Assembly: GCA_903927025.1 (NCBI GenBank)
Contig: CAIYLG010000045.1
Span: 62,001-126,000 of the forward strand
Source of the DNA: an uncultured Armatimonadota bacterium
GTDB lineage: Bacteria; Armatimonadota; Fimbriimonadia; Fimbriimonadales; Fimbriimonadaceae
Direction: 5' to 3'
Length of the DNA stretch: 64,000 nt
Numbering within the stretch: position 1 is the stretch's first letter; every line of letters begins with the position of its first letter. Positions 1-64,000 of this stretch are shown here, one piece after another. The notes below the pieces were generated by a model, which was given only the letters and a program-made list of their open reading frames with translations, had not been told where the DNA came from and did not search any database. The position numbers were made by a program, and so were the translations under genes.

Positions 1-282
1 CCTTGCCTCTCCCTCAAATCGGGCGGGGTCTTGGAGCTCGACCTTCGGGTGATTTTCTTCGCCAAAGTGTTTGGCGTCGATATCGTCCCCGCCTGGAATC
101 AGCCAGCCGTCAATCAGCCCAGCGATACCATCCATATCCGCCATCGGGGGAATCAGCAGGGGAATCCCCCCTGCTTCTGCCACCGAGGCGGCATAGTTCC
201 AGTTGAGGCTCAGCTTGCCGCGAGTACGGACATTCTCAGGGTCGCGCTCGCAGTCGACAGTGATTCCGATCAGTGGCTTAAT
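1..282 (-). CDS. Class I glutamine amidotransferase-like, peptidase C26 (gamma-glutamyl-GABA hydrolase type), partial
   Basis: The minus strand reads KPLIGITVDCERDPEN, then YAASVAEAGGIPLLIPP and a GWLIPGGDDIDAKHFGEE segment. This is the usual N-terminal half of the PuuD/C26 family, which hydrolyses gamma-glutamyl amides in the cytoplasm. The catalytic Cys and His would lie beyond the left edge of the window. There is no ATG, GTG or TTG before an in-frame stop. The only codon that matches the family's start is ATT at 282-280 (CTG at 285-283 is the alternative), with GGGAGG about 8 bases upstream. The start overlaps the stop of the E2 gene by one base, so the two are probably translationally coupled in one operon. 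Family identity is firm; the substrate is not known. Confidence 0.8.
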   Translation of the reverse strand, partial: MKPLIGITVDCERDPENVRTRGKLSLNWNYAASVAEAGGIPLLIPPMADMDGIAGLIDGWLIPGGDDIDAKHFGEENHPKVELQDPARFEGEAR

Positions 283-1451
283 CAGTGCCCTCCCTCAATG
301 AAAGAAGAGATCGCCTCCACTTTGTCCTTGATCGCATTCAGGAATTCAGCCGCGCCGACTCCGTTGAGAACTCGATGATCAAAAGTGAGGGCGAGGTTGG
401 CCGTGCGCTGAATGTGAAGGTCAGACCGTTCGGGAGCGATGCTGTTGTAGGGTGCACCCAAGAACAGCGTGGCGACGGCAGGCGGGACCACAACCGGAAT
501 CGCATCGCGCAGGCCAAAGCTCTGCATGTTGGTGATGGAAATGGTGACCGCTTCGTTCGCCTGATCCTTGCCGCTGCGAGCCAAATCGATCTTCTCTCGC
601 GCCACTTCTGCGAACTGTCGCCAGTTCAAGGCATCGGCATCAGGAACAACGGCGAGCACGAGTTCGTCGCCAGGAAGGCTCACGGCAATCCCGAGCTGCA
701 CGTGCTTGTAAGTCCGCAGCGTTTCGTCCCCGATCAGTGTGGAGCGGAAGATGGGGAAGTCGGCAAGGGTTTTAGCCACTACGTAGGCAAACATCGTGAA
801 GGCGCTCGGCTTGAACGGATCGGGGTTCGCCTTGATGCGTGCACGCATGTGCTCAATGCTTTCCCAGTTGGCGGCAACACTCATCGTTCCAGGCACCACG
901 AGTTGGGAACCGCGAACGAGTCGAGAAGCCAAAACGCGCTGCTTGGGACTCACCGGTGCATCGTCGTACTTGTCCGATACCGGGGCTTTTACCGCACCGC
1001 CAGACTCCAAAAATGCATCGATGTCGGCAGGCATCAGCTTGGCCGAGCCGGCGGCCAGCTGGTTAAGCTGCTGCTCGGAGATCCCTTTCTCTTTGGCGTA
1101 GGCTCGGGTGCGGGGTGGGATATTAGAGGCGCGTCCCGTGCTGCCAGCTTCATCTGAAGTAGCCTCAGACCCTTTGGCGGCTCCGTGGACGACCATCTCT
1201 TGGACGTCTCCCTCCACTTCCATTCGGGCGACTTCTGCTCCGATGGCAAGGATGTCGTCTGGCTTGCCCAGCCACTCAACGAGGACGCCATCGTAGGGAG
1301 ACTCAACGTCCATGACGGCTTTATCCGTCTCCATCTGATAGATCGGTTCGTCGCGACGAACCTTGTCACCTGGGTGTTTGAGCACACCCACGAGGCGGGC
1401 TTCTTGAAGGCCCTCTCCAATCTGTGGAATTCGGACAGAAATGATTGCCAT
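282..1451 (-). CDS. Dihydrolipoamide acyltransferase (E2) of a 2-oxo acid dehydrogenase complex
   Basis: A 389-residue E2 that moves acyl groups from lipoyl-lysine to CoA. It has one lipoyl domain (residues 1-80, lipoyl lysine K44 in METDKAV), a peripheral-subunit-binding domain (about 108-145, PPRTRAYAKEKGI) and a catalytic domain (about 160-385). The acyltransferase motif reads FDHRVLNG: His359 is present, but the usual Asp of HRxxDG is Asn363. I start at ATG 1451 because GGGGAG lies just upstream and the lipoyl fold begins there; a longer reading frame to 1607 would run into the neighbouring gene. No E1 or E3 gene is seen in the window. Whether it serves pyruvate or branched-chain oxo acids cannot be told. 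Confidence 0.93.
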   Translation of the reverse strand: MAIISVRIPQIGEGLQEARLVGVLKHPGDKVRRDEPIYQMETDKAVMDVESPYDGVLVEWLGKPDDILAIGAEVARMEVEGDVQEMVVHGAAKGSEATSDEAGSTGRASNIPPRTRAYAKEKGISEQQLNQLAAGSAKLMPADIDAFLESGGAVKAPVSDKYDDAPVSPKQRVLASRLVRGSQLVVPGTMSVAANWESIEHMRARIKANPDPFKPSAFTMFAYVVAKTLADFPIFRSTLIGDETLRTYKHVQLGIAVSLPGDELVLAVVPDADALNWRQFAEVAREKIDLARSGKDQANEAVTISITNMQSFGLRDAIPVVVPPAVATLFLGAPYNSIAPERSDLHIQRTANLALTFDHRVLNGVGAAEFLNAIKDKVEAISSFIEGGH

Positions 1452-1533
1452 GTTGTTCTCCCCGCGACCTTGCGAGTACCAAAAGTTTGGCACACCTGCT
1501 GCACCGTCGCAGGGGAGAATTGAATAAGGTCGC

Positions 1534-1833
1534 TTAACCCTTTGGCTTCTTGTGGCCCTTTGCGAAAGCCTCTCGCGCTTTTGCCCGGACCTTGGCATTG
1601 TTTGCATCGCGAACGCGATTGAATTCGGCCTGGTTTCGATTGCCCTGGCTATCCGGTCGGTGAGGGCTTACCTTGTGGCGCTTACTGAACGCCTTTCGTG
1701 CCCTTGCCTCAGCCTTGGCATTGTTCTCACGGCGAACGCGATTGAAATCTGCCTGCCGGTCCTGAGCGATGGCGGACTGGGCAACGATGATCGACAGCGA
1801 TGCTGCCACAAGGATAAGGATCTGCTTCTTCAT
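1534..1833 (-). CDS. Small exported basic protein with internal duplication
   Basis: About 99 residues with an N-terminal signal peptide (ILILVAASLSIIVAQSAIAQ). The mature part is two copies of a ~28-residue unit, QADFNRVRRENNAKAEARAR and QAEFNRVRDANNAKVRAKAR, each followed by KAFSKRH or EAFAKGH and joined by a short HRPDSQGNRN linker. The units are very rich in Arg, Lys and Ala and probably helical. I recognise no family. ATG 1833 has no clear ribosome binding site; GTG 1842 is in frame as an alternative. It shares its size, signal peptide and basic character with the next gene upstream (1907-2110). Export is well supported, function unknown. Confidence 0.72.
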   Translation of the reverse strand: MKKQILILVAASLSIIVAQSAIAQDRQADFNRVRRENNAKAEARARKAFSKRHKVSPHRPDSQGNRNQAEFNRVRDANNAKVRAKAREAFAKGHKKPKG

Positions 1834-1837
1834 TTGT

Positions 1838-1889
1838 TTCACAAAACAAATAGGGGCCGCGTCTCGTTGACCGAGACACAGCCCCTATT
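1838..1889 (-). terminator. Intrinsic terminator of the 1907-2110 gene
   Basis: Read on the minus strand, AATAGGGGC pairs with GCCCCTATT (1881-1889 with 1849-1857), with an inner GTCTCG/CGAGAC stem, followed by TTTGTTTTG. It lies directly below the stop of the Lys/Ala-rich gene and just above the start of the duplicated small protein, so the latter may need its own promoter or depend on read-through. Confidence 0.75.
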
Positions 1890-1906
1890 CAACACTTGGA
1901 GATTAC

Positions 1907-2110
1907 CTAGGCCTTCTTGGCAGGCTTCTTACCGGCTGGCTTCTTAGCAGCAGCCTTTGGAGCGGCAACCTTCTTGGTCACCTTGGTGGTCTTGGCTGCA
2001 GCCTTGACGGCTGGCTTCTTCGAGGTGGGCTTCTTAGCCTGTGCATCGGCGGCAGTAACGAGAACCAACGGCAGAGCAGCCGCAATTGCGAGAGCAAGAA
2101 CTTTCTTCAT
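1907..2110 (-). CDS. Small exported Lys/Ala/Pro-rich protein
   Basis: A 67-residue protein with a signal peptide (KKVLALAIAAALPLVLVTAADAQA). The mature tail has PTSKKP, PKAAAKKPAGKK and PAKKA repeats, resembling the low-complexity tails of bacterial histone H1-like proteins, but the signal peptide argues for export rather than DNA binding in the cytoplasm. A polycation of this kind could bind envelope polymers or extracellular nucleic acid; that is inference. A clear terminator follows at 1838-1889. The 14-bp palindrome CCTGCTTAAGCAGG (2133-2146) lies in the leader. Confidence 0.7.
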   Translation of the reverse strand: MKKVLALAIAAALPLVLVTAADAQAKKPTSKKPAVKAAAKTTKVTKKVAAPKAAAKKPAGKKPAKKA

Positions 2111-2203
2111 GATTAAATCCGTAAATCGGCCACCTGCTTAAGCAGGACGACTTCCGAAAAATGATACTGCGACGATAGGGGGCCTGCCGCCTGTAAGTTC
2201 CAC

Positions 2204-5200
2204 CTATTTGGAGACGAACTTAGTGCATTCGTCAATGAGGTCCCTAAACTGTTGTTCGAGTCGGTCAAGGTGCCTGTAAGACTGATTTTGTTCGGCGAGC
2301 TCTTCGACTTCCTGGCACAGTTCACTGAACTGAATCGCCCCGATGGACCGACTGCTGCCGCATAGCGTGTGAGCAAGACGAATGGCGGATTGGAAAGATT
2401 GGGTTCGCAGCGAGTCAAGCAGGGAGTCCATCAGATCCGGAGTGTTGTGAAGATACACATTGAGGATGTCTCTCTCGAATTCTTCGTTGCTCTCGGACAG
2501 GTCGTGCAGATAGTCCCAGTTGATTTTGCTGGCGGAGCGAGCGTCTGCAGCCAGAAGGTCCATCAGCTTTGAGAGCAGCTCCGGCGGCCGAACCGGTTTG
2601 CTCAAATATTCGTCCATTCCTGCTTCGATACAGCGTTCTCGGTCACCCTGCATCGCGTGCGCCGTCATCGCAAGAATCGCTGGTCCGTGATCAGGAGCAT
2701 AGTGCGCTCGAATCCGCCTGGTAGCCTCCAGACCGTCCATTTCCGGCATTTGGACGTCCATGAGAATGATCTCGTACTCATTCTTGGCAACCATATCCAC
2801 CGCGATTTTTCCGTTATCCGCCGTGTCGATGTTGAAGCCCATTTTCTCCAGCTGGTGAATAGCAACGGTTTGGTTGATCGGGTTGTCTTCCACGAGAAGC
2901 AGTCGCCTTCCGGCAAACACCTGCATCTTGACGAGGTTGTCTGGATCGACAACTGGCTTTGTGAGAAGCACGCTTTCAAGGCCAATACGGGTAAGTGGGA
3001 GGATGATCACGCCATCAAATCCGGTAGGGGCGGTGGTAACCGTGCGAGAAACCAAGATAAGGTTTCCTCGGGAGTTGGCCATCGCTTTCTGGATACCGAC
3101 CCATGATGTGGGTGTAGTGGAGGGTCCGGCCAGAACGGAATCGTAGACTCCTCCGGCAATTCTGTCCACGACTTCGGCAGGGGAACGCGCCGTTTCTACT
3201 TTGGCGCCCAAAGACACCAGACGGTTCTGAATCCCGGCGATCATCGACTCATCTTGGGATAGCAGAAGGGCGCGGTGGCCTTCGAGAGGACGATGAACTG
3301 GCTGGAGGTCGCTTCGCTCCAACGGTAGGATGACGTCGAATCTGCTTCCCATCCCAACCGTGCTCGACAGCGCCACGCTTCCGCCCATGAGGTCGGCGAG
3401 CTGCTTGACGATTGCCAGTCCTAGTCCGGTGCCGCCGTACCGCCGGGTCGTCGATCCGTCAGCCTGCGTGAAGCTGTCAAAAATGGCCTGATGCCTTGAA
3501 GGAGGTATTCCGAGGCCGGTGTCCTCCACCCACATCTGCACGCCACCCTCGCTCGTCCTGAGGCCCATCGTGATGGTGCCGTGAGGGGTGAACTTGAGTG
3601 CATTGCTGACCAGGTTCATCATGATCTGGCGAACTCGAATAAGGTCTCCCCAATAACGAACGGGCTGATTCCAATCTGCATCGACCACGATTTCGATGTT
3701 CTTTTCGCCGCAGGGGCGAAGAAACATGGACACGACTTCTTCGATAACGCCGAGCACGTCCATCTCGGCGACATCCAGATCCATCTTTCCAGCCTCGATC
3801 TTGGAGAAGTCGAGGATATCGTTGAGGATGGTCATCAGCCCGTCGGCGCTGCTGCGGATAGTCAGAACGTGATCCCGCTGTTCTGATGTCATATCCGTAT
3901 CAAGCAGCAGATCGACCATGCCGCTGACGCCGTTCATAGGAGTACGGATTTCGTGGCTCATGTTGGCCAAGAATTCGGATTTTAGGCGAGATGCCTCTAG
4001 TGCCTGTTCACGTGCCCGGAGGATAGACTCCTCTGCCAAATGTTGCTCGGTACTATCTTGGACAACGCCAACAAGTCTGGCAGGTGAGCCGTCGGTATCT
4101 CGGATGAGGCGCGCTGAAGTGACAATGTGTCGGATCTCTCCATCCGCGCGGATGATTCGACGCTTTGCTCTGTAGGGTTCGCCAGTCTCGGTGGCGTTTT
4201 CAATGCTGAGGAGCAACACTCCGCGATCTTCCGGGTGAACAAGGTCCATTACCTGCTCAGGGGTCGGATTTGGACCCTTGGGATCCAGCCCGTAGATCTC
4301 AAAGGTCTGAGCCGACCATTGGATCTGGTGGTTCTTTAAGTCTAATTCCCACATTCCGAGGCTTGCAATATCCACCGCCTCGAGCAGTTTCGCTTCGCTT
4401 TCTCGTAGTGCCTGCTCACTCAGTTTGCGTGCCGTAATATCTTTGTGGCTTCCGACAATCCGCTTTGGCTCGCCCTGCTGGTAGATGGCCACGCCGCGGC
4501 TGAGAATCCAGATCCAAGAGCCATCCTTATGCCTAAGCCGAAACTCGACCTCGTGCCTCTCGTTGGGCCTACTGTTGAAACCCGCCTGATACCGTCGCAC
4601 CGCGATGAGGTCCTCAGGATGAATCCGGTCTGTCCATGTCGTTCTTTCGTTGGGTAGTTCGTCATCAGTGAAGCCCAACATCTCCTTCCAGCGGGGAGAG
4701 TAGTAGTACTCATTGCGGACAAGGTCGATTTCCCAAATCCCGTCGAGAGAGCTGCGCACGGCAAGCTGGAACCTCTCTTCGCTTCGGGCAAGCTCAATCT
4801 GAGCCTCGCGCTCCTTGGTCACATCGATTCCAATGCCAAGGATGCATTCGACGTTTCCGTCGGCGTCCAAAATCGTGGATGCAGAGCCGTCAATCACGAC
4901 GCGAGTGCCGTCCTTGCGGAGCCACACTGTTTCGCTGGGAGCAAATCCCTTTGAATCAATCAATCGCCGGAAAGAGAGGCGCGAACGATCGTGAAGATCG
5001 TTTGGGATCAGGGTTTCGCGGAATGGACGGCCAACGAGTTCGGCTTCAGAATAACCCGACGCCGCTTCGCAGGCACGGTTGGCTCGGATGATGGTTCCGG
5101 TCGGGTCAACAACGATGATGACGCAGGCAGAGCGTTCAAAAAGCACGCGCGAAAGGACCAGGTCTGAGTTGTACAGACTCTCTGGTTGCGGCGGCTTCGC

Positions 5201-5224
5201 ATCGCTAGGGGGTAGTTCGGCCAT
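2204..5224 (-). CDS. Hybrid sensor histidine kinase with PAS, receiver and HPt domains
   Basis: A 1006-residue soluble kinase. Order: PAS 1 (about 25-140), PAS/PAC 2 (150-265), PAS/PAC 3 (275-395), HisKA dimerisation domain with phospho-His424 ([12 protein letters not shown]), HATPase (about 525-635; N-box [10 protein letters not shown]-boxes DTGLGIPP and GGTGLGLAI), a degenerate receiver (about 650-760), an intact receiver (about 772-890, phospho-Asp823 in [11 protein letters not shown]) and a C-terminal HPt domain (His952 in AHTLCGSS). The first receiver has Gly where the phospho-acceptor Asp should be (VLAGPST), so it is probably structural. No membrane segment is seen, so it senses a cytoplasmic signal through its PAS domains. 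No cognate response regulator lies beside it. It is divergent from proS. Confidence 0.95.
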
Positions 5225-5370
5225 TGAACAGCGGCACCGGTTTTAGTTTGGAGCGCTCCCCGTTCCACACCTGATGTTGGAAACGTAAGTTCGCTGTGTC
5301 GGCAAGTCTATCACTTCTTGGAACCACGGTTCAGTCACGGTTATCCGGTCACGTGTGTCAAACTCTCCAG

Positions 5371-6873
5371 GTGAGCAGCAACCTAGGGATTACCTCCCGA
5401 GAAACCAACTATAGCGAGTGGTACAACGAACTCGTTCTCAAAGCTGACCTGGCCGACCATTCTGCCGTTCGTGGCTGCATGGTCATCAAGCCGCACGGCT
5501 ACGCGCTTTGGGAACTCATGCAGAGAGCGTTGGACGACATGTTCAAGGCAACCGGCCATGTGAACGCCTACTTCCCGCTGTTCATCCCGCGTTCGTTCAT
5601 GGAAAAGGAAGCCGAGCACGTCGAGGGCTTCGCCAAAGAGTGCGCCGTTGTCACTCACCACCGTCTCAAGGCAAATCCGAACGGGCCTGGCCTGATTCCA
5701 GATCCTGACGCCAAGCTTGAAGAAGAGCTGATCGTGCGTCCCACCAGTGAAACGGTGATTTGGAACACGTACAGCAAGTGGATTCAGAGCTATCGCGATT
5801 TGCCGCTGTTGATCAATCAGTGGGCGAACGTGGTGCGTTGGGAGATGCGCACTCGGCTGTTCCTGAGGACCTCAGAGTTCCTTTGGCAGGAAGGCCACAC
5901 CGCCCATGAGACTTACGAAGAGGCAGAGGAAGAGGCACTGACGATCCTGAACGAGTGCTATGCCAGGTTCTGCGAGGAGTGGATGGCCACACCGGTTCTA
6001 AAGGGAATCAAGAGCAAAAACGAGCAGTTCCCAGGTGCCGATCACACCTACTGCATCGAAGCCCTCACCCAAGATCTCCGAGTGATCCAGGCTGGAACAT
6101 CTCATCACCTCGGTCAGAATTTCGCCAAGGCGTTCGACACCAAGTTTGTGGATCGAGACAACACCCTGAAGTACGTCTACGCGACGTCGTGGGGAGTCTC
6201 CACGCGACTCGTCGGAACCCTCATCATGGTTCACTCCGACGACAAAGGATTTGTCTGCCCTCCGAAGCTTGCGCCATTCCAGGTGGTTATCGTTCCTATG
6301 GGAAGGGACGAGGAAACTCGGGCGAAAACGGTTGGAGCATCGGAAGAATTTGCTGCACAGCTGAAGGCCAAAGGCATTCGAGTGAAGGTCGACAAGCGAG
6401 AGAAGGAAAGCCCTGGCTTCAAGTACAACTACTGGGAGCTCCGCGGTGTGCCGGTTCGAATCGAACTAGGCCCACGAGATCTCGATTCGGGTGCGCTTCC
6501 GATTTCTCGCCGCGATACCGGCGAGAAGACGACTGTCGCCCTTGCTGAAGTAGTCGCTCACTGCGAAATGCTGATGACGGACATTCAGTCCGCTCTGCTT
6601 GCCAGAGCAACGGCGTTCAGAGATGCAAACACCAAGCGAGTGGATACTTGGGCAGAGTTTGAGGCGGCTTTCTCCGGTGAGGGCGGAGCAGGATTCGTGG
6701 TCGCCCACTGGGATGGCACACCTGAAACCGAAGAGCTGATCGCAGAGAAGACCAAGGCAACGATTCGCTGCATTCCCTTGGAGCCGCTGCTGCCCTCCGA
6801 CAATGAGCCGGGCGTCTGCATCCTCACGGGCAAGCCAAGCGCCCGTCGGGTTGTGTTCGGCAAAGCCTACTAG
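5371..6873 (+). CDS. proS: Prolyl-tRNA synthetase (archaeal/eukaryotic type)
   Basis: Class II synthetase charging tRNA-Pro. The N-terminal [19 protein letters not shown] and [16 protein letters not shown], the motif 2 region [24 protein letters not shown] and the absence of the bacterial editing insertion place it in the short type-3 ProRS group found in archaea, eukaryotes and some bacteria. A C-terminal extension of about 80 residues follows the anticodon-binding domain ([12 protein letters not shown]). I chose GTG 5371 because the family begins close to this point (500 residues); the open frame extends to GTG 5296 without obvious homology. The upstream ribosome site is weak. The 3' end overlaps the convergent MFS gene by four bases. 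Confidence 0.93.
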
Positions 6874-8147
6874 GCCGCCGCACCAGGCAGCTCGCCGTCT
6901 CCTTGGAGGGTGAGCTGCTTGGGAACCAGCGCGAAAATTGGAATCATAAACGCATAGACCAGCGCCGTTGCCCAAGCGCAGGGTGCAAAGCTGTGGAAGT
7001 AGCCGAACAGCCTTGCACCCGCAACGTCTCCTAGCTGTCCGCTCAGCACCCACGCACTTGCCCCCAGCATCATCACGGTGCCCTGGAGCCCTGGAGGGCA
7101 GGCTTTGATGAGCAGATCAAAGTAGCCAGCGGTTGCAAGCCCGCCCATCAGTCCCATCGGAACCGCCGCAATCATTGCCGTGTTGGCGTCCTTCACAAGA
7201 AGCAGCGGAAGGATTTGGGGAACGGCAATTACTGTGCAGACCCATAGCAACGGTGGCAACCTGAATTTGGTGCAGAGATAGCCATATAGCAGATACGTAG
7301 GGATGAAGCAACCGCTGAAGATCGCGTTGAACTTGCCGAAGTCTTTGGGGCCGCCATGAAGCGTGTCGCTAAGGTAGTACTGGATCGGTGTCCCGACTCC
7401 GGGCGTGAAGTTCCATAGAAACAAGAGTGCCACCACTGGGTACAGCGCCTTTGTTTTTGCCAGAATTGAAACGTCGGCCAGAAGGTTCCTCTTCATCACA
7501 GCAGCATCCTCTGCGGCATCGTAAACCTCTCTAGGGCGCCAGAGGCAGAAGAGGAAAACGCCAAGGGAGATGGCGCCCGCCAGCATGAGCACGTTTTGAA
7601 ACCTCATCTGTTCCGCCAAATCTCCCGCGATCAGACTCACGAACAGCACCGGGACTCCGGCCGCGGCCTGCCAAACGGCTGACAGCCGCCCGGTCATGCG
7701 ATGCTCTTGTCCGATCACTGAAGTCAAGCTCTGTGTCGCCGCGCCAAGGAACTGAGCGACGATAGCAGAGATGATGTAGAGAATAGCCAGGCTGATGAAC
7801 GATGCGGAAACAAGCGACGTGGCGAAAAGAAAGAACGTGCTTATTCCCGAAAACAGCAGAAGCATGCCCTGGTCTCGAAGCCGAAATGGGCTCCAACGAT
7901 CACGGACGAATCCAAACAGAAATCCTAGGTAGGCGGGGAAGTGAACGTAGAAAAGGAAACCTGCCGTCGCCTCTGGCTTTAGGTGCAGGGTGTCCTTTAG
8001 GAAGTACTTCGCACTGGTTCCCCAGATGCTGATGAAGGGGATCACCAGGAACAGAAAACCAATGTAGGCGTATATTTTGAGCCGCTGATCTGGCGATGTT
8101 GGCACGATGGATGTTCTCGATTCGAGCGACTCAGCATCTGCGGGCAT
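6870..8147 (-). CDS. Major facilitator superfamily transporter
   Basis: A 425-residue polytopic membrane protein with about 12 predicted helices. After TM2 it has [15 protein letters not shown], which resembles MFS motif A and is also reminiscent of the folate-biopterin transporter branch (GxxxDxxP). The central loop (about residues 205-225, [16 protein letters not shown]) divides two six-helix halves. Substrate unknown. It is a single gene, convergent with proS and overlapping its stop by four bases (a CTAG sequence serves both stops), and divergent from the glycosidase gene. Confidence 0.85.
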
Positions 8148-8245
8148 GCGAGATTATATGGCAATCCCCGCTCAATGGGGATGCGATCGTTCAATAACTG
8201 ATTTAGAGCGGTTGGGGGAGCCAGCCAACGGGTAAAACCTCGGGG

Positions 8246-10060
8246 ATGTTTTTGCTTTCTGCGGTGGTGCTTGTATGTCAGGCACAAAGCGCAACTAGCC
8301 CGGTTAAACCGATTCCGACACCACCGGCTCCGATTCACGTCAAGCCAAGATTCGAGCTTGATGCACCCTTACCCACGGTTCCAGGCGTGATGATCGACTC
8401 CTATGCAAACGGAGCTGGATTCGCCCAACAGCTTGCCCGCTCATATAGCCTCCAGGGGCGAATCATGTGGGTCGATGGCACCGCAAATATTGAGCGGGTG
8501 AACACTGAAGCGAAGATCGTTCAGCTCGTCCATGAACTCCGTGATGTCGGATTCAACACCATCGTTTTTGACGTCAAGCCGATATCAGGTCAGGTCCTCT
8601 ACAAAAGTGCGATCGCACCCAAGATCCAAGAGTGGAAGGGAAGACTGCTTCCTCTCGATTTTGATCCCCTTGCGGTCATGGCGCGTGAAGCAAAGAGTGC
8701 CAACCTCAACCTCTACGTCAGCCTGAATGCGTTTAGCGAGGGCCACAAACTGTTTGGCGCAGGGCCGGGGTTTGCCAAGAAGGATTGGCAATCCATCTGC
8801 TACGAGCCAAAGCCGTTTGTCCAGCTAGACGACGGAGACAAATTCCCGCTGTCGGTCACGATGGGGAAGATTCAGACCGGTATGGTGACGGTATTCAGCT
8901 CAGCTGCTGATATTCCTAAGACAGAACTGGATAGTGTCGGAGTACTCGTGGGACCAGATGGTCGCATGGAGAACATGTTCGACTCCTCAGTTCTGGGACT
9001 CGGGCTTTCGCCCCTGCCCAAGAATTCCTACGTTCTTTATGGGACTGGCGAGGCGGCAACCTATCTGCGGCACAACTACAAGGTGCAGGCAGATGCTCAC
9101 TACGACACCGATGCTGAGTTCGTTCTGAGTTCCGATCCTCGAGAGACTCAGTATCCGCTGATGATGAATCCGAACAACTTGGACCTTCAGCGCTATGAGA
9201 TGTCCATAGCCCAGGAGGTTCTGCGGAACTACCCCATCGACGGAATCATCTACGATGACCGCCTCCGTTACGAGGGTATCAATGCGGATTTCAGTGACCT
9301 CAGCCGGGAACTGTTCGAGCATCGCGTCGGCAAGAAGCTAACTTGGCCGGATGACGTGTTCAAATACACCTACAGTCGAACTCTTCAGAAGGGAATTCAA
9401 CCTGGGCCCTACTACGATGCATGGATGACATGGAGGGCGGAAGTGCTCCATGAGTATCTTGAGAAGGTGCGCCATGCAGTCAAAGAGGCAAAGCCCACCG
9501 CTCAGCTTGGACTCTATGTGGGGTCTTGGTACGGAGACTATCCAGCACTCGGCAACAACTACGCCTCGACTCAGACGCAGGCTGGATTCTGGTTCTCAAC
9601 TCCAGGCTATGCAAAAGCGGGCAACTCTGGTTTGCTCGACTTCCTCATCTCTGGCTGCTACTATCCCACCCCAACCATTTACGATGCGATGGGTCGCGGA
9701 ATCGGAATTGGTTATTCGATTGAGGGTGCGGGAATGCTTACGAACCGGCTCGTGAGGGACGAATGCTGGACCTACGCAGGAATTGATCCAGATGATTACA
9801 AGGACAACCCGGTGGGACTCACCAATGCGCTTCAGGCGGCTTGTGCATCGACGCAGGGAGTGATGGTGTTTGACCTATCACACGGTGTCGAGGCTTTGTG
9901 GCCCGTATTTGCAAAGGCGTTCTCTCAATATCGCCGCCCACCCCACCGAAGCAGTCAGGCTCTGGCGAACGTGAGACGTCAGCGTTTCCTGAAGGACAAG
10001 GCAGGAAAGGCAGATCCGCCAATAATAATCGCTGCTGGCAGCACAGGAATTGGCCAGTAA
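8246..10060 (+). CDS. Exported glycosyl hydrolase-like 10 (GHL10/DUF187) protein
   Basis: 604 residues with a short signal peptide (MFLLSAVVLVCQAQS) and a proline-rich spacer. The core is a TIM-barrel of the GHL10/DUF187 type: LQGRIMWVDGTANIE, ELRDVGFNTIVFDVKPISGQVLYKS at the first strands, LNLYVSLNAFSEG, and NYPIDGIIYDDRLRYEG with the acidic residues expected near the active site. Proteins of this group are believed to cleave envelope or extracellular polysaccharide, but few have been assayed. The enzyme should act outside the cytoplasmic membrane. The C-terminus (RRQRFLKDKAGKADPP) is basic and low in complexity. Carbonic anhydrase follows after 31 bases. Confidence 0.85.
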   Translation: MFLLSAVVLVCQAQSATSPVKPIPTPPAPIHVKPRFELDAPLPTVPGVMIDSYANGAGFAQQLARSYSLQGRIMWVDGTANIERVNTEAKIVQLVHELRDVGFNTIVFDVKPISGQVLYKSAIAPKIQEWKGRLLPLDFDPLAVMAREAKSANLNLYVSLNAFSEGHKLFGAGPGFAKKDWQSICYEPKPFVQLDDGDKFPLSVTMGKIQTGMVTVFSSAADIPKTELDSVGVLVGPDGRMENMFDSSVLGLGLSPLPKNSYVLYGTGEAATYLRHNYKVQADAHYDTDAEFVLSSDPRETQYPLMMNPNNLDLQRYEMSIAQEVLRNYPIDGIIYDDRLRYEGINADFSDLSRELFEHRVGKKLTWPDDVFKYTYSRTLQKGIQPGPYYDAWMTWRAEVLHEYLEKVRHAVKEAKPTAQLGLYVGSWYGDYPALGNNYASTQTQAGFWFSTPGYAKAGNSGLLDFLISGCYYPTPTIYDAMGRGIGIGYSIEGAGMLTNRLVRDECWTYAGIDPDDYKDNPVGLTNALQAACASTQGVMVFDLSHGVEALWPVFAKAFSQYRRPPHRSSQALANVRRQRFLKDKAGKADPPIIIAAGSTGIGQ

Positions 10061-10091
10061 TCTCACTGGCTCGGTATCTTTACAGGGAAAT

Positions 10092-10700
10092 ATGAAATTA
10101 ATCGATGCCGCCCAGGTCGTTCTCGACGATCTCCTTGATGGCAACAAGCGATTTCGAGAGGGACAGCCACATTCCCATAAGTACGGGCCTGCAGAAATTC
10201 TGGAGATTTCCAGGAACCAGGCGCCTACTGCCGCCATCATCGCCTGTGCAGACAGCCGCGTTTCGCCAGACCTTGTCTTTGACCAGCCGCTAGGTTCAAT
10301 CTTTGCAAGTCGAGTGCCAGGCAACGTGGCAAGCGACAGCGCCAAGTGGATGCTGGACATCGCGGTTTCTGAGTTTCAGGTACCGCTGGTGATGGTGATG
10401 GGGCATACAGGATGCCTTGCGGTTGGCCAGCTATTGGATGGCGACAAAATGGGAGCCGGCGGTCTGCACCGCTTCAGCGTACTTTCTGCCGTCTACCGAG
10501 CTAAGGCTAGGAACCCTGTCGATCTTTATCTTGAGGCCGTGGAGCAAAACGTCCTCCAGACTGTTGAGCACCTCTGCTACGAGTGTGCTGCTCTGGCAGC
10601 TGCCATCGCGGCGGGTAAGACGTCTATCGTCGGGGCCGTCTATGAAATGCACACAGGCACGGTGTATCTGCTGGATCCACAGTCGGGCGAGCGAATTTAA
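10092..10700 (+). CDS. Beta-class carbonic anhydrase
   Basis: Interconverts CO2 and bicarbonate. Zinc ligands Cys52, His105 and Cys108 (ACADSRVSP, GHTGC) and the Asp54-Arg56 dyad are all present in a 203-residue protein of normal length. I start at ATG 10092 with AGGGA a few bases upstream; an in-frame frame back to 10050 overlaps the previous gene. No signal peptide, so it is cytoplasmic. Located immediately after the GHL10 gene and possibly co-transcribed, though no functional link is evident. Confidence 0.93.
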   Translation: MKLIDAAQVVLDDLLDGNKRFREGQPHSHKYGPAEILEISRNQAPTAAIIACADSRVSPDLVFDQPLGSIFASRVPGNVASDSAKWMLDIAVSEFQVPLVMVMGHTGCLAVGQLLDGDKMGAGGLHRFSVLSAVYRAKARNPVDLYLEAVEQNVLQTVEHLCYECAALAAAIAAGKTSIVGAVYEMHTGTVYLLDPQSGERI

Positions 10701-10712
10701 TTTCGCCCGCCC
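10685..10712. terminator. Hairpin between convergent genes
   Basis: GGGCGAGCGAA (10685-10695) pairs with TTCGCCCGCCC (10702-10712) with one mismatch. It spans the stop of the carbonic anhydrase gene and faces the convergent cytochrome gene. Neither side has a real T-run, so termination is only suggested. Confidence 0.4.
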
Positions 10713-10720
10713 GCGATGGG

Positions 10721-11110
10721 CTACTTGCCCTTAGCGCCGGTGATGATCCATCGACGGAGAAGGTCGATTTCTGCGCTTCCCAACGGCTTGGACTTGAATG
10801 GCATTCGCGGCTTCTTTGTGCCGTCAACGTACAGAAGCAGCTTGCTCTTCTCAGGATGTCCTGGGATCACGATGGGCCCTTTCTCGCCGCTGGCCATTAA
10901 CGCCGAGTAAGAGGAAAGGTCAACATTCTCCGGATGCTTCTTGGCGTTGTGGCAAGACTCACACTCGAATTTCATCATGGAAGCGATGAGTCTGTAGGGC
11001 ACCGGCTTCAGTGGCGGCAACTTACCGGGATGCTTCTGAGCCACTGCCGATGCGGCGACTAATCCTACGATCAGGGTCGCGCCGATGGGTGCGATGTTGA
11101 ATTTGTTCAT
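10721..11110 (-). CDS. Exported planctomycete-type cytochrome c domain protein
   Basis: 129 residues with a signal peptide (about 1-25, AAS-AVAQ cleavage region) and a single haem-binding motif C50-E-S-C53-H54. The layout, with a conserved SCHNAKKHPENVDLSSY, a PGHPEKSKLLLYVDG and a MPFKSKPLGSAEIDLLRRWI ending, matches the small periplasmic PSCyt1-like cytochromes common in Planctomycetes and Armatimonadota. The Met in RMPF is a candidate sixth ligand. It probably shuttles electrons in the periplasm. It overlaps the outer-membrane protein gene by four bases (ATGA), so the two are co-expressed. Confidence 0.87.
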   Translation of the reverse strand: MNKFNIAPIGATLIVGLVAASAVAQKHPGKLPPLKPVPYRLIASMMKFECESCHNAKKHPENVDLSSYSALMASGEKGPIVIPGHPEKSKLLLYVDGTKKPRMPFKSKPLGSAEIDLLRRWIITGAKGK

Positions 11111-11901
11111 TTCTCGTCCTTATCCTTCTTTTCCTTCGGGCCAAATGTCCATTGGTACGCCGCGTAGGCTGTGCCGTGGTTGGATCCCTGAATGCCGGTT
11201 CCTAGGGACATCATGAGATGGTGCCCTTCATCAAGGTCGTAGACACCGCCAATGTTAAAGCCGGTGATATCACCAAATCCATCCGCCTGGCGCGTGGTGT
11301 GGAAAATTTCTGCTCCGACCATGAGCTTTTGGGTTGTCTGGCACTGAACCGTGAGACCGCTGAACCAGTAATCGTGGTTCCCGGCTCCCGGGTTGTGCCA
11401 GAAGCCACCGCCGCCATAGGTTGTCCAAGTCCCGACACTCTTCTGCAGCCATACCGGAAGAAAGAACGCAGTAGAGCCCGATCCTAAGCCACGAGATGGT
11501 GCACCGGTTGGAAGTTCCACAAGCGGAAAGATTCCAACCATGGGCATGTTTTTGGATTCTTGAACAAACCGATACTTGAAGCCTAGTTCGGTGTCGCCGG
11601 GACCGTAAGCAAACGGTTGCCCACTCGTTGTTGAGTAGGACAGCGGCGCGATGACATGAAGCTGTAAATTGGGCGCACCTCCGTAATTGATCTCAAGGTG
11701 CGGCATCGTTCCGGTGGACTGTCCAAAGTATCGAAAATACTCCGAGGCGACATAGACCTCGTAGTGCTGGAATTCAACCGGCTCTGGGTCGTCCGTCACA
11801 AAGGGCGGGCCAGGATTCGGAGCGGGAGTTGCGGGGACGCCGCCACTGGCACTAACCGCTGCCGTCGCGAGAATAAGGGAACTGAGGGAGATGAAAACCA
11901 T
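11107..11901 (-). CDS. Putative outer-membrane beta-barrel (MetA-like transporter family)
   Basis: 264 residues with a signal peptide followed by PPFVTDDPEPVEFQHYEVYVAS. The rest alternates short amphipathic strands ending in aromatic residues (YSTTSGQPFAYGPGDTELGF, TWTTYGGGGFWHNPG, AAYQWTFG), typical of the outer-membrane family first noted in phenol-degradation operons (MetA-like). The actual role is usually unassigned; it may be a channel. The highly charged tail KEKKDKDEK follows the final strand, which is unusual for a barrel since most end in Phe or Trp. It is the first gene of a pair with the cytochrome, so transport and redox could be linked (inference). Confidence 0.7.
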   Translation of the reverse strand: MVFISLSSLILATAAVSASGGVPATPAPNPGPPFVTDDPEPVEFQHYEVYVASEYFRYFGQSTGTMPHLEINYGGAPNLQLHVIAPLSYSTTSGQPFAYGPGDTELGFKYRFVQESKNMPMVGIFPLVELPTGAPSRGLGSGSTAFFLPVWLQKSVGTWTTYGGGGFWHNPGAGNHDYWFSGLTVQCQTTQKLMVGAEIFHTTRQADGFGDITGFNIGGVYDLDEGHHLMMSLGTGIQGSNHGTAYAAYQWTFGPKEKKDKDEK

Positions 11902-11980
11902 AAAACTTTAGCCAACCGGTCGATTGAGAGGCGATCATATCACGATTGAGCCTGGCGCTGTCTTAGAGAACGAGGAGGAT

Positions 11981-13414
11981 CTAGACGATTCTCTCAACGC
12001 GAGTCTTTGGTTCCGTCATTTCATCCATCGCGTACCGGACCCCCTCGCGCCCGAAACCGCTCGCCTTCACGCCGCCATATGGCATATTGTCGAATCTTAG
12101 GGTGGGATAGTCGTTGATCACTACCCCGCCGACTTCCAATGCTCGATATGCCGATTCTGCAGTGACCGAGCTTCGAGTGAATACTCCGCATTGAATACCG
12201 TATTTAGAGGAATTCACCTTAGCGAGTGCTTCCCCCGAAGATTGAAACTTGCTTAGGGTCAGCACAGGCCCGAAGACTTCTTCGTTAGCTAAGGCCACGC
12301 TCTGAGGAACCGACTCAAGGATTGTCGGCGAAATGATATTTCCTGAGCGAGTGCCGCCAGCTAGAAGGGTCGCGCCTTTGGAGACCGCTTCATCAATCAT
12401 GGCCATCACCTTGTCCGCTGCTTCGGAGCTGATCAGGGGGCCGCAGACTGTTTCAGCTACTTTGGGATCTCCTGTTGGACACTCGGTCGTGGCGGCAATG
12501 AGTCTTGCTTTGAAATCCTCATAGATGGATTCTTGGACAAGAACATGCTGGATTGAGATACAGATTTGTCCGGCGTAGCCAAAGCCTCCCGCAACCGTGC
12601 GTGCCGTCGCCCAGTCGAGGTCCGCATCCTCGTACACAATGACGGAAGCATCTCCGCCCAATTCAAGGCACACCCTTCGATCCGATACCTTCTCCTTCAG
12701 AGACCATCCAACGGCGGCGGATCCCGTGAAGCTGAGCATCTTCACTCGACGATCCTCAAGAGCACGCTGCGCGAGAGTGGGGTGCCCGTTCCACAGGTTG
12801 ACCACTCCTGGAGGACATCCTGCTTCGTGAAGAATCCGGACAAGCGTCATCGTGCAGATTGGAGCAAGGGGAGAAGGTTTCACGATCACGGAGTTGCCAG
12901 CTGCAAGTGCAGGAGCGATCTTGTGCGCGCTTAGGTTGAGGGGCCAGTTATATGGAACGATGCAAAAGATCACTCCAATGGGGAACCGTTCGACGGTACA
13001 CCGATAGTCGCTTCCTCTAGGATCTAAATCGACGGCGAGCGCTTCCATTCCATGGTGACCCACCAAATCGGCGGCGCAGTCAAACGTGATCGCGGTTCGG
13101 GCAACCTCGCCCCTTGCAGCCGTGATAGGCTTGCCGATTTCCAAGACGAGGAGTTCAGCAAGTTCTTCAGTCCGCTCTCTGATCAACTCGGCGGTTCGAC
13201 GCAAAACTTGCTGACGCAGAAGTCTAGGTGAGCTTCGCCACTCTAGAAATGCAGAATCCGCCGCATCGATAGCGGCTCGGAGTTCGCTCCAGCCTCCCTC
13301 AGCCGCGGTCCCGATGATTTTGCCGTCAAAAGGAGATCGCAAAACCTGCTTGCCGACCGACTGGTCACACGGGCCCCCGACAAAACAACCATCGATCAGC
13401 ATCTCGGCGTGCAT
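11981..13414 (-). CDS. NAD(P)-dependent aldehyde dehydrogenase
   Basis: 477-residue ALDH superfamily enzyme that oxidises an aldehyde to a carboxylate. Visible motifs: PYNWPLN (155-160 region), cofactor-site FTGSAAVGW (about 229-237), general base Glu251 (LELGG) and nucleophile Cys285 (GYAGQICIS). The C-terminus NDYPTLRFDNMPYGGVKASGFGREG is standard. It resembles the lactaldehyde/glyceraldehyde-3-phosphate (non-phosphorylating) branch more than betaine aldehyde dehydrogenases, but the substrate is not certain. Cytoplasmic. It stands alone between the outer-membrane protein gene and a strong terminator of the upstream ATPase gene. Confidence 0.92.
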   Translation of the reverse strand: MHAEMLIDGCFVGGPCDQSVGKQVLRSPFDGKIIGTAAEGGWSELRAAIDAADSAFLEWRSSPRLLRQQVLRRTAELIRERTEELAELLVLEIGKPITAARGEVARTAITFDCAADLVGHHGMEALAVDLDPRGSDYRCTVERFPIGVIFCIVPYNWPLNLSAHKIAPALAAGNSVIVKPSPLAPICTMTLVRILHEAGCPPGVVNLWNGHPTLAQRALEDRRVKMLSFTGSAAVGWSLKEKVSDRRVCLELGGDASVIVYEDADLDWATARTVAGGFGYAGQICISIQHVLVQESIYEDFKARLIAATTECPTGDPKVAETVCGPLISSEAADKVMAMIDEAVSKGATLLAGGTRSGNIISPTILESVPQSVALANEEVFGPVLTLSKFQSSGEALAKVNSSKYGIQCGVFTRSSVTAESAYRALEVGGVVINDYPTLRFDNMPYGGVKASGFGREGVRYAMDEMTEPKTRVERIV

Positions 13415-13431
13415 GCCAAAGGTTAGCAGAC

Positions 13432-13482
13432 CACAAACAAAGAAGCGCCCCAGGATCGAACTGCGTTCGACCCAGGGGCGCT
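13432..13482 (-). terminator. Strong intrinsic terminator of the GspE/PilB gene
   Basis: On the minus strand an 18-base stem (13482-13465 with 13461-13444, AGCGCCCCTGGGTCGAAC and its complement with one wobble) closes a GCA loop and is followed by TCTTTGTTTG. It separates the ATPase gene from the aldehyde dehydrogenase gene. Confidence 0.85.
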
Positions 13483-13492
13483 GGACGGAGGC

Positions 13493-14761
13493 TTACATTG
13501 CCTGAGTGTAAACGGCCTTAATGACCTCGTCCGGTGTTGTCCATCCCGCAAGTGCCTTTGCCTTTCCGTCTTCAAGCATCGTGCGGTACCCCTGGCTCTT
13601 GGCTGCTTCGACCATGCCCAAGAAATCCGTTGCCTTTGCAACTGCCATTCTAAATTCAGGCGTTCCAAGGACTAACTCGAAAACTCCGATTCGTCCCTTG
13701 TAGCCGGTGCCGCGGCAATCTCCGCATCCTGCACCCTTCGCAAATCGACCACGCTCCAGATCCTCGGCGGTAAGGCCCAGCGATGAAATCTCATCGGCGG
13801 TAGGTGTGTACGGCTGTCGGCACTTAGGGCAGTTCAATCGGACGAGTCGCTGTGCGAGAATCGCGACAAGAACGCCGGCGACCAAGTAAGGCTCTGCCTT
13901 CATGTCGACCATTCGTCCAATCGTCTCGATGGCGTTGTTGGTGTGAAGGGTGCTCATCACCAAGTGACCGGTAAGGCCAGCTTGGATGCCGATGGCGAGG
14001 GACTCAGGGTCGCGCATTTCTCCAACCATCATCACGTCAGGGTCTTGGCGGAGGAAGGTTCTCATGACCTTAGGGAAAGTCATTCGCTCCGTGACCTGAA
14101 CCTGGGCAATGTTCTTGTCATATTCATATTCGATCGGGTCCTCAACCGTAACGATGTTTCGGTTGCGGGAATCGAGTGTGTGAAGCGAAGCATAAAGCGT
14201 GGAGGTCTTTCCGGAACCAGTAGGGCCCGTAACGAGAATCAATCCGTAGGGCATCTGGACCGCCTTTGCCCACTTCTTGAGGATATCCTCCGGCATTCCC
14301 AGCTTTGCCAGGTCTACCTTCATCGCGTTCGGGTCGAGAAGTCGCATCACGAACTTTTCGCCGTTCAGGCATGGAATACAGGAAGCACGAGCACTGAGTC
14401 GGCGGCCCATGTACTCCATGTCAATTCGTCCGTCTTGCGGCTCTCTGTTCTCGTCGATTCGCATGCCGGAAGCGAGCTTGAGACGGGCCAATACGTTTTG
14501 TGCCTGCTCACTGGGCAACTGTCCAGTGTCATGAAGGATTCCGTCTTGCCGGTATCGGATTTTGAGCTGATCCCGCTCGGGCTGGAGGTGAATGTCCGAG
14601 GTGCCCGTGTCGAGAGCGTTCATGAAGATGCTGTCGGTGATACCGACGGCGATGGACATATCCTCACCGCCCATCTCCCGGATAGATCCCTGCTCGCGAA
14701 GAACTAGGCGGAATCGCTTGGCAGCGCCGTAATTGGTTTGTGATTGATCGAGAAGTGCCAT
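13493..14761 (-). CDS. GspE/PilB-family secretion or pilus assembly ATPase
   Basis: 422 residues. The N-terminal part (about 35-165) is the GspE N2-like domain (DTGTSDIHLQPE), followed by the ATPase: Walker A 179-187 (GPTGSGKTS), Asp box (TVEDPIEYE), Walker B (DPDVMMVGEMRD, about 241-251), His box (GHLVMSTLHTNN) and a tetracysteine zinc site (C311, C314, C346, C349) typical of GspE/PilB rather than PilT. It is shorter than most GspE because the N1 domain that docks onto GspL or similar is missing. It powers polymerisation of pseudopilins or pilins at the inner membrane. No other secretion gene adjoins it, though a prepilin-like gene lies at 23014. Confidence 0.93.
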   Translation of the reverse strand: MALLDQSQTNYGAAKRFRLVLREQGSIREMGGEDMSIAVGITDSIFMNALDTGTSDIHLQPERDQLKIRYRQDGILHDTGQLPSEQAQNVLARLKLASGMRIDENREPQDGRIDMEYMGRRLSARASCIPCLNGEKFVMRLLDPNAMKVDLAKLGMPEDILKKWAKAVQMPYGLILVTGPTGSGKTSTLYASLHTLDSRNRNIVTVEDPIEYEYDKNIAQVQVTERMTFPKVMRTFLRQDPDVMMVGEMRDPESLAIGIQAGLTGHLVMSTLHTNNAIETIGRMVDMKAEPYLVAGVLVAILAQRLVRLNCPKCRQPYTPTADEISSLGLTAEDLERGRFAKGAGCGDCRGTGYKGRIGVFELVLGTPEFRMAVAKATDFLGMVEAAKSQGYRTMLEDGKAKALAGWTTPDEVIKAVYTQAM

Positions 14762-15100
14762 GGTTTAGTTGGGGACAAGCGTCAGCACAGGAAGTCGGAG
14801 CCGCCATTTGCGCTGATCTTTTGCATTTGACGTCAGTATAAGCCTTGAGAAGCAGATTTAAGAAGACGAGTCGTTCGAACCGTTATTGCAGCCGGGAACG
14901 TTCGCTTAGACGTATCGTCTGACTGCATTAATTCGGGCGAATTGCGCTTCAAAAGGTAAACTTTACGCCTCACAGCAAAGCGAGGCTCAACACACATTTT
15001 GAGTCTGATTCCTTTGTGCGACTGAACCGGAATGAAACTCCAGCCAGACGCGGGGCGCCGCGCTAAAACTACACTCAAACGGATTAAGGAGAAACTTGGA
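14762..15100. other. Divergent intergenic region between GspE/PilB gene and grpE
   Basis: About 340 bases with open reading frames only of chance quality. It must hold promoters for both genes. I looked for a CIRCE heat-shock element (TTAGCACTC-N9-GAGTGCTAA) ahead of grpE and did not find one, so grpE is not obviously HrcA-controlled. On the minus strand a TATACT hexamer near 14837-14842 could be a -10 for the ATPase gene, but its -35 is poor. Confidence 0.4.
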
Positions 15101-15694
15101 GTGACCAGCCAAGAAGATCAAATGGAAGAACTGCAGAATATGACCGACCAAGAGCCCGCTGCCGATGCTACGGGTGAGGAACTCGGTGAAGTTGTTGCGG
15201 AAGACCTGGTAGCCCTCTATCAGGAGATTGAGAATCTGACATCAGAGCGAGATGAAGCTAAGGATCAGGTTCTGAGGACCCTGGCAGACCTTCAGAATTA
15301 TCAGCGCGATTTCCAGAACTACCGGAAAAGAAACCAGCAGGAAATGGCTCAGTTTCGACTCATGGCCACGGAACAGCTGGTATCGGATTTGTTGCCAGTT
15401 CTTGACAATTTCGAACGCACAATCGCCCATGTCGAAGCGGGTGCGACTGTCGAGTCTCTGGTCGGCGGCATTCGCGCCGTTGAGAAACAGCTCCGAAGCG
15501 TCTTGGAAGGACAAAGCGTCAGACGAATTCAATCCGTGGGCTCACCTTTCGACCCAGAGCTCCATGAGGCGCTTGGCACCGAAGTAAGCGAAGAGCACGC
15601 CGATGACACTGTCACTACAGAAATCGAGCCAGGCTATAAAATGGGCGAAAAGGTAATCCGCCCAGCTCGGGTTAAGGTCGCTAAGAACGGATGA
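15101..15694 (+). CDS. grpE: Nucleotide exchange factor GrpE
   Basis: Co-chaperone that releases ADP from DnaK. The long helical region (about 50-100, LYQEIENLTSERDEAKDQVLR) dimerises; the core has DLLPVLDNFERTI, GIRAVEKQL and the C-terminal beta-wing FDPELHEALG and KVIRPARVKV. GTG 15101 is favoured because AAGGAG sits nine bases upstream (15086-15091); the frame stays open back to ATG 15032 and would add a basic leader without homology. No dnaK or dnaJ is nearby, which is unusual for grpE. It overlaps glmM by four bases, so chaperone and cell-wall precursor genes are coupled. Confidence 0.93.
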   Translation: MTSQEDQMEELQNMTDQEPAADATGEELGEVVAEDLVALYQEIENLTSERDEAKDQVLRTLADLQNYQRDFQNYRKRNQQEMAQFRLMATEQLVSDLLPVLDNFERTIAHVEAGATVESLVGGIRAVEKQLRSVLEGQSVRRIQSVGSPFDPELHEALGTEVSEEHADDTVTTEIEPGYKMGEKVIRPARVKVAKNG

Positions 15695-17064
15695 GCAGGA
15701 AATATTTCGGGACGGACGGAGTCAGAGGGGTTGCCAACAAGAAGCTGACTCCAGAACTCGCTATGCGGCTGGGTCAGGCCGCCGGACGTTGGCTGGTAGA
15801 AACTAGCCAGGTCAAACGCGCGGTGATTGGTGAAGACACACGGCAATCAGGACCCATGCTCGCAGCCGCATTGGCTGCCGGACTTTGCTCTGCCGGAATT
15901 GATGTCGTACTCGTTGGAGTGGCGCCAACCCCGGCAATTGCCTTCGTCGCGAGGACTGGCGAATTTGGCCTGGGATGCATCGTATCCGCCAGCCATAACC
16001 CAGCACCAGATAACGGCATAAAGTTTGTCGGTCACGACGGGTGCAAGCTCGCGGACGAAGTTGAACTTCACATCGAAACCCTTATGGATGGGTTTGAAGA
16101 TCGACCGACGGGCGGTGCTGTTGGCACGATCACAACAGATCGTAGCGGCATCGCCGGATACCTCGACCTCCTGGAGTCAGTCGTCCCCGAGAGACTCGAA
16201 GGCCTTAAAGTAGCGGTTGATGCTGCCCACGGCGCCGCGTATGAGCTGGGGCCAGAAATCCTGCGGAGGCTCGGGGCCACGATCATCCTGTCTGGAGCTG
16301 AACCGGACGGAGTCAACATCAACGCGGTTGGCGGAGCCACTAAGCCAGAATATGTGCAAAAGCTGACGGTCGAGTCGGGCGCGTCCATTGGAGTTGCATT
16401 TGACGGGGATGCCGATAGAGCCGTCTTCAGTGACGAGAAGGGCAGGCTGATCAACGGCGACCGAACCATCGGTATCTGGGCTGCACACTATCAGAAATCC
16501 GGTGAGCTTGTTCCGCCCACCGTCGTAGGGACCGTGATGAGCAACGGCGGGTTTGCCGCTTATGTCGAATCCCTGGGAATTAAGCTGGAGCGAACTCCCG
16601 TTGGAGACAAATATGTTGCCCAGAAAATTAGCGAATCTGGAGCGTTGATCGGTGGCGAGCAGAGCGGACACATCATCTTCCCGCGACGGGGGCCAACAGG
16701 AGACGGGTTGGTGACGATGTTGGAACTGTTCCGAGTCCTCAAGCGAGAGGGTCGTCCCGCCTCAGAGTTTTATGATGACTATGAGCCCTGGCCGCAGGTC
16801 ATGATCAATCTTGGCGTAGCTTCCACCGATAGCTGGAAGGAGAAGATCCAGGCGGAGCTTGACGCGGCGGAAATTGCGATCTCAAACCATGGTCGCGTCG
16901 TCGTGCGGCCGAGTGGAACTCAGCCCGTGATTCGGGTGATGGTTGAAGCCGATTCCTATGAACTCCGGGACTCGGTTGCGGAATCCATCGTCTCCGCGAT
17001 GGAAACTAAGCTTGGCGGGGAAGTGCATGGCCGGGTGGATTTGACCTATGCTCTTGGCGATTGA
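15691..17064 (+). CDS. glmM: Phosphoglucosamine mutase
   Basis: Converts glucosamine-6-phosphate to glucosamine-1-phosphate on the way to UDP-GlcNAc, peptidoglycan and LPS. The 457 residues carry the activating phosphoserine loop (Ser101 in VSASHNP), the metal loop DGDADR (Asp238, 240, 242), the sugar loop GGEQSGHIIF and the phosphate-binding loop RPSGTQPVIRVMVE. Start KYFGTDGVRG is the family's exact N-terminus. It overlaps grpE by four bases and coaX by 17, forming a compact operon. Confidence 0.96.
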   Translation: MSRKYFGTDGVRGVANKKLTPELAMRLGQAAGRWLVETSQVKRAVIGEDTRQSGPMLAAALAAGLCSAGIDVVLVGVAPTPAIAFVARTGEFGLGCIVSASHNPAPDNGIKFVGHDGCKLADEVELHIETLMDGFEDRPTGGAVGTITTDRSGIAGYLDLLESVVPERLEGLKVAVDAAHGAAYELGPEILRRLGATIILSGAEPDGVNINAVGGATKPEYVQKLTVESGASIGVAFDGDADRAVFSDEKGRLINGDRTIGIWAAHYQKSGELVPPTVVGTVMSNGGFAAYVESLGIKLERTPVGDKYVAQKISESGALIGGEQSGHIIFPRRGPTGDGLVTMLELFRVLKREGRPASEFYDDYEPWPQVMINLGVASTDSWKEKIQAELDAAEIAISNHGRVVVRPSGTQPVIRVMVEADSYELRDSVAESIVSAMETKLGGEVHGRVDLTYALGD

Positions 17065-17818
17065 TGTAGGGAATACCCATACCGTCTGCGGCGTCTGGGA
17101 TGGCAAAGCTTGGCTGGCCATCTGGCGTCGCGCTACCAATACTCAGGACACTGAGGATGAAGTTGCGGTGTGGCTGAAAGGGGTCTTTGATCTTGCCGGA
17201 ATACCGTGGGCCGTGGATGCTGCCATTTGTGGATCGGTGGTCCCAGCGATCGACAAAGTTTGGTCGAAGGCAGTCGAAGCTTGGCTCACGGTTCCCCTTA
17301 GATTTCTTAAGTCAGGTGCAGAGGTCGGGCTACCTGTAACCTATAACCCACCAACCGCAGTCGGTGCAGACCGAATTGCAAATGCCCTTGCGGCGCTTGA
17401 ACGATTTAAGGCCCCGATAATCGTGGTCGATTTTGGAACCGCAACCACATTTGACACGATCGACCGAAACGGAACCTACGTTGGTGGTGCGATCCTGACC
17501 GGCGTGACGCTATCCAGCCAGGCGCTATTTGACAAGGCCGCAAAGCTTCCTCGAGTCGAATACGTTCCGCCAGAGCACGCGATCGGCACCAACACCGTCG
17601 AATCGCTCCAATCGGGAATTATGTTTGGGTATGCGGGTGCCATCGATGCGCTCGCAGGACGCATCAACAAGGAACTCGGCGGAGGGGCGACGATCCTCGC
17701 TACCGGCGGGCTCGGCGGAATGTTCGTGGGTCTGTGTGAGTCACTCACTTCCTACGAGCCGAATCTCACTCTTGACGGTCTAGTCGTCGCTTCGAACCGA
17801 CTGGCTTCAGCACTCTAG
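17048..17818 (+). CDS. coaX: Type III pantothenate kinase
   Basis: First committed step of coenzyme A synthesis; type III enzymes are not feedback inhibited by CoA and need a monovalent cation. The 256-residue chain has the ASKHA phosphate loop at the N-terminus (LLAIDVGNTHT), the PPTAVGADRIANALAAL segment that binds pantothenate, IVVDFGTATTFDTID and GGAILTGV. Its start lies 17 bases inside glmM. The 3' end overlaps the convergent HAD phosphatase gene by 12 bases, leaving no room for a conventional terminator. Confidence 0.96.
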   Translation: MLLAIDVGNTHTVCGVWDGKAWLAIWRRATNTQDTEDEVAVWLKGVFDLAGIPWAVDAAICGSVVPAIDKVWSKAVEAWLTVPLRFLKSGAEVGLPVTYNPPTAVGADRIANALAALERFKAPIIVVDFGTATTFDTIDRNGTYVGGAILTGVTLSSQALFDKAAKLPRVEYVPPEHAIGTNTVESLQSGIMFGYAGAIDALAGRINKELGGGATILATGGLGGMFVGLCESLTSYEPNLTLDGLVVASNRLASAL

Positions 17819-18619
17819 AGCATTCTTGGCAATGATGAAGTCGATGAAGGCTGCGACGCCAGCTTCGTCATTCGTAGGCATCACTACATCAGCCGCCTTC
17901 TTTACCGATTCCTCCGCGTTGCCGATCGCAGCTCCCAGTCCAGCCCACTGCACCATCTCAAGGTCATTGAAGTAGTCCCCGATTGCGGCGGTTTCGCTTT
18001 GTGCAATTCCTAGTGTCCTGCTTAGAATCTCAAGCCCAAGACCCTTATTTGCGTCTGGCGGAAGGACCTCGAGGTAATTCGGCTCAGATTCTGTTAGGCA
18101 CGCCAGTGAGGGCGGTAACACAAGTTCCAGCATTCGACGGTGCTCTAAGATCGCATCTGGCTCGTCGATAAAGATCAGCTTCAGAAGAGGAAGGAATCGG
18201 ACCTCCTCAACCGTTGCCATTTGAGGTGTCACCGCTCGAACTCTTTGTCGATAAACGTCGCCCCAGGGAGATTCGCTCAGGAAATATAGCTCGTTCCTTG
18301 TGTAGGCGCTGCAGTGGGCTCGGGAATCCTTTGCGTACTCCAGGCTAACGTCTACCGCAGGCTGGCTCAAGTTGACGTGCAGCAGTTCGGATCCATCGCA
18401 ACCTTGAACATGAGCGCCGTTGCTACAGATCATTGCGGGACCCAGTTCCAGCTGATCGGAAAACTGTCGCACGCTGGCCGCAATCCGACCGCTGGCAAGC
18501 ACGACTCTTATTCCAGCCGCCTGCGCCCTCGCTATGGCTCGTTGATTCTGTTCGAGGAGGGACCTTTCGTTGTTGAGTAGGGTCCCATCAATGTCGATAG
18601 CGAGAAGGCGAAACGGCAT
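17807..18619 (-). CDS. Cof-type HAD-IIB phosphatase
   Basis: 270-residue haloacid-dehalogenase phosphatase of the Cof subfamily. Motif I LLAIDIDGTLLNNE supplies nucleophile Asp8 and Asp10, motif II is VLASGRI, motif III includes the Lys in DANKGLGLE and motif IV is GDYFNDLEMVQWAG, followed by GNAEESVKKAADVV. A large C2B cap domain occupies the middle. Family members dephosphorylate sugar phosphates, FMN or pyridoxal phosphate; the substrate cannot be predicted. It sits ten bases downstream of the ABC permease gene on the same strand and may be co-transcribed with it. Confidence 0.9.
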   Translation of the reverse strand: MPFRLLAIDIDGTLLNNERSLLEQNQRAIARAQAAGIRVVLASGRIAASVRQFSDQLELGPAMICSNGAHVQGCDGSELLHVNLSQPAVDVSLEYAKDSRAHCSAYTRNELYFLSESPWGDVYRQRVRAVTPQMATVEEVRFLPLLKLIFIDEPDAILEHRRMLELVLPPSLACLTESEPNYLEVLPPDANKGLGLEILSRTLGIAQSETAAIGDYFNDLEMVQWAGLGAAIGNAEESVKKAADVVMPTNDEAGVAAFIDFIIAKNALEC

Positions 18620-18628
18620 ATCCCATGA

Positions 18629-19798
18629 TTAGACCCGGACCAGGACCTCTTCGCGGTTAAAGAGTGCGACAGCGACCTTGATTGCGATCGCAGCGAGAAC
18701 AGCGCTGAACACGATCGTGATCGTAACAGCCGTCCAATCAGTCTTCCCCAACAGCGCGGCTCGGATATTGTTTGCGGTGTTGAGAACTGGGATGAAATTG
18801 ATCCATAGCTTATTGCCGAAATCGGTGAGACCGATCACTTGGCTGAAGATCGCAGGCATGATGACGATGAAGTTGACGATCGCCAGATAGGTTTGCGCCT
18901 CCCGAGGATTCTTAGCGTAGCTGCTGATGGCGATGAGGATGCTGGCAAAGAACGCCACCAGTGGGATCAGCAACAGAATAATCGTGACGGCTGCCATTGG
19001 CGTGACACCGAACCCACCGTTGAACATCTCCTTAGTCGCGGGCGTCTTGAGCATCGAAGCCAAGACCATGCCGACAAGGCAGGAGGCACTGCTTAAGAAG
19101 CACACAACGGACAGCGATAGGAACTTGCCCAGAACGATGTCGTTTCTAAGGACGGGGGTGATGAGCAGGGTTTCAAGCGTGTTCTTGTCTTTTTCACCCG
19201 ACACTAAGTCAGCGGCCATGCTCATTCCGCCGCTGAACGCGAACAGCACGATCATGTAGGGCAACAGCGCGACAATGAGCTGGCCCGCGCCCTTTTCTCC
19301 AATTTTGACTTCCTTGGGAACAAGCTTGATGTGCTCTGCCGCTGCCTCTGGGATCAGCTTTTCTTGAAGTGTTTGAACCAGCGCCTTCTTGTTCTCTGCG
19401 GAAACTGCCTGTTGCAGACCGACAAGTGCAAGATTGCCCATCTGCTGTTTGGGGTCAAAGTACGCCTCAAGTTTAATTTGGCCGTCTGTTGTGGGCGGTT
19501 GCGAAAACAGAACCAGCTTTGCCTTTTCTTCCTGAATCAGCTTGATGCCTGCTTCGATTGTTGGCACGGTTTTGACATTGAGGCCGTTCGCCTCAATCAT
19601 CTTGCCAAGCTGAGTGCTTCCGGAGACTAAGTACACGGTCGCCTTGGTCGCACCGGTGGCAGCAGTCATGATAAATCCGAACATCTGTATCATGAGCACA
19701 ATCAGGAAGATCGGCATCACAAATGCGTTGAACCTGACACGCTTGTCGCGAAACATCTCGCGAAGCTCTTTGCGCACGATCGTAGCAACGTTGTTCAC
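18629..19798 (-). CDS. ABC-2 type permease (NatB-like)
   Basis: 389 residues. One membrane helix at the N-terminus (about 22-45) is followed by a large extracytoplasmic domain (about 50-180, with KLIQEEKAKLVLF), then five or so helices in the C-terminal half. The LVSGEKDKNTLETLLITPV motif and order of segments match NatB and related Na+ or drug exporters. Partner ATPase is the adjacent gene, overlapping by one base. Likely an exporter in the inner membrane; substrate unknown. Confidence 0.88.
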   Translation of the reverse strand: MNNVATIVRKELREMFRDKRVRFNAFVMPIFLIVLMIQMFGFIMTAATGATKATVYLVSGSTQLGKMIEANGLNVKTVPTIEAGIKLIQEEKAKLVLFSQPPTTDGQIKLEAYFDPKQQMGNLALVGLQQAVSAENKKALVQTLQEKLIPEAAAEHIKLVPKEVKIGEKGAGQLIVALLPYMIVLFAFSGGMSMAADLVSGEKDKNTLETLLITPVLRNDIVLGKFLSLSVVCFLSSASCLVGMVLASMLKTPATKEMFNGGFGVTPMAAVTIILLLIPLVAFFASILIAISSYAKNPREAQTYLAIVNFIVIMPAIFSQVIGLTDFGNKLWINFIPVLNTANNIRAALLGKTDWTAVTITIVFSAVLAAIAIKVAVALFNREEVLVRV

Positions 19799-20562
19799 TA
19801 GCGGCTCTCCCTGGAACTCACATAACCCGCCTGGAACTTGACAAGACTCAAGAAAGCTCTTTCCAGGCTTTGTTCACCTGCGAGATCTTTGATGGACTGA
19901 GGTGTCCCTTTGGCAACAATCACACCGTCGTGTATTACGGCAAGGTCATCACATAGCCGCTCAACTTCACTCATGATATGGGTGCTGAAAACCACCGTCT
20001 TTCCAAGGTCCCGCGCCTCTTCAATGAACTCCATGACGGTTTGGCTGGTAACGACGTCGAGTCCGGAAGTCGGCTCATCGAAGAAGAGCACTTTCGGGTC
20101 ATGAAGGATTGTTCTGGCGATGCTTACCCGTTGCTTTTGACCAGTGCTCAGCTTGTCGCAAAGCCGGTCTGCGAACTCCTCTATCTGAAGCTTCTCGACC
20201 ACATACTTCATCCTCTCCGCAAGTCGCGACTCACTGAGGCCGTACAGTCTGCCGAAATATTCGAGAACCTCTCTTGAAGTCAGTCGGCCGTAGAGCGCAG
20301 TTGAACTCGACATGAATCCGATGTTCGCGCGGACATCACCTGGCTGAGAGACAATGTCAAACCCGGCGACGGTTGCGGTTCCCGCAGTGGGCTGGATAAC
20401 CGTTGAAAGCATCCGCAACACTGTTGTTTTGCCGGCACCATTGGCTCCAAGAAGCCCAAAAATCCTTCCTGGATTTGCTTCGATGTCGATCCCATCGACC
20501 GCCTTCTTCAAGCCGGTTTTGGGGTCTGTGAAATGCTTTTTGAGTCCGCTAGTCCGAACCAT
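19798..20562 (-). CDS. ABC transporter ATP-binding protein (NatA-like)
   Basis: 254 residues with Walker A GANGAGKTT, signature LSTGQKQRVSIARTI, Walker B VLFFDEPTSGLD and H-loop VVFSTHIMSEVERL. The N-terminal LKKHFTDPKTGLKKAVDGID matches the NatA/sodium exporter subfamily. It energises the permease encoded immediately downstream. It is the first gene of a likely three-gene operon (ATPase, permease, HAD phosphatase). Confidence 0.92.
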   Translation of the reverse strand: MVRTSGLKKHFTDPKTGLKKAVDGIDIEANPGRIFGLLGANGAGKTTVLRMLSTVIQPTAGTATVAGFDIVSQPGDVRANIGFMSSSTALYGRLTSREVLEYFGRLYGLSESRLAERMKYVVEKLQIEEFADRLCDKLSTGQKQRVSIARTILHDPKVLFFDEPTSGLDVVTSQTVMEFIEEARDLGKTVVFSTHIMSEVERLCDDLAVIHDGVIVAKGTPQSIKDLAGEQSLERAFLSLVKFQAGYVSSRESR

Positions 20563-20672
20563 CAGGGCTTATACGTGCAGGAGTGGAGAAAGGGTGCGTC
20601 TTGGCCGGTCTGCAATGTCGCGGTTCGGCCAATTGCTGAAGTAAAAGGTTTTGAGTGACATGGTTAAGGTTG

Positions 20673-20742
20673 ACCCTTTTCCGTATGTCACGGAAAAGGG
20701 TTACTGGTTAACCGGTAAACCGCATGGAAGAATTTAACCGGT
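20673..20742 (+). promoter_or_regulatory. Inverted and direct repeats upstream of the exported-protein gene
   Basis: An 11-base perfect inverted repeat ACCCTTTTCCG/CGGAAAAGGGT (20673-20683 and 20691-20701) with a 7-base spacer is followed by two direct copies of TTAACCGGT (20708-20716 and 20734-20742), 26 bases apart; the first copy lies in the near-palindrome GGTTAACCGGTAAACC. The hairpin has no T-run on the plus strand, so it looks more like an operator or leader structure than a terminator. The copies two and a half helical turns apart could bind a dimeric regulator. Confidence 0.5.
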
Positions 20743-20786
20743 TTCGAAGGCTGTAAGGCATTCGAAAAGCATTGGGAGTCAAGTTC

Positions 20787-21455
20787 ATGAACTTCAAGAA
20801 AATCGCACTAACTCTCGTCGGAGCAAGCGCAACGATCGCAGCGATGGGCCAAACGCTGACATCACGCGTCTTCTCCTACGACGGCTCGGTTCCTACCAAC
20901 GGTCTCGCGACCTACGTCCTTTATGGTGATGGCGCCAACGCATCTGTCTTCGCAGGCAGCGTTAACGGCACCAGCAACCAGAACGCCATCGTTGGCGCTT
21001 CGTCAACGAATGCTGCATTCCTCGTAAACACCGTCATCAACGTCGGTTCTTACGTGTACATCAGCGGCAACTTCGGCGGAACTTACAACGTCCAGGGCAT
21101 CGGTGCCGGTTACGACCCGCTCACCGAAACCAACCAGGTTGAAGTTCGAACCAACCGAAGCCTGACCTTCACGGCAGCTGGCTTCTACGGCATCGGCAGC
21201 AACATCGGTACGATCGGCTACACCATGTCCCTGCTTCAGGACTACCCCAGCAATGGCGTGGTTCTCGGCGGCACCGGCGCAGCTCTCACCGACGCAGCAT
21301 TCAATGGCGCTTACGTTCAGCTGAACGCCAACACAATGCTCCCAGTCGATGGCCGAGCAACCCTTCAGCTCACCCGACAGCTGTTCCTGACTCAGGCTGC
21401 CCTTGGCAACCAGTCTTATGTTGCAGCTGGAACGATCCAGGTCGGCGTCAACTAA
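20787..21455 (+). CDS. Exported protein of unknown function, Gly/Asn/Thr-rich
   Basis: 222 residues starting at ATG 20787 with GGGAG about eight bases upstream. A signal peptide (MNFKKIALTLVGASATIAAMGQ) precedes a mature chain poor in charged residues and rich in Gly, Asn, Thr, Ala and Ser, with alternating hydrophobic strands (YVLYGDGANASVFAG, VGSYVYISGNFGG). Such composition suits a beta-rich cell-surface or extracellular protein. I recognise no family. High use of common C-ending codons (AAC, ATC, GGC) suggests strong expression. It has its own terminator at 21487-21520 and repeat-rich upstream DNA, so it is a single-gene unit. Confidence 0.8.
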   Translation: MNFKKIALTLVGASATIAAMGQTLTSRVFSYDGSVPTNGLATYVLYGDGANASVFAGSVNGTSNQNAIVGASSTNAAFLVNTVINVGSYVYISGNFGGTYNVQGIGAGYDPLTETNQVEVRTNRSLTFTAAGFYGIGSNIGTIGYTMSLLQDYPSNGVVLGGTGAALTDAAFNGAYVQLNANTMLPVDGRATLQLTRQLFLTQAALGNQSYVAAGTIQVGVN

Positions 21456-21486
21456 AAATCACATTTAGGAGAGGAAATGCGATTAA

Positions 21487-21520
21487 GGCCTCGGGAGGAA
21501 ATTCCCGAGGCCCTTTATTT
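21487..21520 (+). terminator. Intrinsic terminator of the exported-protein gene
   Basis: Perfect ten-base stem GGCCTCGGGA (21487-21496) / TCCCGAGGCC (21503-21512), six-base loop, then CTTTATTTT. It may also serve the convergent M42 peptidase gene, which ends at 21535. Confidence 0.88.
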
Positions 21521-21534
21521 TGCTAATTGGCGAG

Positions 21535-22584
21535 TCAGTAGCTGTAGTTGCCCAAATGAGCATTCTCAATGTATCGAGTCAGCAGGTCGATGCTTGCCTG
21601 AACGTCATCCTCATGCACCGTCTCGTTCACCGTATGAACGTAACGAGATGGAATTGACAGCGTGAATGAGGGAATGCCTCCATGCAGCCGCTGAATTCCA
21701 CCGGCATCGGTGCCTCCGCGAGAGAGAATTTCCATCTGGTGAGGAATCTGATTCTCCTCCGCGAGTGTCCGGAAATGCTCAACGACCTTTGGATGGCAAA
21801 TCAGGGAACTGTCCATGATCTTGATGGCCGTCCCGGCACCAAGTTTGGTGATCTGGTCCGGTTCTGGAACTCCGGGAATATCGTTGGCCAGCGTGATGTC
21901 GAGAGCAACGGCAATGTCCGGCTGAATCGACCATCCAGCCGCAGTTGCGCCGCGTAGCCCGATCTCTTCTTGAACTGTGGCCACAGCGTAAACATCCACC
22001 TCGTGGCTGCCAGCCGCCTTCAAAGCTTCGATCATGACGAACACCGCAACGCGGTCGTCCATTGATTTGCAGGCAAGATGCTTCCCCATTCTAGCGAATC
22101 GCCCGTCCATGGTCACCTGGTCACCCAATCGGACGGTTGCCTTTACCTCATCGGCGGTTAGACCAAGGTCCACAAAGAAGTCGTCAAGCTTTTGGCCCTG
22201 CGCCTTTTCTGCGTCTGAGAGGAGGTGCGCTGGCTTGGTGCCGTGCATCAGAACTCCTTTGACAGGCCCGCCTTTTGTATGGACAACCACGCGCTGGCTG
22301 TTCATCTGGCGAGGATCCCATCCACCAAGAGGATTCAATCGAATGAATCCATTTGAATCAATAAATTTGGCGACGAATCCAATTTCGTCCATGTGAGCGG
22401 CTAGCATCAGCTTCTTGGCAGGTCCCGAGCCACTTCCGACTTTCTTGCAGATCAGATTCCCCATGGAATCTGTCGACAGCTCCCCAACTCCTGAGAGTTC
22501 TCGCCGCACGATGTCTCGAATCGCATCCTCATATCCAGAGGTGCCGTGTGCCTCTGTGAGCTCCTTCAACAGGTCGATATTCAC
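21535..22584 (-). CDS. M42 family aminopeptidase
   Basis: 349-residue binuclear zinc aminopeptidase (tetrahedral aminopeptidase / glutamyl aminopeptidase group). Ligand and catalytic motifs visible: MLAAHMDEIGF (His and Asp), CKSMDDRVA (bridging Asp), VATVQEEIGLRGA (catalytic and ligand Glu), VALDITLAND (Asp) and a C-terminal IPSRYVHTVNE (His). An inserted dimerisation/PDZ-like domain lies about 70-165. It likely degrades peptides in the cytoplasm. It follows the lipoprotein gene by 92 bases, with a hairpin between them. Confidence 0.92.
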   Translation of the reverse strand: MNIDLLKELTEAHGTSGYEDAIRDIVRRELSGVGELSTDSMGNLICKKVGSGSGPAKKLMLAAHMDEIGFVAKFIDSNGFIRLNPLGGWDPRQMNSQRVVVHTKGGPVKGVLMHGTKPAHLLSDAEKAQGQKLDDFFVDLGLTADEVKATVRLGDQVTMDGRFARMGKHLACKSMDDRVAVFVMIEALKAAGSHEVDVYAVATVQEEIGLRGATAAGWSIQPDIAVALDITLANDIPGVPEPDQITKLGAGTAIKIMDSSLICHPKVVEHFRTLAEENQIPHQMEILSRGGTDAGGIQRLHGGIPSFTLSIPSRYVHTVNETVHEDDVQASIDLLTRYIENAHLGNYSY

Positions 22585-22630
22585 GTCCTTGTTTTTACCA
22601 GTTGTCGGAGGGACGAGACCTGGTCACGGT

Positions 22631-22665
22631 CGGTTTGGGCGAGCAGACTCACCTCGCCCAAACCG
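22631..22665 (-). terminator. Thirteen-base hairpin after the lipoprotein gene
   Basis: CGGTTTGGGCGAG (22631-22643) and CTCGCCCAAACCG (22653-22665) are perfect complements around a 9-base loop, 12 bases below the stop of the lipoprotein gene. No T-run follows on the minus strand, so it may be a weak terminator or an mRNA-stabilising hairpin. Confidence 0.5.
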
Positions 22666-22676
22666 TTTCCGATTAT

Positions 22677-23024
22677 TTATTGACCCGTTGGCGGCTGTGT
22701 CCCTTGGCTAGGGGGCGGCCCTCCAGCTTTCCATCCGGGAGGTGGTCCCGGATTGATAGGGTCAGGCTTATGGGCCGAGAACTTCAAGACCATCTTCGCA
22801 GATGCCTCGCTGCCCACGTTCTTGATCATCGTCGCCTTTTGCTGTGCGCTGAGCTTTTCCCAGTCGCCGCCAGTGGCTTTCGCCCAAGCATTGACGTCGT
22901 TTCCTGCCTTTTCTTGAGCGTCGCTGAGTCCGCTTTCGTTTCCTTGCTTGCAACCTAGAAACGCGAGTGAAGCCAGAACGATTAGCACAACCTGGCTGGA
23001 ATGCCTCAATGGACTACGGTGCAT
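22677..23024 (-). CDS. Small lipoprotein of unknown function
   Basis: 115 residues. The N-terminal hydrophobic stretch VVLIVLASLAFLGC ends in a lipobox, so Cys25 is probably lipidated. The middle (residues 33-80, LSDAQEKAGNDVNAWAKATGGDWEKLSAQQKATMIK) is helical with repeated Ala and Trp; the C-terminus is Pro/Gly-rich (PPPGWKAGGPPPSQG). It overlaps the end of the prepilin-like gene by 11 bases, which suggests translational coupling and a shared role at the cell surface. No family recognised. Confidence 0.75.
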   Translation of the reverse strand: MHRSPLRHSSQVVLIVLASLAFLGCKQGNESGLSDAQEKAGNDVNAWAKATGGDWEKLSAQQKATMIKNVGSEASAKMVLKFSAHKPDPINPGPPPGWKAGGPPPSQGTQPPTGQ

Positions 23025-23814
23025 TCACAAGCCACCGTTTTGCTTGATAGATATCTCCGGCAGGCACCAGCTTGGCGTGACCATCCGTAAAGATCGAAAC
23101 GGGTCCTGGGCCGTATTTGTGCCAAGCCGAATAGGCAACCGGATCGCTCGTCTGGGTGGCATTCGCGAAAAGGTAAACCTCCCAGTCAAAGGAAAGGACA
23201 CTTCGATAGTTCCACCAGTCATAGCAGTAGTCACCTTCGGTGGTTAAGGACCAAGGGCAACCCCACCAGTCTCCAACAATCTGCTTTCGTCCATCGACCA
23301 GCATGATCGTGTCAGCTGGGTGAGCAACAGATGTTGTCGAGACATCCGTATATCCGCCCCCGGCGTAACCAAAGTATGAAAACACTCCTTGACCTCCGCA
23401 CACACCGAATGGACAGTTTCCGTACCGGTCGGCCATGGCATTCATGATGAACGCCATTTTGTGCGGAACCCTGGAGGGAGTTGGATCCGGAATCATTGGG
23501 CTGGGAATCGTGTCTACCGGACTATTGAAGAGTTCGTAGTTCTTCAAATAGGATCCGATGACTTGATCGCTGCTCCATGTCAGCAAGGGCCACGCGCTCC
23601 AATTGAAGTCGTAATCGGCTTTTGGATAGATGTCATCGAAGTCGTTCGAGTACATCAACAGGCCCAGGCCAAGTTGTTTCGTGTTAGAAAGGACAGCGGT
23701 CTTTTTGGCCGCCAATTTTGCCTGAGCAAAGACGGGGAAGAGGATTGCAGCGAGGATCGCAATAATCGCGATGACGACGAGTAGCTCTATTAGGGTGAAT
23801 GCGCGGATTTTCAA
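23014..23814 (-). CDS. Prepilin-type N-terminal cleavage/methylation protein (DUF1559-like)
   Basis: 266 residues beginning KIRAFTLIELLVVIAIIAIL: a type IV prepilin/pseudopilin leader with the peptidase target (Ala-Phe-Thr-Leu-Ile-Glu) and Glu at +5. The rest is a large globular domain ending in a HKYGP...FTDGHAKLVP motif, like the H-X9-DG proteins greatly expanded in Planctomycetes and Armatimonadota. Start codon is TTG 23814 with AGGAGG five bases upstream. It would be processed by prepilin peptidase and assembled by a GspE-type ATPase such as that at 13493. Overlap with the lipoprotein gene suggests they work together. Confidence 0.9.
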   Translation of the reverse strand: MKIRAFTLIELLVVIAIIAILAAILFPVFAQAKLAAKKTAVLSNTKQLGLGLLMYSNDFDDIYPKADYDFNWSAWPLLTWSSDQVIGSYLKNYELFNSPVDTIPSPMIPDPTPSRVPHKMAFIMNAMADRYGNCPFGVCGGQGVFSYFGYAGGGYTDVSTTSVAHPADTIMLVDGRKQIVGDWWGCPWSLTTEGDYCYDWWNYRSVLSFDWEVYLFANATQTSDPVAYSAWHKYGPGPVSIFTDGHAKLVPAGDIYQAKRWLVNAP

Positions 23815-23844
23815 TAGGACCTCCTCATTAAGGTCAGTAGAATT

Positions 23845-24915
23845 TCAGAGTGGCGAATACGGTGGCAAACTTGAGCCACCGGTGGATGCCCGAATCACAA
23901 GCTCGGCGTTTAGCCGCGCTCGCTGAAGCGGTCTTGACGGATCTTCGATACGCTGTTCTAAAAACTGGCACGCAAGTTCACACAGCTTTCCAAGAGGCTG
24001 AGCGATCGTCGTGATTGGAACTTCGAGGTATTCCGTGTCTTCGATACCGTCGCAGCCCACAATGGCGGTGTCATCGGGGACTCGGACCCCAAGGTCACAG
24101 AGGCCCCGGTAGGCGGCAATAGCGATATCATCGTTGTGGCAAAGGAGTGCCTCGGGAACGCCGTACTGCCGGACGTGCTCGCGAATTTGGCTTCGGACCC
24201 CTGCGCGGTAATTGGGAACATCGATGAACTCAGCTTTAAGTCCATTGCCATCCAACAGGTCGCTGTAGGCCTTGAATCTTGGATCATCCTTTCGATGAGC
24301 CAAATCATCCGTCACGTAAGTGATCCGCCTTCTGCCGATTGCCAGGAGGTGCTCCATGGCGAGTACCGCGCCAGCCTCAACGTCCACTTCAACACGATCA
24401 AATCCTTCGAGCAAGTGATAGGCACCAGAGGTGACCACAGGTACTGATGGGCGGGCGACGCTATGAAACTGCGCTTGGATGGCGGGGCCAGCTTCATGAG
24501 CGATGATTCCATCCACGTGCCATGCGTCGAACAGCTGGCTCTTGGATTGAGCAAGCGTATTCCGATTGGTCAGGTTCACCAAAAGCTGATACGAGTGGCT
24601 CTGGGCGGCGGAATTCATAAGTTGTGAGACGTTGGCGTGATACGAATTCGGAATTCCTTCCGACCAGAGCCAAAGTGCGAACAGACCTGTACGACCCGTT
24701 GCAAGCGAACGTGCCGCGAGATTGGGTCGGTAGCCCATCTCCGAAGCAACCTGCTGCACCCTCAACCGGGTGGCTTCAGAGATTAGTGGATCTTCTGGTC
24801 GGTTGAGTGCCCGGGATACCGTGGCGTGAGAGACATCTAGCCGCTTGGCAATGTCCTTCAACGTGATTCTACGGCTGTGTCCGGTCTCGACTGTCTTCAT
24901 ATTTGGCTTATGCAC
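23845..24915 (-). CDS. LacI-family transcriptional regulator
   Basis: 356 residues. A LacI helix-turn-helix and hinge at about 15-75 (ITLKDIAKRLDVSHATVSRALNRPEDP, then MGYRPNLAARSL) is followed by a periplasmic-binding-protein-like ligand domain (TGRTGLFALWLW... ALLCHNDDIAIAAYRGL, IVGCDGIEDTEY). It most likely senses a sugar. Start at 24915 or at the in-frame ATG 24900. Palindromic sites overlap its own start (24912-24950), consistent with autoregulation. The only genes immediately downstream are the prepilin-like protein and lipoprotein, an unusual pairing for a LacI regulator. Confidence 0.92.
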   Translation of the reverse strand: MHKPNMKTVETGHSRRITLKDIAKRLDVSHATVSRALNRPEDPLISEATRLRVQQVASEMGYRPNLAARSLATGRTGLFALWLWSEGIPNSYHANVSQLMNSAAQSHSYQLLVNLTNRNTLAQSKSQLFDAWHVDGIIAHEAGPAIQAQFHSVARPSVPVVTSGAYHLLEGFDRVEVDVEAGAVLAMEHLLAIGRRRITYVTDDLAHRKDDPRFKAYSDLLDGNGLKAEFIDVPNYRAGVRSQIREHVRQYGVPEALLCHNDDIAIAAYRGLCDLGVRVPDDTAIVGCDGIEDTEYLEVPITTIAQPLGKLCELACQFLEQRIEDPSRPLQRARLNAELVIRASTGGSSLPPYSPL

Positions 24916-24950
24916 ACGTGTGCGGTAACACGCTTACGATATCACGTGTT
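24912..24950. promoter_or_regulatory. Candidate LacI-type operators
   Basis: A perfect 12-base palindrome GCACACGTGTGC (24912-24923) overlaps the start codon of the LacI-family gene. Next to it is the inverted repeat AACACG-N12-CGTGTT (24927-24950). LacI-family operators are usually palindromes with a central CG, which both elements fit. The likely role is autorepression and possibly control of the divergent kinase gene. Confidence 0.5.
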
Positions 24951-25029
24951 CTGAAAAAGTGCAACAGATTTTAGATGGAGTGGCTAAAATCTAGATCTTC
25001 TCGTGTTCCTAGGGAACGCTATGAAATAA

Positions 25030-25884
25030 ATGGCAGATCACCTCGGAGAAACCTGGAATCAGAGGGGCAACTCCTGCATTCAAAACTGGCAGCTGAGTTC
25101 GGTTGAGTGGCTGTCCGGCGTCAGTACCGCGCACGTCGCGCTTTGCGACTGCCCATCCGGGCGATCGGTGCTAAAAGTCAGCATCCAGCAGGGAATGATC
25201 GCTGATGAAGCCCGAGCTTTGAGGCATTTCGGTTCCTCTATTGCGCCGGCTGTCTACGCCTTGGACGAATCACTCGAGGCGATGCTCCTGGAGAGGATAG
25301 ACCCGGGATGCGATCTCTCTACCCTGTATCCCAGCGCGGTCGAAGAGGTGGGAGCCTGGCTGGTTCTATACAGAAATATCGTCAACCGGTCCGAGATTCC
25401 CTCGGGATTTCCTAGCCTCGCGGATTTTGCCTCCACGTTTGATGGCGCCCTTGCGATGACTCTTCCGTCTCAAGTGCGGCGGCTGATGCAGATCAGTTCG
25501 GATCATAGAGAGGTGCTGATGGAATCCGACGCCAATAATCGCCTTCTTCACGGAGATTTGCACCACTTCAATATCCTTCGCCACGACGATGGCAGATGGC
25601 GGCTTATCGATCCCCATGGAGTCGTCGGAAATCCACTTTATGAACTTGGAGCTTTCCTCCGGAACCCATGGCCCAATTGTTTTCGGGAACCTGGAGTGAG
25701 CGATCGACTTGAAGAGCGCATCGCCCTTCTGGCCAATGCTCTAGGTGTGCCGTTTCGAACGGTTGCCCTATTTGGCTTCTTCGGGGCAAGCATCTCGATA
25801 GCATGGACTCTCGAGGACGAAGGGACAGACTACGAAGGAATGGTGTTGATGGCTGAAGCTAGCGCTCGACTTGCCGGACTCTAG
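25030..25884 (+). CDS. Aminoglycoside/hydroxyurea phosphotransferase family (APH(6)-like) kinase
   Basis: 284-residue protein-kinase-fold phosphotransferase. The Brenner motif LLHGDLHHFNIL (catalytic Asp about 179, Asn metal ligand) and the DPHG in place of DFG (LIDPHGVVGNPLYE) match the streptomycin 6-kinase / hydroxyurea kinase family. The N-lobe Lys is in VLKVSIQQG. Members include true resistance genes and many chromosomal kinases with unknown small-molecule targets. Here it sits alone among core genes without mobile elements, so a housekeeping role is as likely as resistance. Translation from ATG 25030 has no clear ribosome site. Confidence 0.82.
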   Translation: MADHLGETWNQRGNSCIQNWQLSSVEWLSGVSTAHVALCDCPSGRSVLKVSIQQGMIADEARALRHFGSSIAPAVYALDESLEAMLLERIDPGCDLSTLYPSAVEEVGAWLVLYRNIVNRSEIPSGFPSLADFASTFDGALAMTLPSQVRRLMQISSDHREVLMESDANNRLLHGDLHHFNILRHDDGRWRLIDPHGVVGNPLYELGAFLRNPWPNCFREPGVSDRLEERIALLANALGVPFRTVALFGFFGASISIAWTLEDEGTDYEGMVLMAEASARLAGL

Positions 25885-26322
25885 TGCCTGAGTTAAGGGA
25901 AACCGGCGAGCAAGTTGGTTGCGCGATCGCGCTAGGTCTTTGTCGCTTTCAAATTGGATCGGTCGAACATTTTGTAGGCGTGTCCGTCCCTTTGGCAGAT
26001 GAGAGTCTCGAACTGAAGGTTTGAATCGAACGACAAGTCCGTACGCATTTCGGTGGCGCCTGGCGGCAAAACGTCATTGGAACAACACAAGTTGAAGGCT
26101 AGGGACAGCGGGGTCAACCGCATTCCAAATAACAAGGCACCCTTTCATTCAGAATTTGTGAAATTTCGGGGTTAAGTTCTCAAATGGCAAGCCGAAAAGA
26201 ATCTGGCGACAGGAAAAGCACGACACCTGATCTCGGTCACGCGAATCGGGGACGGGAAAAGGAGGGCTTTTGACCTTTTCGCTGCTACGTTAAATTGATG
26301 ATGCGAAAGGAAGTAAGGACCC
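25885..26322. other. Intergenic region upstream of the flavodoxin gene
   Basis: About 440 bases without a convincing gene. A perfect palindrome GCGCGATCGCGC lies at 25921-25932. A minus-strand frame of about 63 codons (ATG 26123 to 25932) is open but has no ribosome site and no recognisable similarity; it could be a gene remnant. Near the right end TTGACC (26270-26275) followed 15 bases later by TAAATT is a weak promoter candidate for the flavodoxin gene, whose ribosome site AAGGA is just before ATG 26323. Confidence 0.4.
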
Positions 26323-26946
26323 ATGAAACGAATTGCCATTATCGTATCAAGCCAGAACGGACAAACTGAAAAGATTGCAGCCGGCATGGCGGAGCAGCTC
26401 CGAAGGAAGGGTGTTGAAAGCGACGTGTTCAACCTGACCAAAGGACAGCAGCCCACGAAAGACCAGGTTGCACAGTATGAAGGATTCATCGTCGGTGCGC
26501 CAATTCACCAGGGCGAGTTCCCAGTCGACATTCTCGATTGGGCCTGGGAGAACGGACCCGCGATGGCTGAACTGCCAACCGCACTGTTCACTGTCAGCTT
26601 CAACGCTGCAGATCGTCGCCATAGGGCACGAGCTACAGACGACAAGATGCTGCGCCGCTTTATGAAGGAAACCGACATGCGACCTCGCTTCGTTGGCACC
26701 TTCGCTGGAGCGCTTGCCTATACCAAGTACAGCTTCTTCAAGAAGAGCGTCATGCAGGGCATGGCCGCTTCAGTTGGTCTACCAACCAACACGATGAAGG
26801 ATTTCGAACTTACCAACTGGTTTGACGTGTTTGAGTTCTCAGAAGCATTCCAGTCACAGAACATGGCTTCGAAATCGGCTGCAGTCAATCGTCTGCAGTG
26901 GACTCCAGAGCCGCTCTGGCCAATGAGCCTTCAGCAGGCTGCCTAA
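26323..26946 (+). CDS. Flavodoxin-fold protein, HemG-like (menaquinone-dependent protoporphyrinogen oxidase type)
   Basis: 207 residues. The FMN phosphate loop is SSQNGQTEKIA near residues 9-19, followed by YEGFIVGAPIHQGEF and an LFTVSFNAAD segment. The C-terminal half (FAGALAYTKYSFFKKSVMQGMA and TNTMKDFELTNW) matches the long-insert region specific to HemG, which oxidises protoporphyrinogen IX using menaquinone. The window also encodes a menaquinone-pathway enzyme (mqnE), in keeping with such a role. Some proteins of this type are general flavodoxins, so substrate assignment is moderate. It has its own terminator and is convergent with the thioredoxin gene. Confidence 0.8.
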   Translation: MKRIAIIVSSQNGQTEKIAAGMAEQLRRKGVESDVFNLTKGQQPTKDQVAQYEGFIVGAPIHQGEFPVDILDWAWENGPAMAELPTALFTVSFNAADRRHRARATDDKMLRRFMKETDMRPRFVGTFAGALAYTKYSFFKKSVMQGMAASVGLPTNTMKDFELTNWFDVFEFSEAFQSQNMASKSAAVNRLQWTPEPLWPMSLQQAA

Positions 26947-26954
26947 AGAAAAGC

Positions 26955-26983
26955 AAGGCAGGGCGTTACTTCAGCCCTGCCTT
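26955..26983. terminator. Bidirectional terminator between flavodoxin and TlpA genes
   Basis: Perfect ten-base stem AAGGCAGGGC (26955-26964) / GCCCTGCCTT (26974-26983). On the minus strand it is followed by GCTTTTCTTT, a good exit for the TlpA gene, whose stop lies in the loop. On the plus strand it is followed by ACTTAAC. Confidence 0.75.
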
Positions 26984-27841
26984 ACTTAACAGATCCAGGA
27001 ACTGCGCTTTAGTGCGCATGTCGATGGTTTGAGAGATCAATCGCCCCTTGCGATCGTACAGAAAGCTCTTTGGGATCCCCTGTATGTGATAGCTGGTGTT
27101 GACCTTTCTGCCAGGATCCAGCAACATCGTCCAAGAGTATTGGTGGTCCGTCACAAACGGCTTAACCTTGCTAATGTCCTCATCGGAAATCGATAGGATG
27201 ACAAACCCCTGTGGTCCAAACTTTCGAGCCAGATCTTGTAGATCTGGCATTTCTTTTTTGCAAGGTGGGCACCACGTCGCCCAGAAGTTCACAAGAACGA
27301 CTTTGCCCTTTAAGGCCGATAGTGTCCAGGCGCGGCCAGAAAGATCGTTTAAGGTGAAATCGACTTTTGATCTCTCGATATCCACTTTGTCCAGGAGTTT
27401 CCTGGCCGCATCATATTCGCCAGACTTAAGCGCCACGTTCATGTGCTCGTATTTAGAGAGTTGCGCAAGCTCTTGGTAGCCAAATGCCGGCTCATCATTT
27501 TCCTTCGGCATCGGACACTCAGCAAGGGCCGTGGCGAGGGTAGTGGTGACTTCTTGCAAGGTGCCTTTGCCGAAATCACCTTCTGTCGAAACGTTTGCCA
27601 GTGAATTGGCAATGTTGACCTTCATCTGACCCGCAGGTAAGGCGCGGATTTTGAGAGCCAGTTCTTTAGTGACGACTGCGCGGTCTGCATCTTTCAATCC
27701 GCGTAGTCCGCTCATGGTCTTGAGGATCGCCTTTTCCGCATCCGACATCGCCGGCCGCTGGGGAGCAGCCGTCGATAGGGAGCAGAAAAGGAGGGCGGAA
27801 AGGATTGATGCTGCCTTATGGCGTCTCATGAAAAACACCAT
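26966..27841 (-). CDS. Exported TlpA-like thioredoxin
   Basis: About 291 residues with a signal peptide (RRHKAASILSALLFCSLSTAAP). A helical N-terminal domain (about 30-155) without recognised family precedes a TlpA/ResA-type thioredoxin domain (about 160-290): VDFTLNDLSGRAWTLSALKGKVVLVNFWATWCPPC with redox cysteines C191 and C194 and cis-Pro in HIQGIPKSFLYD. Such proteins reduce disulfides in the periplasm, often of apocytochrome c before haem attachment, which fits the cytochrome gene elsewhere in the window. The start could be ATG 27841, ATG 27829 or TTG 27850. Confidence 0.88.
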   Translation of the reverse strand: MVFFMRRHKAASILSALLFCSLSTAAPQRPAMSDAEKAILKTMSGLRGLKDADRAVVTKELALKIRALPAGQMKVNIANSLANVSTEGDFGKGTLQEVTTTLATALAECPMPKENDEPAFGYQELAQLSKYEHMNVALKSGEYDAARKLLDKVDIERSKVDFTLNDLSGRAWTLSALKGKVVLVNFWATWCPPCKKEMPDLQDLARKFGPQGFVILSISDEDISKVKPFVTDHQYSWTMLLDPGRKVNTSYHIQGIPKSFLYDRKGRLISQTIDMRTKAQFLDLLSKAGLK

Positions 27842-27870
27842 ACCTGGCAAAGCTCACCCTCGCTAAGAGA

Positions 27871-28539
27871 TCAGCGCCTGAACGAAGTGGATTCGAAGAC
27901 CAGCACCAACTTGGGGCGCAACGTCTCCTTAGACTCGTTCTGTCCATAGACCTTGTAGACGCATGTTCTGCCTTCCACGCTTGGATCGAGTGCGGATGTA
28001 ATGGCAATAGCCAACGTGTGATTGGTCGAGCCTACCGCTACCTGCAGAGCCTTTTTGAAGTCGGATGAACCTTTCAGAAGGTCGATTGAGATTTCAACAG
28101 GAGCGCCCGCTTTGATCTCAGCAGGAGATCCAGTTCCATAGATGCCAGGCTTTCCGCTAACGGGTCTGACCTTGGACGCCAAGTCAAAGGTCCATGTCTT
28201 GGCCTCAAATTCGCCTTCAATCGCCCGCGCTTCCAACGGAGCCTTTTTAGAGCTTTCCAGATTGAATCCGGGATCAGGAATGTTGTTTGCGACCAACTTC
28301 GCCGAGACGAGCTTTGCGTCCGCTGGCAAGCTTGAGAGATCCCACTTCAGATAGCTGAATGAAAATTCGCCGACGTCCTCGCCTGGACCTGGGCAGGATT
28401 TGCCATCCGTTCCCCATGCGCGCAAAAAGGTTCCGTCTGCAGGAGTGGAGGCGTTGCCGTAGACCCAAACGGTCTCCTTGGGAACGATCGAAACTGTTTG
28501 AGGCGCGAGCGCCAAAAGAGCCACGAGCGAAGCAATCAT
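27871..28539 (-). CDS. Exported DNRLRE-type (CBM96-like) domain protein
   Basis: 222 residues: a short signal peptide (MIASLVALLALAPQT) and one beta-sandwich domain. It begins KETVWVYGNASTPADGTFLRAWG and contains SYLKWDLSSLPADAKLVSAKLV and a GKPGIYG turn, then STNHTLAIAITS, the signature of the DNRLRE domain seen in large secreted proteins, where it probably binds polysaccharide. Here it stands alone as a single-domain protein. It lies 29 bases upstream of the TlpA gene on the same strand and diverges from mutS2. Confidence 0.72.
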   Translation of the reverse strand: MIASLVALLALAPQTVSIVPKETVWVYGNASTPADGTFLRAWGTDGKSCPGPGEDVGEFSFSYLKWDLSSLPADAKLVSAKLVANNIPDPGFNLESSKKAPLEARAIEGEFEAKTWTFDLASKVRPVSGKPGIYGTGSPAEIKAGAPVEISIDLLKGSSDFKKALQVAVGSTNHTLAIAITSALDPSVEGRTCVYKVYGQNESKETLRPKLVLVFESTSFRR

Positions 28540-28575
28540 GATCCCAGTATGAACCCTCTGTCACAATGTGGGTGC

Positions 28576-30906
28576 ATGCACGCTTACCAGGTGCTCGAGT
28601 TTGATGCGGTACGAGAGCGACTCCAGGAACACTGTGAGACTTCGCTGGGCAGCGGCATGGCTCAGGAGCTCAATCCGCGATTCCAGGCTTCAGATGTGTG
28701 GGAGCTGCTCGCAATAACCGGCGAGGCCCACGAAGCGCTCGCCAAGCACCACGTACCGTCCCTCCGTGGAGTGAGAGATCTTCGACAGCCCCTGAAAGTG
28801 GCATCAAAGGGTGGGGTGCTCGGCGCTCAGGAGCTTTTCCAGATAGCTGATGCCCTGATGGCGATGCGCGTCTTCAGAGCTTTTCTGATCGCGCGGAAGC
28901 TGGACATGCCAAAACTGGCGCCTTTCGCGGACACGCTTCCGGAGGCACGGAAGCTCGAAGAACAGCTATTTGACAGCCTTGAATCTGACGGCACCATCAA
29001 GGATGGTGCCAGCCCAGCATTAGCCAACTTGCGGCAGAAGAAGAAGTCTTTGACAGCACGCGTTCAGGAGCGAATTCAAAGCTACACCACTGGCAAACAT
29101 CGCGATCTGCTCAGTGACCCTATCTATACGGTAAGAGACGGTCGTTACGTGGTGCCCCTCAAAGCAGAAAATCGCGGGAAAATTAGAGGAATTGTCCACG
29201 ACACCAGCGGAAGTGGACAGACGATTTATGTTGAGCCCGAAGATGTGCTCCAGCTTGGAAACTCGCTACGGGAAGTGCATGCTGCGGAGCGAGCAGAGGA
29301 AGTCCGAATCCTAACCAGCCTGAGCAGTAAGGTTGGCACCGTGGCAACCGAGGCGAGCGGAGGCATTGAAGCATGCGGGCAACTCGATCTCGCCCTCGCC
29401 AAAGCTCGTCTTGGGTTCGAAATGAAGGGAACGATGCCCCAGCCCCAGGGGACTCACTGGATCCAAATTCAAGGTGGAAAGCATCCCCTTCTGAACCCGG
29501 AAACGACAGTTCCTCTTGATCTGGCGGTTGGCTTGGGGTCGAGCGTATTGATCACTGGCCCGAACACGGGCGGGAAGACGGTCGCCATCAAAACTGTCGG
29601 ACTTTTCGTGCTGATGGCGCAGTCGGGCCTGATGCCTCCGGCCCTGGATATCCGTTTCAGTCCGTTCTCGCAGGTTTGGGCGGATATTGGTGATGAACAA
29701 AGCCTAGAGCAGTCGCTTTCTACGTTCAGCGGACACATAAAGAACATTGCCGAGTCCCTGAAGCATTTCAAGCGTGGAGCCCTTGTTCTCCTGGATGAAG
29801 CGGGAGCGGGTACAGATCCTGCAGAGGGAGCATCTCTTGCTCAATCCATTCTTAAAGAAATGGCGGATCGAGGCGGAGCCATCCTTGCCAGTACCCACTA
29901 TGGAGAGCTGAAGGCGTTTGCCTACACGACAGATGGTTTTCAAAATGCGGCTATGGAGTTCGATCAGAAGAACTTCAGGCCCACCTATCGCCTCCTCATG
30001 GGAGCACCCGGTGCCAGTCACGCTCTTCGCATCGCAGAGCGTTATGGAATTCCTAAGCCAGTCATTGATCGCGCTCGCGAGGGATTGGGTGTTCAGGCTC
30101 TGGATATGGCGACGATGATGGAGCAGTTGGAGCTATCCCAGCGCCAGGCAAGAATTGCGCAAGGTGAAGCTGACCGAAGATCAGAAGAGCTCAGAAAGGC
30201 TGAGCAGCGAGCCGCTAGAAAGCTCGCTGAGGCTGAAGAGATTCGCAAGACAGCTCATTCAAAGGCCAACGAAGTGATTGAAGCCGCCCTGCGGGAAATA
30301 CGATTGGAAGCCTCGACGATCTTCGAAGATTTGAAGAAGGCACCACACGATCAAAAGGCACTTCACGCAGGCAGGGAACGCCTCAAGCAGCTTCAGGACA
30401 TCGGACAAGACTTCGCCGCCGAATTTCTGCCCAAGGCAAAAAAGCCGAGCGGCCCCGTGACTGCGTTCGAGAAGGGTATGTCGGTTCGAATTGAAGGCTA
30501 CACCCAAGTGGGCATTATCGTCCAGGATCCAAAAGGGAAGTCTGCAACGGTACAGATGGGCCCGATCAAAATTACGGTCCCGACGACCAGCCTGACCCCA
30601 GCGACAGCTTTGCCATCCGCCTTAAAACCTCGCTCGAGCATGCAGCTGTCTAAAGCGATGAATGCAACGACCGAGATTCATTTAAGACATATGCGCGCGG
30701 AGGAGGCTATTCGGGACCTTGAGAAGTTTGTTGACGACGCCCTGCTGGCAGGGCTGCCATCGATACGAATTGTCCATGGCAAAGGTGAAGGAATTCTTCG
30801 GAAGGTGACTCAGGAATTCCTCAAAAAGCATCCAGGTGTGGCTTCGTTCCGCGATGGCGAACCATCTGAGGGTGGGCACGGCGCGACAATTGCCACATTC
30901 CGATAG
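28576..30906 (+). CDS. mutS2: Endonuclease MutS2
   Basis: 776 residues. MutS-like core and clamp (about 1-310), ATPase with Walker A 328-335 (GPNTGGKT), Walker B VLLDEAGAGTDPAEG and STHYGELK, a long charged coiled coil (about 515-610, SEELRKAEQRAARKLAEAEE) and a C-terminal Smr nuclease domain (about 695-776). MutS2 acts on recombination intermediates or on collided ribosomes. In the Smr domain the HGKGEG loop (His734) is intact but the usual LDLRG motif reads IHLRHM, so nuclease activity is uncertain. I start at ATG 28576 to match the family N-terminus (YQVLEFDAVRERL); an upstream frame to 28498 overlaps the divergent gene. Confidence 0.93.
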   Translation: MHAYQVLEFDAVRERLQEHCETSLGSGMAQELNPRFQASDVWELLAITGEAHEALAKHHVPSLRGVRDLRQPLKVASKGGVLGAQELFQIADALMAMRVFRAFLIARKLDMPKLAPFADTLPEARKLEEQLFDSLESDGTIKDGASPALANLRQKKKSLTARVQERIQSYTTGKHRDLLSDPIYTVRDGRYVVPLKAENRGKIRGIVHDTSGSGQTIYVEPEDVLQLGNSLREVHAAERAEEVRILTSLSSKVGTVATEASGGIEACGQLDLALAKARLGFEMKGTMPQPQGTHWIQIQGGKHPLLNPETTVPLDLAVGLGSSVLITGPNTGGKTVAIKTVGLFVLMAQSGLMPPALDIRFSPFSQVWADIGDEQSLEQSLSTFSGHIKNIAESLKHFKRGALVLLDEAGAGTDPAEGASLAQSILKEMADRGGAILASTHYGELKAFAYTTDGFQNAAMEFDQKNFRPTYRLLMGAPGASHALRIAERYGIPKPVIDRAREGLGVQALDMATMMEQLELSQRQARIAQGEADRRSEELRKAEQRAARKLAEAEEIRKTAHSKANEVIEAALREIRLEASTIFEDLKKAPHDQKALHAGRERLKQLQDIGQDFAAEFLPKAKKPSGPVTAFEKGMSVRIEGYTQVGIIVQDPKGKSATVQMGPIKITVPTTSLTPATALPSALKPRSSMQLSKAMNATTEIHLRHMRAEEAIRDLEKFVDDALLAGLPSIRIVHGKGEGILRKVTQEFLKKHPGVASFRDGEPSEGGHGATIATFR

Positions 30907-30945
30907 TTGGTCTCCTTAAATAGGACCTAGCCCCATTTGCAAACC

Positions 30946-31353
30946 ATGGAAATTCAAAAGAGGATGTTGGAATCGGCGGCGGCGGCACGAATGAACGCTT
31001 ACGCACCGTACTCTGCCTACAAAGTGGGCGCGGCTGTGCTTGATGTGCACGGCAATGTTTGGAATGGGTGCAATGTTGAGAATGTGTCGTACGGCCTCAG
31101 CGTCTGTGCTGAGCGGTCGGCGGTGTCGAGGATGGTTGGCGAAGGAGAAACCAGACTCACGGCGGTAGCAGTTGCCACCGCAGATGGAGGGATGCCGTGC
31201 GGAATGTGCCTGCAGACACTCATGGAATTTGCGGTAGATCCTTCCGGAGTGAAAATTTGGACCCTTTCCGATTCGGGCGAGGTCAAAGAGCACACCCTTA
31301 AAGAACTCATTCCATTTGGATTTGCCAAGAGCGATCTTAAGCGAACCGAATGA
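30946..31353 (+). CDS. cdd: Cytidine deaminase
   Basis: About 135 residues, the length of homotetrameric CDA, which deaminates cytidine and deoxycytidine for pyrimidine salvage. Key residues are YAPYSAYKVGAA, the substrate site NVENVSYGLSVCAERSA with the zinc Cys and catalytic Glu, and the second zinc motif PCGMCLQ with two Cys. ATG 30946 is chosen; TTG 30937 is in frame. It lies 39 bases after mutS2 and overlaps the next open frame by four bases, so it may share a transcript with both. Confidence 0.93.
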   Translation: MEIQKRMLESAAAARMNAYAPYSAYKVGAAVLDVHGNVWNGCNVENVSYGLSVCAERSAVSRMVGEGETRLTAVAVATADGGMPCGMCLQTLMEFAVDPSGVKIWTLSDSGEVKEHTLKELIPFGFAKSDLKRTE

Positions 31354-31415
31354 GGTCAGAAGAGAGTCCTACAAGGGATGCGCCGCTCGAACAGGTGGAG
31401 GATTCAGGCTTATTT

Positions 31416-32186
31416 ATGAAAGCAACACAGTGGATTGGTGTCATCGCAGTTTTCGCGATTCTCGCGCTGGTGATTGGATGTGGCGGCGGAGGCGGGGGCG
31501 GCGGAACTTCCGGCGGCACGACTTCGGGTGCTGTCCATGGCCAACAGGTCACGGGCTATGAGGGCGGCTCTTCCAGCATCATGATCGACCTTAGGAGTCT
31601 GGTTCCTGGCGATCAGGTTCAGCTCCAGATCACCGCTCGAGATACCAACAATAACTTAGTTGTCCTAAGCGCAGCGGGATGGACCACCAATGCTCCTTCC
31701 TCAGTAGCTACCGTAACATCGGCAGGGCTCTTGTCAGCAGTCGGTGTATCCTCGGGCAACTACCAGGTAACGGTTGTTTATAAAGGAGCGCGATACACCG
31801 CGAACCTTAATATCGTCGCTGCACAGGCATTTGTTACAGGTCGCGTTAGCGATAGTTCGATAGCAGTCCAGAACGCAATGATCGACTTTTTTGACAGCGC
31901 TGGGAAGCAGGTTGGCGCTGCCTACACTGCCCGCGATGGCACTTTTAGGGCATCTGTGCCGACGACTGCCGTCAAGTTCTCACTGGACATGTCGATTCCA
32001 GATCCCGGGTTCGTCTTTTACTACAATGAATTCGCCTACGCCAACAACACTTATTTAGAGCAGACCACTTGTTTGGCTAAACTGCCTGGCACGCTGTCGA
32101 CGACCACGCCGACGGCACTTACCACAGCGATCGTGCCATTTCTTCGAAGTTTGGGGCCACCTCCCCCTCCTACAGGCTGCTTCTAG
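31416..32186 (+). CDS. Lipoprotein with Ig-like (BIG2) and carboxypeptidase-regulatory-like domains, paralog A
   Basis: About 256 residues from ATG 31416. A hydrophobic stretch ends in a lipobox (ALVIGC) followed by a run of eight glycines. A BIG2-like domain follows (about 45-140, GDQVQLQITARDTNN, SVATVTSAGLLSAVG, NYQVTVVYKGARYTA), then an AFVTGRVSDSSIAVQNAMIDFF domain with DGTFRASVPTTA. It ends GPPPPPTGCF. The frame is open back to 31350, overlapping cdd, so the start is not certain. It is a tandem paralog of the next gene. Probably anchored on the envelope surface; function unknown. Confidence 0.75.
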   Translation: MKATQWIGVIAVFAILALVIGCGGGGGGGGTSGGTTSGAVHGQQVTGYEGGSSSIMIDLRSLVPGDQVQLQITARDTNNNLVVLSAAGWTTNAPSSVATVTSAGLLSAVGVSSGNYQVTVVYKGARYTANLNIVAAQAFVTGRVSDSSIAVQNAMIDFFDSAGKQVGAAYTARDGTFRASVPTTAVKFSLDMSIPDPGFVFYYNEFAYANNTYLEQTTCLAKLPGTLSTTTPTALTTAIVPFLRSLGPPPPPTGCF

Positions 32187-32273
32187 CCTGTAGTCTCGTC
32201 CTCGCAAACGTTACAGACTTTGCGGCAAGTATGCCGTCGGCGGTTCATCTAATAATGATTGAGTTCAACTATC

Positions 32274-32302
32274 TTCACAAAGGATGCCTTAAGCGGCATA
32301 AT
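32274..32302 (+). promoter_or_regulatory. Sigma-70-type promoter for the second lipoprotein gene
   Basis: TTCACA (32274-32279), a 17-base spacer and CATAAT (32297-32302): five of six bases match in each hexamer. The start codon is at 32311, only eight bases after the -10, so transcription would begin at about the ATG and the mRNA would have little or no leader. Confidence 0.65.
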
Positions 32303-32310
32303 AGAGCGCG

Positions 32311-33219
32311 ATGAAGCAAGTTCAGAAGTTTGCGTACGCGATGCTTGCATTGGCTGCGATCGGTTGCGGCGGCAGCGGGAACGGAACCAGTACAACGGCG
32401 TCAACGGTGACCACCTCGACACCTCGGATTGAGGCGATTGTAAAGGTCCTTCCCACCAACCTCCTACATCCGAGCCAGTGGACTGCGGCACAGCTGCTGA
32501 ACCCTCAGACTCCTGGACTCCAGGCCGACCTGATCAATCCCAATGTATTCGGAGTTCAAGACCCGAACAATTTTCAGGCTGGGGAGCAGTATGTGTTCCA
32601 GCTCGTGTCCTACACCACGACGGCTGCCGGTGTGGTCCGTAATATCCTGTCCAACGTAAGCTTTGCCTCTACAGACCCAACGAACCTGTACGGCAACCTT
32701 GCCAATAACACAGGCGACTTCTCTGCGGGGACCAACAAGACCACTTCGACCCTGTATGTCACCGCCGAGTATAAGAATTCGAACTACATGGCGTCGTACA
32801 GTATCCAGACGGATCAAGTTCGACTGATTGGAACAGTGCTTGCGCAGGGAACAAATGCCAACCAGTTGGCTGGTACCAAGCTCAATTTCTACGACGGAAC
32901 CGGGCTTCTAGTTGGATCTGTCACTGTAGAGTACGATGGCACGTTCCGTGCTTCTGTGCCGACCACGGCAACTGGCTTCACTGTTGTCGCAGATTCAGTG
33001 CCAGGCACGTTCTATCAATCGTACAACTACCTAAGCACACAGTACGATGCTGGAGTTTCTGGATGCGACGGAACTGCGACTCTTCCCGTGGGCCTGACCG
33101 TTGGCACCGCAACTCTGGCGGGTCCAGTGTACGTTGCTCCTAAGGTTGCAAACCAGGGACCACCTCCTTCGACCGGCTGTCTCGCCATCGATACCGTTCG
33201 CGAAAAGAAGAAGATCTAG
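32311..33219 (+). CDS. Lipoprotein, paralog B of the preceding gene
   Basis: 302 residues with a lipoprotein signal (KFAYAMLALAAIGC, lipid-carrying Cys19) and a Ser/Thr/Gly-rich linker. An Ig-like region follows (about 40-170, AGEQYVFQLVSYTTTAAGVV, ASTDPTNLYG, LYVTAEYKNSNYMASY), then VRLIGTVLAQGTNANQLAGTKLNFY with YDGTFRASVPTTATGF. The end GPPPSTGCLAIDTVREKKK corresponds to the C-terminus of paralog A. The shared DGTFRASVPTTA and PPxTGC motifs show descent from one duplication. There is no ribosome binding site, consistent with leaderless translation from the promoter at 32274. Function unknown. Confidence 0.78.
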   Translation: MKQVQKFAYAMLALAAIGCGGSGNGTSTTASTVTTSTPRIEAIVKVLPTNLLHPSQWTAAQLLNPQTPGLQADLINPNVFGVQDPNNFQAGEQYVFQLVSYTTTAAGVVRNILSNVSFASTDPTNLYGNLANNTGDFSAGTNKTTSTLYVTAEYKNSNYMASYSIQTDQVRLIGTVLAQGTNANQLAGTKLNFYDGTGLLVGSVTVEYDGTFRASVPTTATGFTVVADSVPGTFYQSYNYLSTQYDAGVSGCDGTATLPVGLTVGTATLAGPVYVAPKVANQGPPPSTGCLAIDTVREKKKI

Positions 33220-33244
33220 GAAATTTTCTTGATCCATCGAGGAT

Positions 33245-33283
33245 AAGGGGATCGGAGGGAAGCCTCCGGTCCCCTTTTCGATT
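33245..33283 (+). terminator. Intrinsic terminator after the lipoprotein pair
   Basis: Stem GGGGATCGGAGG (33247-33258) / CCTCCGGTCCCC (33263-33274) with one wobble and flanking AA/TT pairs, four-base GAAG loop, then TTTTCGATTT. Confidence 0.85.
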
Positions 33284-33310
33284 TACAATTTAAGCCAGGT
33301 AGGCGAAACC

Positions 33311-33338
33311 TTGCTGTCGAGCCTTGCGATAGTAGAAT
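33311..33338 (+). promoter_or_regulatory. Candidate promoter for the cyclase gene
   Basis: TTGCTG (33311-33316), 16-base spacer, TAGAAT (33333-33338), followed by an AGGAG ribosome site at 33346-33350. It lies directly below the terminator of the lipoprotein pair, so the cyclase starts a new transcript. Confidence 0.5.
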
Positions 33339-33363
33339 CGCCTTTAGGAGAACCCGCACCGCG

Positions 33364-34626
33364 TTGGAACTGGAGCTTGCGACCCGAGAAGTTGAGATGA
33401 CGGACGAAAACGTCGAGCAGATGTTGATGCTCGCCGAACGTCTGCGTATTTCGAACGGTGGCGACCTTGATGAATCGGCGATTCTTGCCGTGGCGGAGGC
33501 CACTGGAGCGCCGGTCGAATATGTTCGCCTCGCCGTCAAGCTTCGAACCGAAAAGGAAAAGCGGAGCTTTCTCGGGAACCTTCGATCCCAATACCGCACC
33601 CTCGAAGCGAATACAAGGCGATGCGTGCTGTCTGGCGCGGCAGCAACTGGAGGCGCACTCCTCATGGCTGCCGATGATAGAGTATCGCGTCTGACTCAGG
33701 TAGCCCTCCACGCAGATTACGGCATCTTTACGATGTTCTCCACGATCGCGTGCTTCCTCGGTGTCTACAACGTAATGCTGTCTCGCAACTTTCGGACGGC
33801 GGCAATCGCTGGAGCCATTCTCACAGCAGGCATGTTCCTGATGCACGCCGTATTCGACTTGGTTTTCGCAGTCAGAGTATCGGTAGACACCACGATGTTT
33901 CCGCTCTTGGCTGTCGCTGGAGCCGGCGGCGGGGCCTTGCTCTATCAGTTTGTTCAGAAGTACCGCACCAAGTTGGGAATGAAAGACCCGACCAAAGAGC
34001 GTCAAGATCTTCTCCGCCAACTGAGCCAGCTGCAGGAAAAATTAAATTCCGGCAGCCAGTACACCGCTTTCCTAAGTGTTGACATCGTTGGAAGCACGCG
34101 AATGAAGGAATTGGCCGATCCGCTAGCGGTCGAATACACCTTCAACGAGTACCACGAGTTCGTCGGCCGAGTCTCTCGTAAATACGGGGGGCGAGTGCAT
34201 TCAACCGCCGGTGACGGAATTATTTGCGCTTTTGACCAGCCTCAGCAGGCGTTCGCCGCGGCCAAGAATATTCAGACTGGTCTGATTGAGCTGAACACGC
34301 ACCGGAATAAGATCGGAGTTCCCATCGTCGTTCGGAGCGGAATTCACTCTGGTTCCGTCATCGCCCCAGACGCGGGAGATGTGACCTCGGTGAACTTTTC
34401 CAGGGTCATCGATATTGCGGCGCACCTCCAGAAGGCGGCACCACCGGGGGGTGTCGTGGTGTCAGAGGAATCTATTGCTCATCTTTCAGGGGGAATGCCT
34501 TCAGTGGGATCGGAAAGAGTCCGTGCAGAGAATGTCGGTGGTGTGATTTGGCTGCCTGGACGCTCGGCTGTGGCCGTTTCACCAAGTGTCATGCCTCCGC
34601 CGCTTCCTCACACCAAGCCTGCGTAG
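33364..34626 (+). CDS. Membrane-anchored class III adenylate/guanylate cyclase
   Basis: 420 residues from TTG 33364 (AGGAG 13 bases upstream); ATG 33397 is an alternative. A soluble N-terminal helical domain (about 12-75), four membrane helices (about 88-105, 118-140, 145-170, 178-197), a short coiled coil (about 210-230) and a class III cyclase domain (about 234-400). Metal-binding Asp240 (FLSVDIVGSTRM) and Asp284 (STAGDGIICAF) are both present, and VNFSRVIDIAAHL corresponds to the VNxAARL substrate region. It should make cAMP or cGMP on the cytoplasmic face; which one cannot be decided. The Pro-rich tail (PSVMPPPLPHTKP) is odd. An unknown gene follows after 22 bases. Confidence 0.88.
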   Translation: MELELATREVEMTDENVEQMLMLAERLRISNGGDLDESAILAVAEATGAPVEYVRLAVKLRTEKEKRSFLGNLRSQYRTLEANTRRCVLSGAAATGGALLMAADDRVSRLTQVALHADYGIFTMFSTIACFLGVYNVMLSRNFRTAAIAGAILTAGMFLMHAVFDLVFAVRVSVDTTMFPLLAVAGAGGGALLYQFVQKYRTKLGMKDPTKERQDLLRQLSQLQEKLNSGSQYTAFLSVDIVGSTRMKELADPLAVEYTFNEYHEFVGRVSRKYGGRVHSTAGDGIICAFDQPQQAFAAAKNIQTGLIELNTHRNKIGVPIVVRSGIHSGSVIAPDAGDVTSVNFSRVIDIAAHLQKAAPPGGVVVSEESIAHLSGGMPSVGSERVRAENVGGVIWLPGRSAVAVSPSVMPPPLPHTKPA

Positions 34627-34648
34627 AACCGGAGTAAGGACTATCAGC

Positions 34649-35422
34649 TTGGACTTTGCCCGACGTCGGCTCTTCTATCAGAAGCAAGACTTTCAGCTTG
34701 CTTGGGAAGGTGTTCGTCCAGTTCCCCGACTGATCCAGGGATTTCGAAAGGCGGGTGCTCCACGCGAGGCCCTGACGGAGGCTGGACACTTCTTGGCAGG
34801 AGCACTCGTCCATGAGCGGTTTCGCATCTTCAAGAATGGTGGTATTCCGCTTTTAGAGCGTAGGAGCGGCCCGATCATCGAAGAGATTGTTTTACGGGCG
34901 AGTCCCTATGTTCAAGACGAGCCGTTTTTGCCGATTCGGGTTTATCTGCATCTCAGTCATTCACGGTTGAGAGACGTTCGCCTTCGATATTGGCGCCCTG
35001 CAAGCCGAGCCCCTGGCTTGGTCGCCGCAATGGACTTGGGACAGCTCGAGTTACCGCCCTGTTATGTGATTTGGAACGTAGGGATGGACTACGAGGTGCT
35101 CGTAGAACTGCTTGAGTGGGTCAGGCGACTCGCTCTGCCCTGGTTTGATCTTTTTGAGGATAGCGGTCTGCTGCGTAGAAACCTTTACGCCGGGCTGGTT
35201 TCTGGGCTTGATATCGATAGAGCGCTGGAAGTGATCATTGCCGAATTTGGTCCCGCAGAGGGTGCCCACTTCCTTAGAGAGTGCGTCATTTCAAATCCTC
35301 ATGTTGGGCCTCGGGTGATGGAATCAGTGAAGCGCATTCGGGCCTCAGACGAAGTCGGGGTGATAGGCTCGGATCCTGCCCGAAATATCGCCGCTATCTG
35401 CCACGCGTACAGCCTTCTCTAG
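34649..35422 (+). CDS. Conserved-looking protein of unknown function downstream of the cyclase
   Basis: About 257 residues. TTG 34649 is preferred because GGAGTAAGGA lies eight bases upstream; the open frame extends back to 34586, overlapping the cyclase. No signal peptide and no membrane segment. It begins DFARRRLFYQKQDFQLAWEGV; the middle has PFLPIRVYLHLSHSRLRDVR and RRLALPWFDLFEDSGLL, the end DPARNIAAICHAYSLL. It looks like a mixed alpha/beta domain of about 170 residues with a helical C-terminal tail, reminiscent of DUF4304-type proteins (weak impression only). The tight spacing suggests it is a target or regulator of the cyclase. Confidence 0.75.
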   Translation: MDFARRRLFYQKQDFQLAWEGVRPVPRLIQGFRKAGAPREALTEAGHFLAGALVHERFRIFKNGGIPLLERRSGPIIEEIVLRASPYVQDEPFLPIRVYLHLSHSRLRDVRLRYWRPASRAPGLVAAMDLGQLELPPCYVIWNVGMDYEVLVELLEWVRRLALPWFDLFEDSGLLRRNLYAGLVSGLDIDRALEVIIAEFGPAEGAHFLRECVISNPHVGPRVMESVKRIRASDEVGVIGSDPARNIAAICHAYSLL

Positions 35423-35480
35423 TCGACTCGATTGTGCTTTCAAATTTTCGTGAAAGTTCGTGGTATCCTCTATCTATCCT

Positions 35481-36644
35481 ATGGGACTAACACCTGAACA
35501 GATTGTTGGCGACGAGCTGATTCCGATTCTCCGCAAAGTTGAGCGGTCGGAGAGGCTAAGCAGAGAAGATGGAATCCTGCTGTCCAATACACAGAATCTG
35601 ACTGGAGTGGGACACCTGGCGAACATCGTTCGGGAGCGCCTTCACGGCGGCAAAACCTATTTCGTCCGCAACCAGCACATCAACTACACAAACATCTGCA
35701 ACAAGTTCTGCAAGTTCTGCAGCTTCTATGCGAAGAAGGGCGGTCCTGCTCCCTATCAGATGAGTCTGGAGGAAGTAAAGCATCGACTTGAGTGGCACCG
35801 AGACGTCCCGCTAACAGAAATTCATATGGTGGGAGGAATTAACCCACGATTACCGTACAGCTACTACCTGGATTTGGTCCGAACCGTCAAAGAAGCTCGA
35901 CCTGGCGTCCACGTGAAGGCCTTTACGGCAGTTGAGATTGTCGAGATCGCAAGACAGGGCAAAGTCACCGTTGATCAGGCTCTTGCCGACCTCATTGAGG
36001 CTGGGCTTGATTCTCTCCCAGGTGGCGGAATTGAAATCTTGAGTGATCGAGTTCATGCTGAACTCTTTGGCAAGAAACTGAACGGCGAAGAGTGGAAAGA
36101 TGTTGCTCGCGCGGCAGCCAAGCTTGGGCTGCGCCAGTACGCGACGATGCTGTACGGACACATCGAAACGGTTGAGGAGCGTGTCGATCATCTTATTCAG
36201 CTTCGAGAGCTTCAGGATGAAACGGGCCACTTTCTGACAATGACGCCTCTCAGCTTCCATCCGGAATCAACGGAACTCTCGGATATTACCGGTCCAACTG
36301 CGGACGACGATCTCCGCGCAATCGCGATCTGTCGACTCATGTTGGACAACTTTGAGCATATCAAGAGTTTCTGGATCATGAACACGGTTCCAGTGACGCA
36401 GATGTCCCTCTGGTATGGCGCCGATGACGCCGATGGACTCGTGCACGAGTATGAGATCACCTACAAATCCGGCGAGTGGGGCAACAAGAGCCAAGTTTTG
36501 ACCTACGACAATATGCTCCGCATGATCAATGAAGCTGGCCGCATCCCAATTGAGCGAGACAGCCTTTATAGAGAGATTTCTGCTGAAGAGCTTCAAGCGT
36601 CTGTGATGCCCAAGTTGACCCCGCTTCCGATGAGCAAGGTCTAA
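35481..36644 (+). CDS. mqnE: Aminodeoxyfutalosine synthase (radical SAM)
   Basis: 387 residues. A radical SAM cluster motif CxxxCxxC (C73, C77, C80 in NICNKFCKFCSFY) lies in a TIM barrel. The FVRNQHINYTNICN lead-in, the AKKGGPAPYQMSLEE segment, SLPGGGIEI and the C-terminal NEAGRIPIERDSLY identify MqnE, which joins S-adenosylmethionine to 3-[(1-carboxyvinyl)oxy]benzoate in the futalosine route to menaquinone, rather than the paralog MqnC. ATG 35481 is used without an obvious ribosome site; ATG-like 35460 is also in frame. No other mqn gene is in the window. This implies menaquinone as respiratory quinone. Confidence 0.93.
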   Translation: MGLTPEQIVGDELIPILRKVERSERLSREDGILLSNTQNLTGVGHLANIVRERLHGGKTYFVRNQHINYTNICNKFCKFCSFYAKKGGPAPYQMSLEEVKHRLEWHRDVPLTEIHMVGGINPRLPYSYYLDLVRTVKEARPGVHVKAFTAVEIVEIARQGKVTVDQALADLIEAGLDSLPGGGIEILSDRVHAELFGKKLNGEEWKDVARAAAKLGLRQYATMLYGHIETVEERVDHLIQLRELQDETGHFLTMTPLSFHPESTELSDITGPTADDDLRAIAICRLMLDNFEHIKSFWIMNTVPVTQMSLWYGADDADGLVHEYEITYKSGEWGNKSQVLTYDNMLRMINEAGRIPIERDSLYREISAEELQASVMPKLTPLPMSKV

Positions 36645-36691
36645 TCTTGCGAGAGTTTCGACGGTGGGTCCCAAACCGTTGGATTACGAGT

Positions 36692-36719
36692 GTTACCGTA
36701 GCGCAGATTCTCTTATAAT
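36692..36719 (+). promoter_or_regulatory. Promoter immediately upstream of the beta-propeller gene
   Basis: A consensus TATAAT (36714-36719) with GTTACC (36692-36697) 16 bases upstream. The start codon is at 36729, nine bases past the -10, so transcription would begin just before or at the ATG and the transcript would be nearly leaderless. No ribosome site is present. Confidence 0.6.
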
Positions 36720-36728
36720 ACGGCTCGT

Positions 36729-38723
36729 ATGAAGAAGATCGGTTTCTCGCTGGGGCTAGGTATTGGCCTGGCGTCGGTTGGGTTTGCTCAGGGTTGGCAG
36801 TGCTATGGCGGAAACGCCCAGCACAATGGAATGTTCCTGGGGACCAGTCAGAGCGCAAGCCTAATTCAGTGGCAAGCATCGCTGGATGACAACAGAAGCT
36901 ATTACGGTGGAGAGGTGTTGATTCACTACGCTGCCCCCACTGTGACTCCGCTCAACAACGTTGTTTACGGCTACCGATATACGAGCTCGGCTTCAGGCGT
37001 GGCTGCTTACGATAACTGGAATGTAGTTGCTAGAAACGGAAGAAATGGCGCCCAGCTTTGGAGCATGAGCACTGACTTCAGCGCGGTAGTGATCTATCCC
37101 AATGACTGGACATCCGTCCAGCCACTCACACTGTTTGGAGCAGGAAACTCGGTGCTTAAAGGTGTTGCGGCTGCAGGAGCCGGTGGAACCCTTCTGGTGC
37201 GAAGACTGGCGGACTCGGCTTCGAGCCCTGTCGTTAGAATTCCTTTTTATACATCCCTGACCAACTACAACCAGAACAAGGCTGCATTTGCGCCAATCAA
37301 GGTCAATACCCCTCTCAGCGCAGACAACAACGGGAACATCTACTTTGGATACACGGTGACCGGTTCGATCCCCAGCGCCTTTGCTGCCTTGGGTACCGGA
37401 GGCATTGCCAAGGTCAACGTCTACACCGGAGCCCATTCCTATGTGGCAGCGGCCACTTGGGGAATTGATTCATCGATGTCTGGCTTGGCGCTGAACGCAG
37501 CACCTGCGATCACCCCGGACGGAAAGACGATCTACGCTGCCGTAACTGGTGGCAACCCTTGGCTCGTTCGACTCAAGGCGTCTAACCTGACCGCAACGGC
37601 ATCTGTGCAAATCGTTGATCCAGCTCTTGGCACAAACGCCTACTATATTGGACAATCGTCGGCTTCACCAATGATTGGGCCCGATGGGCACGTCTTCATG
37701 GGTGTCTTCGCTACCAACTGGCGAGAGAGCCATGGCTGGATGGTCCAATACGACGCCGACCTGAATCCTGGCGACTCCCACGGCAATCGATGGCCCACTG
37801 GAGCTTTCGGATGGGATGATACGGCGACCGTTGTTCCAGCGAACATCGTTCCGAGCTACACCGGTACCGCCAAGTACCTGATCCTTACGAAGTACAACAA
37901 CTACGATATGGGCGGCGATGCCGGAGCCGATGGCTCCAACAAAGTTGCCGTTCTTGATCCGACAAGCAACAGCGTGACAAGAGACCGTCAGAGCGGCATC
38001 CCAGTGATGAATGAAGTCATCACTGTGCTTGGCGTCACAAAGACCAACGGCGACTCTGCACACCCAGATGCAGTCAATGAGTGGTGCATCAATTCAGCTG
38101 CCGTTGACGTTGCCCGAAAGGGAGCGATCATCAACAGCGAAGACGGCCATATGTATCGGTGGGACTTCACCACAAACTCGCTTACTGAAGGTCTTAATCT
38201 CCAGCCTGCTACCGCAGAGGCTTACACGATGACAGCAATCGGCCCTGATGGCCAACTGTATATCATCAACAACGCGATTCTATTCGCTGTGGGTTCGACT
38301 AAAGCCACGAGTGTCAGCACTTATCAGGGAACGCACAAGACCGGCACCATTCAATCCATTTGGGCTCGAGATGCCAACAGCTACACAGCGTCCTCGACGA
38401 TTGTGGGTGGAAAGCAGTCTGCTGGAGTTGAAGGAGATTTCGTTCTTGGTGCACGTGCCCCAACGACCGTAAATATCGCGATTCAGGCAACCGCCCCTTC
38501 GGGAACTACGGGCAACATTCTCGCCTACAACTTCGCGACCAAGCAGTTTGATGTGATCCAGACCGGCACCTTCACAGGTGGTTCGGATTTCATTCAAACC
38601 TCGATCACCACAGGCGCATCCAACTATGTCTCCTCAACGGGGCAGGTGCGAATTGTGATCCAGGGAACCAGTTCCTCAGCGTTCACCCTGGGCGCGGATC
38701 AAATCACTAGCAACGCAAGCTAG
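36729..38723 (+). CDS. Exported PQQ-like beta-propeller protein
   Basis: 664 residues with a signal peptide (MKKIGFSLGLGIGLASVGFAQ). It opens with WQCYGGNAQHNGMF, a form of the WxxxGGDxxxNG start of PQQ-like propellers, followed by repeated blades with strand-turn-strand patterns such as APTVTPLNNVVYGYRY, TPLSADNNGNIYFGYTV, APAITPDGKTIYAAVTG, SPMIGPDGHVFMGVF, and TAIGPDGQLYIINNAILF. A C-terminal domain (about 560-664, TVNIAIQATAPSGTTGNI) looks like a beta-sandwich for substrate or surface binding. Cofactor binding is not shown; many such proteins are structural. It has a strong promoter and terminator of its own. Confident about export and the fold type, not about function. Confidence 0.78.
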   Translation: MKKIGFSLGLGIGLASVGFAQGWQCYGGNAQHNGMFLGTSQSASLIQWQASLDDNRSYYGGEVLIHYAAPTVTPLNNVVYGYRYTSSASGVAAYDNWNVVARNGRNGAQLWSMSTDFSAVVIYPNDWTSVQPLTLFGAGNSVLKGVAAAGAGGTLLVRRLADSASSPVVRIPFYTSLTNYNQNKAAFAPIKVNTPLSADNNGNIYFGYTVTGSIPSAFAALGTGGIAKVNVYTGAHSYVAAATWGIDSSMSGLALNAAPAITPDGKTIYAAVTGGNPWLVRLKASNLTATASVQIVDPALGTNAYYIGQSSASPMIGPDGHVFMGVFATNWRESHGWMVQYDADLNPGDSHGNRWPTGAFGWDDTATVVPANIVPSYTGTAKYLILTKYNNYDMGGDAGADGSNKVAVLDPTSNSVTRDRQSGIPVMNEVITVLGVTKTNGDSAHPDAVNEWCINSAAVDVARKGAIINSEDGHMYRWDFTTNSLTEGLNLQPATAEAYTMTAIGPDGQLYIINNAILFAVGSTKATSVSTYQGTHKTGTIQSIWARDANSYTASSTIVGGKQSAGVEGDFVLGARAPTTVNIAIQATAPSGTTGNILAYNFATKQFDVIQTGTFTGGSDFIQTSITTGASNYVSSTGQVRIVIQGTSSSAFTLGADQITSNAS

Positions 38724-38743
38724 GGTCCGAACCATATATTGAG

Positions 38744-38792
38744 CGCTCGAGATTGCTCCGGAATTATCCGGAAGATCTCGGGCGTTTTTTTT
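38744..38792 (+). terminator. Intrinsic terminator of the beta-propeller gene
   Basis: CGCTCGAGAT (38744-38753) pairs with ATCTCGGGCG (38775-38784, one wobble), with an inner CCGG/CCGG stem, followed by eight T (38785-38792). It lies 21 bases before the repair gene's ATG. Confidence 0.9.
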
Positions 38793-38812
38793 CGCATACT
38801 TGTGGTGTGGTG

Positions 38813-40228
38813 ATGACGCGAGAGCAGATGCTGAGTGTGGCGATGGCCAGCAACGGGGAGTATGATCGCGCCTTCATCACCGGGGTTCTCAGCACTGGAA
38901 TCTATTGCTTGCCGTCATGTCGTGCATGCAAGCCAAAGCCTGAGAACATTCAATTCTTTGAAACGGCGCAGGCCGCTCGAGATGCCGGGCTTCGTGCCTG
39001 CAAGAAGTGCCGGCCCGATGATTTCTTGGAGGGAATAGACCAGGAATTGGATCGATTGGAGCGTGCTGTCAGTGAGATGCGGACCGATCCAGGAGTTTCT
39101 GGCAACGTCGATTGCCTTTGTGAGCGCCTTAGCTGCGGATCATCGAAGCTGTTCGAACAGATCCGCTCCCACTATCACACGACACCAGGTGAGCTTCTCG
39201 CTCAGGCTAGGGTTGACAAGGCATGCAGCCTGCTTTGTCAGACAGAGGATGGGATTGCGGAGATTGCCTTCTCGGTGGGCTTTGAATCACTCTCGACCTT
39301 CTACGATCACTTTGGAAGGCTGACCGGGTTAGCTCCATCAGCCTACAGAAAACTCTCCACTACCCAAAATTTCAAGTTATCCCTCCCCTTATCGTTCCAG
39401 AAATTGGTCTTGCTCCGGTACTTTGGGCGAGACTCCGAGAGCGTGTCTGAGCGGGTGAGGGGAGATGAAATCACCTTTGCCGCAAATGGAGCGGCCGGAC
39501 CTATGGTGATTCGCTTTGTATTTACTGGGCAAGAGATCGATGGTGAAGTTCAGGGCGGATGCGCACTTGAAGCCCATCCGATAGTCGTCCGAGTTCTGGG
39601 CCTGAAGCAGGATCCCAAGAGCTTTGAACTTCACGCGGCAAAGCTAGGACACCAAACCTGGTTCGAGGGCAGGGAAGGGCTGAGAATGCCTCTGACACCC
39701 TCGCTTTATGATGGAGTGGTTTGGTCGATTGTCGGACAACAGGTTAACTTGGCCTTTGCGTATGCTCTTCGAAGGCGGTTGACTGAGTTGGTCGGACGAA
39801 AGCTGGAATTTGGGCTGCTCGCCCCACCGTTGCCGTCCGATGTCGCGAACTTAGCTGTAGAGGACCTGTTGCCTCTCAAGTATTCCCGTCGAAAAGCCGA
39901 ATACCTGATTGATCTGTCACGGCTGATCGTGAGTGGCCAGGTGAACTTGGATCAACTCGCTCTAGGGACGGCGACCCGTGCGGAGCGCACTCTGCTCGCC
40001 GTACGCGGACTGGGTCCTTGGTCTGTTCACTACTTGTTGATGCGGGCGTTTGGGTTCGCAGACTGTGTTCCATTGGGAGACACCGGAATCACCAGCAGCC
40101 TGCAGCGACAACTCGCCCTCGATGCACGTCCAGACTCAAGTCAAACGAAGAATCTCCTCGCCCCATTCTCCCCATATCGAACCTTGGCATGCCTTCACCT
40201 GTGGCAGTCTCAGAGCTTTGAATCATGA
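38813..40228 (+). CDS. Ada-type methyl-accepting activator fused to AlkA DNA-3-methyladenine glycosylase
   Basis: 471 residues from ATG 38813. The Ada N-terminal zinc domain (zinc Cys 32, 36, 63 and 66, in YCLPSC and RACKKC; Cys32 equivalent to the phosphotriester-accepting Cys) is followed by an AraC helix-turn-helix (about 105-185, GIAEIAFSVGFESLSTFYDHF), then an AlkA N-terminal domain and a HhH-GPD glycosylase (about 295-471; helix-hairpin-helix VRGLGPWSVHYLLM, catalytic Asp423 in VPLGDTGI). It would remove methyl groups from phosphotriesters, activate the adaptive response and excise 3-methyladenine. It overlaps ogt by four bases. The start codon lies 21 bases after a T-rich terminator, so its own promoter is not obvious. 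Confidence 0.92.
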   Translation: MTREQMLSVAMASNGEYDRAFITGVLSTGIYCLPSCRACKPKPENIQFFETAQAARDAGLRACKKCRPDDFLEGIDQELDRLERAVSEMRTDPGVSGNVDCLCERLSCGSSKLFEQIRSHYHTTPGELLAQARVDKACSLLCQTEDGIAEIAFSVGFESLSTFYDHFGRLTGLAPSAYRKLSTTQNFKLSLPLSFQKLVLLRYFGRDSESVSERVRGDEITFAANGAAGPMVIRFVFTGQEIDGEVQGGCALEAHPIVVRVLGLKQDPKSFELHAAKLGHQTWFEGREGLRMPLTPSLYDGVVWSIVGQQVNLAFAYALRRRLTELVGRKLEFGLLAPPLPSDVANLAVEDLLPLKYSRRKAEYLIDLSRLIVSGQVNLDQLALGTATRAERTLLAVRGLGPWSVHYLLMRAFGFADCVPLGDTGITSSLQRQLALDARPDSSQTKNLLAPFSPYRTLACLHLWQSQSFES

Positions 40229-40734
40229 CCTCACAATTCCTGTTTGATGTATTTCCAACTGCAGTTGGCCCGATCACGGTTGTGGTTGACTCGTTTGGCA
40301 TTGTCACCGAGCTTTGGACCGATGACCGAGCCGACGAACTCCACTCAAAGTCGGGTTACAAACTGGATTCCGATGCGGTTTCAACTGCGCGCATCCAGGT
40401 TCAGGAGTACGCGGAAGGTAAGAGGACAACCTTCAACTTGGAGCTTCGACCTGCTGGGACAGATTTCCAGCGAACCGTATGGAACCAGCTCCTGCAGATT
40501 CCATACGGCGAAACCAGGTCCTATGGAGAACTCGCAATAATGGTGGGCAACCCTAAAGCATCCCGGGCGGTTGGGAGTGCGAATGGTTCTAATCCCATTT
40601 CCATCATCATCCCGTGCCATAGAGTGATTGGCAGCACTGGAAAGCTGACTGGATATGGCGGAGGTCTTCCGATGAAGCAAAAGCTCCTCGCACTAGAGGG
40701 TGCCTGGACGGGACAGCTCAACCTGACGATCTGA
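40225..40734 (+). CDS. ogt: Methylated-DNA-protein-cysteine methyltransferase
   Basis: 169 residues. Suicide repair of O6-alkylguanine through Cys131 in the IIPCHRVI motif; the DNA-recognition helix has FQRTVWNQLLQIPYGETRSYGELA and the Asn hinge is in SANGSNPIS. An N-terminal ribonuclease-like domain (1-75) is present. Its four-base overlap with the Ada-AlkA gene means that together the pair supplies all functions split between Ada and AlkA in Escherichia coli, in a different arrangement. Confidence 0.95.
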   Translation: MTSQFLFDVFPTAVGPITVVVDSFGIVTELWTDDRADELHSKSGYKLDSDAVSTARIQVQEYAEGKRTTFNLELRPAGTDFQRTVWNQLLQIPYGETRSYGELAIMVGNPKASRAVGSANGSNPISIIIPCHRVIGSTGKLTGYGGGLPMKQKLLALEGAWTGQLNLTI

Positions 40735-40854
40735 AGATTTGGACTGAGAGCGTCGACTCAGGCAGGGTTCGCTGGCGTTTCACCCAAGTAGATGCGCCGT
40801 TGGGAGGACTGCTCCGCGACGTAATTGCCGAAGAGCAATCCATTGGCGGTAGCT

Positions 40855-41517
40855 CTACTGCTTGAGCGGATGGATCTTAATGTTTCTGAACGACACGGTC
40901 CCGTGGTCACCCTGAATTCCGATCGTTCCCTTTTCCAGCTTTCCAAACTGAGGAAGATCTTTGAACTTGGTGTTCTTAACTCGATCAAAGAAGTCTTTGC
41001 TGCCCCAAACCCAGTCGTAATACTTCACACCATTGACGTAGGTGGCGCATCGCTTCTTTGAGACGAGGATGTGAAAGTGGTTCCACTGTCCGGCTGGCTT
41101 GGTGCTGTCCACCTTGCTGTCGTAGATGTCGTAAAGAAATCCTGACTTCTGTGCGCCCTGCTCTCCGTGATCATCATAGATTTGGATCTCGGGACCGCTG
41201 AACCACATGGTGTCGCCTTCATCTGCGCAGTGGATCATCACGCCGCTGTTTCCGCCCTTGGTCAACATGAAGTCCAGGTCCAATTCAAACCAGTCGTACT
41301 TTTCATCCGTGACGATATCGCCTGCCGTTCCTGGATCAACGCTTGTGAGGACCCCGTCGACCACCTGCCATCCGGAACCAATCCCCTCCTTTCGATAGTT
41401 ATGCCATCCGTGAGTGGTTTTGCCATCAAACAGGAGCTTCCATCCGTGCCTCTGCTCAGCCGGTGTAAGGGTGTTGATCCCTTGTGCAAACATCAGTGCC
41501 GCAATCGCCGTTACCAT
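40855..41517 (-). CDS. Exported DUF1080 (3-keto-disaccharide hydrolase-type) protein
   Basis: About 220 residues. N-terminal MVTAIAALMFAQGINTLTPAEQRHGWKLLFDGKTTHGWHNY, in which a short hydrophobic region serves as a signal and GWKLLFDGKT...GW marks the DUF1080 concanavalin-like fold. Further motifs are GWQVVDGVL, DIVTDEKYDWFELDLDFML, GNSGVMIHC, EIQIYDDHG and QGDHGTVSFRNIKIHPL. The family is now associated with cleavage of 3-keto-glycosides and is abundant in Planctomycetes and related phyla. ATG 41517 is used; a TTG at 41535 is also in frame. It stands alone, convergent with ogt. Confidence 0.88.
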   Translation of the reverse strand: MVTAIAALMFAQGINTLTPAEQRHGWKLLFDGKTTHGWHNYRKEGIGSGWQVVDGVLTSVDPGTAGDIVTDEKYDWFELDLDFMLTKGGNSGVMIHCADEGDTMWFSGPEIQIYDDHGEQGAQKSGFLYDIYDSKVDSTKPAGQWNHFHILVSKKRCATYVNGVKYYDWVWGSKDFFDRVKNTKFKDLPQFGKLEKGTIGIQGDHGTVSFRNIKIHPLKQ

Positions 41518-41656
41518 GTCCGCAGTTTTGCGCAATCGAGAGTCTTGCGTCTACTCCGAAGGAGTGCGGCCCATTCTTTGATAATTGGTTTCGAGTCGGG
41601 AACGGCGGGGCGCAAAGCTGTGTTGACTAGGTCGGGTGGGTAGACTCGCTCGACCG

Positions 41657-42220
41657 ATGCTCTTTGGAAAGCGCGATCTTCGCGAGTCCTTTGAACGACA
41701 GGCCGAAAAGGTTTTCCCGTCGGTCTTGGGCACGGCGTTGAGACTTACTCGATCTCGCGAAGATGCTGAGGACCTGGCACAGGAGGCGATTGTTCGCGCC
41801 TACGACGCTTTCGAGCGGTTCGATGGCACGAACTTCAAGGCCTGGATGCTGCGCATCGTCACCAACCTGTACATCAATAGGTATAGGCAGAGACAGCGCG
41901 GCCCTCAGCTAGGTTCCTTAGATGACGAAGGGGCAATCGAGCCGGTTTCATCGGAATTGGAGTTGCCGGACAGATTGCTGTTCGACAATGCCGTCGGCGC
42001 CGAGATCGAAGAGGCGCTGGCCAAAGTCCCTGAAGACTTTCGCCTCGCGGTGATCTTAAGCGACATCGAGGGGCTCAGCTATCAGGAGATTGCGGATGCG
42101 ACTCAAGTGCCTATTGGAACAGTTCGTTCGCGAATCGCCCGCGGTCGGTCTCTGCTGAGAAAGGCGCTGGAAGGCTATGCAATGAGGGAAGGGTATTTGA
42201 AGCAAGGTGCGACGGAATGA
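41657..42220 (+). CDS. ECF-type RNA polymerase sigma factor
   Basis: 187 residues from ATG 41657 (GTG 41636 is an in-frame alternative). Region 2 reads LRLTRSREDAEDLAQEAIVRAYDAF and WMLRIVTNLYINRYR; region 4 reads SDIEGLSYQEIADATQVPIGTVRSRIARGRSLLRKAL, the usual helix-turn-helix for -35 recognition. It belongs to the ECF (group 4) sigma factors that direct stress or envelope regulons. The stop overlaps the start of the anti-sigma gene (ATGA), the typical sigma/anti-sigma arrangement. Confidence 0.95.
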   Translation: MLFGKRDLRESFERQAEKVFPSVLGTALRLTRSREDAEDLAQEAIVRAYDAFERFDGTNFKAWMLRIVTNLYINRYRQRQRGPQLGSLDDEGAIEPVSSELELPDRLLFDNAVGAEIEEALAKVPEDFRLAVILSDIEGLSYQEIADATQVPIGTVRSRIARGRSLLRKALEGYAMREGYLKQGATE

Positions 42221-42957
42221 TGGATCGATTGGATCTTCACGCGTATGTTGATGGAGAACTGAGTCGCGAGCGAAGCGACCAAGTCAAATTGTCTTTGAGC
42301 GGGTCTGCAGAAGACCTCCGAGAAGCAGAGGCAATCTCCAGCCTCAAGCAGATGTTGGCCACCCGGACAACACAATCGCAATCTGCGGCGGAATGGAATA
42401 AGTGTGTCTCTCGACTCAACGAGATCGACAAGACCCGGAAGGTTGAACGTGTGGTGTCCAAGTACGCCCCGGCATTTTGCGGCGCCCTCCTTGGAGTGAT
42501 TCTCGCCACCGGCCTCCTTCACAAGCGTTCAGATCCGGGCCATATATCAAGCCCTGACTTGGCAAAGATGGCTGGCAGTCTAGAACCCATGCGGCCCCCT
42601 AAGAAGCAACTTGGCTTTAACGAGGATCGCTGGCTCGGAGGTCTAATCAACCAGTCCAAACTGTCAACACCAGACCACCTCACGGTGCGAGGCGTTTCGA
42701 ACGGGCAGATTGGCGGAATTCCTGTGAGAAGCTTCTCGGCGAGAGACGAGAAGGGTGACGTGACGATTCTCGTCGTTCGTCAGGAATTGGACCTCGAAGG
42801 TATGACTCCTATGACCGGGCATACAAATTTGCTTGCTGGCAAGCTTAATGGCGTCAACTGCGTCGTACAGACTGGAAAAGATCACACGATCTTTATCGTT
42901 GCGCAGAGAACCTTCGAAGATTTGGCAGCAGTTTCTTCCCAGGTTGCGATTAGGTAA
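42217..42957 (+). CDS. Membrane anti-sigma factor, partner of the ECF sigma
   Basis: 246 residues. The N-terminal domain (1-75, LDLHAYVDGELSRERSDQVK) has the typical anti-sigma opening but lacks the zinc HxxxCxxC motif. One membrane helix (about 82-102, YAPAFCGALLGVILATGLLH) is followed by an extracytoplasmic sensor domain (about 110-246, RGVSNGQIGGIPVRSF and TGHTNLLAGKLNGVNCVVQ) without a known family. By analogy with RsiW-type factors it holds the sigma factor at the membrane until an envelope signal triggers its release. The tRNA-Trp gene ends two bases downstream on the other strand. Confidence 0.85.
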   Translation: MMDRLDLHAYVDGELSRERSDQVKLSLSGSAEDLREAEAISSLKQMLATRTTQSQSAAEWNKCVSRLNEIDKTRKVERVVSKYAPAFCGALLGVILATGLLHKRSDPGHISSPDLAKMAGSLEPMRPPKKQLGFNEDRWLGGLINQSKLSTPDHLTVRGVSNGQIGGIPVRSFSARDEKGDVTILVVRQELDLEGMTPMTGHTNLLAGKLNGVNCVVQTGKDHTIFIVAQRTFEDLAAVSSQVAIR

Positions 42958-42958
42958 G

Positions 42959-43034
42959 TGGCAGGGGCGACAGGGATCGAACCCGCGACCTAAGGTTTTG
43001 GAGACCTTCGCTCTACCAACTGAGCTACACCCCT
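42959..43034 (-). tRNA. tRNA-Trp (anticodon CCA)
   Basis: Read on the minus strand the sequence folds as a cloverleaf: acceptor AGGGGTG/CGCCCCT (one G-U type pair), D arm GCTCAGTTGGTAGAGC, anticodon arm AAGGT-CTCCAAA-ACCTT with anticodon CCA, and T arm GCGGG-TTCGATC-CCTGT. The discriminator base is G, as expected for bacterial tRNA-Trp, and a 3' CCA is encoded at 42961-42959. It begins after the divergent lipoprotein gene's region and is a single tRNA. Confidence 0.96.
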
Positions 43035-43131
43035 ACTTACGCTTTTGATTTTACTTGATTCACATAGCCTCATGACAACATCCCCCCGTTCCGAATGGCA
43101 AAGCCAGCGCCCCATGGGCCACAATGCCCCT

Positions 43132-43995
43132 ATGCGCCGTGCGCTTCCCTTACTGTTTGTCGCCCTTTTCGTTGCCCTTTCGGGGTGTGCGGATAAGCCA
43201 ATCGTCCATGAAAGAAGGCCCCGTGTCTACCACTCGATTATCAGTCTGAGCCCAGGCAGCACGGAGATCATGGCGCTAAACGCGGATCTTGCTTCCATAA
43301 AGGGAAGAACCGCCGCCTGTAACTGGCCGAAGAACAGCCTTAACGGTATTCCAGTTGTCGCACAGGTCAAACCGGATTACGAGATGATCGCCAAGATTCA
43401 TCCCGACCTGATCGTGTACGACAAATCGCTGTACAGCGAGCAGGACATCGCCAAGATCAAGGCAATTGGCGCAGATACATTTGAGTTCAAATGTAACACG
43501 GTCGACGACTACATCAAAGAACTTTATCTGCTGGGCAGCAAATTGGCATCCGAGACGCACTTCAATGACGTTGCCACTCGCGTTCGTGTGGAACTGGCAG
43601 CGGCAGACGCAGACCGTTTGCCTTCTAAGCCGAAAGTAGCGGTGATCATGCCAGGCCCAGGAGGCAGCGACTATATCGAAGGCACAAAGAGCTTCGTTGC
43701 AGATGTCGTGAAGCGAGCCGGAGGAGAACCTGTTGGGCCTGAAGCAGACAAATTCGGACCCATGAATGCAGAAGCCCTGGTGGCTTTGAACCCAGATCTG
43801 ATTATTGTCAATGCGAGCAAGACAGACCTCACGAACGTCGGGCTGATCGCAAATGATCCTCGGTTGAAGACGATAACGGCTGTGAAGACAGGCAAAATTC
43901 AGCCGATTGATGGAGACGTTCTTCTAAGAAGGGGACAGCGCGTCGATCAGCTCATCAAGGCTCTCCACTCAGTTATGGCGCAAACCATTAAGTAG
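43132..43995 (+). CDS. Periplasmic-binding lipoprotein, BtuF/helical-backbone metal receptor family
   Basis: About 287 residues from ATG 43132. A lipoprotein signal (LFVALFVALSGC) tethers the protein outside the inner membrane. The class III binding-protein fold is marked by RVYHSIISLSPGSTEIMALN, IPVVAQVKPDYEMIAKIHPDLIVYD, a long connecting helix and LVALNPDLIIVN, as in cobalamin- and iron-siderophore-binding BtuF/FepB. No partner ABC permease is adjacent, so it may serve a transporter elsewhere or another ligand. In-frame upstream ATGs (43114) are possible. It follows a tRNA on the opposite strand and lies 21 bases before mtnP. Confidence 0.85.
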   Translation: MRRALPLLFVALFVALSGCADKPIVHERRPRVYHSIISLSPGSTEIMALNADLASIKGRTAACNWPKNSLNGIPVVAQVKPDYEMIAKIHPDLIVYDKSLYSEQDIAKIKAIGADTFEFKCNTVDDYIKELYLLGSKLASETHFNDVATRVRVELAAADADRLPSKPKVAVIMPGPGGSDYIEGTKSFVADVVKRAGGEPVGPEADKFGPMNAEALVALNPDLIIVNASKTDLTNVGLIANDPRLKTITAVKTGKIQPIDGDVLLRRGQRVDQLIKALHSVMAQTIK

Positions 43996-44016
43996 TTAGG
44001 AATTAGAAAACAGAAA

Positions 44017-44862
44017 ATGAATTCAGCAGAAATCGGTGTATTTGGCGGCTCGGGCTTCTATAGCCTTTTAGAAGAGGTTCGTGAAGTTAAGGTAGACACC
44101 CCTTACGGTCCTCCAAGTGATGCCATCTTTTTGGCGTCCATTCACGGCAGAAAGGTGGCCTTCCTCCCGCGTCATGGTCGAAATCACACCATCCCCCCCC
44201 ACAAAGTCAATTTTCGCGCCAACGTATGGGCGATGCGGTCGCTGGGGTGCCAGTGCATTATCAGTCCGTGTGCGGCTGGTTCACTTCAAGTGCATGTAAA
44301 GCCGGGTGACTTCGTGGTCTGTGATCAGTTCGTTGACCGAACCAGCGGTCGAGCAGATACCTTTTACGACGGTCCCATCGTGACGCACGTGTCTCCAGCC
44401 GATACATACGATCCGATTCTCCGAAAGCTGGCGATTGAAACTATCCGAGATCACGGTATCGAGTGTCACGAGACGGGAACTGTAGTTGTCATCCAAGGCC
44501 CTCGCTTCTCCACAAAGTCGGAAAGCAAGTGGTTTCACGACCAGGGATGGGAAGTCATCAATATGACCCAATACCCTGAGGCCTACCTTTGTCGAGAGTT
44601 GGGAATGGGAGTCGTCAATATTTCGCTGATCACGGACTATGACAGCGGAGTTCATGCGGGAGCTGAGGCGGTAACAGCGCATGATGTTCTCGCCGTATTT
44701 AGTTCCAATGCCGAGAAAATCAAGAAAGTGGTCGAAGATCTTATTGGCCGAATTCCTTCTGATCTCTCAACTGTCAGCAGCGTTGATGCTCTGGAATTCA
44801 CCCGGGGAGATGGTCACGCCGCCAGACCGGAAGATATCCGTCTGTTTCGCTTGCTTCGGTAG
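44017..44862 (+). CDS. mtnP: S-methyl-5'-thioadenosine phosphorylase
   Basis: 281-residue purine nucleoside phosphorylase family member that cleaves methylthioadenosine, a by-product of polyamine synthesis, to adenine and methylthioribose-1-phosphate. Hallmarks are the N-terminal IGVFGGSGFYSL, phosphate-site FLPRHGRNHTIPPHKVNFRAN, SPCAAGSLQ, and VINMTQYPEAYLCRE and LITDYDSG in the substrate pocket. The ribosome site TAGGA lies about 15 bases upstream of ATG 44017. The enzyme might also accept related 5'-modified adenosines, of interest given mqnE in this genome, but this is speculative. Confidence 0.93.
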   Translation: MNSAEIGVFGGSGFYSLLEEVREVKVDTPYGPPSDAIFLASIHGRKVAFLPRHGRNHTIPPHKVNFRANVWAMRSLGCQCIISPCAAGSLQVHVKPGDFVVCDQFVDRTSGRADTFYDGPIVTHVSPADTYDPILRKLAIETIRDHGIECHETGTVVVIQGPRFSTKSESKWFHDQGWEVINMTQYPEAYLCRELGMGVVNISLITDYDSGVHAGAEAVTAHDVLAVFSSNAEKIKKVVEDLIGRIPSDLSTVSSVDALEFTRGDGHAARPEDIRLFRLLR

Positions 44863-44880
44863 TCCACAATCTGAGGGACG

Positions 44881-47256
44881 ATGATCGTTTCACAGATCGC
44901 ACTCTCACTGGCATTCCTGACAGGACAAGCCGCGGGTCAGGCTGATGTTAAGTTCCCGGGGATTCCTCAGGAACAAACTAGCCTGATCAAGCTGACGGAC
45001 TGGCACGGCTGGACCTATGCCGCGGGAGGGAAGACGGTCTGGCCAAGGCCGTACGACGCTGGGCTGGATTGGTCAGACGTGCAAAAACACGCTGCATCCA
45101 AAGGTGGTACCCAGGCGATTTGGCACCTCAAAGTCGTCGTCTTCACGAAGACAGAAGCAGATGGTCGTGATTCGCGAGGAATCCTCCGCCAGAAGCGGGC
45201 AACGATTGAATCCTCCCAGCTTCTTCAGATTCGGGAGTCGGTCGCACGGCTTGAAGCACTCGTTGCCGCTCAAACAGATGGAGCGATCAAGGTCGTAACA
45301 GACCTACAGATCGAGAATGAGTGGATGAGAGAATCTGGCACCTCTCCGTTCGGCGTGGACTTTGCCGCTCGCTACTTTGAGGCACGGATCAATGGCGGAA
45401 CCTACGAATCGGAAGATAAGATCTTCCGTGGGCCCTTTCATTCAGCGATATACGTGCTTCCAGGTTCCCTGTTCGCTGCACTTCCGGACGCAGTAGTCAA
45501 CGACACACCGGTTTCAGGAATTTCCTCGCGGCCGATCGCAGCCGATGGCTCCAGCCTAGATTTTGATTCCGCCTTGGATGCGCTGTGGATCCGACAAGTG
45601 GGACTGCGCGCTCGTGAAAAGGGATACCAGGGAATCGCAATTTCTACGGATGGCCCAGTAGATTCAAATTGGACCGTCGCCGCCGATCTTGCCGAACCAT
45701 CAGGGGCATCCTACGTAGCGAACCTCAACAAAACGCTCGCACTTCACGCGTCGATTACCCAGCCGCATATAGTGAAACTTCCGTCCACGCCAACGACCTC
45801 CGTTGACGCGGCGGCTGACAATGAGAAAGGGCAGGTCCTAAAGGTTGTCGAGGCGTCCGCGGTTCGAGACGGGGGCATCGCGCTTCCTATCAAGGCAGAT
45901 GGGACTCCACTGGCCAAAGCGGATGCCACCCCAACACTAACATTTTCAGCAAAGTCCTCGAACAAGGATCCCATGTCGGTTAGATTGGATTCTTCGACCG
46001 GCAAATCCGCATGGATATCCCTGGGCCCCGATCCTTTCCTTGTCAATCCTGCCGCTGGACTCACCGTATTGAGTGTTCCATTTACGCCGAACGGGAAATG
46101 GCAGAAGATATCAGTCGATCTCCATTCCCTGGGACTGGCGGATGTTTCCCAAATGTCAATTGAGCCGAGTCCAAACGCCAAACTGAACGGCAAGTTGGAG
46201 CCAGCGCTGATCGAATACGAATTCGATCAGTTCAGCTTCAACAGCGATCCGGCAGGACAGGTGTTGGTCCCACCAACAGCTGATGTGGCTTCGGATGATC
46301 CGGAAGCGAGAGCCCTGTTTGCGGCCCAAGCAAAATCCCCGAGTCCTCAACTCGCTGCGCTTCTTAAAGATAAGAGCGTCCTGGTGCGACTCAATGCAAC
46401 GACAGCTTATGCTGGGTTCAAGGATCCGTCCGTTGAGACCGATCTCATCTCTAATACCGTGGATCTAGATCCGGCCGTAGCTTCTGCAGCCCTCACCGCG
46501 CTAATGGCAGAGGGAAGTGAAGTAGCCAAGTCTGTCGTGCTTCGCTCGGTGAGCGTATCACTTTCTGAATTCACAAAGATGACGGCGGCAAGGCTCTTGG
46601 CGGACACCAAGGATGCTAAGCAGGCAGATAACGTTGCAAGGTTGCTTGCGAGTAGGAGTTGGCAGGCCCACGTCTCTGCTATTGAATCTTTGGCGGAGAT
46701 CCATACTCCCGAGTCTCAAATATGGAGACTGGCCTTCATTGGAATGAGTGACCCTGCAGTTAAACTCGCGGTTACCCGATACGCTGACCCTTCGCTCGAT
46801 AAAGTCGCAGCCCCGCTTCTATGGTCTGCGGTCAACGAGCCGAGTGACCGGGTGAGAGCGGAGAGCTACACCAAGCTGATTCAGTCTTCGGTGGAATCGA
46901 ATCGATCAGAGGGTTACAAAGGCGTCCGAGATGACAGCGAGTTTGTTCGGCGGCTTGTCGTGGAGTACCTATCATCTCATCCGGATGAAGCGCACCGGGG
47001 CGCACTCAGAATCGCGATTGCAGATCGGTCGGCAGGAGTGCGTGCGGCGGCGCTGCTTGGCTTCTCGAATTTGGATAAAGGAGCGGTTCAAGATGAGATC
47101 GCGAACGTCCTTGACGACCCGAGTCCTGCCGTTCAGCTAGCGCTAATCGGTTTTGCAAAGAAGCACTCCTTCAAGCTGCCTCAGAAATCGATCGATGCAA
47201 TGGCTGCGAGTCCTGACGTCCGTGTGAGCACTGCCGTCAAAGCACTTGGAAGCTAA
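44881..47256 (+). CDS. Exported protein with C-terminal HEAT-like repeats
   Basis: 791 residues. Signal peptide (MIVSQIALSLAFLTGQAAG), an N-terminal region of unknown fold (about 25-290, TSLIKLTDWHGWTYAAGGKTVWPRP), a central domain resembling a carbohydrate-binding jelly roll (about 300-460, MSVRLDSSTGKSAWISLGPDP and WQKISVDLHSLGL) and a C-terminal array of HEAT-like helices (about 475-791, LLKDKSVLVRLNATTAYAGF, LASRSWQAHVSAIESLAEI, DRSAGVRAAALLGFSNL). Such modular proteins are common on the surface of Planctomycetes- and Armatimonadota-like cells. Function unknown. It begins 19 bases after mtnP and may be transcribed with it. Confidence 0.75.
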   Translation: MIVSQIALSLAFLTGQAAGQADVKFPGIPQEQTSLIKLTDWHGWTYAAGGKTVWPRPYDAGLDWSDVQKHAASKGGTQAIWHLKVVVFTKTEADGRDSRGILRQKRATIESSQLLQIRESVARLEALVAAQTDGAIKVVTDLQIENEWMRESGTSPFGVDFAARYFEARINGGTYESEDKIFRGPFHSAIYVLPGSLFAALPDAVVNDTPVSGISSRPIAADGSSLDFDSALDALWIRQVGLRAREKGYQGIAISTDGPVDSNWTVAADLAEPSGASYVANLNKTLALHASITQPHIVKLPSTPTTSVDAAADNEKGQVLKVVEASAVRDGGIALPIKADGTPLAKADATPTLTFSAKSSNKDPMSVRLDSSTGKSAWISLGPDPFLVNPAAGLTVLSVPFTPNGKWQKISVDLHSLGLADVSQMSIEPSPNAKLNGKLEPALIEYEFDQFSFNSDPAGQVLVPPTADVASDDPEARALFAAQAKSPSPQLAALLKDKSVLVRLNATTAYAGFKDPSVETDLISNTVDLDPAVASAALTALMAEGSEVAKSVVLRSVSVSLSEFTKMTAARLLADTKDAKQADNVARLLASRSWQAHVSAIESLAEIHTPESQIWRLAFIGMSDPAVKLAVTRYADPSLDKVAAPLLWSAVNEPSDRVRAESYTKLIQSSVESNRSEGYKGVRDDSEFVRRLVVEYLSSHPDEAHRGALRIAIADRSAGVRAAALLGFSNLDKGAVQDEIANVLDDPSPAVQLALIGFAKKHSFKLPQKSIDAMAASPDVRVSTAVKALGS

Positions 47257-47354
47257 GGCAACCGCAGAAATCTAGCCGTTGTTCCAACAACGGTCCCGAT
47301 TCGCCGTTACGATCAAAGGCACACACGGCGTAGAATGATCCACCGGTTTCATTT

Positions 47355-48656
47355 ATGAACACAACCTCGAAAAGCATCCTTTCGGCAACGGGAGTCGTCG
47401 CTTCCGTAGCCGCAGTGATCATGGGCTATCGCGCTCGGCAACAGGCCGATATCGGCGCAGTCCAGGTCGCGGACAATGGCGTGACGATTGATCGCATGGT
47501 CGCATCCCGATCGAATGACATCAACGTCCCCGCCGGCGACTACTTTTACGAACTCAGCCAGAAGCTTAAGGATCAGTATGTTGAACCGGTTACGGATGAC
47601 AACAAGCTTGTCACCGGCGCCATTCGCGGCATGATCCTTAGTCTCCAAGATCCTCAGTCGCAGTATTTGGACCGGACGCAGTTCGCAAGCTACCTGAATG
47701 CGAGAGACGGCAAATTCGAAGGCATCGGAGCAGATTTCGCCTTGGTCACCGGCCCCAATGCAGCGCAGCTTGAAGCAGCCCATGAGCAGGAAGCACCCGC
47801 CACAACCGCAGAAGATGCTGTGGTGAGCGTTCAGGACATTCCAAGACTGCAGGTAGTCAGTGTGGTGCCGGGCGGCCCCGCAGATAAGGCTGGCGTTAGC
47901 GTCGGCGATTTGGTGTACTCAGTAGATGGACACTGGGTTGCCCAGAGTGAGCCTATTCGCAAATTTAGAAAGGCCCTCAGAGATTTCAATTCCAAGAAGA
48001 TTTCCGCGGCGGCGATCAATCAGCTGCGAACGGAAATTCGCGCCAAGGCAGACAAGGCGATCATGCCAGTGAAGGCGAAGGATATGCTCTTTCTAGGGAA
48101 ATCCGGCGCCGTGACTGTCGTGTGGGAGCGAAAGGGTGTCCAGCGATCCACAAAGATTACTAAGCTGCACAGCACCATGCCGGGCTTTCAAGTCTCTGGC
48201 AACGAGATTCGTCTGCCGTTCGTTCCAGCTTCTGCAAACTCTCTTAAGCACGCCATTGCCGGCAAATCTGAGGTCACGATTGACCTGAGAAACAACACGA
48301 TGGGAGACCTGGGGTCCATGAAGCAGTGCCTCGAGGTTATAGCTCCATCCGGGGAATACGGAAACTTTACGACATTCCGCCACGATAAGCCGACCCCGCT
48401 TGTGGTCAGAAAAGGAAACTCGAATCCACCTCGAATCACCTTGGTTACCGATAAGAGCACACGAGGAGCCGCAGAGATATTCGCATTGGCGCTTTCTTCG
48501 AGAGGTGTCGCTCACCTAACGGGCTCAGAGACTGGAGGTGATCGAGACGTACGATCGATCTTCAGACTGACGGACGGTTCTGGCTACACACTCGTGACCT
48601 CGGTTTATAAGCCGACTCTCGGCAAAGCGAAGCGCACGATTGGAGGAACACGATGA
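47355..48656 (+). CDS. S41-type carboxyl-terminal processing peptidase homolog, catalytically dead
   Basis: 433 residues. An N-terminal signal/anchor (about 7-25), a PDZ domain (about 105-270, VSVVPGGPADKAGVSVGDLVYSVDG) split by an extra helical insert (SKKISAAAINQLRTEIRAKA), and the S41 core (about 280-433). Aligned with Tsp/CtpA through AAEIFALAL, the nucleophile Ser position is Gly371 (STRGAAEIF) and the general base Lys, 25 residues on, is Asp396 (TGGDRD). Both catalytic residues are lost, while its neighbour retains them at identical spacing. It probably acts as a regulator or partner. It overlaps the active copy by four bases. A weak TAGAAT (47331-47336) could be its -10. Confidence 0.88.
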   Translation: MNTTSKSILSATGVVASVAAVIMGYRARQQADIGAVQVADNGVTIDRMVASRSNDINVPAGDYFYELSQKLKDQYVEPVTDDNKLVTGAIRGMILSLQDPQSQYLDRTQFASYLNARDGKFEGIGADFALVTGPNAAQLEAAHEQEAPATTAEDAVVSVQDIPRLQVVSVVPGGPADKAGVSVGDLVYSVDGHWVAQSEPIRKFRKALRDFNSKKISAAAINQLRTEIRAKADKAIMPVKAKDMLFLGKSGAVTVVWERKGVQRSTKITKLHSTMPGFQVSGNEIRLPFVPASANSLKHAIAGKSEVTIDLRNNTMGDLGSMKQCLEVIAPSGEYGNFTTFRHDKPTPLVVRKGNSNPPRITLVTDKSTRGAAEIFALALSSRGVAHLTGSETGGDRDVRSIFRLTDGSGYTLVTSVYKPTLGKAKRTIGGTR

Positions 48657-49906
48657 AGCCGGTAGTCAAGGTCATTTCTTTTGGCGCCGTGGTTGGCGGC
48701 TGCTTTTTGTTCGGATTCTGCTGGCCAGATATCCAGCGCCTCAAAGCTCCGTCGACTCGAGCGATTGGGAACCTGTTTGGAGTGAGGTCGACCGGCGGAG
48801 AAAGCCCCAGCATCGAATTCCAGCACGCCTATGCGGAGATCCTCACCGACTACGTGAAGCCTGTTGATCGGACGAACCTCAAATACGCTGGCATGGAAGG
48901 CCTTATGGCCTCTCTGGGAGATCCTCACACCATATTCATGCCGCCGAGGGCGGCGGCCGCTTTCAACGATGAGACGCGTGCCAACTTTAGTGGAATTGGT
49001 GCCCGACTGGGTGGCGATCCTATGGGAGCCAAGATTGTTGTCGTCTTCGACGACAGTCCCGCATCTGCCGCAGGAGTCAAAGCCGGAAACGTCGTCACCG
49101 CAGTGGAAGGCAAATCGGTTGCCGGCAAGGAAACGGACGATATCGTGTCCCTGATTAAAGGCCAAGAGGGAACTGTCGTTCACCTCACGCTGATTCAGAA
49201 GGGCAAAGAGAAGCCGGTAAATCTCGCTATTCGCCGAGCCAAGATCATCGCCCCAACGGTCGACTCAAAGTATCTCGCTGATCAGCAGATTGGATACATG
49301 TCCATTGCTTCTTTCTCGGAGCCCACCGCCGCTCAGTTTGACAAGGAACTTGGAAAGCTTGAAGCGCATCCGCTGAAAGGATTGGTCATCGATCTGCGAG
49401 AAAATCCAGGCGGATTACTTGAAACGGCATGCGACATGCTCAGTCGATTTGTTGAGGATAAAGTCGTCGTCAAGATGAAGTTTAAGGATGGCAAGGAAGA
49501 TGTGGCGCGTTCCTATCCTGGCGCGCTTCACCAGTTCAACTATCCGATCGCCGTTCTCATGAACGAAGACTCGGCCAGTGCGGCTGAAATCTACGCGGGC
49601 TGTCTTAGGGACTATGGCAAGGCCAAACTTGTTGGCACCCACAGCTACGGAAAAGCATCGGTACAAAACGTGTTCCCGCTGGTTGACAACAGCAGCGCGA
49701 AGATCACCATCGCCAAATACTTCCTGCCAGTCACCCCCTTCTTTGGTAGAAAGGTGGACGCTTACGGCAGCTATATCAGTGGCGGGTTGGAGCCAGACCT
49801 CAAAGTAGATCTGTCGAATAATCCAGAGCTGGTGTTTGGAGACGTCAAGACGGACAACCAGTTGGACAAGGCGATCACACTGCTGAATCCAAACGCAAAA
49901 TTCTAA
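48653..49906 (+). CDS. S41-family C-terminal processing peptidase
   Basis: 417 residues, paralogous to the preceding gene. An N-terminal anchor (about 5-24, VISFGAVVGGCFLFGFCW), a PDZ domain (about 110-195, DDSPASAAGVKAGNVVTAVEGKSV) and an S41 catalytic core with the Ser/Lys dyad intact: Ser309 in NEDSASAAEIY and Lys334 in THSYGKAS, 25 residues apart. LKGLVIDLRENPGGLL is the usual substrate-site strand. It should degrade or trim periplasmic proteins from the C-terminus. Expression is coupled to the dead homolog by the ATGA overlap, and a terminator follows. Confidence 0.94.
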   Translation: MKPVVKVISFGAVVGGCFLFGFCWPDIQRLKAPSTRAIGNLFGVRSTGGESPSIEFQHAYAEILTDYVKPVDRTNLKYAGMEGLMASLGDPHTIFMPPRAAAAFNDETRANFSGIGARLGGDPMGAKIVVVFDDSPASAAGVKAGNVVTAVEGKSVAGKETDDIVSLIKGQEGTVVHLTLIQKGKEKPVNLAIRRAKIIAPTVDSKYLADQQIGYMSIASFSEPTAAQFDKELGKLEAHPLKGLVIDLRENPGGLLETACDMLSRFVEDKVVVKMKFKDGKEDVARSYPGALHQFNYPIAVLMNEDSASAAEIYAGCLRDYGKAKLVGTHSYGKASVQNVFPLVDNSSAKITIAKYFLPVTPFFGRKVDAYGSYISGGLEPDLKVDLSNNPELVFGDVKTDNQLDKAITLLNPNAKF

Positions 49907-49917
49907 GCCAGACTGGA

Positions 49918-49960
49918 GCCCGCTTCACCCGTAATTGGTGAAGTGGGCCCTATTTGTTTG
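49918..49960 (+). terminator. Intrinsic terminator of the S41 pair
   Basis: GCCCGCTTCACC (49918-49929) / GGTGAAGTGGGC (49937-49948) with one wobble, seven-base loop, then CCTATTTGTTTG. Confidence 0.8.
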
Positions 49961-50066
49961 AGAATCGCCTCTGACTCCATCCAGATTCGAAATCTGGCAG
50001 CGCTTTAGGCCCTGGATTGCGGTACAACGAAACCTTAACGGGCTGAGAAGGGTAGGGCAGAAAGAC

Positions 50067-50585
50067 GTGGGCGACTGGTATTACATCGGACACTACGGCC
50101 AGTTGGGGCCCCTTACGCTTGAGCAGATCGCCGAGCTGGTTGAAGGCGATGTCATCGCGCCCGAGACTTACGTTTGGAAGGTTGGAATGTCCGAGTGGGT
50201 TTCCGCTGGGAACGTTTTTGAACTCGCGTCGCTGTTCAACTCGCGCCAGAGGATGACCTCACCGCCTCCTCCCCCAGGAGCTATGTCTGCACCGCCAGCT
50301 GCCCCAGTTTCGTACCCAGCCCAAACCTCCTACGCGCCGGTGTATGCAAACTACCAGCGAACGTTGGTGACCCTCAAGAGTGACAAGAGCCGAGCGGTGG
50401 CAGGCATCTTGCAGATGGTGTTGCCCGGAGTCGGGAGGATGTACCTCGGCTATATAGCCTACGGCATCCTGCAGATGTTCTTCTCCCTGTTGTGTGTTGG
50501 CTGGTTGTGGTCGTTTATCGAAGGGATCTACATCTTGGCGGGCGGAGTGAAATTTGATGGATACGGACGTAGTCTGGGAGAGTAG
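50067..50585 (+). CDS. GYF_2 domain plus TM2 domain membrane protein
   Basis: 172 residues from GTG 50067. The N-terminal GYF_2 domain (1-55, WYYIGHYGQLGPLTLEQIAELV and VWKVGMSEWVSA) is thought to bind proline-rich ligands. A Pro/Ala/Tyr-rich linker (PPPPPGAMSAPPAAP) leads to a TM2 domain (about 110-172) with two membrane helices (AGILQMVLPGVGRMYLGY, FFSLLCVGWLWSFIEGIYIL). The linker itself is a possible GYF ligand, so self-association is possible. Function unknown; such proteins occur widely in Planctomycetes and neighbours. Confidence 0.85.
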   Translation: MGDWYYIGHYGQLGPLTLEQIAELVEGDVIAPETYVWKVGMSEWVSAGNVFELASLFNSRQRMTSPPPPPGAMSAPPAAPVSYPAQTSYAPVYANYQRTLVTLKSDKSRAVAGILQMVLPGVGRMYLGYIAYGILQMFFSLLCVGWLWSFIEGIYILAGGVKFDGYGRSLGE

Positions 50586-50616
50586 AAGGGGATACGGGCG
50601 CAAGCTCGTTCACCCA

Positions 50617-51243
50617 ATGATCACCGCCTCTTTGTCTCTCCTCTGTGGTTTTATCCTTTCGGCGTCCCAGGCCTCGGCACAGATATACACTCCAAAACCA
50701 GGGGAGTCTGTCCTGAAGCTCGAAGTGGAGGGCCGGGGCAATATCTTCATTCGCCTGCACCCTAAGGAAGCTCCCAAAACAGTGCGGCACATTGTTGCGC
50801 TGGCAAGGCAGGGCTTTTACAGCCGCCAGAGATTTCACAAAGTCGTACGGACACCCAAGCCGTTCTTGGTTCAGATCGGGGATCCATCTTCAAAATCTGG
50901 GGATATTGCCGCTGCAGGTGGCGCAGGAACCGGTTCACGAATTCCTTATGAAGAGACTGGCTTCAAGAACGTGCTCGGTGCAGTTGGCCTAATTCGGAAT
51001 TTGGATGACATGAATTCAGGGGATTGCCAGTTCTATATGCTTTTGGATCGGTCCACTTTTTTGGATGGCAACTACACTGTGTTCGGCCAAATAGTGGTTG
51101 GACTAGATGTTTTAAAGAAGATCCAATTGGGAGATCGGCTAACAGGAGTCGAAGTTTTGACTGGAGAACCCATCCGAACGATCATCAAGCCAACTGCGAT
51201 GTTGACCGCGCATCCATCTGGGCGCCTGCGTTTGGTAGACTAG
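50617..51243 (+). CDS. Exported cyclophilin-type peptidyl-prolyl isomerase
   Basis: About 208 residues with a signal peptide (SLSLLCGFILSASQASAQ). The cyclophilin core has PKEAPKTVRHIVALARQGFYSRQRFHKVV, the catalytic-site Phe-His region and GDCQFYMLLDRSTFLDGNYTVFGQIVVGLDVL. The usual active-site Arg of FHR is replaced in this variant by Lys (RFHKVV), as in a subset of bacterial cyclophilins. It probably aids folding of exported proteins. ATG 50617 is used; the frame is open to 50554, which overlaps the GYF gene. It lies seven bases before the oligopeptide permease gene. Confidence 0.88.
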   Translation: MITASLSLLCGFILSASQASAQIYTPKPGESVLKLEVEGRGNIFIRLHPKEAPKTVRHIVALARQGFYSRQRFHKVVRTPKPFLVQIGDPSSKSGDIAAAGGAGTGSRIPYEETGFKNVLGAVGLIRNLDDMNSGDCQFYMLLDRSTFLDGNYTVFGQIVVGLDVLKKIQLGDRLTGVEVLTGEPIRTIIKPTAMLTAHPSGRLRLVD

Positions 51244-51249
51244 CCTCCC

Positions 51250-52200
51250 GTGCGGCTCGTTAAGGCCATCCTACTGAGGCTTCTGTTTGGGGCCCTCAGC
51301 CTGCTGTTTATTTCGTTCGTGACATTTGTTGCGGGCGAGTTTGCGCCTGGCGATCCTGCAACCATTCTGGGAGGCGAGAAGGCCAGCCTGGCTACCATCC
51401 AACAAATCCGCCACAACCTTGGGTTGGATATGCCTTGGCCGTCCCGCTATGTTCGCTTTTTGGATCATGCTCTCCACGGCGATTTTGGCGTGAGCTACTA
51501 CAGCACTCACGAGCCGGTTAGGGACATCCTGGCGAGAACGATTCCGCTCACACTGAAAATGGCAACTGAGGCAATCATTCTCGCCTCAGCAATTGGCATC
51601 CTGTTTGGCGCGATCGCGGCAATTTATCAGCGGAAGTTTGCAGATAAATCCATCCTGACTCTCAGCACCCTTGGGGTGACGACACCTAACTTTGTTCTCG
51701 TCCCCATCCTTGTTTACATCTTCTGTCTTAGAATGGATCGCCTGCCCATCACCTGGACGAATCCGCTGGTGGCGCCAGAAATCTTCTATTTCATCCTTCC
51801 CGTCACGATTCTCTCAGCCAGACCAGCTGCACTCATAACTCGTCTTACGAGGGCGAGCATGATCGATACGCTTGACCAAGAGTTCATCAGAACCGCCGTT
51901 GCAAAAGGGGTTCCCAGAGGAAGGCTCCTGATTCGGCATGCGCTGAGGAATGCGATACTGCCGGTCATTACCACGATTGGTACGAGTTTCGGTTTTCTGC
52001 TCACCGGCTCATTCGTGTTGGAGCGGGCCTTTTTGATGCCGGGTCTGGGCAGCACCGTCATTGAAGCCATCCAGCAAATCGATATGCCCGTCGTCCAAGC
52101 AGGAGTTCTCGTCACTGGAGCGATGTTTATCTTCCTCAATCTGCTTGTGGATATCCTGTTGCCAATCCTCGATCCGCGAATCCGGGAGTCGCAGGTTTGA
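51250..52200 (+). CDS. Oligopeptide/dipeptide-type ABC permease (DppB/OppB family)
   Basis: 316 residues from GTG 51250 with six predicted membrane helices. Conserved features are the N-terminal LFGALSLLFISFVTFVAGEFAPGDPA, RHNLGLDMPWPSRY, and the cytoplasmic EAA loop TLDQEFIRTAVAKGVPRGRLLIRHALRNAILPVI that contacts the ATPase. It imports peptides or related solutes as a heterodimer with the next gene. The substrate-binding protein and ATPases are not seen next to it, so the transporter's other parts lie elsewhere. Confidence 0.93.
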   Translation: MRLVKAILLRLLFGALSLLFISFVTFVAGEFAPGDPATILGGEKASLATIQQIRHNLGLDMPWPSRYVRFLDHALHGDFGVSYYSTHEPVRDILARTIPLTLKMATEAIILASAIGILFGAIAAIYQRKFADKSILTLSTLGVTTPNFVLVPILVYIFCLRMDRLPITWTNPLVAPEIFYFILPVTILSARPAALITRLTRASMIDTLDQEFIRTAVAKGVPRGRLLIRHALRNAILPVITTIGTSFGFLLTGSFVLERAFLMPGLGSTVIEAIQQIDMPVVQAGVLVTGAMFIFLNLLVDILLPILDPRIRESQV

Positions 52201-53087
52201 TGAGTCGAGTCTTTGGAATGTTAAAGGGGAAAGACCCGCTATATATTTTCGGGGTCATCGTGCTTGTCGTCTTGTTGCTCGGTGCCATCATTGGCCCCAC
52301 GCTTCGAACGGCGGCTGTGCACCCATCCGGTCAGCCTAGCTTCACCAGCATCTATGATCCGGTTGGCACGCCGCACCTGGATCCAGGCGGGAAGTACATT
52401 CTCGGAACGGACGAACAGGGAAGGGACGTGTTGGCCCGACTGGCCGCCGGAGCCCGAGTCAGCATCATGGTTGGCCTGATTGTCGAGGCGATTGCCCTTA
52501 GTGTCGGCATTCTCGTTGGTGTTCTGGGCGTCTTTGCCCCCAAGTGGATCAGCATGATTCTCATGCGCTTCACAGATGGAATGTTTGCTTTTCCAGACAT
52601 TCTTCTCGCTGTTCTGATCATCGGCACCATAAAGCCAAGAAAGGAATGGGGACTCTTGGGAAGCCTGTTTCCGGTCATAGTTGCGCTGAGCATCACGGCT
52701 TGGCCCTCGATTGCTCGATTGGTCAAAGGACAGATTGCGACCCTTAAGGACCGAGAATTTGTAGTGGGCGCAAAAGCTTCTGGTGCCTCAACCTTCTATC
52801 TGGTGACTCGCCACATCCTGCCTCAGCTGATTGGCCTTCTCCTCGCAGTCAGCATGATCGACATCGCGGGAACGATTCTCGCAGAGAGCACTCTGAGCTT
52901 CCTTGGAATTGGTGTACAGCCGCCTGAACCAAGTTGGGGCAGCATGATCAACTCCGCCCGCCAAGACATGAGCTCTCACCCGGTGGCGCTTGTGTGGCCC
53001 TGTCTGACCCTCAGCCTCACCATTTTCGCGCTGAACTTCGTCGGAGATGGATTGCGCTCCCACTTCGATCCGAAGAGCACAAAGTAG
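52200..53087 (+). CDS. Oligopeptide/dipeptide-type ABC permease (DppC/OppC family)
   Basis: 295 residues with six helices. An unusually long first periplasmic loop includes SIYDPVGTPHLDPGGKYILGTDEQGRDVLAR, the DppC hallmark (GTDxxGRDxxSR), and the EAA loop is VVGAKASGASTFYLVTRHILPQLIGL. The ATG overlaps the stop of the partner by one base (TGATG); the frame could start at TTG 52197. Forms the translocation channel with the DppB-like protein. Confidence 0.93.
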   Translation: MSRVFGMLKGKDPLYIFGVIVLVVLLLGAIIGPTLRTAAVHPSGQPSFTSIYDPVGTPHLDPGGKYILGTDEQGRDVLARLAAGARVSIMVGLIVEAIALSVGILVGVLGVFAPKWISMILMRFTDGMFAFPDILLAVLIIGTIKPRKEWGLLGSLFPVIVALSITAWPSIARLVKGQIATLKDREFVVGAKASGASTFYLVTRHILPQLIGLLLAVSMIDIAGTILAESTLSFLGIGVQPPEPSWGSMINSARQDMSSHPVALVWPCLTLSLTIFALNFVGDGLRSHFDPKSTK

Positions 53088-53113
53088 CCGGCGTTGAGGC
53101 CGGAGCAATTGGT

Positions 53114-53842
53114 CTAGATCTTAAGAAGTCGAAAGACACTGCTGGGGATGTTTCGAATGATCGCAAAGGCGATCTTATGGGTGAACTTGAGAAAGAACTC
53201 GCCGTTCTTTCGCGACTTGGTGAGGATAAGGGTTGCCGCGCGGCTTGAGCTCATCATCCCTTTCATATGAAGGTGAGCCGTCATCTCGGTCTCCGTAGGT
53301 CCTGGCTTTACCGTGACGACTTTGACTCCGCTGCGACTTAGGCGATTGCGAAGTGCCTCAAGGTAAGTGGCCAACGCTGCCTTGGTTGTGTTGTACACAG
53401 GTTGACCTTGGCGACCGCGCTCGCCGGCGACGCTCCCAATTCCTATAATCGTCCCAGATTTCGTGTTCTCAAATCGAACGGCAGCTTGATCGAGCCAAGC
53501 TATGGCGCCCAGCAGATTGACATCCACCATCTGCTTGTCCTTCTCAAATGAAAACTCTTGACCGCCTACTTCTGGCATCACTCCTGCCGCATAGATCACA
53601 AGGTCGAGCCCGCCCAACTGTTGGGTGATCTCTTGGAACAGTCTCGGTACTTCTCCGAAGTTCGTAACATCATGGCTGAACGGTAGAACTTGGCCAGTGA
53701 AGTCATTTGCCAAGGCACCGAGTTTGTCTCCGCGTCGGGCGACCGCGGCAACCTTTGTTCCATCAATCACGAGCTGTCTCACGAGTTGCTCGCCGATTCC
53801 AGAAGAGGCTCCAATGACGATAGCGTGAGAGTATCCGTACAT
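53114..53842 (-). CDS. Short-chain dehydrogenase/reductase
   Basis: 242 residues from ATG 53842 (two in-frame starts further upstream). Classical SDR: cofactor site IGASSGIGE (TGxxxGxG form), NAG-like site IYAAGVMPEV, catalytic Ser in GIGSVAGERG and Tyr/Lys in YNTTK. The C-terminus has GPTETEMTAHLHMKGMMS and ends in a hydrophobic helical tail (FTHKIAFAIIRNIPSSVFRLL) often seen in membrane-associated SDRs acting on lipids. Cofactor preference may be NADPH, given Ala-Arg-Arg after the second strand. Convergent with the permease gene and separated by 26 bases. Confidence 0.9.
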   Translation of the reverse strand: MYGYSHAIVIGASSGIGEQLVRQLVIDGTKVAAVARRGDKLGALANDFTGQVLPFSHDVTNFGEVPRLFQEITQQLGGLDLVIYAAGVMPEVGGQEFSFEKDKQMVDVNLLGAIAWLDQAAVRFENTKSGTIIGIGSVAGERGRQGQPVYNTTKAALATYLEALRNRLSRSGVKVVTVKPGPTETEMTAHLHMKGMMSSSRAATLILTKSRKNGEFFLKFTHKIAFAIIRNIPSSVFRLLKI

Positions 53843-54028
53843 GTATGACTGTCGCAATTATACCGTTCAGGCCCAGCCCAGGTCTCTCGAAGTGACTCGG
53901 CTCAGAAGGGGACAAACTTGGGCATCCGCACGATGAAACACCGCATTAACGGTCATGCAACGGGCCTTACGTGCCAATTGACCCTAATGGATTTTCAGCG
54001 ATTCTTGCCCCCGTGAGATACTTCAGTG

Positions 54029-54235
54029 ATGAATGAGGAATTCGAATCCGTCCACGTTCATAACATGGATGTGGACTCCGTGGTTGAGCAATATCGTGCT
54101 CGCGGTTTTGTCCTGCAGGAGCGCACAGCTCCAACCATCCCTGCACAACCAGGATTCGTTAAACTGATTTTTGCGCCTAGGGAACTTGCTCAGCCGATCC
54201 GGCATCTGAATAATCGCCGGTTTGGGGTTCGTTAG
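54029..54235 (+). CDS. Small ORF of unknown function
   Basis: 68 residues: MNEEFESVHVHNMDVDSVVEQYRAR followed by GFVLQERTAPTIPAQPGFVKLIF and a basic tail. No signal peptide. Codon use resembles the neighbouring genes, and the length and composition suggest a real cytoplasmic gene, but there is no clear ribosome site and no recognised family. TTGACC (53978-53983) upstream has only a weak -10 partner. It ends 47 bases before the large glycosidase gene. Confidence 0.5.
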   Translation: MNEEFESVHVHNMDVDSVVEQYRARGFVLQERTAPTIPAQPGFVKLIFAPRELAQPIRHLNNRRFGVR

Positions 54236-54282
54236 GACTGAGGCCGGGTACTTTTCCCTGCTTGGTCAAAATAAACCTCTAT

Positions 54283-57200
54283 ATGAAGCTTTCAAAGTTT
54301 CGATCCCATCGCTGCATCGCCTTGGGTGCAGTCGTTATCGCATCGATTGCCTCTAGTTCGGCGCAGGAACTTTCCTACCTTCGTGGCTATGGTCACGTGA
54401 GAGCCCGTATAGGAGTGCAGCGCGCCGTCTTTGAGTGTGAGTCAGACGCGAAGGCGGACATCTTGCAGGGCAAGATGCTGGCGGATATGTTTTGGGATGC
54501 TGGCACGAATGTCAAAGTGACCAAGACGACGGTCCATGGACATAATGTGACGCTTCGAAGCTGGGCCCCCTACGGCTCGATAGCAGTGATCCGCAACGGA
54601 AAATATGTCATCGCGGTTGGGGCGGAGGATGATGCGAAACTAGTTGCTCGGCTGGAGGGTGAGACTGATACTCTCAATGGGACGCCCATTTCAGAACCGA
54701 CCAAACCTTATCCCAAATACTTGGATATGTACGATCTTAGGGCGGTTAAGGCCTATACCTACGCCATGAGAGGCAACGCAGGCTACGCGTTGGACACGCA
54801 TTGGCCCTTCCTGAAGAAGTTCGGGATGAACGTTGCGTTCCAGTCTCTAATCGGTCGCCAGTCTCCTGCTCCAGGCGTGTTTGAATACGCGCCGATTGAC
54901 TACGAGTTTGAGATGGCCAATAAGAATGATGGCCTGGCATCGGTTGGCTTGATTGGAGGAGGCGAGGTTCCGCTCTGGGTGTACAACCGGATGCCGTTCC
55001 AAATGACGCAGCCTTCACCGACCTCTCTGCTCACGGAGTTTCTCAGCAGCGGTGGAAATGGTGCCCATTTTGAGAGTTGGGGAATGACGGCTCAGGAACG
55101 AGCCCAAGGCAGTCAGATCTTCCTCAAAGATGCCATGAAGCGGTATGTGGACAATCCTGCCCTCGGTGCTTGGCAACTCTATGCTGGCAGCCCAGGCGCT
55201 GAGATCGGCTTTCACGACCGGTATACGCAGTTCCTAGACTATTCTCCGAGCGCACAAAGCCTATTTCGAGCATGGCTCCAAAATGTTCGACACTTCGACC
55301 TCGCCACCTTGGGCCAGCGCTGGTACGGCGATGCTTCCAAATACTCGAACTGGGAGCAGGTGACGATTCCCGATTCCAACAGCTTCTATGGAGCATTGGG
55401 CAAGGAATCAATGCTCTTCAGAGATGGCTGGCAGCTTGCTTCCGCCCGTGATGGAAACGAAACCCCTCCTCCTCCCGGAGATCCTGCTTGGAACAATGTC
55501 CAGATGCCGCCTTCTCAGGATCAGCTTTTGCTCCCGGCAGGAGAGGCATTCTTTCGCCTTGAATTTGATTCAAAGTCCTGGCCAACTTATCCCGAAGCAT
55601 GGCTTGTGATCGATGCCTTCGTGCGAGGCCCCAAACCGGTTGAAGCGTGGATGAATCGAGAAAAGCTCGGTGAGTTCAGAGCAAGCGGATTCTCCGACTC
55701 GCTGAACCTCGTCGGGCATCTGCGCCCAGGCATGAATGAACTCATCATTCGAGTTCCTCGTGGATCAAATGAAGCCGCCGGAGCCACAAATTATAATGAG
55801 GGCCGCCTTAACGGTCCTGTGTTCATGACAAGAGTGAAACCAGTCAAGTTTCCGGAACTTGGGCCGTACGACAATGCCAGGTTCTTGGACTTTCATGAAT
55901 GGCAGGCCCAGGCGATCGAAGATTCGCATATTGATCTACTGAATACAGCCCTCGCTATTGACCCGAACCATCCTGTCATCCTCTCTGGAGGCGCGGGGCT
56001 ACTCGGGGATAAGATCTCCGACCTTGCCGAGATGTACGCCACAGGAGCTCAATTTACGGGCAGAGAAGGCTACTACAATCCCTGGTGGAGTGGGATTGGC
56101 CTCTTGGGAGGATTTTACGGCACGAGCGAAGAGAGTGCGCAGACGAGCGCAACCGGACTCACTCGGGAACTCGGATGGATGCTGTTCGACGCGGATAGCA
56201 ACCACTGCATGTTTCTCAACATCGATCTGTACCAAAAAGAAGAGCAGGCCTCTGGATGGTTTACCAAGCACAAGCGGGCTCTGGAATTAATTGGCAAATA
56301 CAACCGTGTCATGCCATCCATCGCCAATTTCTATTCGATGCGGGCTGAACGGAATGGCAGTCGAGAGCCGATCAACTGGGATCTAGGCCGAGGAGGTTTG
56401 CAGGCCGCTCACTTTGACGGAGCGTATGCAACAGAAACTCAAATTCTAAATGGGGAAGTGGATAAGTGCTCGTTCCTGCTGGACGACGGAACGGATTCCA
56501 TGGATCCAGACGTGCTTAACGGAATCAAACGCTATATCCAAAATGGCGGCACTTTTATCGCCCTGTTCCAAACAGGACTCAAGGACACAATCAACTCCAA
56601 GGTTCAGCCGCTTTCCGCGCTGACGGGAATGACGGCCAAGACCCACCCCAACGCTCCGCTTAAAATTACTGGAGATAGTGGTCTCCTCAAGAATCTTCAG
56701 GGCCGCACGGTTAGTTCTCAGGGAATGACCTTTGTTCCTGCGGATGCCAGCGTTGTTGAGCCGGGGTCCAATTCTCGTGGACTCGCCGCGTACGATGACG
56801 GCAAGATCGCGATGACGGTGCGCCAGATCGGAAAAGGCCGCATTGTTCAGATTGGCGCCACCTACTGGCGCGATCAGGGCCCTAAAGAAGCAGAATTCCT
56901 GACGGAGCTCCTTACCGATCTAGGCGTTAAGCGGAACGCCGATGCCAACAATCCGAAAGTGTGGGTGCGGAAGATGGTCACAAAGAACGGCCTAAAAGAC
57001 CTTCTGGTGGCGTACAACAACGACGAAAAGGGGCCACAGTCAGCGGAGGTCAAACTTGCCGTCGCCCAAAAGCCGGAACAGGTCACAGAGGAGATCAGCG
57101 GTCAGTCGGTTCCGTTCACATATGCAGATGGATGGGTCACGATTCCAAACGTTTCATTCGAGGCCTCGGAGACTCATATTTTTGGCATGAAGCATGCTGA

Positions 57201-58176
57201 CCTGGCGAATGGACTCGCTGAGTGGTGGTCAGAAAAGAAGACCTATTGGAGGATGCCATCAGTCGCCACATCTCCAGCCGTGGAGGCAATTCGCCAGCAG
57301 CTCGCGACGGCTGGGGAATCAGGCGACCCAGATGTCATCGCATTCAAGAAGTGGAAATTCATGGCAGATCGCACCGGCTCTGCATCTGCAGCTCCGACAT
57401 GGACCGCAGCGAACTTTGACGATCACCAGTGGCAGGACAGTGAGAGCCACCCTTGGAATATCTTCCATCAGGACCTTGCTGACTGGCATGGTGTCGGCCT
57501 TTATAGGTCTGCGTTCAATGTGCCCGCAAATTGGGCAGATCGGAGGGTCTTGCTGAATATGTATTCATATGATCTTCCGATTGCCTACGATCAGGCTGAG
57601 TTCTATCTCAACGGCTCGAAGGTTGCAGACTACAAGGCCCATACGGGCAACCAGACGTATGCGTATGACGTTACTCCGCTCCTTAAGCCAACGGGAAATG
57701 TTCTCACCGTTAAGGTCACAGGCGGCAAGGATCTGTCCGGACTGATCGGCAATGTTTGGCTGCAGCCTGAGCTGAAGCTAAACGGAGTGATGGAGTTAGG
57801 CGGAACTTGGCAGACGATCGGTGCAGACTTTAAGCCTGGACCGGAAACCACCCTGCCTGGCAAGCCAGTAGCCAGGAGTTTGAGCAAGGTCGTCGAGATC
57901 CCCACGTCTTGGCAAGGAAAGATGATCTACCTGCACCTGGACACAGGCTCGCAATGGGTTGGATCGGTTGTCGTAAACGGACACCTGATCAATACCAATT
58001 CCTATCTGCATCTGTACGGCCCTCGGTTCGAATTGAACTTGACGCCCTACATCAAGGAAGGCAAGAACAAGATTGAGCTATGGCCAGCGGCCACCATTCC
58101 CGCCTCTTACCAGGTGACCGGACGGGCCGACACGGTTGAGATGCCGGTGACAGAAGTTCGCTTAGGAATTCAGTAA
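54283..58176 (+). CDS. Large exported GH42-like glycoside hydrolase with beta-galactosidase-type jelly-roll domains
   Basis: 1297 residues from ATG 54283. Signal peptide (SHRCIALGAVVIASIASSSAQ). A catalytic TIM-barrel region (about 130-430) resembles GH42: MNVAFQSLIGRQSPAPGVFEYAPIDYEFEMA, VDNPALGAWQLYAGSPGAEIG (candidate catalytic Glu), then DYSPSAQSLFRAWLQ and a YGDASKYSNWEQ segment. A sugar-binding sandwich (about 430-540), a glutamine-amidotransferase-like trimerisation region (about 690-890, VDKCSFLLDDGTDSM, GGTFIALFQTG) and two C-terminal beta-galactosidase jelly-roll domains (about 1040-1297, DDHQWQDSESHPWNIFHQ, LYRSAFNVP) follow. It likely acts outside the cell on beta-galactosides or related plant or algal polymers. 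The substrate is unproven. Confidence 0.82.
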   Translation: MKLSKFRSHRCIALGAVVIASIASSSAQELSYLRGYGHVRARIGVQRAVFECESDAKADILQGKMLADMFWDAGTNVKVTKTTVHGHNVTLRSWAPYGSIAVIRNGKYVIAVGAEDDAKLVARLEGETDTLNGTPISEPTKPYPKYLDMYDLRAVKAYTYAMRGNAGYALDTHWPFLKKFGMNVAFQSLIGRQSPAPGVFEYAPIDYEFEMANKNDGLASVGLIGGGEVPLWVYNRMPFQMTQPSPTSLLTEFLSSGGNGAHFESWGMTAQERAQGSQIFLKDAMKRYVDNPALGAWQLYAGSPGAEIGFHDRYTQFLDYSPSAQSLFRAWLQNVRHFDLATLGQRWYGDASKYSNWEQVTIPDSNSFYGALGKESMLFRDGWQLASARDGNETPPPPGDPAWNNVQMPPSQDQLLLPAGEAFFRLEFDSKSWPTYPEAWLVIDAFVRGPKPVEAWMNREKLGEFRASGFSDSLNLVGHLRPGMNELIIRVPRGSNEAAGATNYNEGRLNGPVFMTRVKPVKFPELGPYDNARFLDFHEWQAQAIEDSHIDLLNTALAIDPNHPVILSGGAGLLGDKISDLAEMYATGAQFTGREGYYNPWWSGIGLLGGFYGTSEESAQTSATGLTRELGWMLFDADSNHCMFLNIDLYQKEEQASGWFTKHKRALELIGKYNRVMPSIANFYSMRAERNGSREPINWDLGRGGLQAAHFDGAYATETQILNGEVDKCSFLLDDGTDSMDPDVLNGIKRYIQNGGTFIALFQTGLKDTINSKVQPLSALTGMTAKTHPNAPLKITGDSGLLKNLQGRTVSSQGMTFVPADASVVEPGSNSRGLAAYDDGKIAMTVRQIGKGRIVQIGATYWRDQGPKEAEFLTELLTDLGVKRNADANNPKVWVRKMVTKNGLKDLLVAYNNDEKGPQSAEVKLAVAQKPEQVTEEISGQSVPFTYADGWVTIPNVSFEASETHIFGMKHADLANGLAEWWSEKKTYWRMPSVATSPAVEAIRQQLATAGESGDPDVIAFKKWKFMADRTGSASAAPTWTAANFDDHQWQDSESHPWNIFHQDLADWHGVGLYRSAFNVPANWADRRVLLNMYSYDLPIAYDQAEFYLNGSKVADYKAHTGNQTYAYDVTPLLKPTGNVLTVKVTGGKDLSGLIGNVWLQPELKLNGVMELGGTWQTIGADFKPGPETTLPGKPVARSLSKVVEIPTSWQGKMIYLHLDTGSQWVGSVVVNGHLINTNSYLHLYGPRFELNLTPYIKEGKNKIELWPAATIPASYQVTGRADTVEMPVTEVRLGIQ

Positions 58177-58188
58177 GGGCTCAAATTC

Positions 58189-58240
58189 GAACTCCCGCAG
58201 TTGATGCGATGCATCGACTGCGGGAGTTCAACTTTCTATT
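58189..58240. terminator. Terminator of the glycosidase gene, shared with the convergent gene
   Basis: A perfect 13-base stem GAACTCCCGCAGT (58189-58201) / ACTGCGGGAGTTC (58217-58229), extended by partial pairing in the loop (TGATGC/GCATCG), then AACTTTCT on the plus strand. The minus-strand BON-like gene ends at 58239 just outside it. Confidence 0.75.
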
Positions 58241-58481
58241 AACGATAGATACAGTCGACGACAACGTCCTTAAAGTCGGATTTCTGCCTCAGAAGTCGGC
58301 CGATATGCTCCATCTCGAGCTTGAGGTCTTTTACTGCGGACCCCTTGTTCGCACTGATGGTCCCTCTAATCTGCAGAACGCCGTGAGAGACTCTTATATC
58401 AGCACGACCTATGTCTATCCCGCGTCGTGTGAGCTCAGTTCTAGCCACTCGTTGCGCACGTACGTCTTTGGCGTCCGCCAT
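58239..58481 (-). CDS. Small BON-like domain protein
   Basis: 80 residues with a strong ribosome site (GGGGAAGGTG) ahead of ATG 58481. The sequence RTELTRRGIDIGRADIRVSHGVLQIRG followed by LKLEMEHIGRLLRQKSDFKDVVVDC has the beta-strand/helix pattern and conserved Gly of BON domains, which bind phospholipid or other partners. No signal peptide, so it is cytoplasmic. Comparable single-domain proteins are common in this lineage and Planctomycetes but have no known role. It lies downstream of hppA on the same strand, but a terminator separates them. Confidence 0.7.
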   Translation of the reverse strand: MADAKDVRAQRVARTELTRRGIDIGRADIRVSHGVLQIRGTISANKGSAVKDLKLEMEHIGRLLRQKSDFKDVVVDCIYR

Positions 58482-58559
58482 CGATTCACCTTCCCCAAAA
58501 TCAGTCTTGAGTCAGGGTAGCACTGTATTCAGAAATAATGTAGAAAATGCTGAGGAACT

Positions 58560-58604
58560 TGCAAAAAACAAAGCGGGACTGAGGCTTTCCTCAGTCCCGC
58601 TTTG
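58560..58604 (-). terminator. Intrinsic terminator of the pyrophosphatase gene
   Basis: A 16-base perfect stem CAAAGCGGGACTGAGG (58604-58589 read on the minus strand, with 58584-58569), four-base loop, then TTTTTTG. Lies 18 bases below the hppA stop. Confidence 0.92.
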
Positions 58605-58621
58605 CCTATGGAGTCCTTGGC

Positions 58622-61600
58622 CTAGGCTTTGGGCTCATCTTCACCCGATACCGGGTCTTCGATAATCGCAGGCTCTTCGACTGTGATTCTCTTCTTCTTT
58701 TTGACCTCTGATGCAGGTGACGTTCCTTCAGCGGATAGCTCAAGGATTGCGGCAGCAGCCACTTCGCCCTGTGCACTCGCCATAGCGGTAGACATGGATC
58801 CCTTCTTCGAAATGTAGATAGAGATGGCCAAGGCAGCCACTGCGGCGAAGGTGATCAGGCCCAATGTTGAGTTGGGGAATGGCGTGATGACGACGCCAGC
58901 CATGAGAAGAGCCACAAGGTTCATCACCTTGATGAGCGGATTCATTGCTGGGCCAGCCGTGTCCTTGAAAGGATCTCCAACAGTGTCGCAGACAACTCCT
59001 GCCTTGTGGGCATCGGTTCCTTTGCCACCGTAGAGGCCATCCTCAATCAGCTTCTTCGCGTTGTCCCACATACCGCCAGAGTTGGCGAGCAGCACGGCCA
59101 TAAGCTGTCCGCTTGCAATCGCACCGGCGAGGAACCCTCCAAGCGCTTCCGCGCCTGTCAGGTTGTACATGTGCCCGTCGATCATCGTCGGAGCCTTGCC
59201 GATGGAGAATCCAAAGCCTACGGCGATGGGAAGTCCGATCGCAAGGATGCCCGGGCCGATGAGTTCCTTTTGAGCCGCTGCTGTGACAATTGCGACGCAG
59301 CGTGCATAGTCGGGCTTGCTCGTGCCAGCCATGATGCCGGAGTCTTCGCGGAACTGTCGTCGAACTTCATTGATGAGTTCAAAGGCAGCTCGTCCGACCG
59401 CGTTGATCGTGGATGAAGCGAACAGGTAAGGAGCCGCCGCACCGATGAGCATTCCGAGGAAGATCTCGGGGACGTCCAGCCGGAGGCCGATCGTGTCGAG
59501 GTGGGCGCTGTCCAGATAGGAGTGGAACAGGGCAACGGCAGCGACAACCGCAGTGGTGATCGCAAAGCCCTTTGTGAGAGCCTTCGTCGTGTTGCCTGCT
59601 GCGTCTAGTCGCTGGACGGCCTTCATGCCGTACTCGTTGTCATGACCCTCTCCGCTCATCTCGTACACGCCCTGGGCGTTGTCTGAGATTGGACCGAAGG
59701 TATCCATTGCGAGAACGTATCCAGTGGTGGTCAGCAGTCCCAAACCAACCAGCGCGATTCCATAGAAGCTAAGAATGTAGCTGCCATAGAGGCTTGGCGG
59801 GAATAGGAGAAGTGGGACCATGAGACCGGCAACGATGGCGAACACCATGAACACGCTGGACTCAGCCGCATAGGCAAAGCCCTGAATGATCATTGGCGCA
59901 GGGCCAGCGTTGGAAACGCCTGCAACTTCCCGGACCGGCTTCTTGTGAGTGGACACATAGTAGTCGGTGAGAATCTCAATGGCGAACGCCATGACGATTC
60001 CAAAGATAATTGCCGCCGCGAAGTAGCCCCAGCCAACTGTTGTCTGGGTTGCAATCGCGAAGTCCATCTCTTCCTTGGGAGGAGCAGAGACTTTCTTGCC
60101 GGCGCCTGCATCCGTACTGAGCTGCTTAATCTGGGCAGGTGTCAGACGCACAAAGGAGAAACCAGCCTGAGGCAGGTAGTCCACCTGGTTGCCCATCTCT
60201 TTTGGAAGTCCGATGATGAACTTGCCCTTCTCGTTCACGTACAGGGTGACTGGTTGGACCTGCTCGAGCTTGAGGGTTCCGCCACCGGAAGCACCCGACT
60301 GGGCGGCGAACTGCTTCACCGTTTCGTCGAAGTCCTTTTCTTTGGCGGGGCCCTGCCAAACGGTGAGGTCCACGTGCTTACCTGGCTGTGCGGGCGTCGC
60401 AGGACGTCCTGGTGCCGTCGGAGTTGGAGGTGTTTCTGGCTGAGCCGGAGTTGGAGGAAGATCTCTGACCAGATGTAGCTGAGCCATCACCAGTCTATCT
60501 TTGCCGTTCGCCCCGAACAGCGACTCGATCGTGTACTCCGGTGCAGGCTGTGCCTGCTGGTCGGATGGGAAGTTGGGGAAGACAGCGTAGCTGAGAATCG
60601 GATTGCTGTTCGCGTGCGAGAAATCCGTTACCGGCGTGTACCCTGTGAGGGCTGGAACCGGCTGCAGATCAACATCCTTCTTCGTTGCCAGAGACTGAAT
60701 CGTCGGATAAGTTGGATCCTTGAACCCAAGCTCTCGGACTCGAGCGTCCGCGACGATGTCCTCAGGCTTTACTTCGTAGTAAGGAATCTTCTTCGCCGCG
60801 GCGATATCGTCGCGTGCTCCAACGATGACCTGCTCATCCTTTAGAAGGATGTTCTGTCGAGGCGTCAGAAGGGTCGCGTTGATCTTAGGTCCGCTGCCAC
60901 CCATCATCACGTAGGCAAGACCGATCGTAGCAATGGCCGCAATCACGGCAGACTTGTAGAAGCCCTTTCGGATGCATGCCAAAGGATCGGAGTCGATGTC
61001 GTCGTTGCCCTTCACCGACAGGATGCCGATGACGGAGGCGACAATTCCAACACCACGCGCCATGAGGGCGAATAGGATCAGTCGCATCCAAGTGGTCTGG
61101 TCGAACACTTGAGCCGTCGCGGCGCCAAGAACGATGGCGGCCACGAGCGTCACTTCATACGACTCGAAAATGTCGGCAGCCATGCCGGCGCAGTCTCCAA
61201 CGTTGTCTCCAACGTTGTCTGCAATCGTGGCTGGGTTTCGAGGGTCGTCCTCTGGGATGCCGGCTTCAACCTTACCGACAAGGTCGGCGCCAACGTCGGC
61301 AGCCTTCGTGAAGATGCCACCACCGACGCGCATGAAGAGCGCGGCGAGGGAGCCACCAAATCCAAACCCGATCAGGAGCTTGGTTGCGTTTTCACCCGCG
61401 AAATACAGGATTAACGTGGCACCGATAAGGCCCATGCCAACCGTAACCATGCCTGCAACAGCACCGCTTCTAAACGCGATTTCAAGAGAACTCTTGTAGC
61501 TCTTGAGTGCGGCATTTGCGGTGCGCATATTGCCGTCAACGGCGGTTATCATTCCGGTGTAGCCCGCAATGTAGGATGCGGCGACACCGCCGACAAAGCA

Positions 61601-62011
61601 AAGCGCCATTTCAAGGGCGACCGCAGAGCCATCCTTGGAATAGAGCAGGTAGAGCCCAACCGCAAGGATGCCTACAAAGTAGAGCATCGTGCGAACCTGC
61701 TGGGCTAGGTAGGCAAGGGCACCCTCACGGATCGCTTTGCCAACCTCCTGCATCTTTTCGCTGCCTGGTGATTGGGACATCACGTTCGCACGGAGATAGC
61801 CTGCGAACAGCAAGGAAAGGATGCCGAGAACGCCGGAGAGAATCAGAAGATTCTTATCGCCCGACGAGAAAACAAGATGAACGTTGTCCCCTTCAGAGGC
61901 AAACGCCATGGTAGGAAGAAAAATGCCTGAGACTGCAAGGACAAGCAGTCCGATGGCTCGGCGCGATCTCAGGCTTCGAGCCTGCTGCATCGCTCGCTGA
62001 AGCAACATCAT
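58622..62011 (-). CDS. hppA: Membrane-bound H+-translocating pyrophosphatase with large periplasmic insertion
   Basis: Hydrolyses pyrophosphate and pumps protons across the inner membrane. About 1129 residues from ATG 62011, against 650-800 for the family. Core motifs are present: [85 protein letters not shown] has Lys and Thr at the two sites that separate K+-independent from K+-dependent enzymes (these have Ala there), so this is predicted to be K+-independent and proton-pumping. About 280 residues (373-655) are inserted between the eighth and ninth helices, on the periplasmic side, including a Pro/Thr-rich stretch ([16 protein letters not shown]). A charged C-terminal tail ([18 protein letters not shown]) is also extra. 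Start alternatives: ATG 62008 or the upstream frame to 62128. Confidence 0.95.
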
Positions 62012-62178
62012 GTTGAGTGGAGAACCCCCTAAGGTTTTCGCTTCCGTGCAGGATTGCACTTGGCCGTGTAACTTACGACGAATTATATCCGTTTCGCACC
62101 CTGAACTGAAACCAGTTAGTTTCAGCAAACGTAGCGCACCGATTTGCCAGGTAAACCGTAGAAGCAGTCGCCATCAGC

Positions 62179-62865
62179 ATGCTTCAATTCACATCCGTTT
62201 CTAAGACTTATGGCGAAGGGCCCCTTTCAGTTAAGGCGCTTCGGTCAATCGACTTCAGCGTTACTCCTGGAGAGTTCATTGCGATAACCGGACCGAGTGG
62301 TTGCGGCAAGTCAACTCTGCTCCACCTTGCCAGTGGCCTAGATCTTCCGTCTGCCGGTCAGGTTGTCATTGACGGTAAGGCAACATCCGACCGTTCAGAT
62401 GACGAACTGACTCTGATGCGGCGCAATCGCATCGGACTGATTTTTCAATCCTTTAACCTAATTCCAACCCTAACCGCTCTAGAGAACGTCGTTCTTCCCG
62501 CTACGCTTTCCGGTAGACCGTTCTCCGCGATCGCCTCCAACGGAAAGCGACTGCTTGAACGTGTTGGGTTGGCGGCACGATTCAGCCACTATCCTGACCA
62601 GCTTTCAGGCGGAGAAGCCCAGCGTGTGGCCATCGCGAGGGCTCTAATGATGGACCCACTTCTCCTTCTCGCAGATGAGCCGACCGGCAACCTTGACAGT
62701 GCGAGTGGTCTTGAGATCATAGCCTTGCTAGAGGAATTCTCAGAAGAAACGGTGCATGCCGATGGGGTCAAACTTTCTCGCAGTACGCTCATTGTCACCC
62801 ACGACGAAGCAATAGCCTCGCGTGCACCTCGACGTGTTCGGCTGAAGGATGGACAGATCCTTTGA
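62179..62865 (+). CDS. ABC transporter ATP-binding protein (LolD/MacB type)
   Basis: 228 residues with Walker [11 protein letters not shown]-loop [17 protein letters not shown], signature [15 protein letters not shown], Walker [15 protein letters not shown] and His switch [11 protein letters not shown]. The [13 protein letters not shown] spacing and the following FtsX-like permease place it in the LolD/MacB/FtsE clade, which pulls lipoproteins or drugs out of the membrane by mechanotransmission. It starts 168 bases from the divergent hppA gene. The stop overlaps the permease start (TTGA). Confidence 0.94.
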
Positions 62866-64000
62866 CGTTTCTGTTTCTGAGATATAGCCTCAAGCATCAC
62901 TCCGCTCACAAACTCCGGCTCCTGATGGTCGTGCTTTCGCTGACTTTGGGAGTTGCGATCTTCGTTTCGTCTTTCGAGTCCGTTTTAGCGGCGGAATCGG
63001 CAATTGCTCGAACCGCCAATGCGACTCAATCCACGGCAGAGTGGACCGTCTCCTATGGGAATTTCGTCGGCATTCCGGAAAAGGTTGCCGATGAGCTTGG
63101 TGCCATCAAGGGTTCAGAAACTGTCCCGATCCTAGAAGCTTCCGCGGTGACAGAAACTCAGCACGCGAGGAACTTCCTTATCTATGGAGTCGATCCGCAA
63201 AGAGCGTCTCATCAAAATCATCTCTCGCAAGTAAGTGTTGCGGACTTTGGGGCGATTGCGAGCCTCGCCGAGACACCGGACGGCATCCTTCTGACTCAGA
63301 AATTCGCGGCGTCGGAATCTGTTCGAGCAGGAGGCTTGCTCAGCCTGGATACGGGCAAGGGGCTTCGGAAATTCCGAGTTGCCGGCTTGATCTCGGACCC
63401 AAGGGCAAATCACCTTGCATCAGGGGCATTTGGCATCGCCCTCCTGTCGACCGCCCAAAGGTTGGTGGGCCAACCAGGTCTCGTGGATCGAATCGAGGTT
63501 TCTGGCGTCTCGCGAGCGCAGATTCAAAATATCTGCCCGACGTGTCAAATCGAGCGCCCAGGAAAACTCGGAAGTGCCGCCCAAGATGCTCTCGGCCGAA
63601 TCCATTCGCTGCTGGGAGTTTCGGTTTTGGCTCTCCTCGTAGGTTTGTTGCTGATCTACAACACCGTTCAGGTGTCGGTTCTAGATCGTATGAAAGATAT
63701 CGCGATCCTGCGTGCGGTAGGCGCAACCCGCTTCCAGATCCTCTTCCTGCTCCTGTCTGAATGGTTGGCGGTTGGAGCGGCGTCGTCGGTCTTCGGGATA
63801 TTGCTGGGCTCAGGAATGGCCGGGCTGCTGGTGGAGTACACGCGACGAACCGTTAATACTATGGTTCCGCTCATGGCAGATGCCAAGGTTGAGGTGACGC
63901 CGGTTCTCATTGGTGTCTCCATGATCATTGGCGTCGGAACCGCCTTGGCGGCGGCACTTGTCCCAGTGGCCGCAGCGGCACGTGTGCGACCGCTGGAGAT
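62862..64000 (+). CDS. FtsX/MacB-like permease, partial
   Basis: Starts at TTG 62862, overlapping the stop of the ATPase gene by four bases, and runs off the right edge. The translation opens [20 protein letters not shown], has an N-terminal membrane helix ([16 protein letters not shown]), a large MacB periplasmic core domain (about 45-245, with [19 protein letters not shown]) and then helices [20 protein letters not shown], with the [17 protein letters not shown] coupling-helix motif, and [21 protein letters not shown]. It forms a type VII ABC exporter with the preceding ATPase. In the window 379 residues are seen; a second half may follow, as in the eight-helix versions of this family. Confidence 0.9.

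Follow-up and report, generated by a model that had tools for sequence, protein, structure and literature searches.

C-terminal processing proteases (CTPs) of family S41 regulate peptidoglycan hydrolases as well as signalling in the cell envelope; the solved ones considered here are homo-oligomers, some of them with unrelated adaptors. CtpB of Bacillus subtilis (4c2c-4c2h) is a homodimer of active subunits that use the triad Ser309-Lys334-Gln338, and its N-terminal region mediates dimerization (PMC3808539). Both halves are thus active in CtpB. In the CtpA-LbcA complex of P. aeruginosa (8sxe-8sxh), by contrast, each dimer combines an active with an inactive half (PMC11021448). According to PMC11021448, binding of substrate activates both monomers of Prc in the E. 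coli Prc-NlpI complex (5wql). These cases raise the questions of what an inactive half does and whether a CTP dimer needs two active sites. Outside the proteases, activation of a live enzyme by its dead paralogue is proven for trypanosome AdoMetDC with its prozyme, and for DHS (PMC5201418, PMC3663545). The present analysis concerns two adjoining S41 genes, A and B, at positions 47355-49906 of a 64,000-nucleotide stretch of Armatimonadota DNA (the window), in which a dead CTP paralogue is encoded directly ahead of a predicted active one.

Organization of the A-B locus

Gene A (47355..48656, forward strand, as are all features below) is an open reading frame of 433 residues that corresponds to a membrane-anchored S41/CTP pseudo-protease by Pfam, AlphaFold2 (AF2) modelling and VIA-align. 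Gene B (48653..49906) encodes a predicted active protease of CtpA/CtpB type (417 residues), assigned from TIGR00225, its match to CtpB (1e-57), its AF2 model and VIA-align. The Pfam domains S41, PDZ and CtpB_N-like are common to both proteins, the PDZ domain of A being a PDZ_6; the S41 match of A scores 44 bits against a cut-off of 24. B exceeds the cut-off of NCBIfam family TIGR00225 (prc; 268 vs 218.6 bits), whereas A does not. Membrane anchors are present at the N termini of both. The dead copy had been described as keeping its PDZ domain and core, and both the Pfam matches and the CTP fold of its AF2 model bear this out.

The stop codon of A and the start codon of B overlap in the sequence ATGA (48653..48656), with both reading frames on the same strand and at the positions given for them in the original prediction; 76 of 125 loci share this 4-base overlap. 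Translational coupling is supported by this arrangement, while the equal production first proposed from it is not, since an overlap says nothing of equal amounts. A terminator-like hairpin (49918..49948, RNA fold z -5.3) closes the unit.

Loss of the catalytic residues in A

Alignment places Gly371 (48465..48467) and Asp396 (48540..48542) of A opposite the nucleophile Ser309 (49577..49579) and the base Lys334 (49652..49654) of B, with a spacing of 25 residues in both proteins, in agreement with the original prediction. It adds a third replacement, as Gln338 of B (49664..49666), the third residue of the triad, corresponds to Arg400 in A (48552..48554). The residue numbers 309, 334 and 338 of B are identical to those of CtpB by coincidence. 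B combines the Ser-Lys-Gln triad with the family profile and the fold of S41A, and it is the sole aligned S41 protein of the window's genome with all three residues; A, with Gly371, Asp396 and Arg400, falls outside the active members.

Loci read directly across the phylum Armatimonadota yield 121 distinct A-then-B pairs, with B readable in 119. Ser and Lys never occur together in A (0/121), whereas Ser, Lys and Gln are present in every readable B (119/119). The Ser position of A is occupied by Gly (71), Asn (22), Arg (11), Asp (9), Ser (7) or Lys (1), and the Lys position by Asp (65), Glu (16) or a mixed remainder. In four A proteins (L031, L032, L201, L204), Lys is found at the base position and the Ser position holds Asp or Gly; in seven further ones Ser is kept and the base is replaced by Asp or Glu. 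A Ser/Lys dyad elsewhere in A was looked for in the orthologues and is absent: no Ser, Lys, His or Cys column is conserved among them, which rules out a relocated catalytic dyad, and none of the 121 pairs contains two active copies. The combination of a pseudo-protease with an active protease is thus strongly supported.

The acidic residue that roughly two in three A proteins (81 of 121) have at the Lys position might suggest an enzyme with changed chemistry, in which Asp396 or another residue acts in place of Ser and Lys. We consider this very improbable, as the Ser position varies among six residues with no nucleophile conserved, and as conserved polar residues of A such as Asp310, Arg312 and Asp185 are likewise conserved in B, so that no alternative dyad is visible.

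Replacements of single catalytic residues also occur in other S41 proteins. Two adjoining ones elsewhere in the window's genome (L004 and L005, G000:C8:56211-58032) keep Ser, with Ala in place of Lys in each, and a relative on a Chthonomonas contig (L163) has Met there. Four Chloroflexota CTPs (L111, L123, L128, L133) keep Ser and carry Thr at the Lys position.

Distribution and evolution of the pair

The order A then B is unbroken in all 121 distinct pairs, so that the same pair, sought in related genomes, is found across much of Armatimonadota with fixed linkage and co-occurrence. At E<=1e-5, P0001 has matches in 260 of the phylum's 291 genomes, many of the weaker matches being ordinary S41 proteins. 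B is present in all 88 high-quality genomes of the order, and the order's five genomes without an A match are all below 90% complete. A deep-A profile gives strong matches in 65 genera (families f1-5, f10-14, f16, f19, f26 and f31-35); its weakest matches, in family f22, are single active CTPs (L187 and L188). Genomes of family f1 that the A2 profile misses are lost to its strict cut-off and are recovered by P0001. Three genomes of families f21 and f22 carry a lone active CTP with neither the PDZ insert nor an adjoining partner. No natural A-B fusion was found in the loci read.

Outside the phylum, the A-type profile gives 0-1 matches per phylum at E<=1e-75 in samples of about 150 genomes each, drawn from the phyla of a Chloroflexota, a Cyanobacteriota, an Acidobacteriota and a Bacillota genome, at a cut-off that would likewise pass over the less well matching A orthologues in the family of the window. 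The two out-of-phylum matches are ordinary active CTPs and were rejected as A-type proteins.

A tree of 90 S41 proteins places A in one clade (SH-aLRT 100) and B in another (90), and the two clades subdivide into similar subgroups. The dN/dS of A is 0.03-0.14 in the closest pairs whose synonymous change is not saturated, which indicates purifying selection. As A is monophyletic and under purifying selection, the catalytic loss is ancestral to its clade, and A has been conserved as a dead protein since the clade's ancestor. The possibility that A is a degenerating, functionless duplicate draws on its somewhat faster evolution than B in most pairs. It is the least credible of the explanations considered, given a reading frame that is intact in 121 distinct pairs spanning many families, the low dN/dS, a single ancient origin and one conserved A-specific insert; purifying selection rules out a pseudogene. 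At one locus (L046, in G078), a stop or frameshift at the contig end divides the A orthologue between two reading frames, through either a sequencing error or decay.

Acidobacteriota possess an independent CtpB-like clade whose dyads are dead (L122, L124, L126, L127, L134, L141, L142, L146, L149, L155, L158, L164), in which Ser is replaced by Gly, Ala, Asn or Asp and Lys by Asp or Arg. These proteins resemble A in that both residues are replaced, often by Gly and Asp (e.g. L127, L142, L158), but they lack the PDZ insert and do not lie beside an active CTP. Since they form a separate clade, CTP death has arisen more than once, and the Gly/Asp replacement there is independent.

Features retained and lost in A

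In domain order, the proteins resemble CtpB, with N-terminal dimerization helices followed by PDZ, cap and core, and with a GIGA loop in both A and B. The N-terminal membrane-anchor helix of A (residues 3-33, 47361..47453), seen in the AF2 model and in conservation, contains a nearly invariant Gly24 and Arg28. It is followed by a two-helix region (residues 60-96, 47532..47642), identified from the AF2 model, conservation and the dimerization role of its CtpB counterpart (PMC3808539), whose mean conservation is 0.48 in A vs 0.45 in B. The carboxylate-binding loop GIGA of the PDZ domain (residues 123-126, 47721..47732; G113-A116 in CtpB) reaches a conservation of 0.86 in A, with Gly123 in 118/118 and Gly125 in 116/118 sequences. 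By comparison, the stretch around the Ser position scores 0.56 in A vs 0.76 in B, and that around the Lys position 0.38 vs 0.71.

The extra helical insert that had been noticed in the PDZ domain of A (residues 198-233, 47946..48053) is real. The AF2 model resolves it into two helices (residues 198-212 and 218-233, pLDDT ~96), and the corresponding PDZ span measures 44-69 residues in A vs 21-32 in B, the insert being present in every A except one truncated copy. Of 121 B proteins, 116 have Arg or Lys where CtpB has its sensor Arg168, and A has lost this residue. Beyond the last core strand, about 12 residues remain in A proteins of the window's family, compared with about 45 for the other A proteins and 63 for B, so that A of the window's family lacks most of the C-terminal dimerization region. 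The locus thus differs from CtpB, where both subunits are active, in having one dead gene with an extra PDZ insert and no sensor Arg. Judged from the sequences, the pattern of conservation in A is that of a subunit competent for assembly and peptide binding and freed from catalysis.

Predicted structures and the resting state

Both AF2 models are CTP folds (mean pLDDT 89.1 for A and 91.4 for B). By VIA-align, the best match of the A model is the D1 protease 1fc6 (Z 23.2, rmsd 4.1 over 285 residues); among CtpB structures it scores slightly higher against the resting forms (4c2e and 4c2h, both Z 21.1) than against active ones (Z 19-20, with 4c2c at 19.3). The B model aligns to active-state CTPs with Z 33-36, its nearest matches being 4c2c/f/g and chain A of the 8sx* entries; it matches 4c2c with Z 33.1 and rmsd 4.7 vs Z 23.2 and rmsd 8.4 for the resting 4c2e, and 9jr1_B with rmsd 2.9 over 347 residues. 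In the CtpA-LbcA entries 8sx*, the A model matches chain B rather than chain A, and the B model the reverse; from these model matches, chain A would be the active subunit. A closeness of A to the resting state and of B to the active state is therefore suggestive, with differences that are small for A and that AlphaFold may echo from its training set.

A resting-like A would suit a pseudo-subunit with an inhibitory or chaperone-like role, holding B inactive until released by a signal or substrate and taking no part in substrate delivery. Dead paralogues can be regulators, and A is the first gene of the operon, its end overlapping B. Nonetheless, the PDZ carboxylate loop and the PDZ core are among the most conserved parts of A, which a pure inhibitor would not need, and CTPs already possess an off state through their own PDZ domain (PMC3808539); we regard this explanation as unlikely. 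A heteromer, an inhibitor or an adaptor, the three roles first proposed for A, form a sensible list of candidates, among which the pattern of conservation speaks for a heteromeric partner that binds peptides rather than for a pure inhibitor.

Genomic neighborhood

Genomic neighborhood analysis associates the pair with cell-wall genes in deep lineages. In two deep families (L221/L189 and L222), an M23 peptidase with a PcsB coiled coil is followed by A, B and a polysaccharide deacetylase, and a deacetylase lies 3' of B in three further deep loci (L225, L226, L227). Lone active CTPs of other phyla occupy similar loci, one after an M23 protein (L231) and one before a deacetylase-like gene (L232), and the single CTP of L224 likewise lies in an M23/deacetylase-type locus. 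This M23/PcsB-deacetylase context, shared by pairs and single CTPs, suggests that the ancestral task was the remodelling of the cell wall. The neighbours are different in the window's family, where RpiB and a secreted HEAT-repeat protein have taken their place. In the window itself, a HEAT-repeat protein whose N terminus is signal-like is encoded 5' of the pair (44881-47256), with relatives upstream in 65 loci, and RpiB is the nearest upstream gene in many other loci.

A proposed heteromeric processing protease

Taken together, A and B are probably two subunits of one membrane-anchored extracytoplasmic CTP, in which B cleaves and A is a partner free of catalysis. Both being membrane-anchored, the two would pair through the N-terminal helical region that makes CTP homodimers. 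Cleavage would fall to B alone, with A making up the resting-like, non-catalytic half. The intact PDZ domain of A, whose extra helices would serve for docking, would bind the C termini of substrates or another envelope protein, and A would gate or stabilise B. Likely targets would be M23/PcsB-EnvC-type peptidoglycan hydrolases, along with other proteins of the envelope. Pairing, delivery or gating, and the substrates are the parts of the heteromer proposal that we infer. Against it stand the missing C-terminal dimerization region of A in the window's family, the absence of natural fusions from the loci read, and B itself, which models well alone and might be active alone.

Alternatively, A might be a separate PDZ protein that binds peptides or serves as a scaffold beside B, for example handing envelope proteins to B or to the deacetylase, with no stable complex between them. 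A retained PDZ domain with an added helical insert fits such a role, as does the partial loss of the C-terminal dimerization region, and the coevolution signal does not clearly exceed that of shuffled pairings: mean-field DCA on 119 pairs (effective 108) gives an apparent TM-TM enrichment (11 for the real pairing vs 2-10 for shuffled ones), not counted as evidence because shuffled pairings give it too. A free-standing scaffold is nevertheless improbable, to about the same degree as an inhibitor, given an N-terminal dimerization region as conserved as that of B and a linkage and order unbroken in 121 pairs.

The heteromeric reading admits a stricter form, an obligate heterodimer whose inactive half is a dedicated gene product serving as substrate receptor, which would make the pair a heteromeric S41 protease ancient in the phylum. 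The chances of this form fall a little short of even.

Comparison with the described systems indicates which elements of the heteromeric protease would be shared. CtpA-LbcA likewise involves a CTP that acts on peptidoglycan cross-link hydrolases and a half-active dimer, but there a TPR lipoprotein imposes the asymmetry on identical subunits, whereas in Armatimonadota it would be divided between two genes; in our reading, the asymmetry of the P. aeruginosa CtpA dimer may have been fixed genetically in this phylum. Prc-NlpI also joins a PDZ protease to a partner and has envelope substrates, yet the partner is again a TPR lipoprotein rather than a dead paralogue, while A is itself a CTP paralogue and not a TPR protein. 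The prozymes share with A the status of catalytically dead paralogue of the partnered enzyme, although fold and chemistry are unrelated and activation by A would be an extrapolation. Both parts, a CTP and a dead paralogue as partner, are thus known; no earlier report of an S41 pseudo-protease paired with a protease was found in the open-access papers searched, and, as far as found, their fixed combination across a phylum appears to be new.

In the proposed heteromer, the pair would represent a natural separation of function, maintained across part of the phylum, between assembly and peptide binding on one side and catalysis on the other. For Armatimonadota, which have few cultured members, it would provide a defined envelope system.
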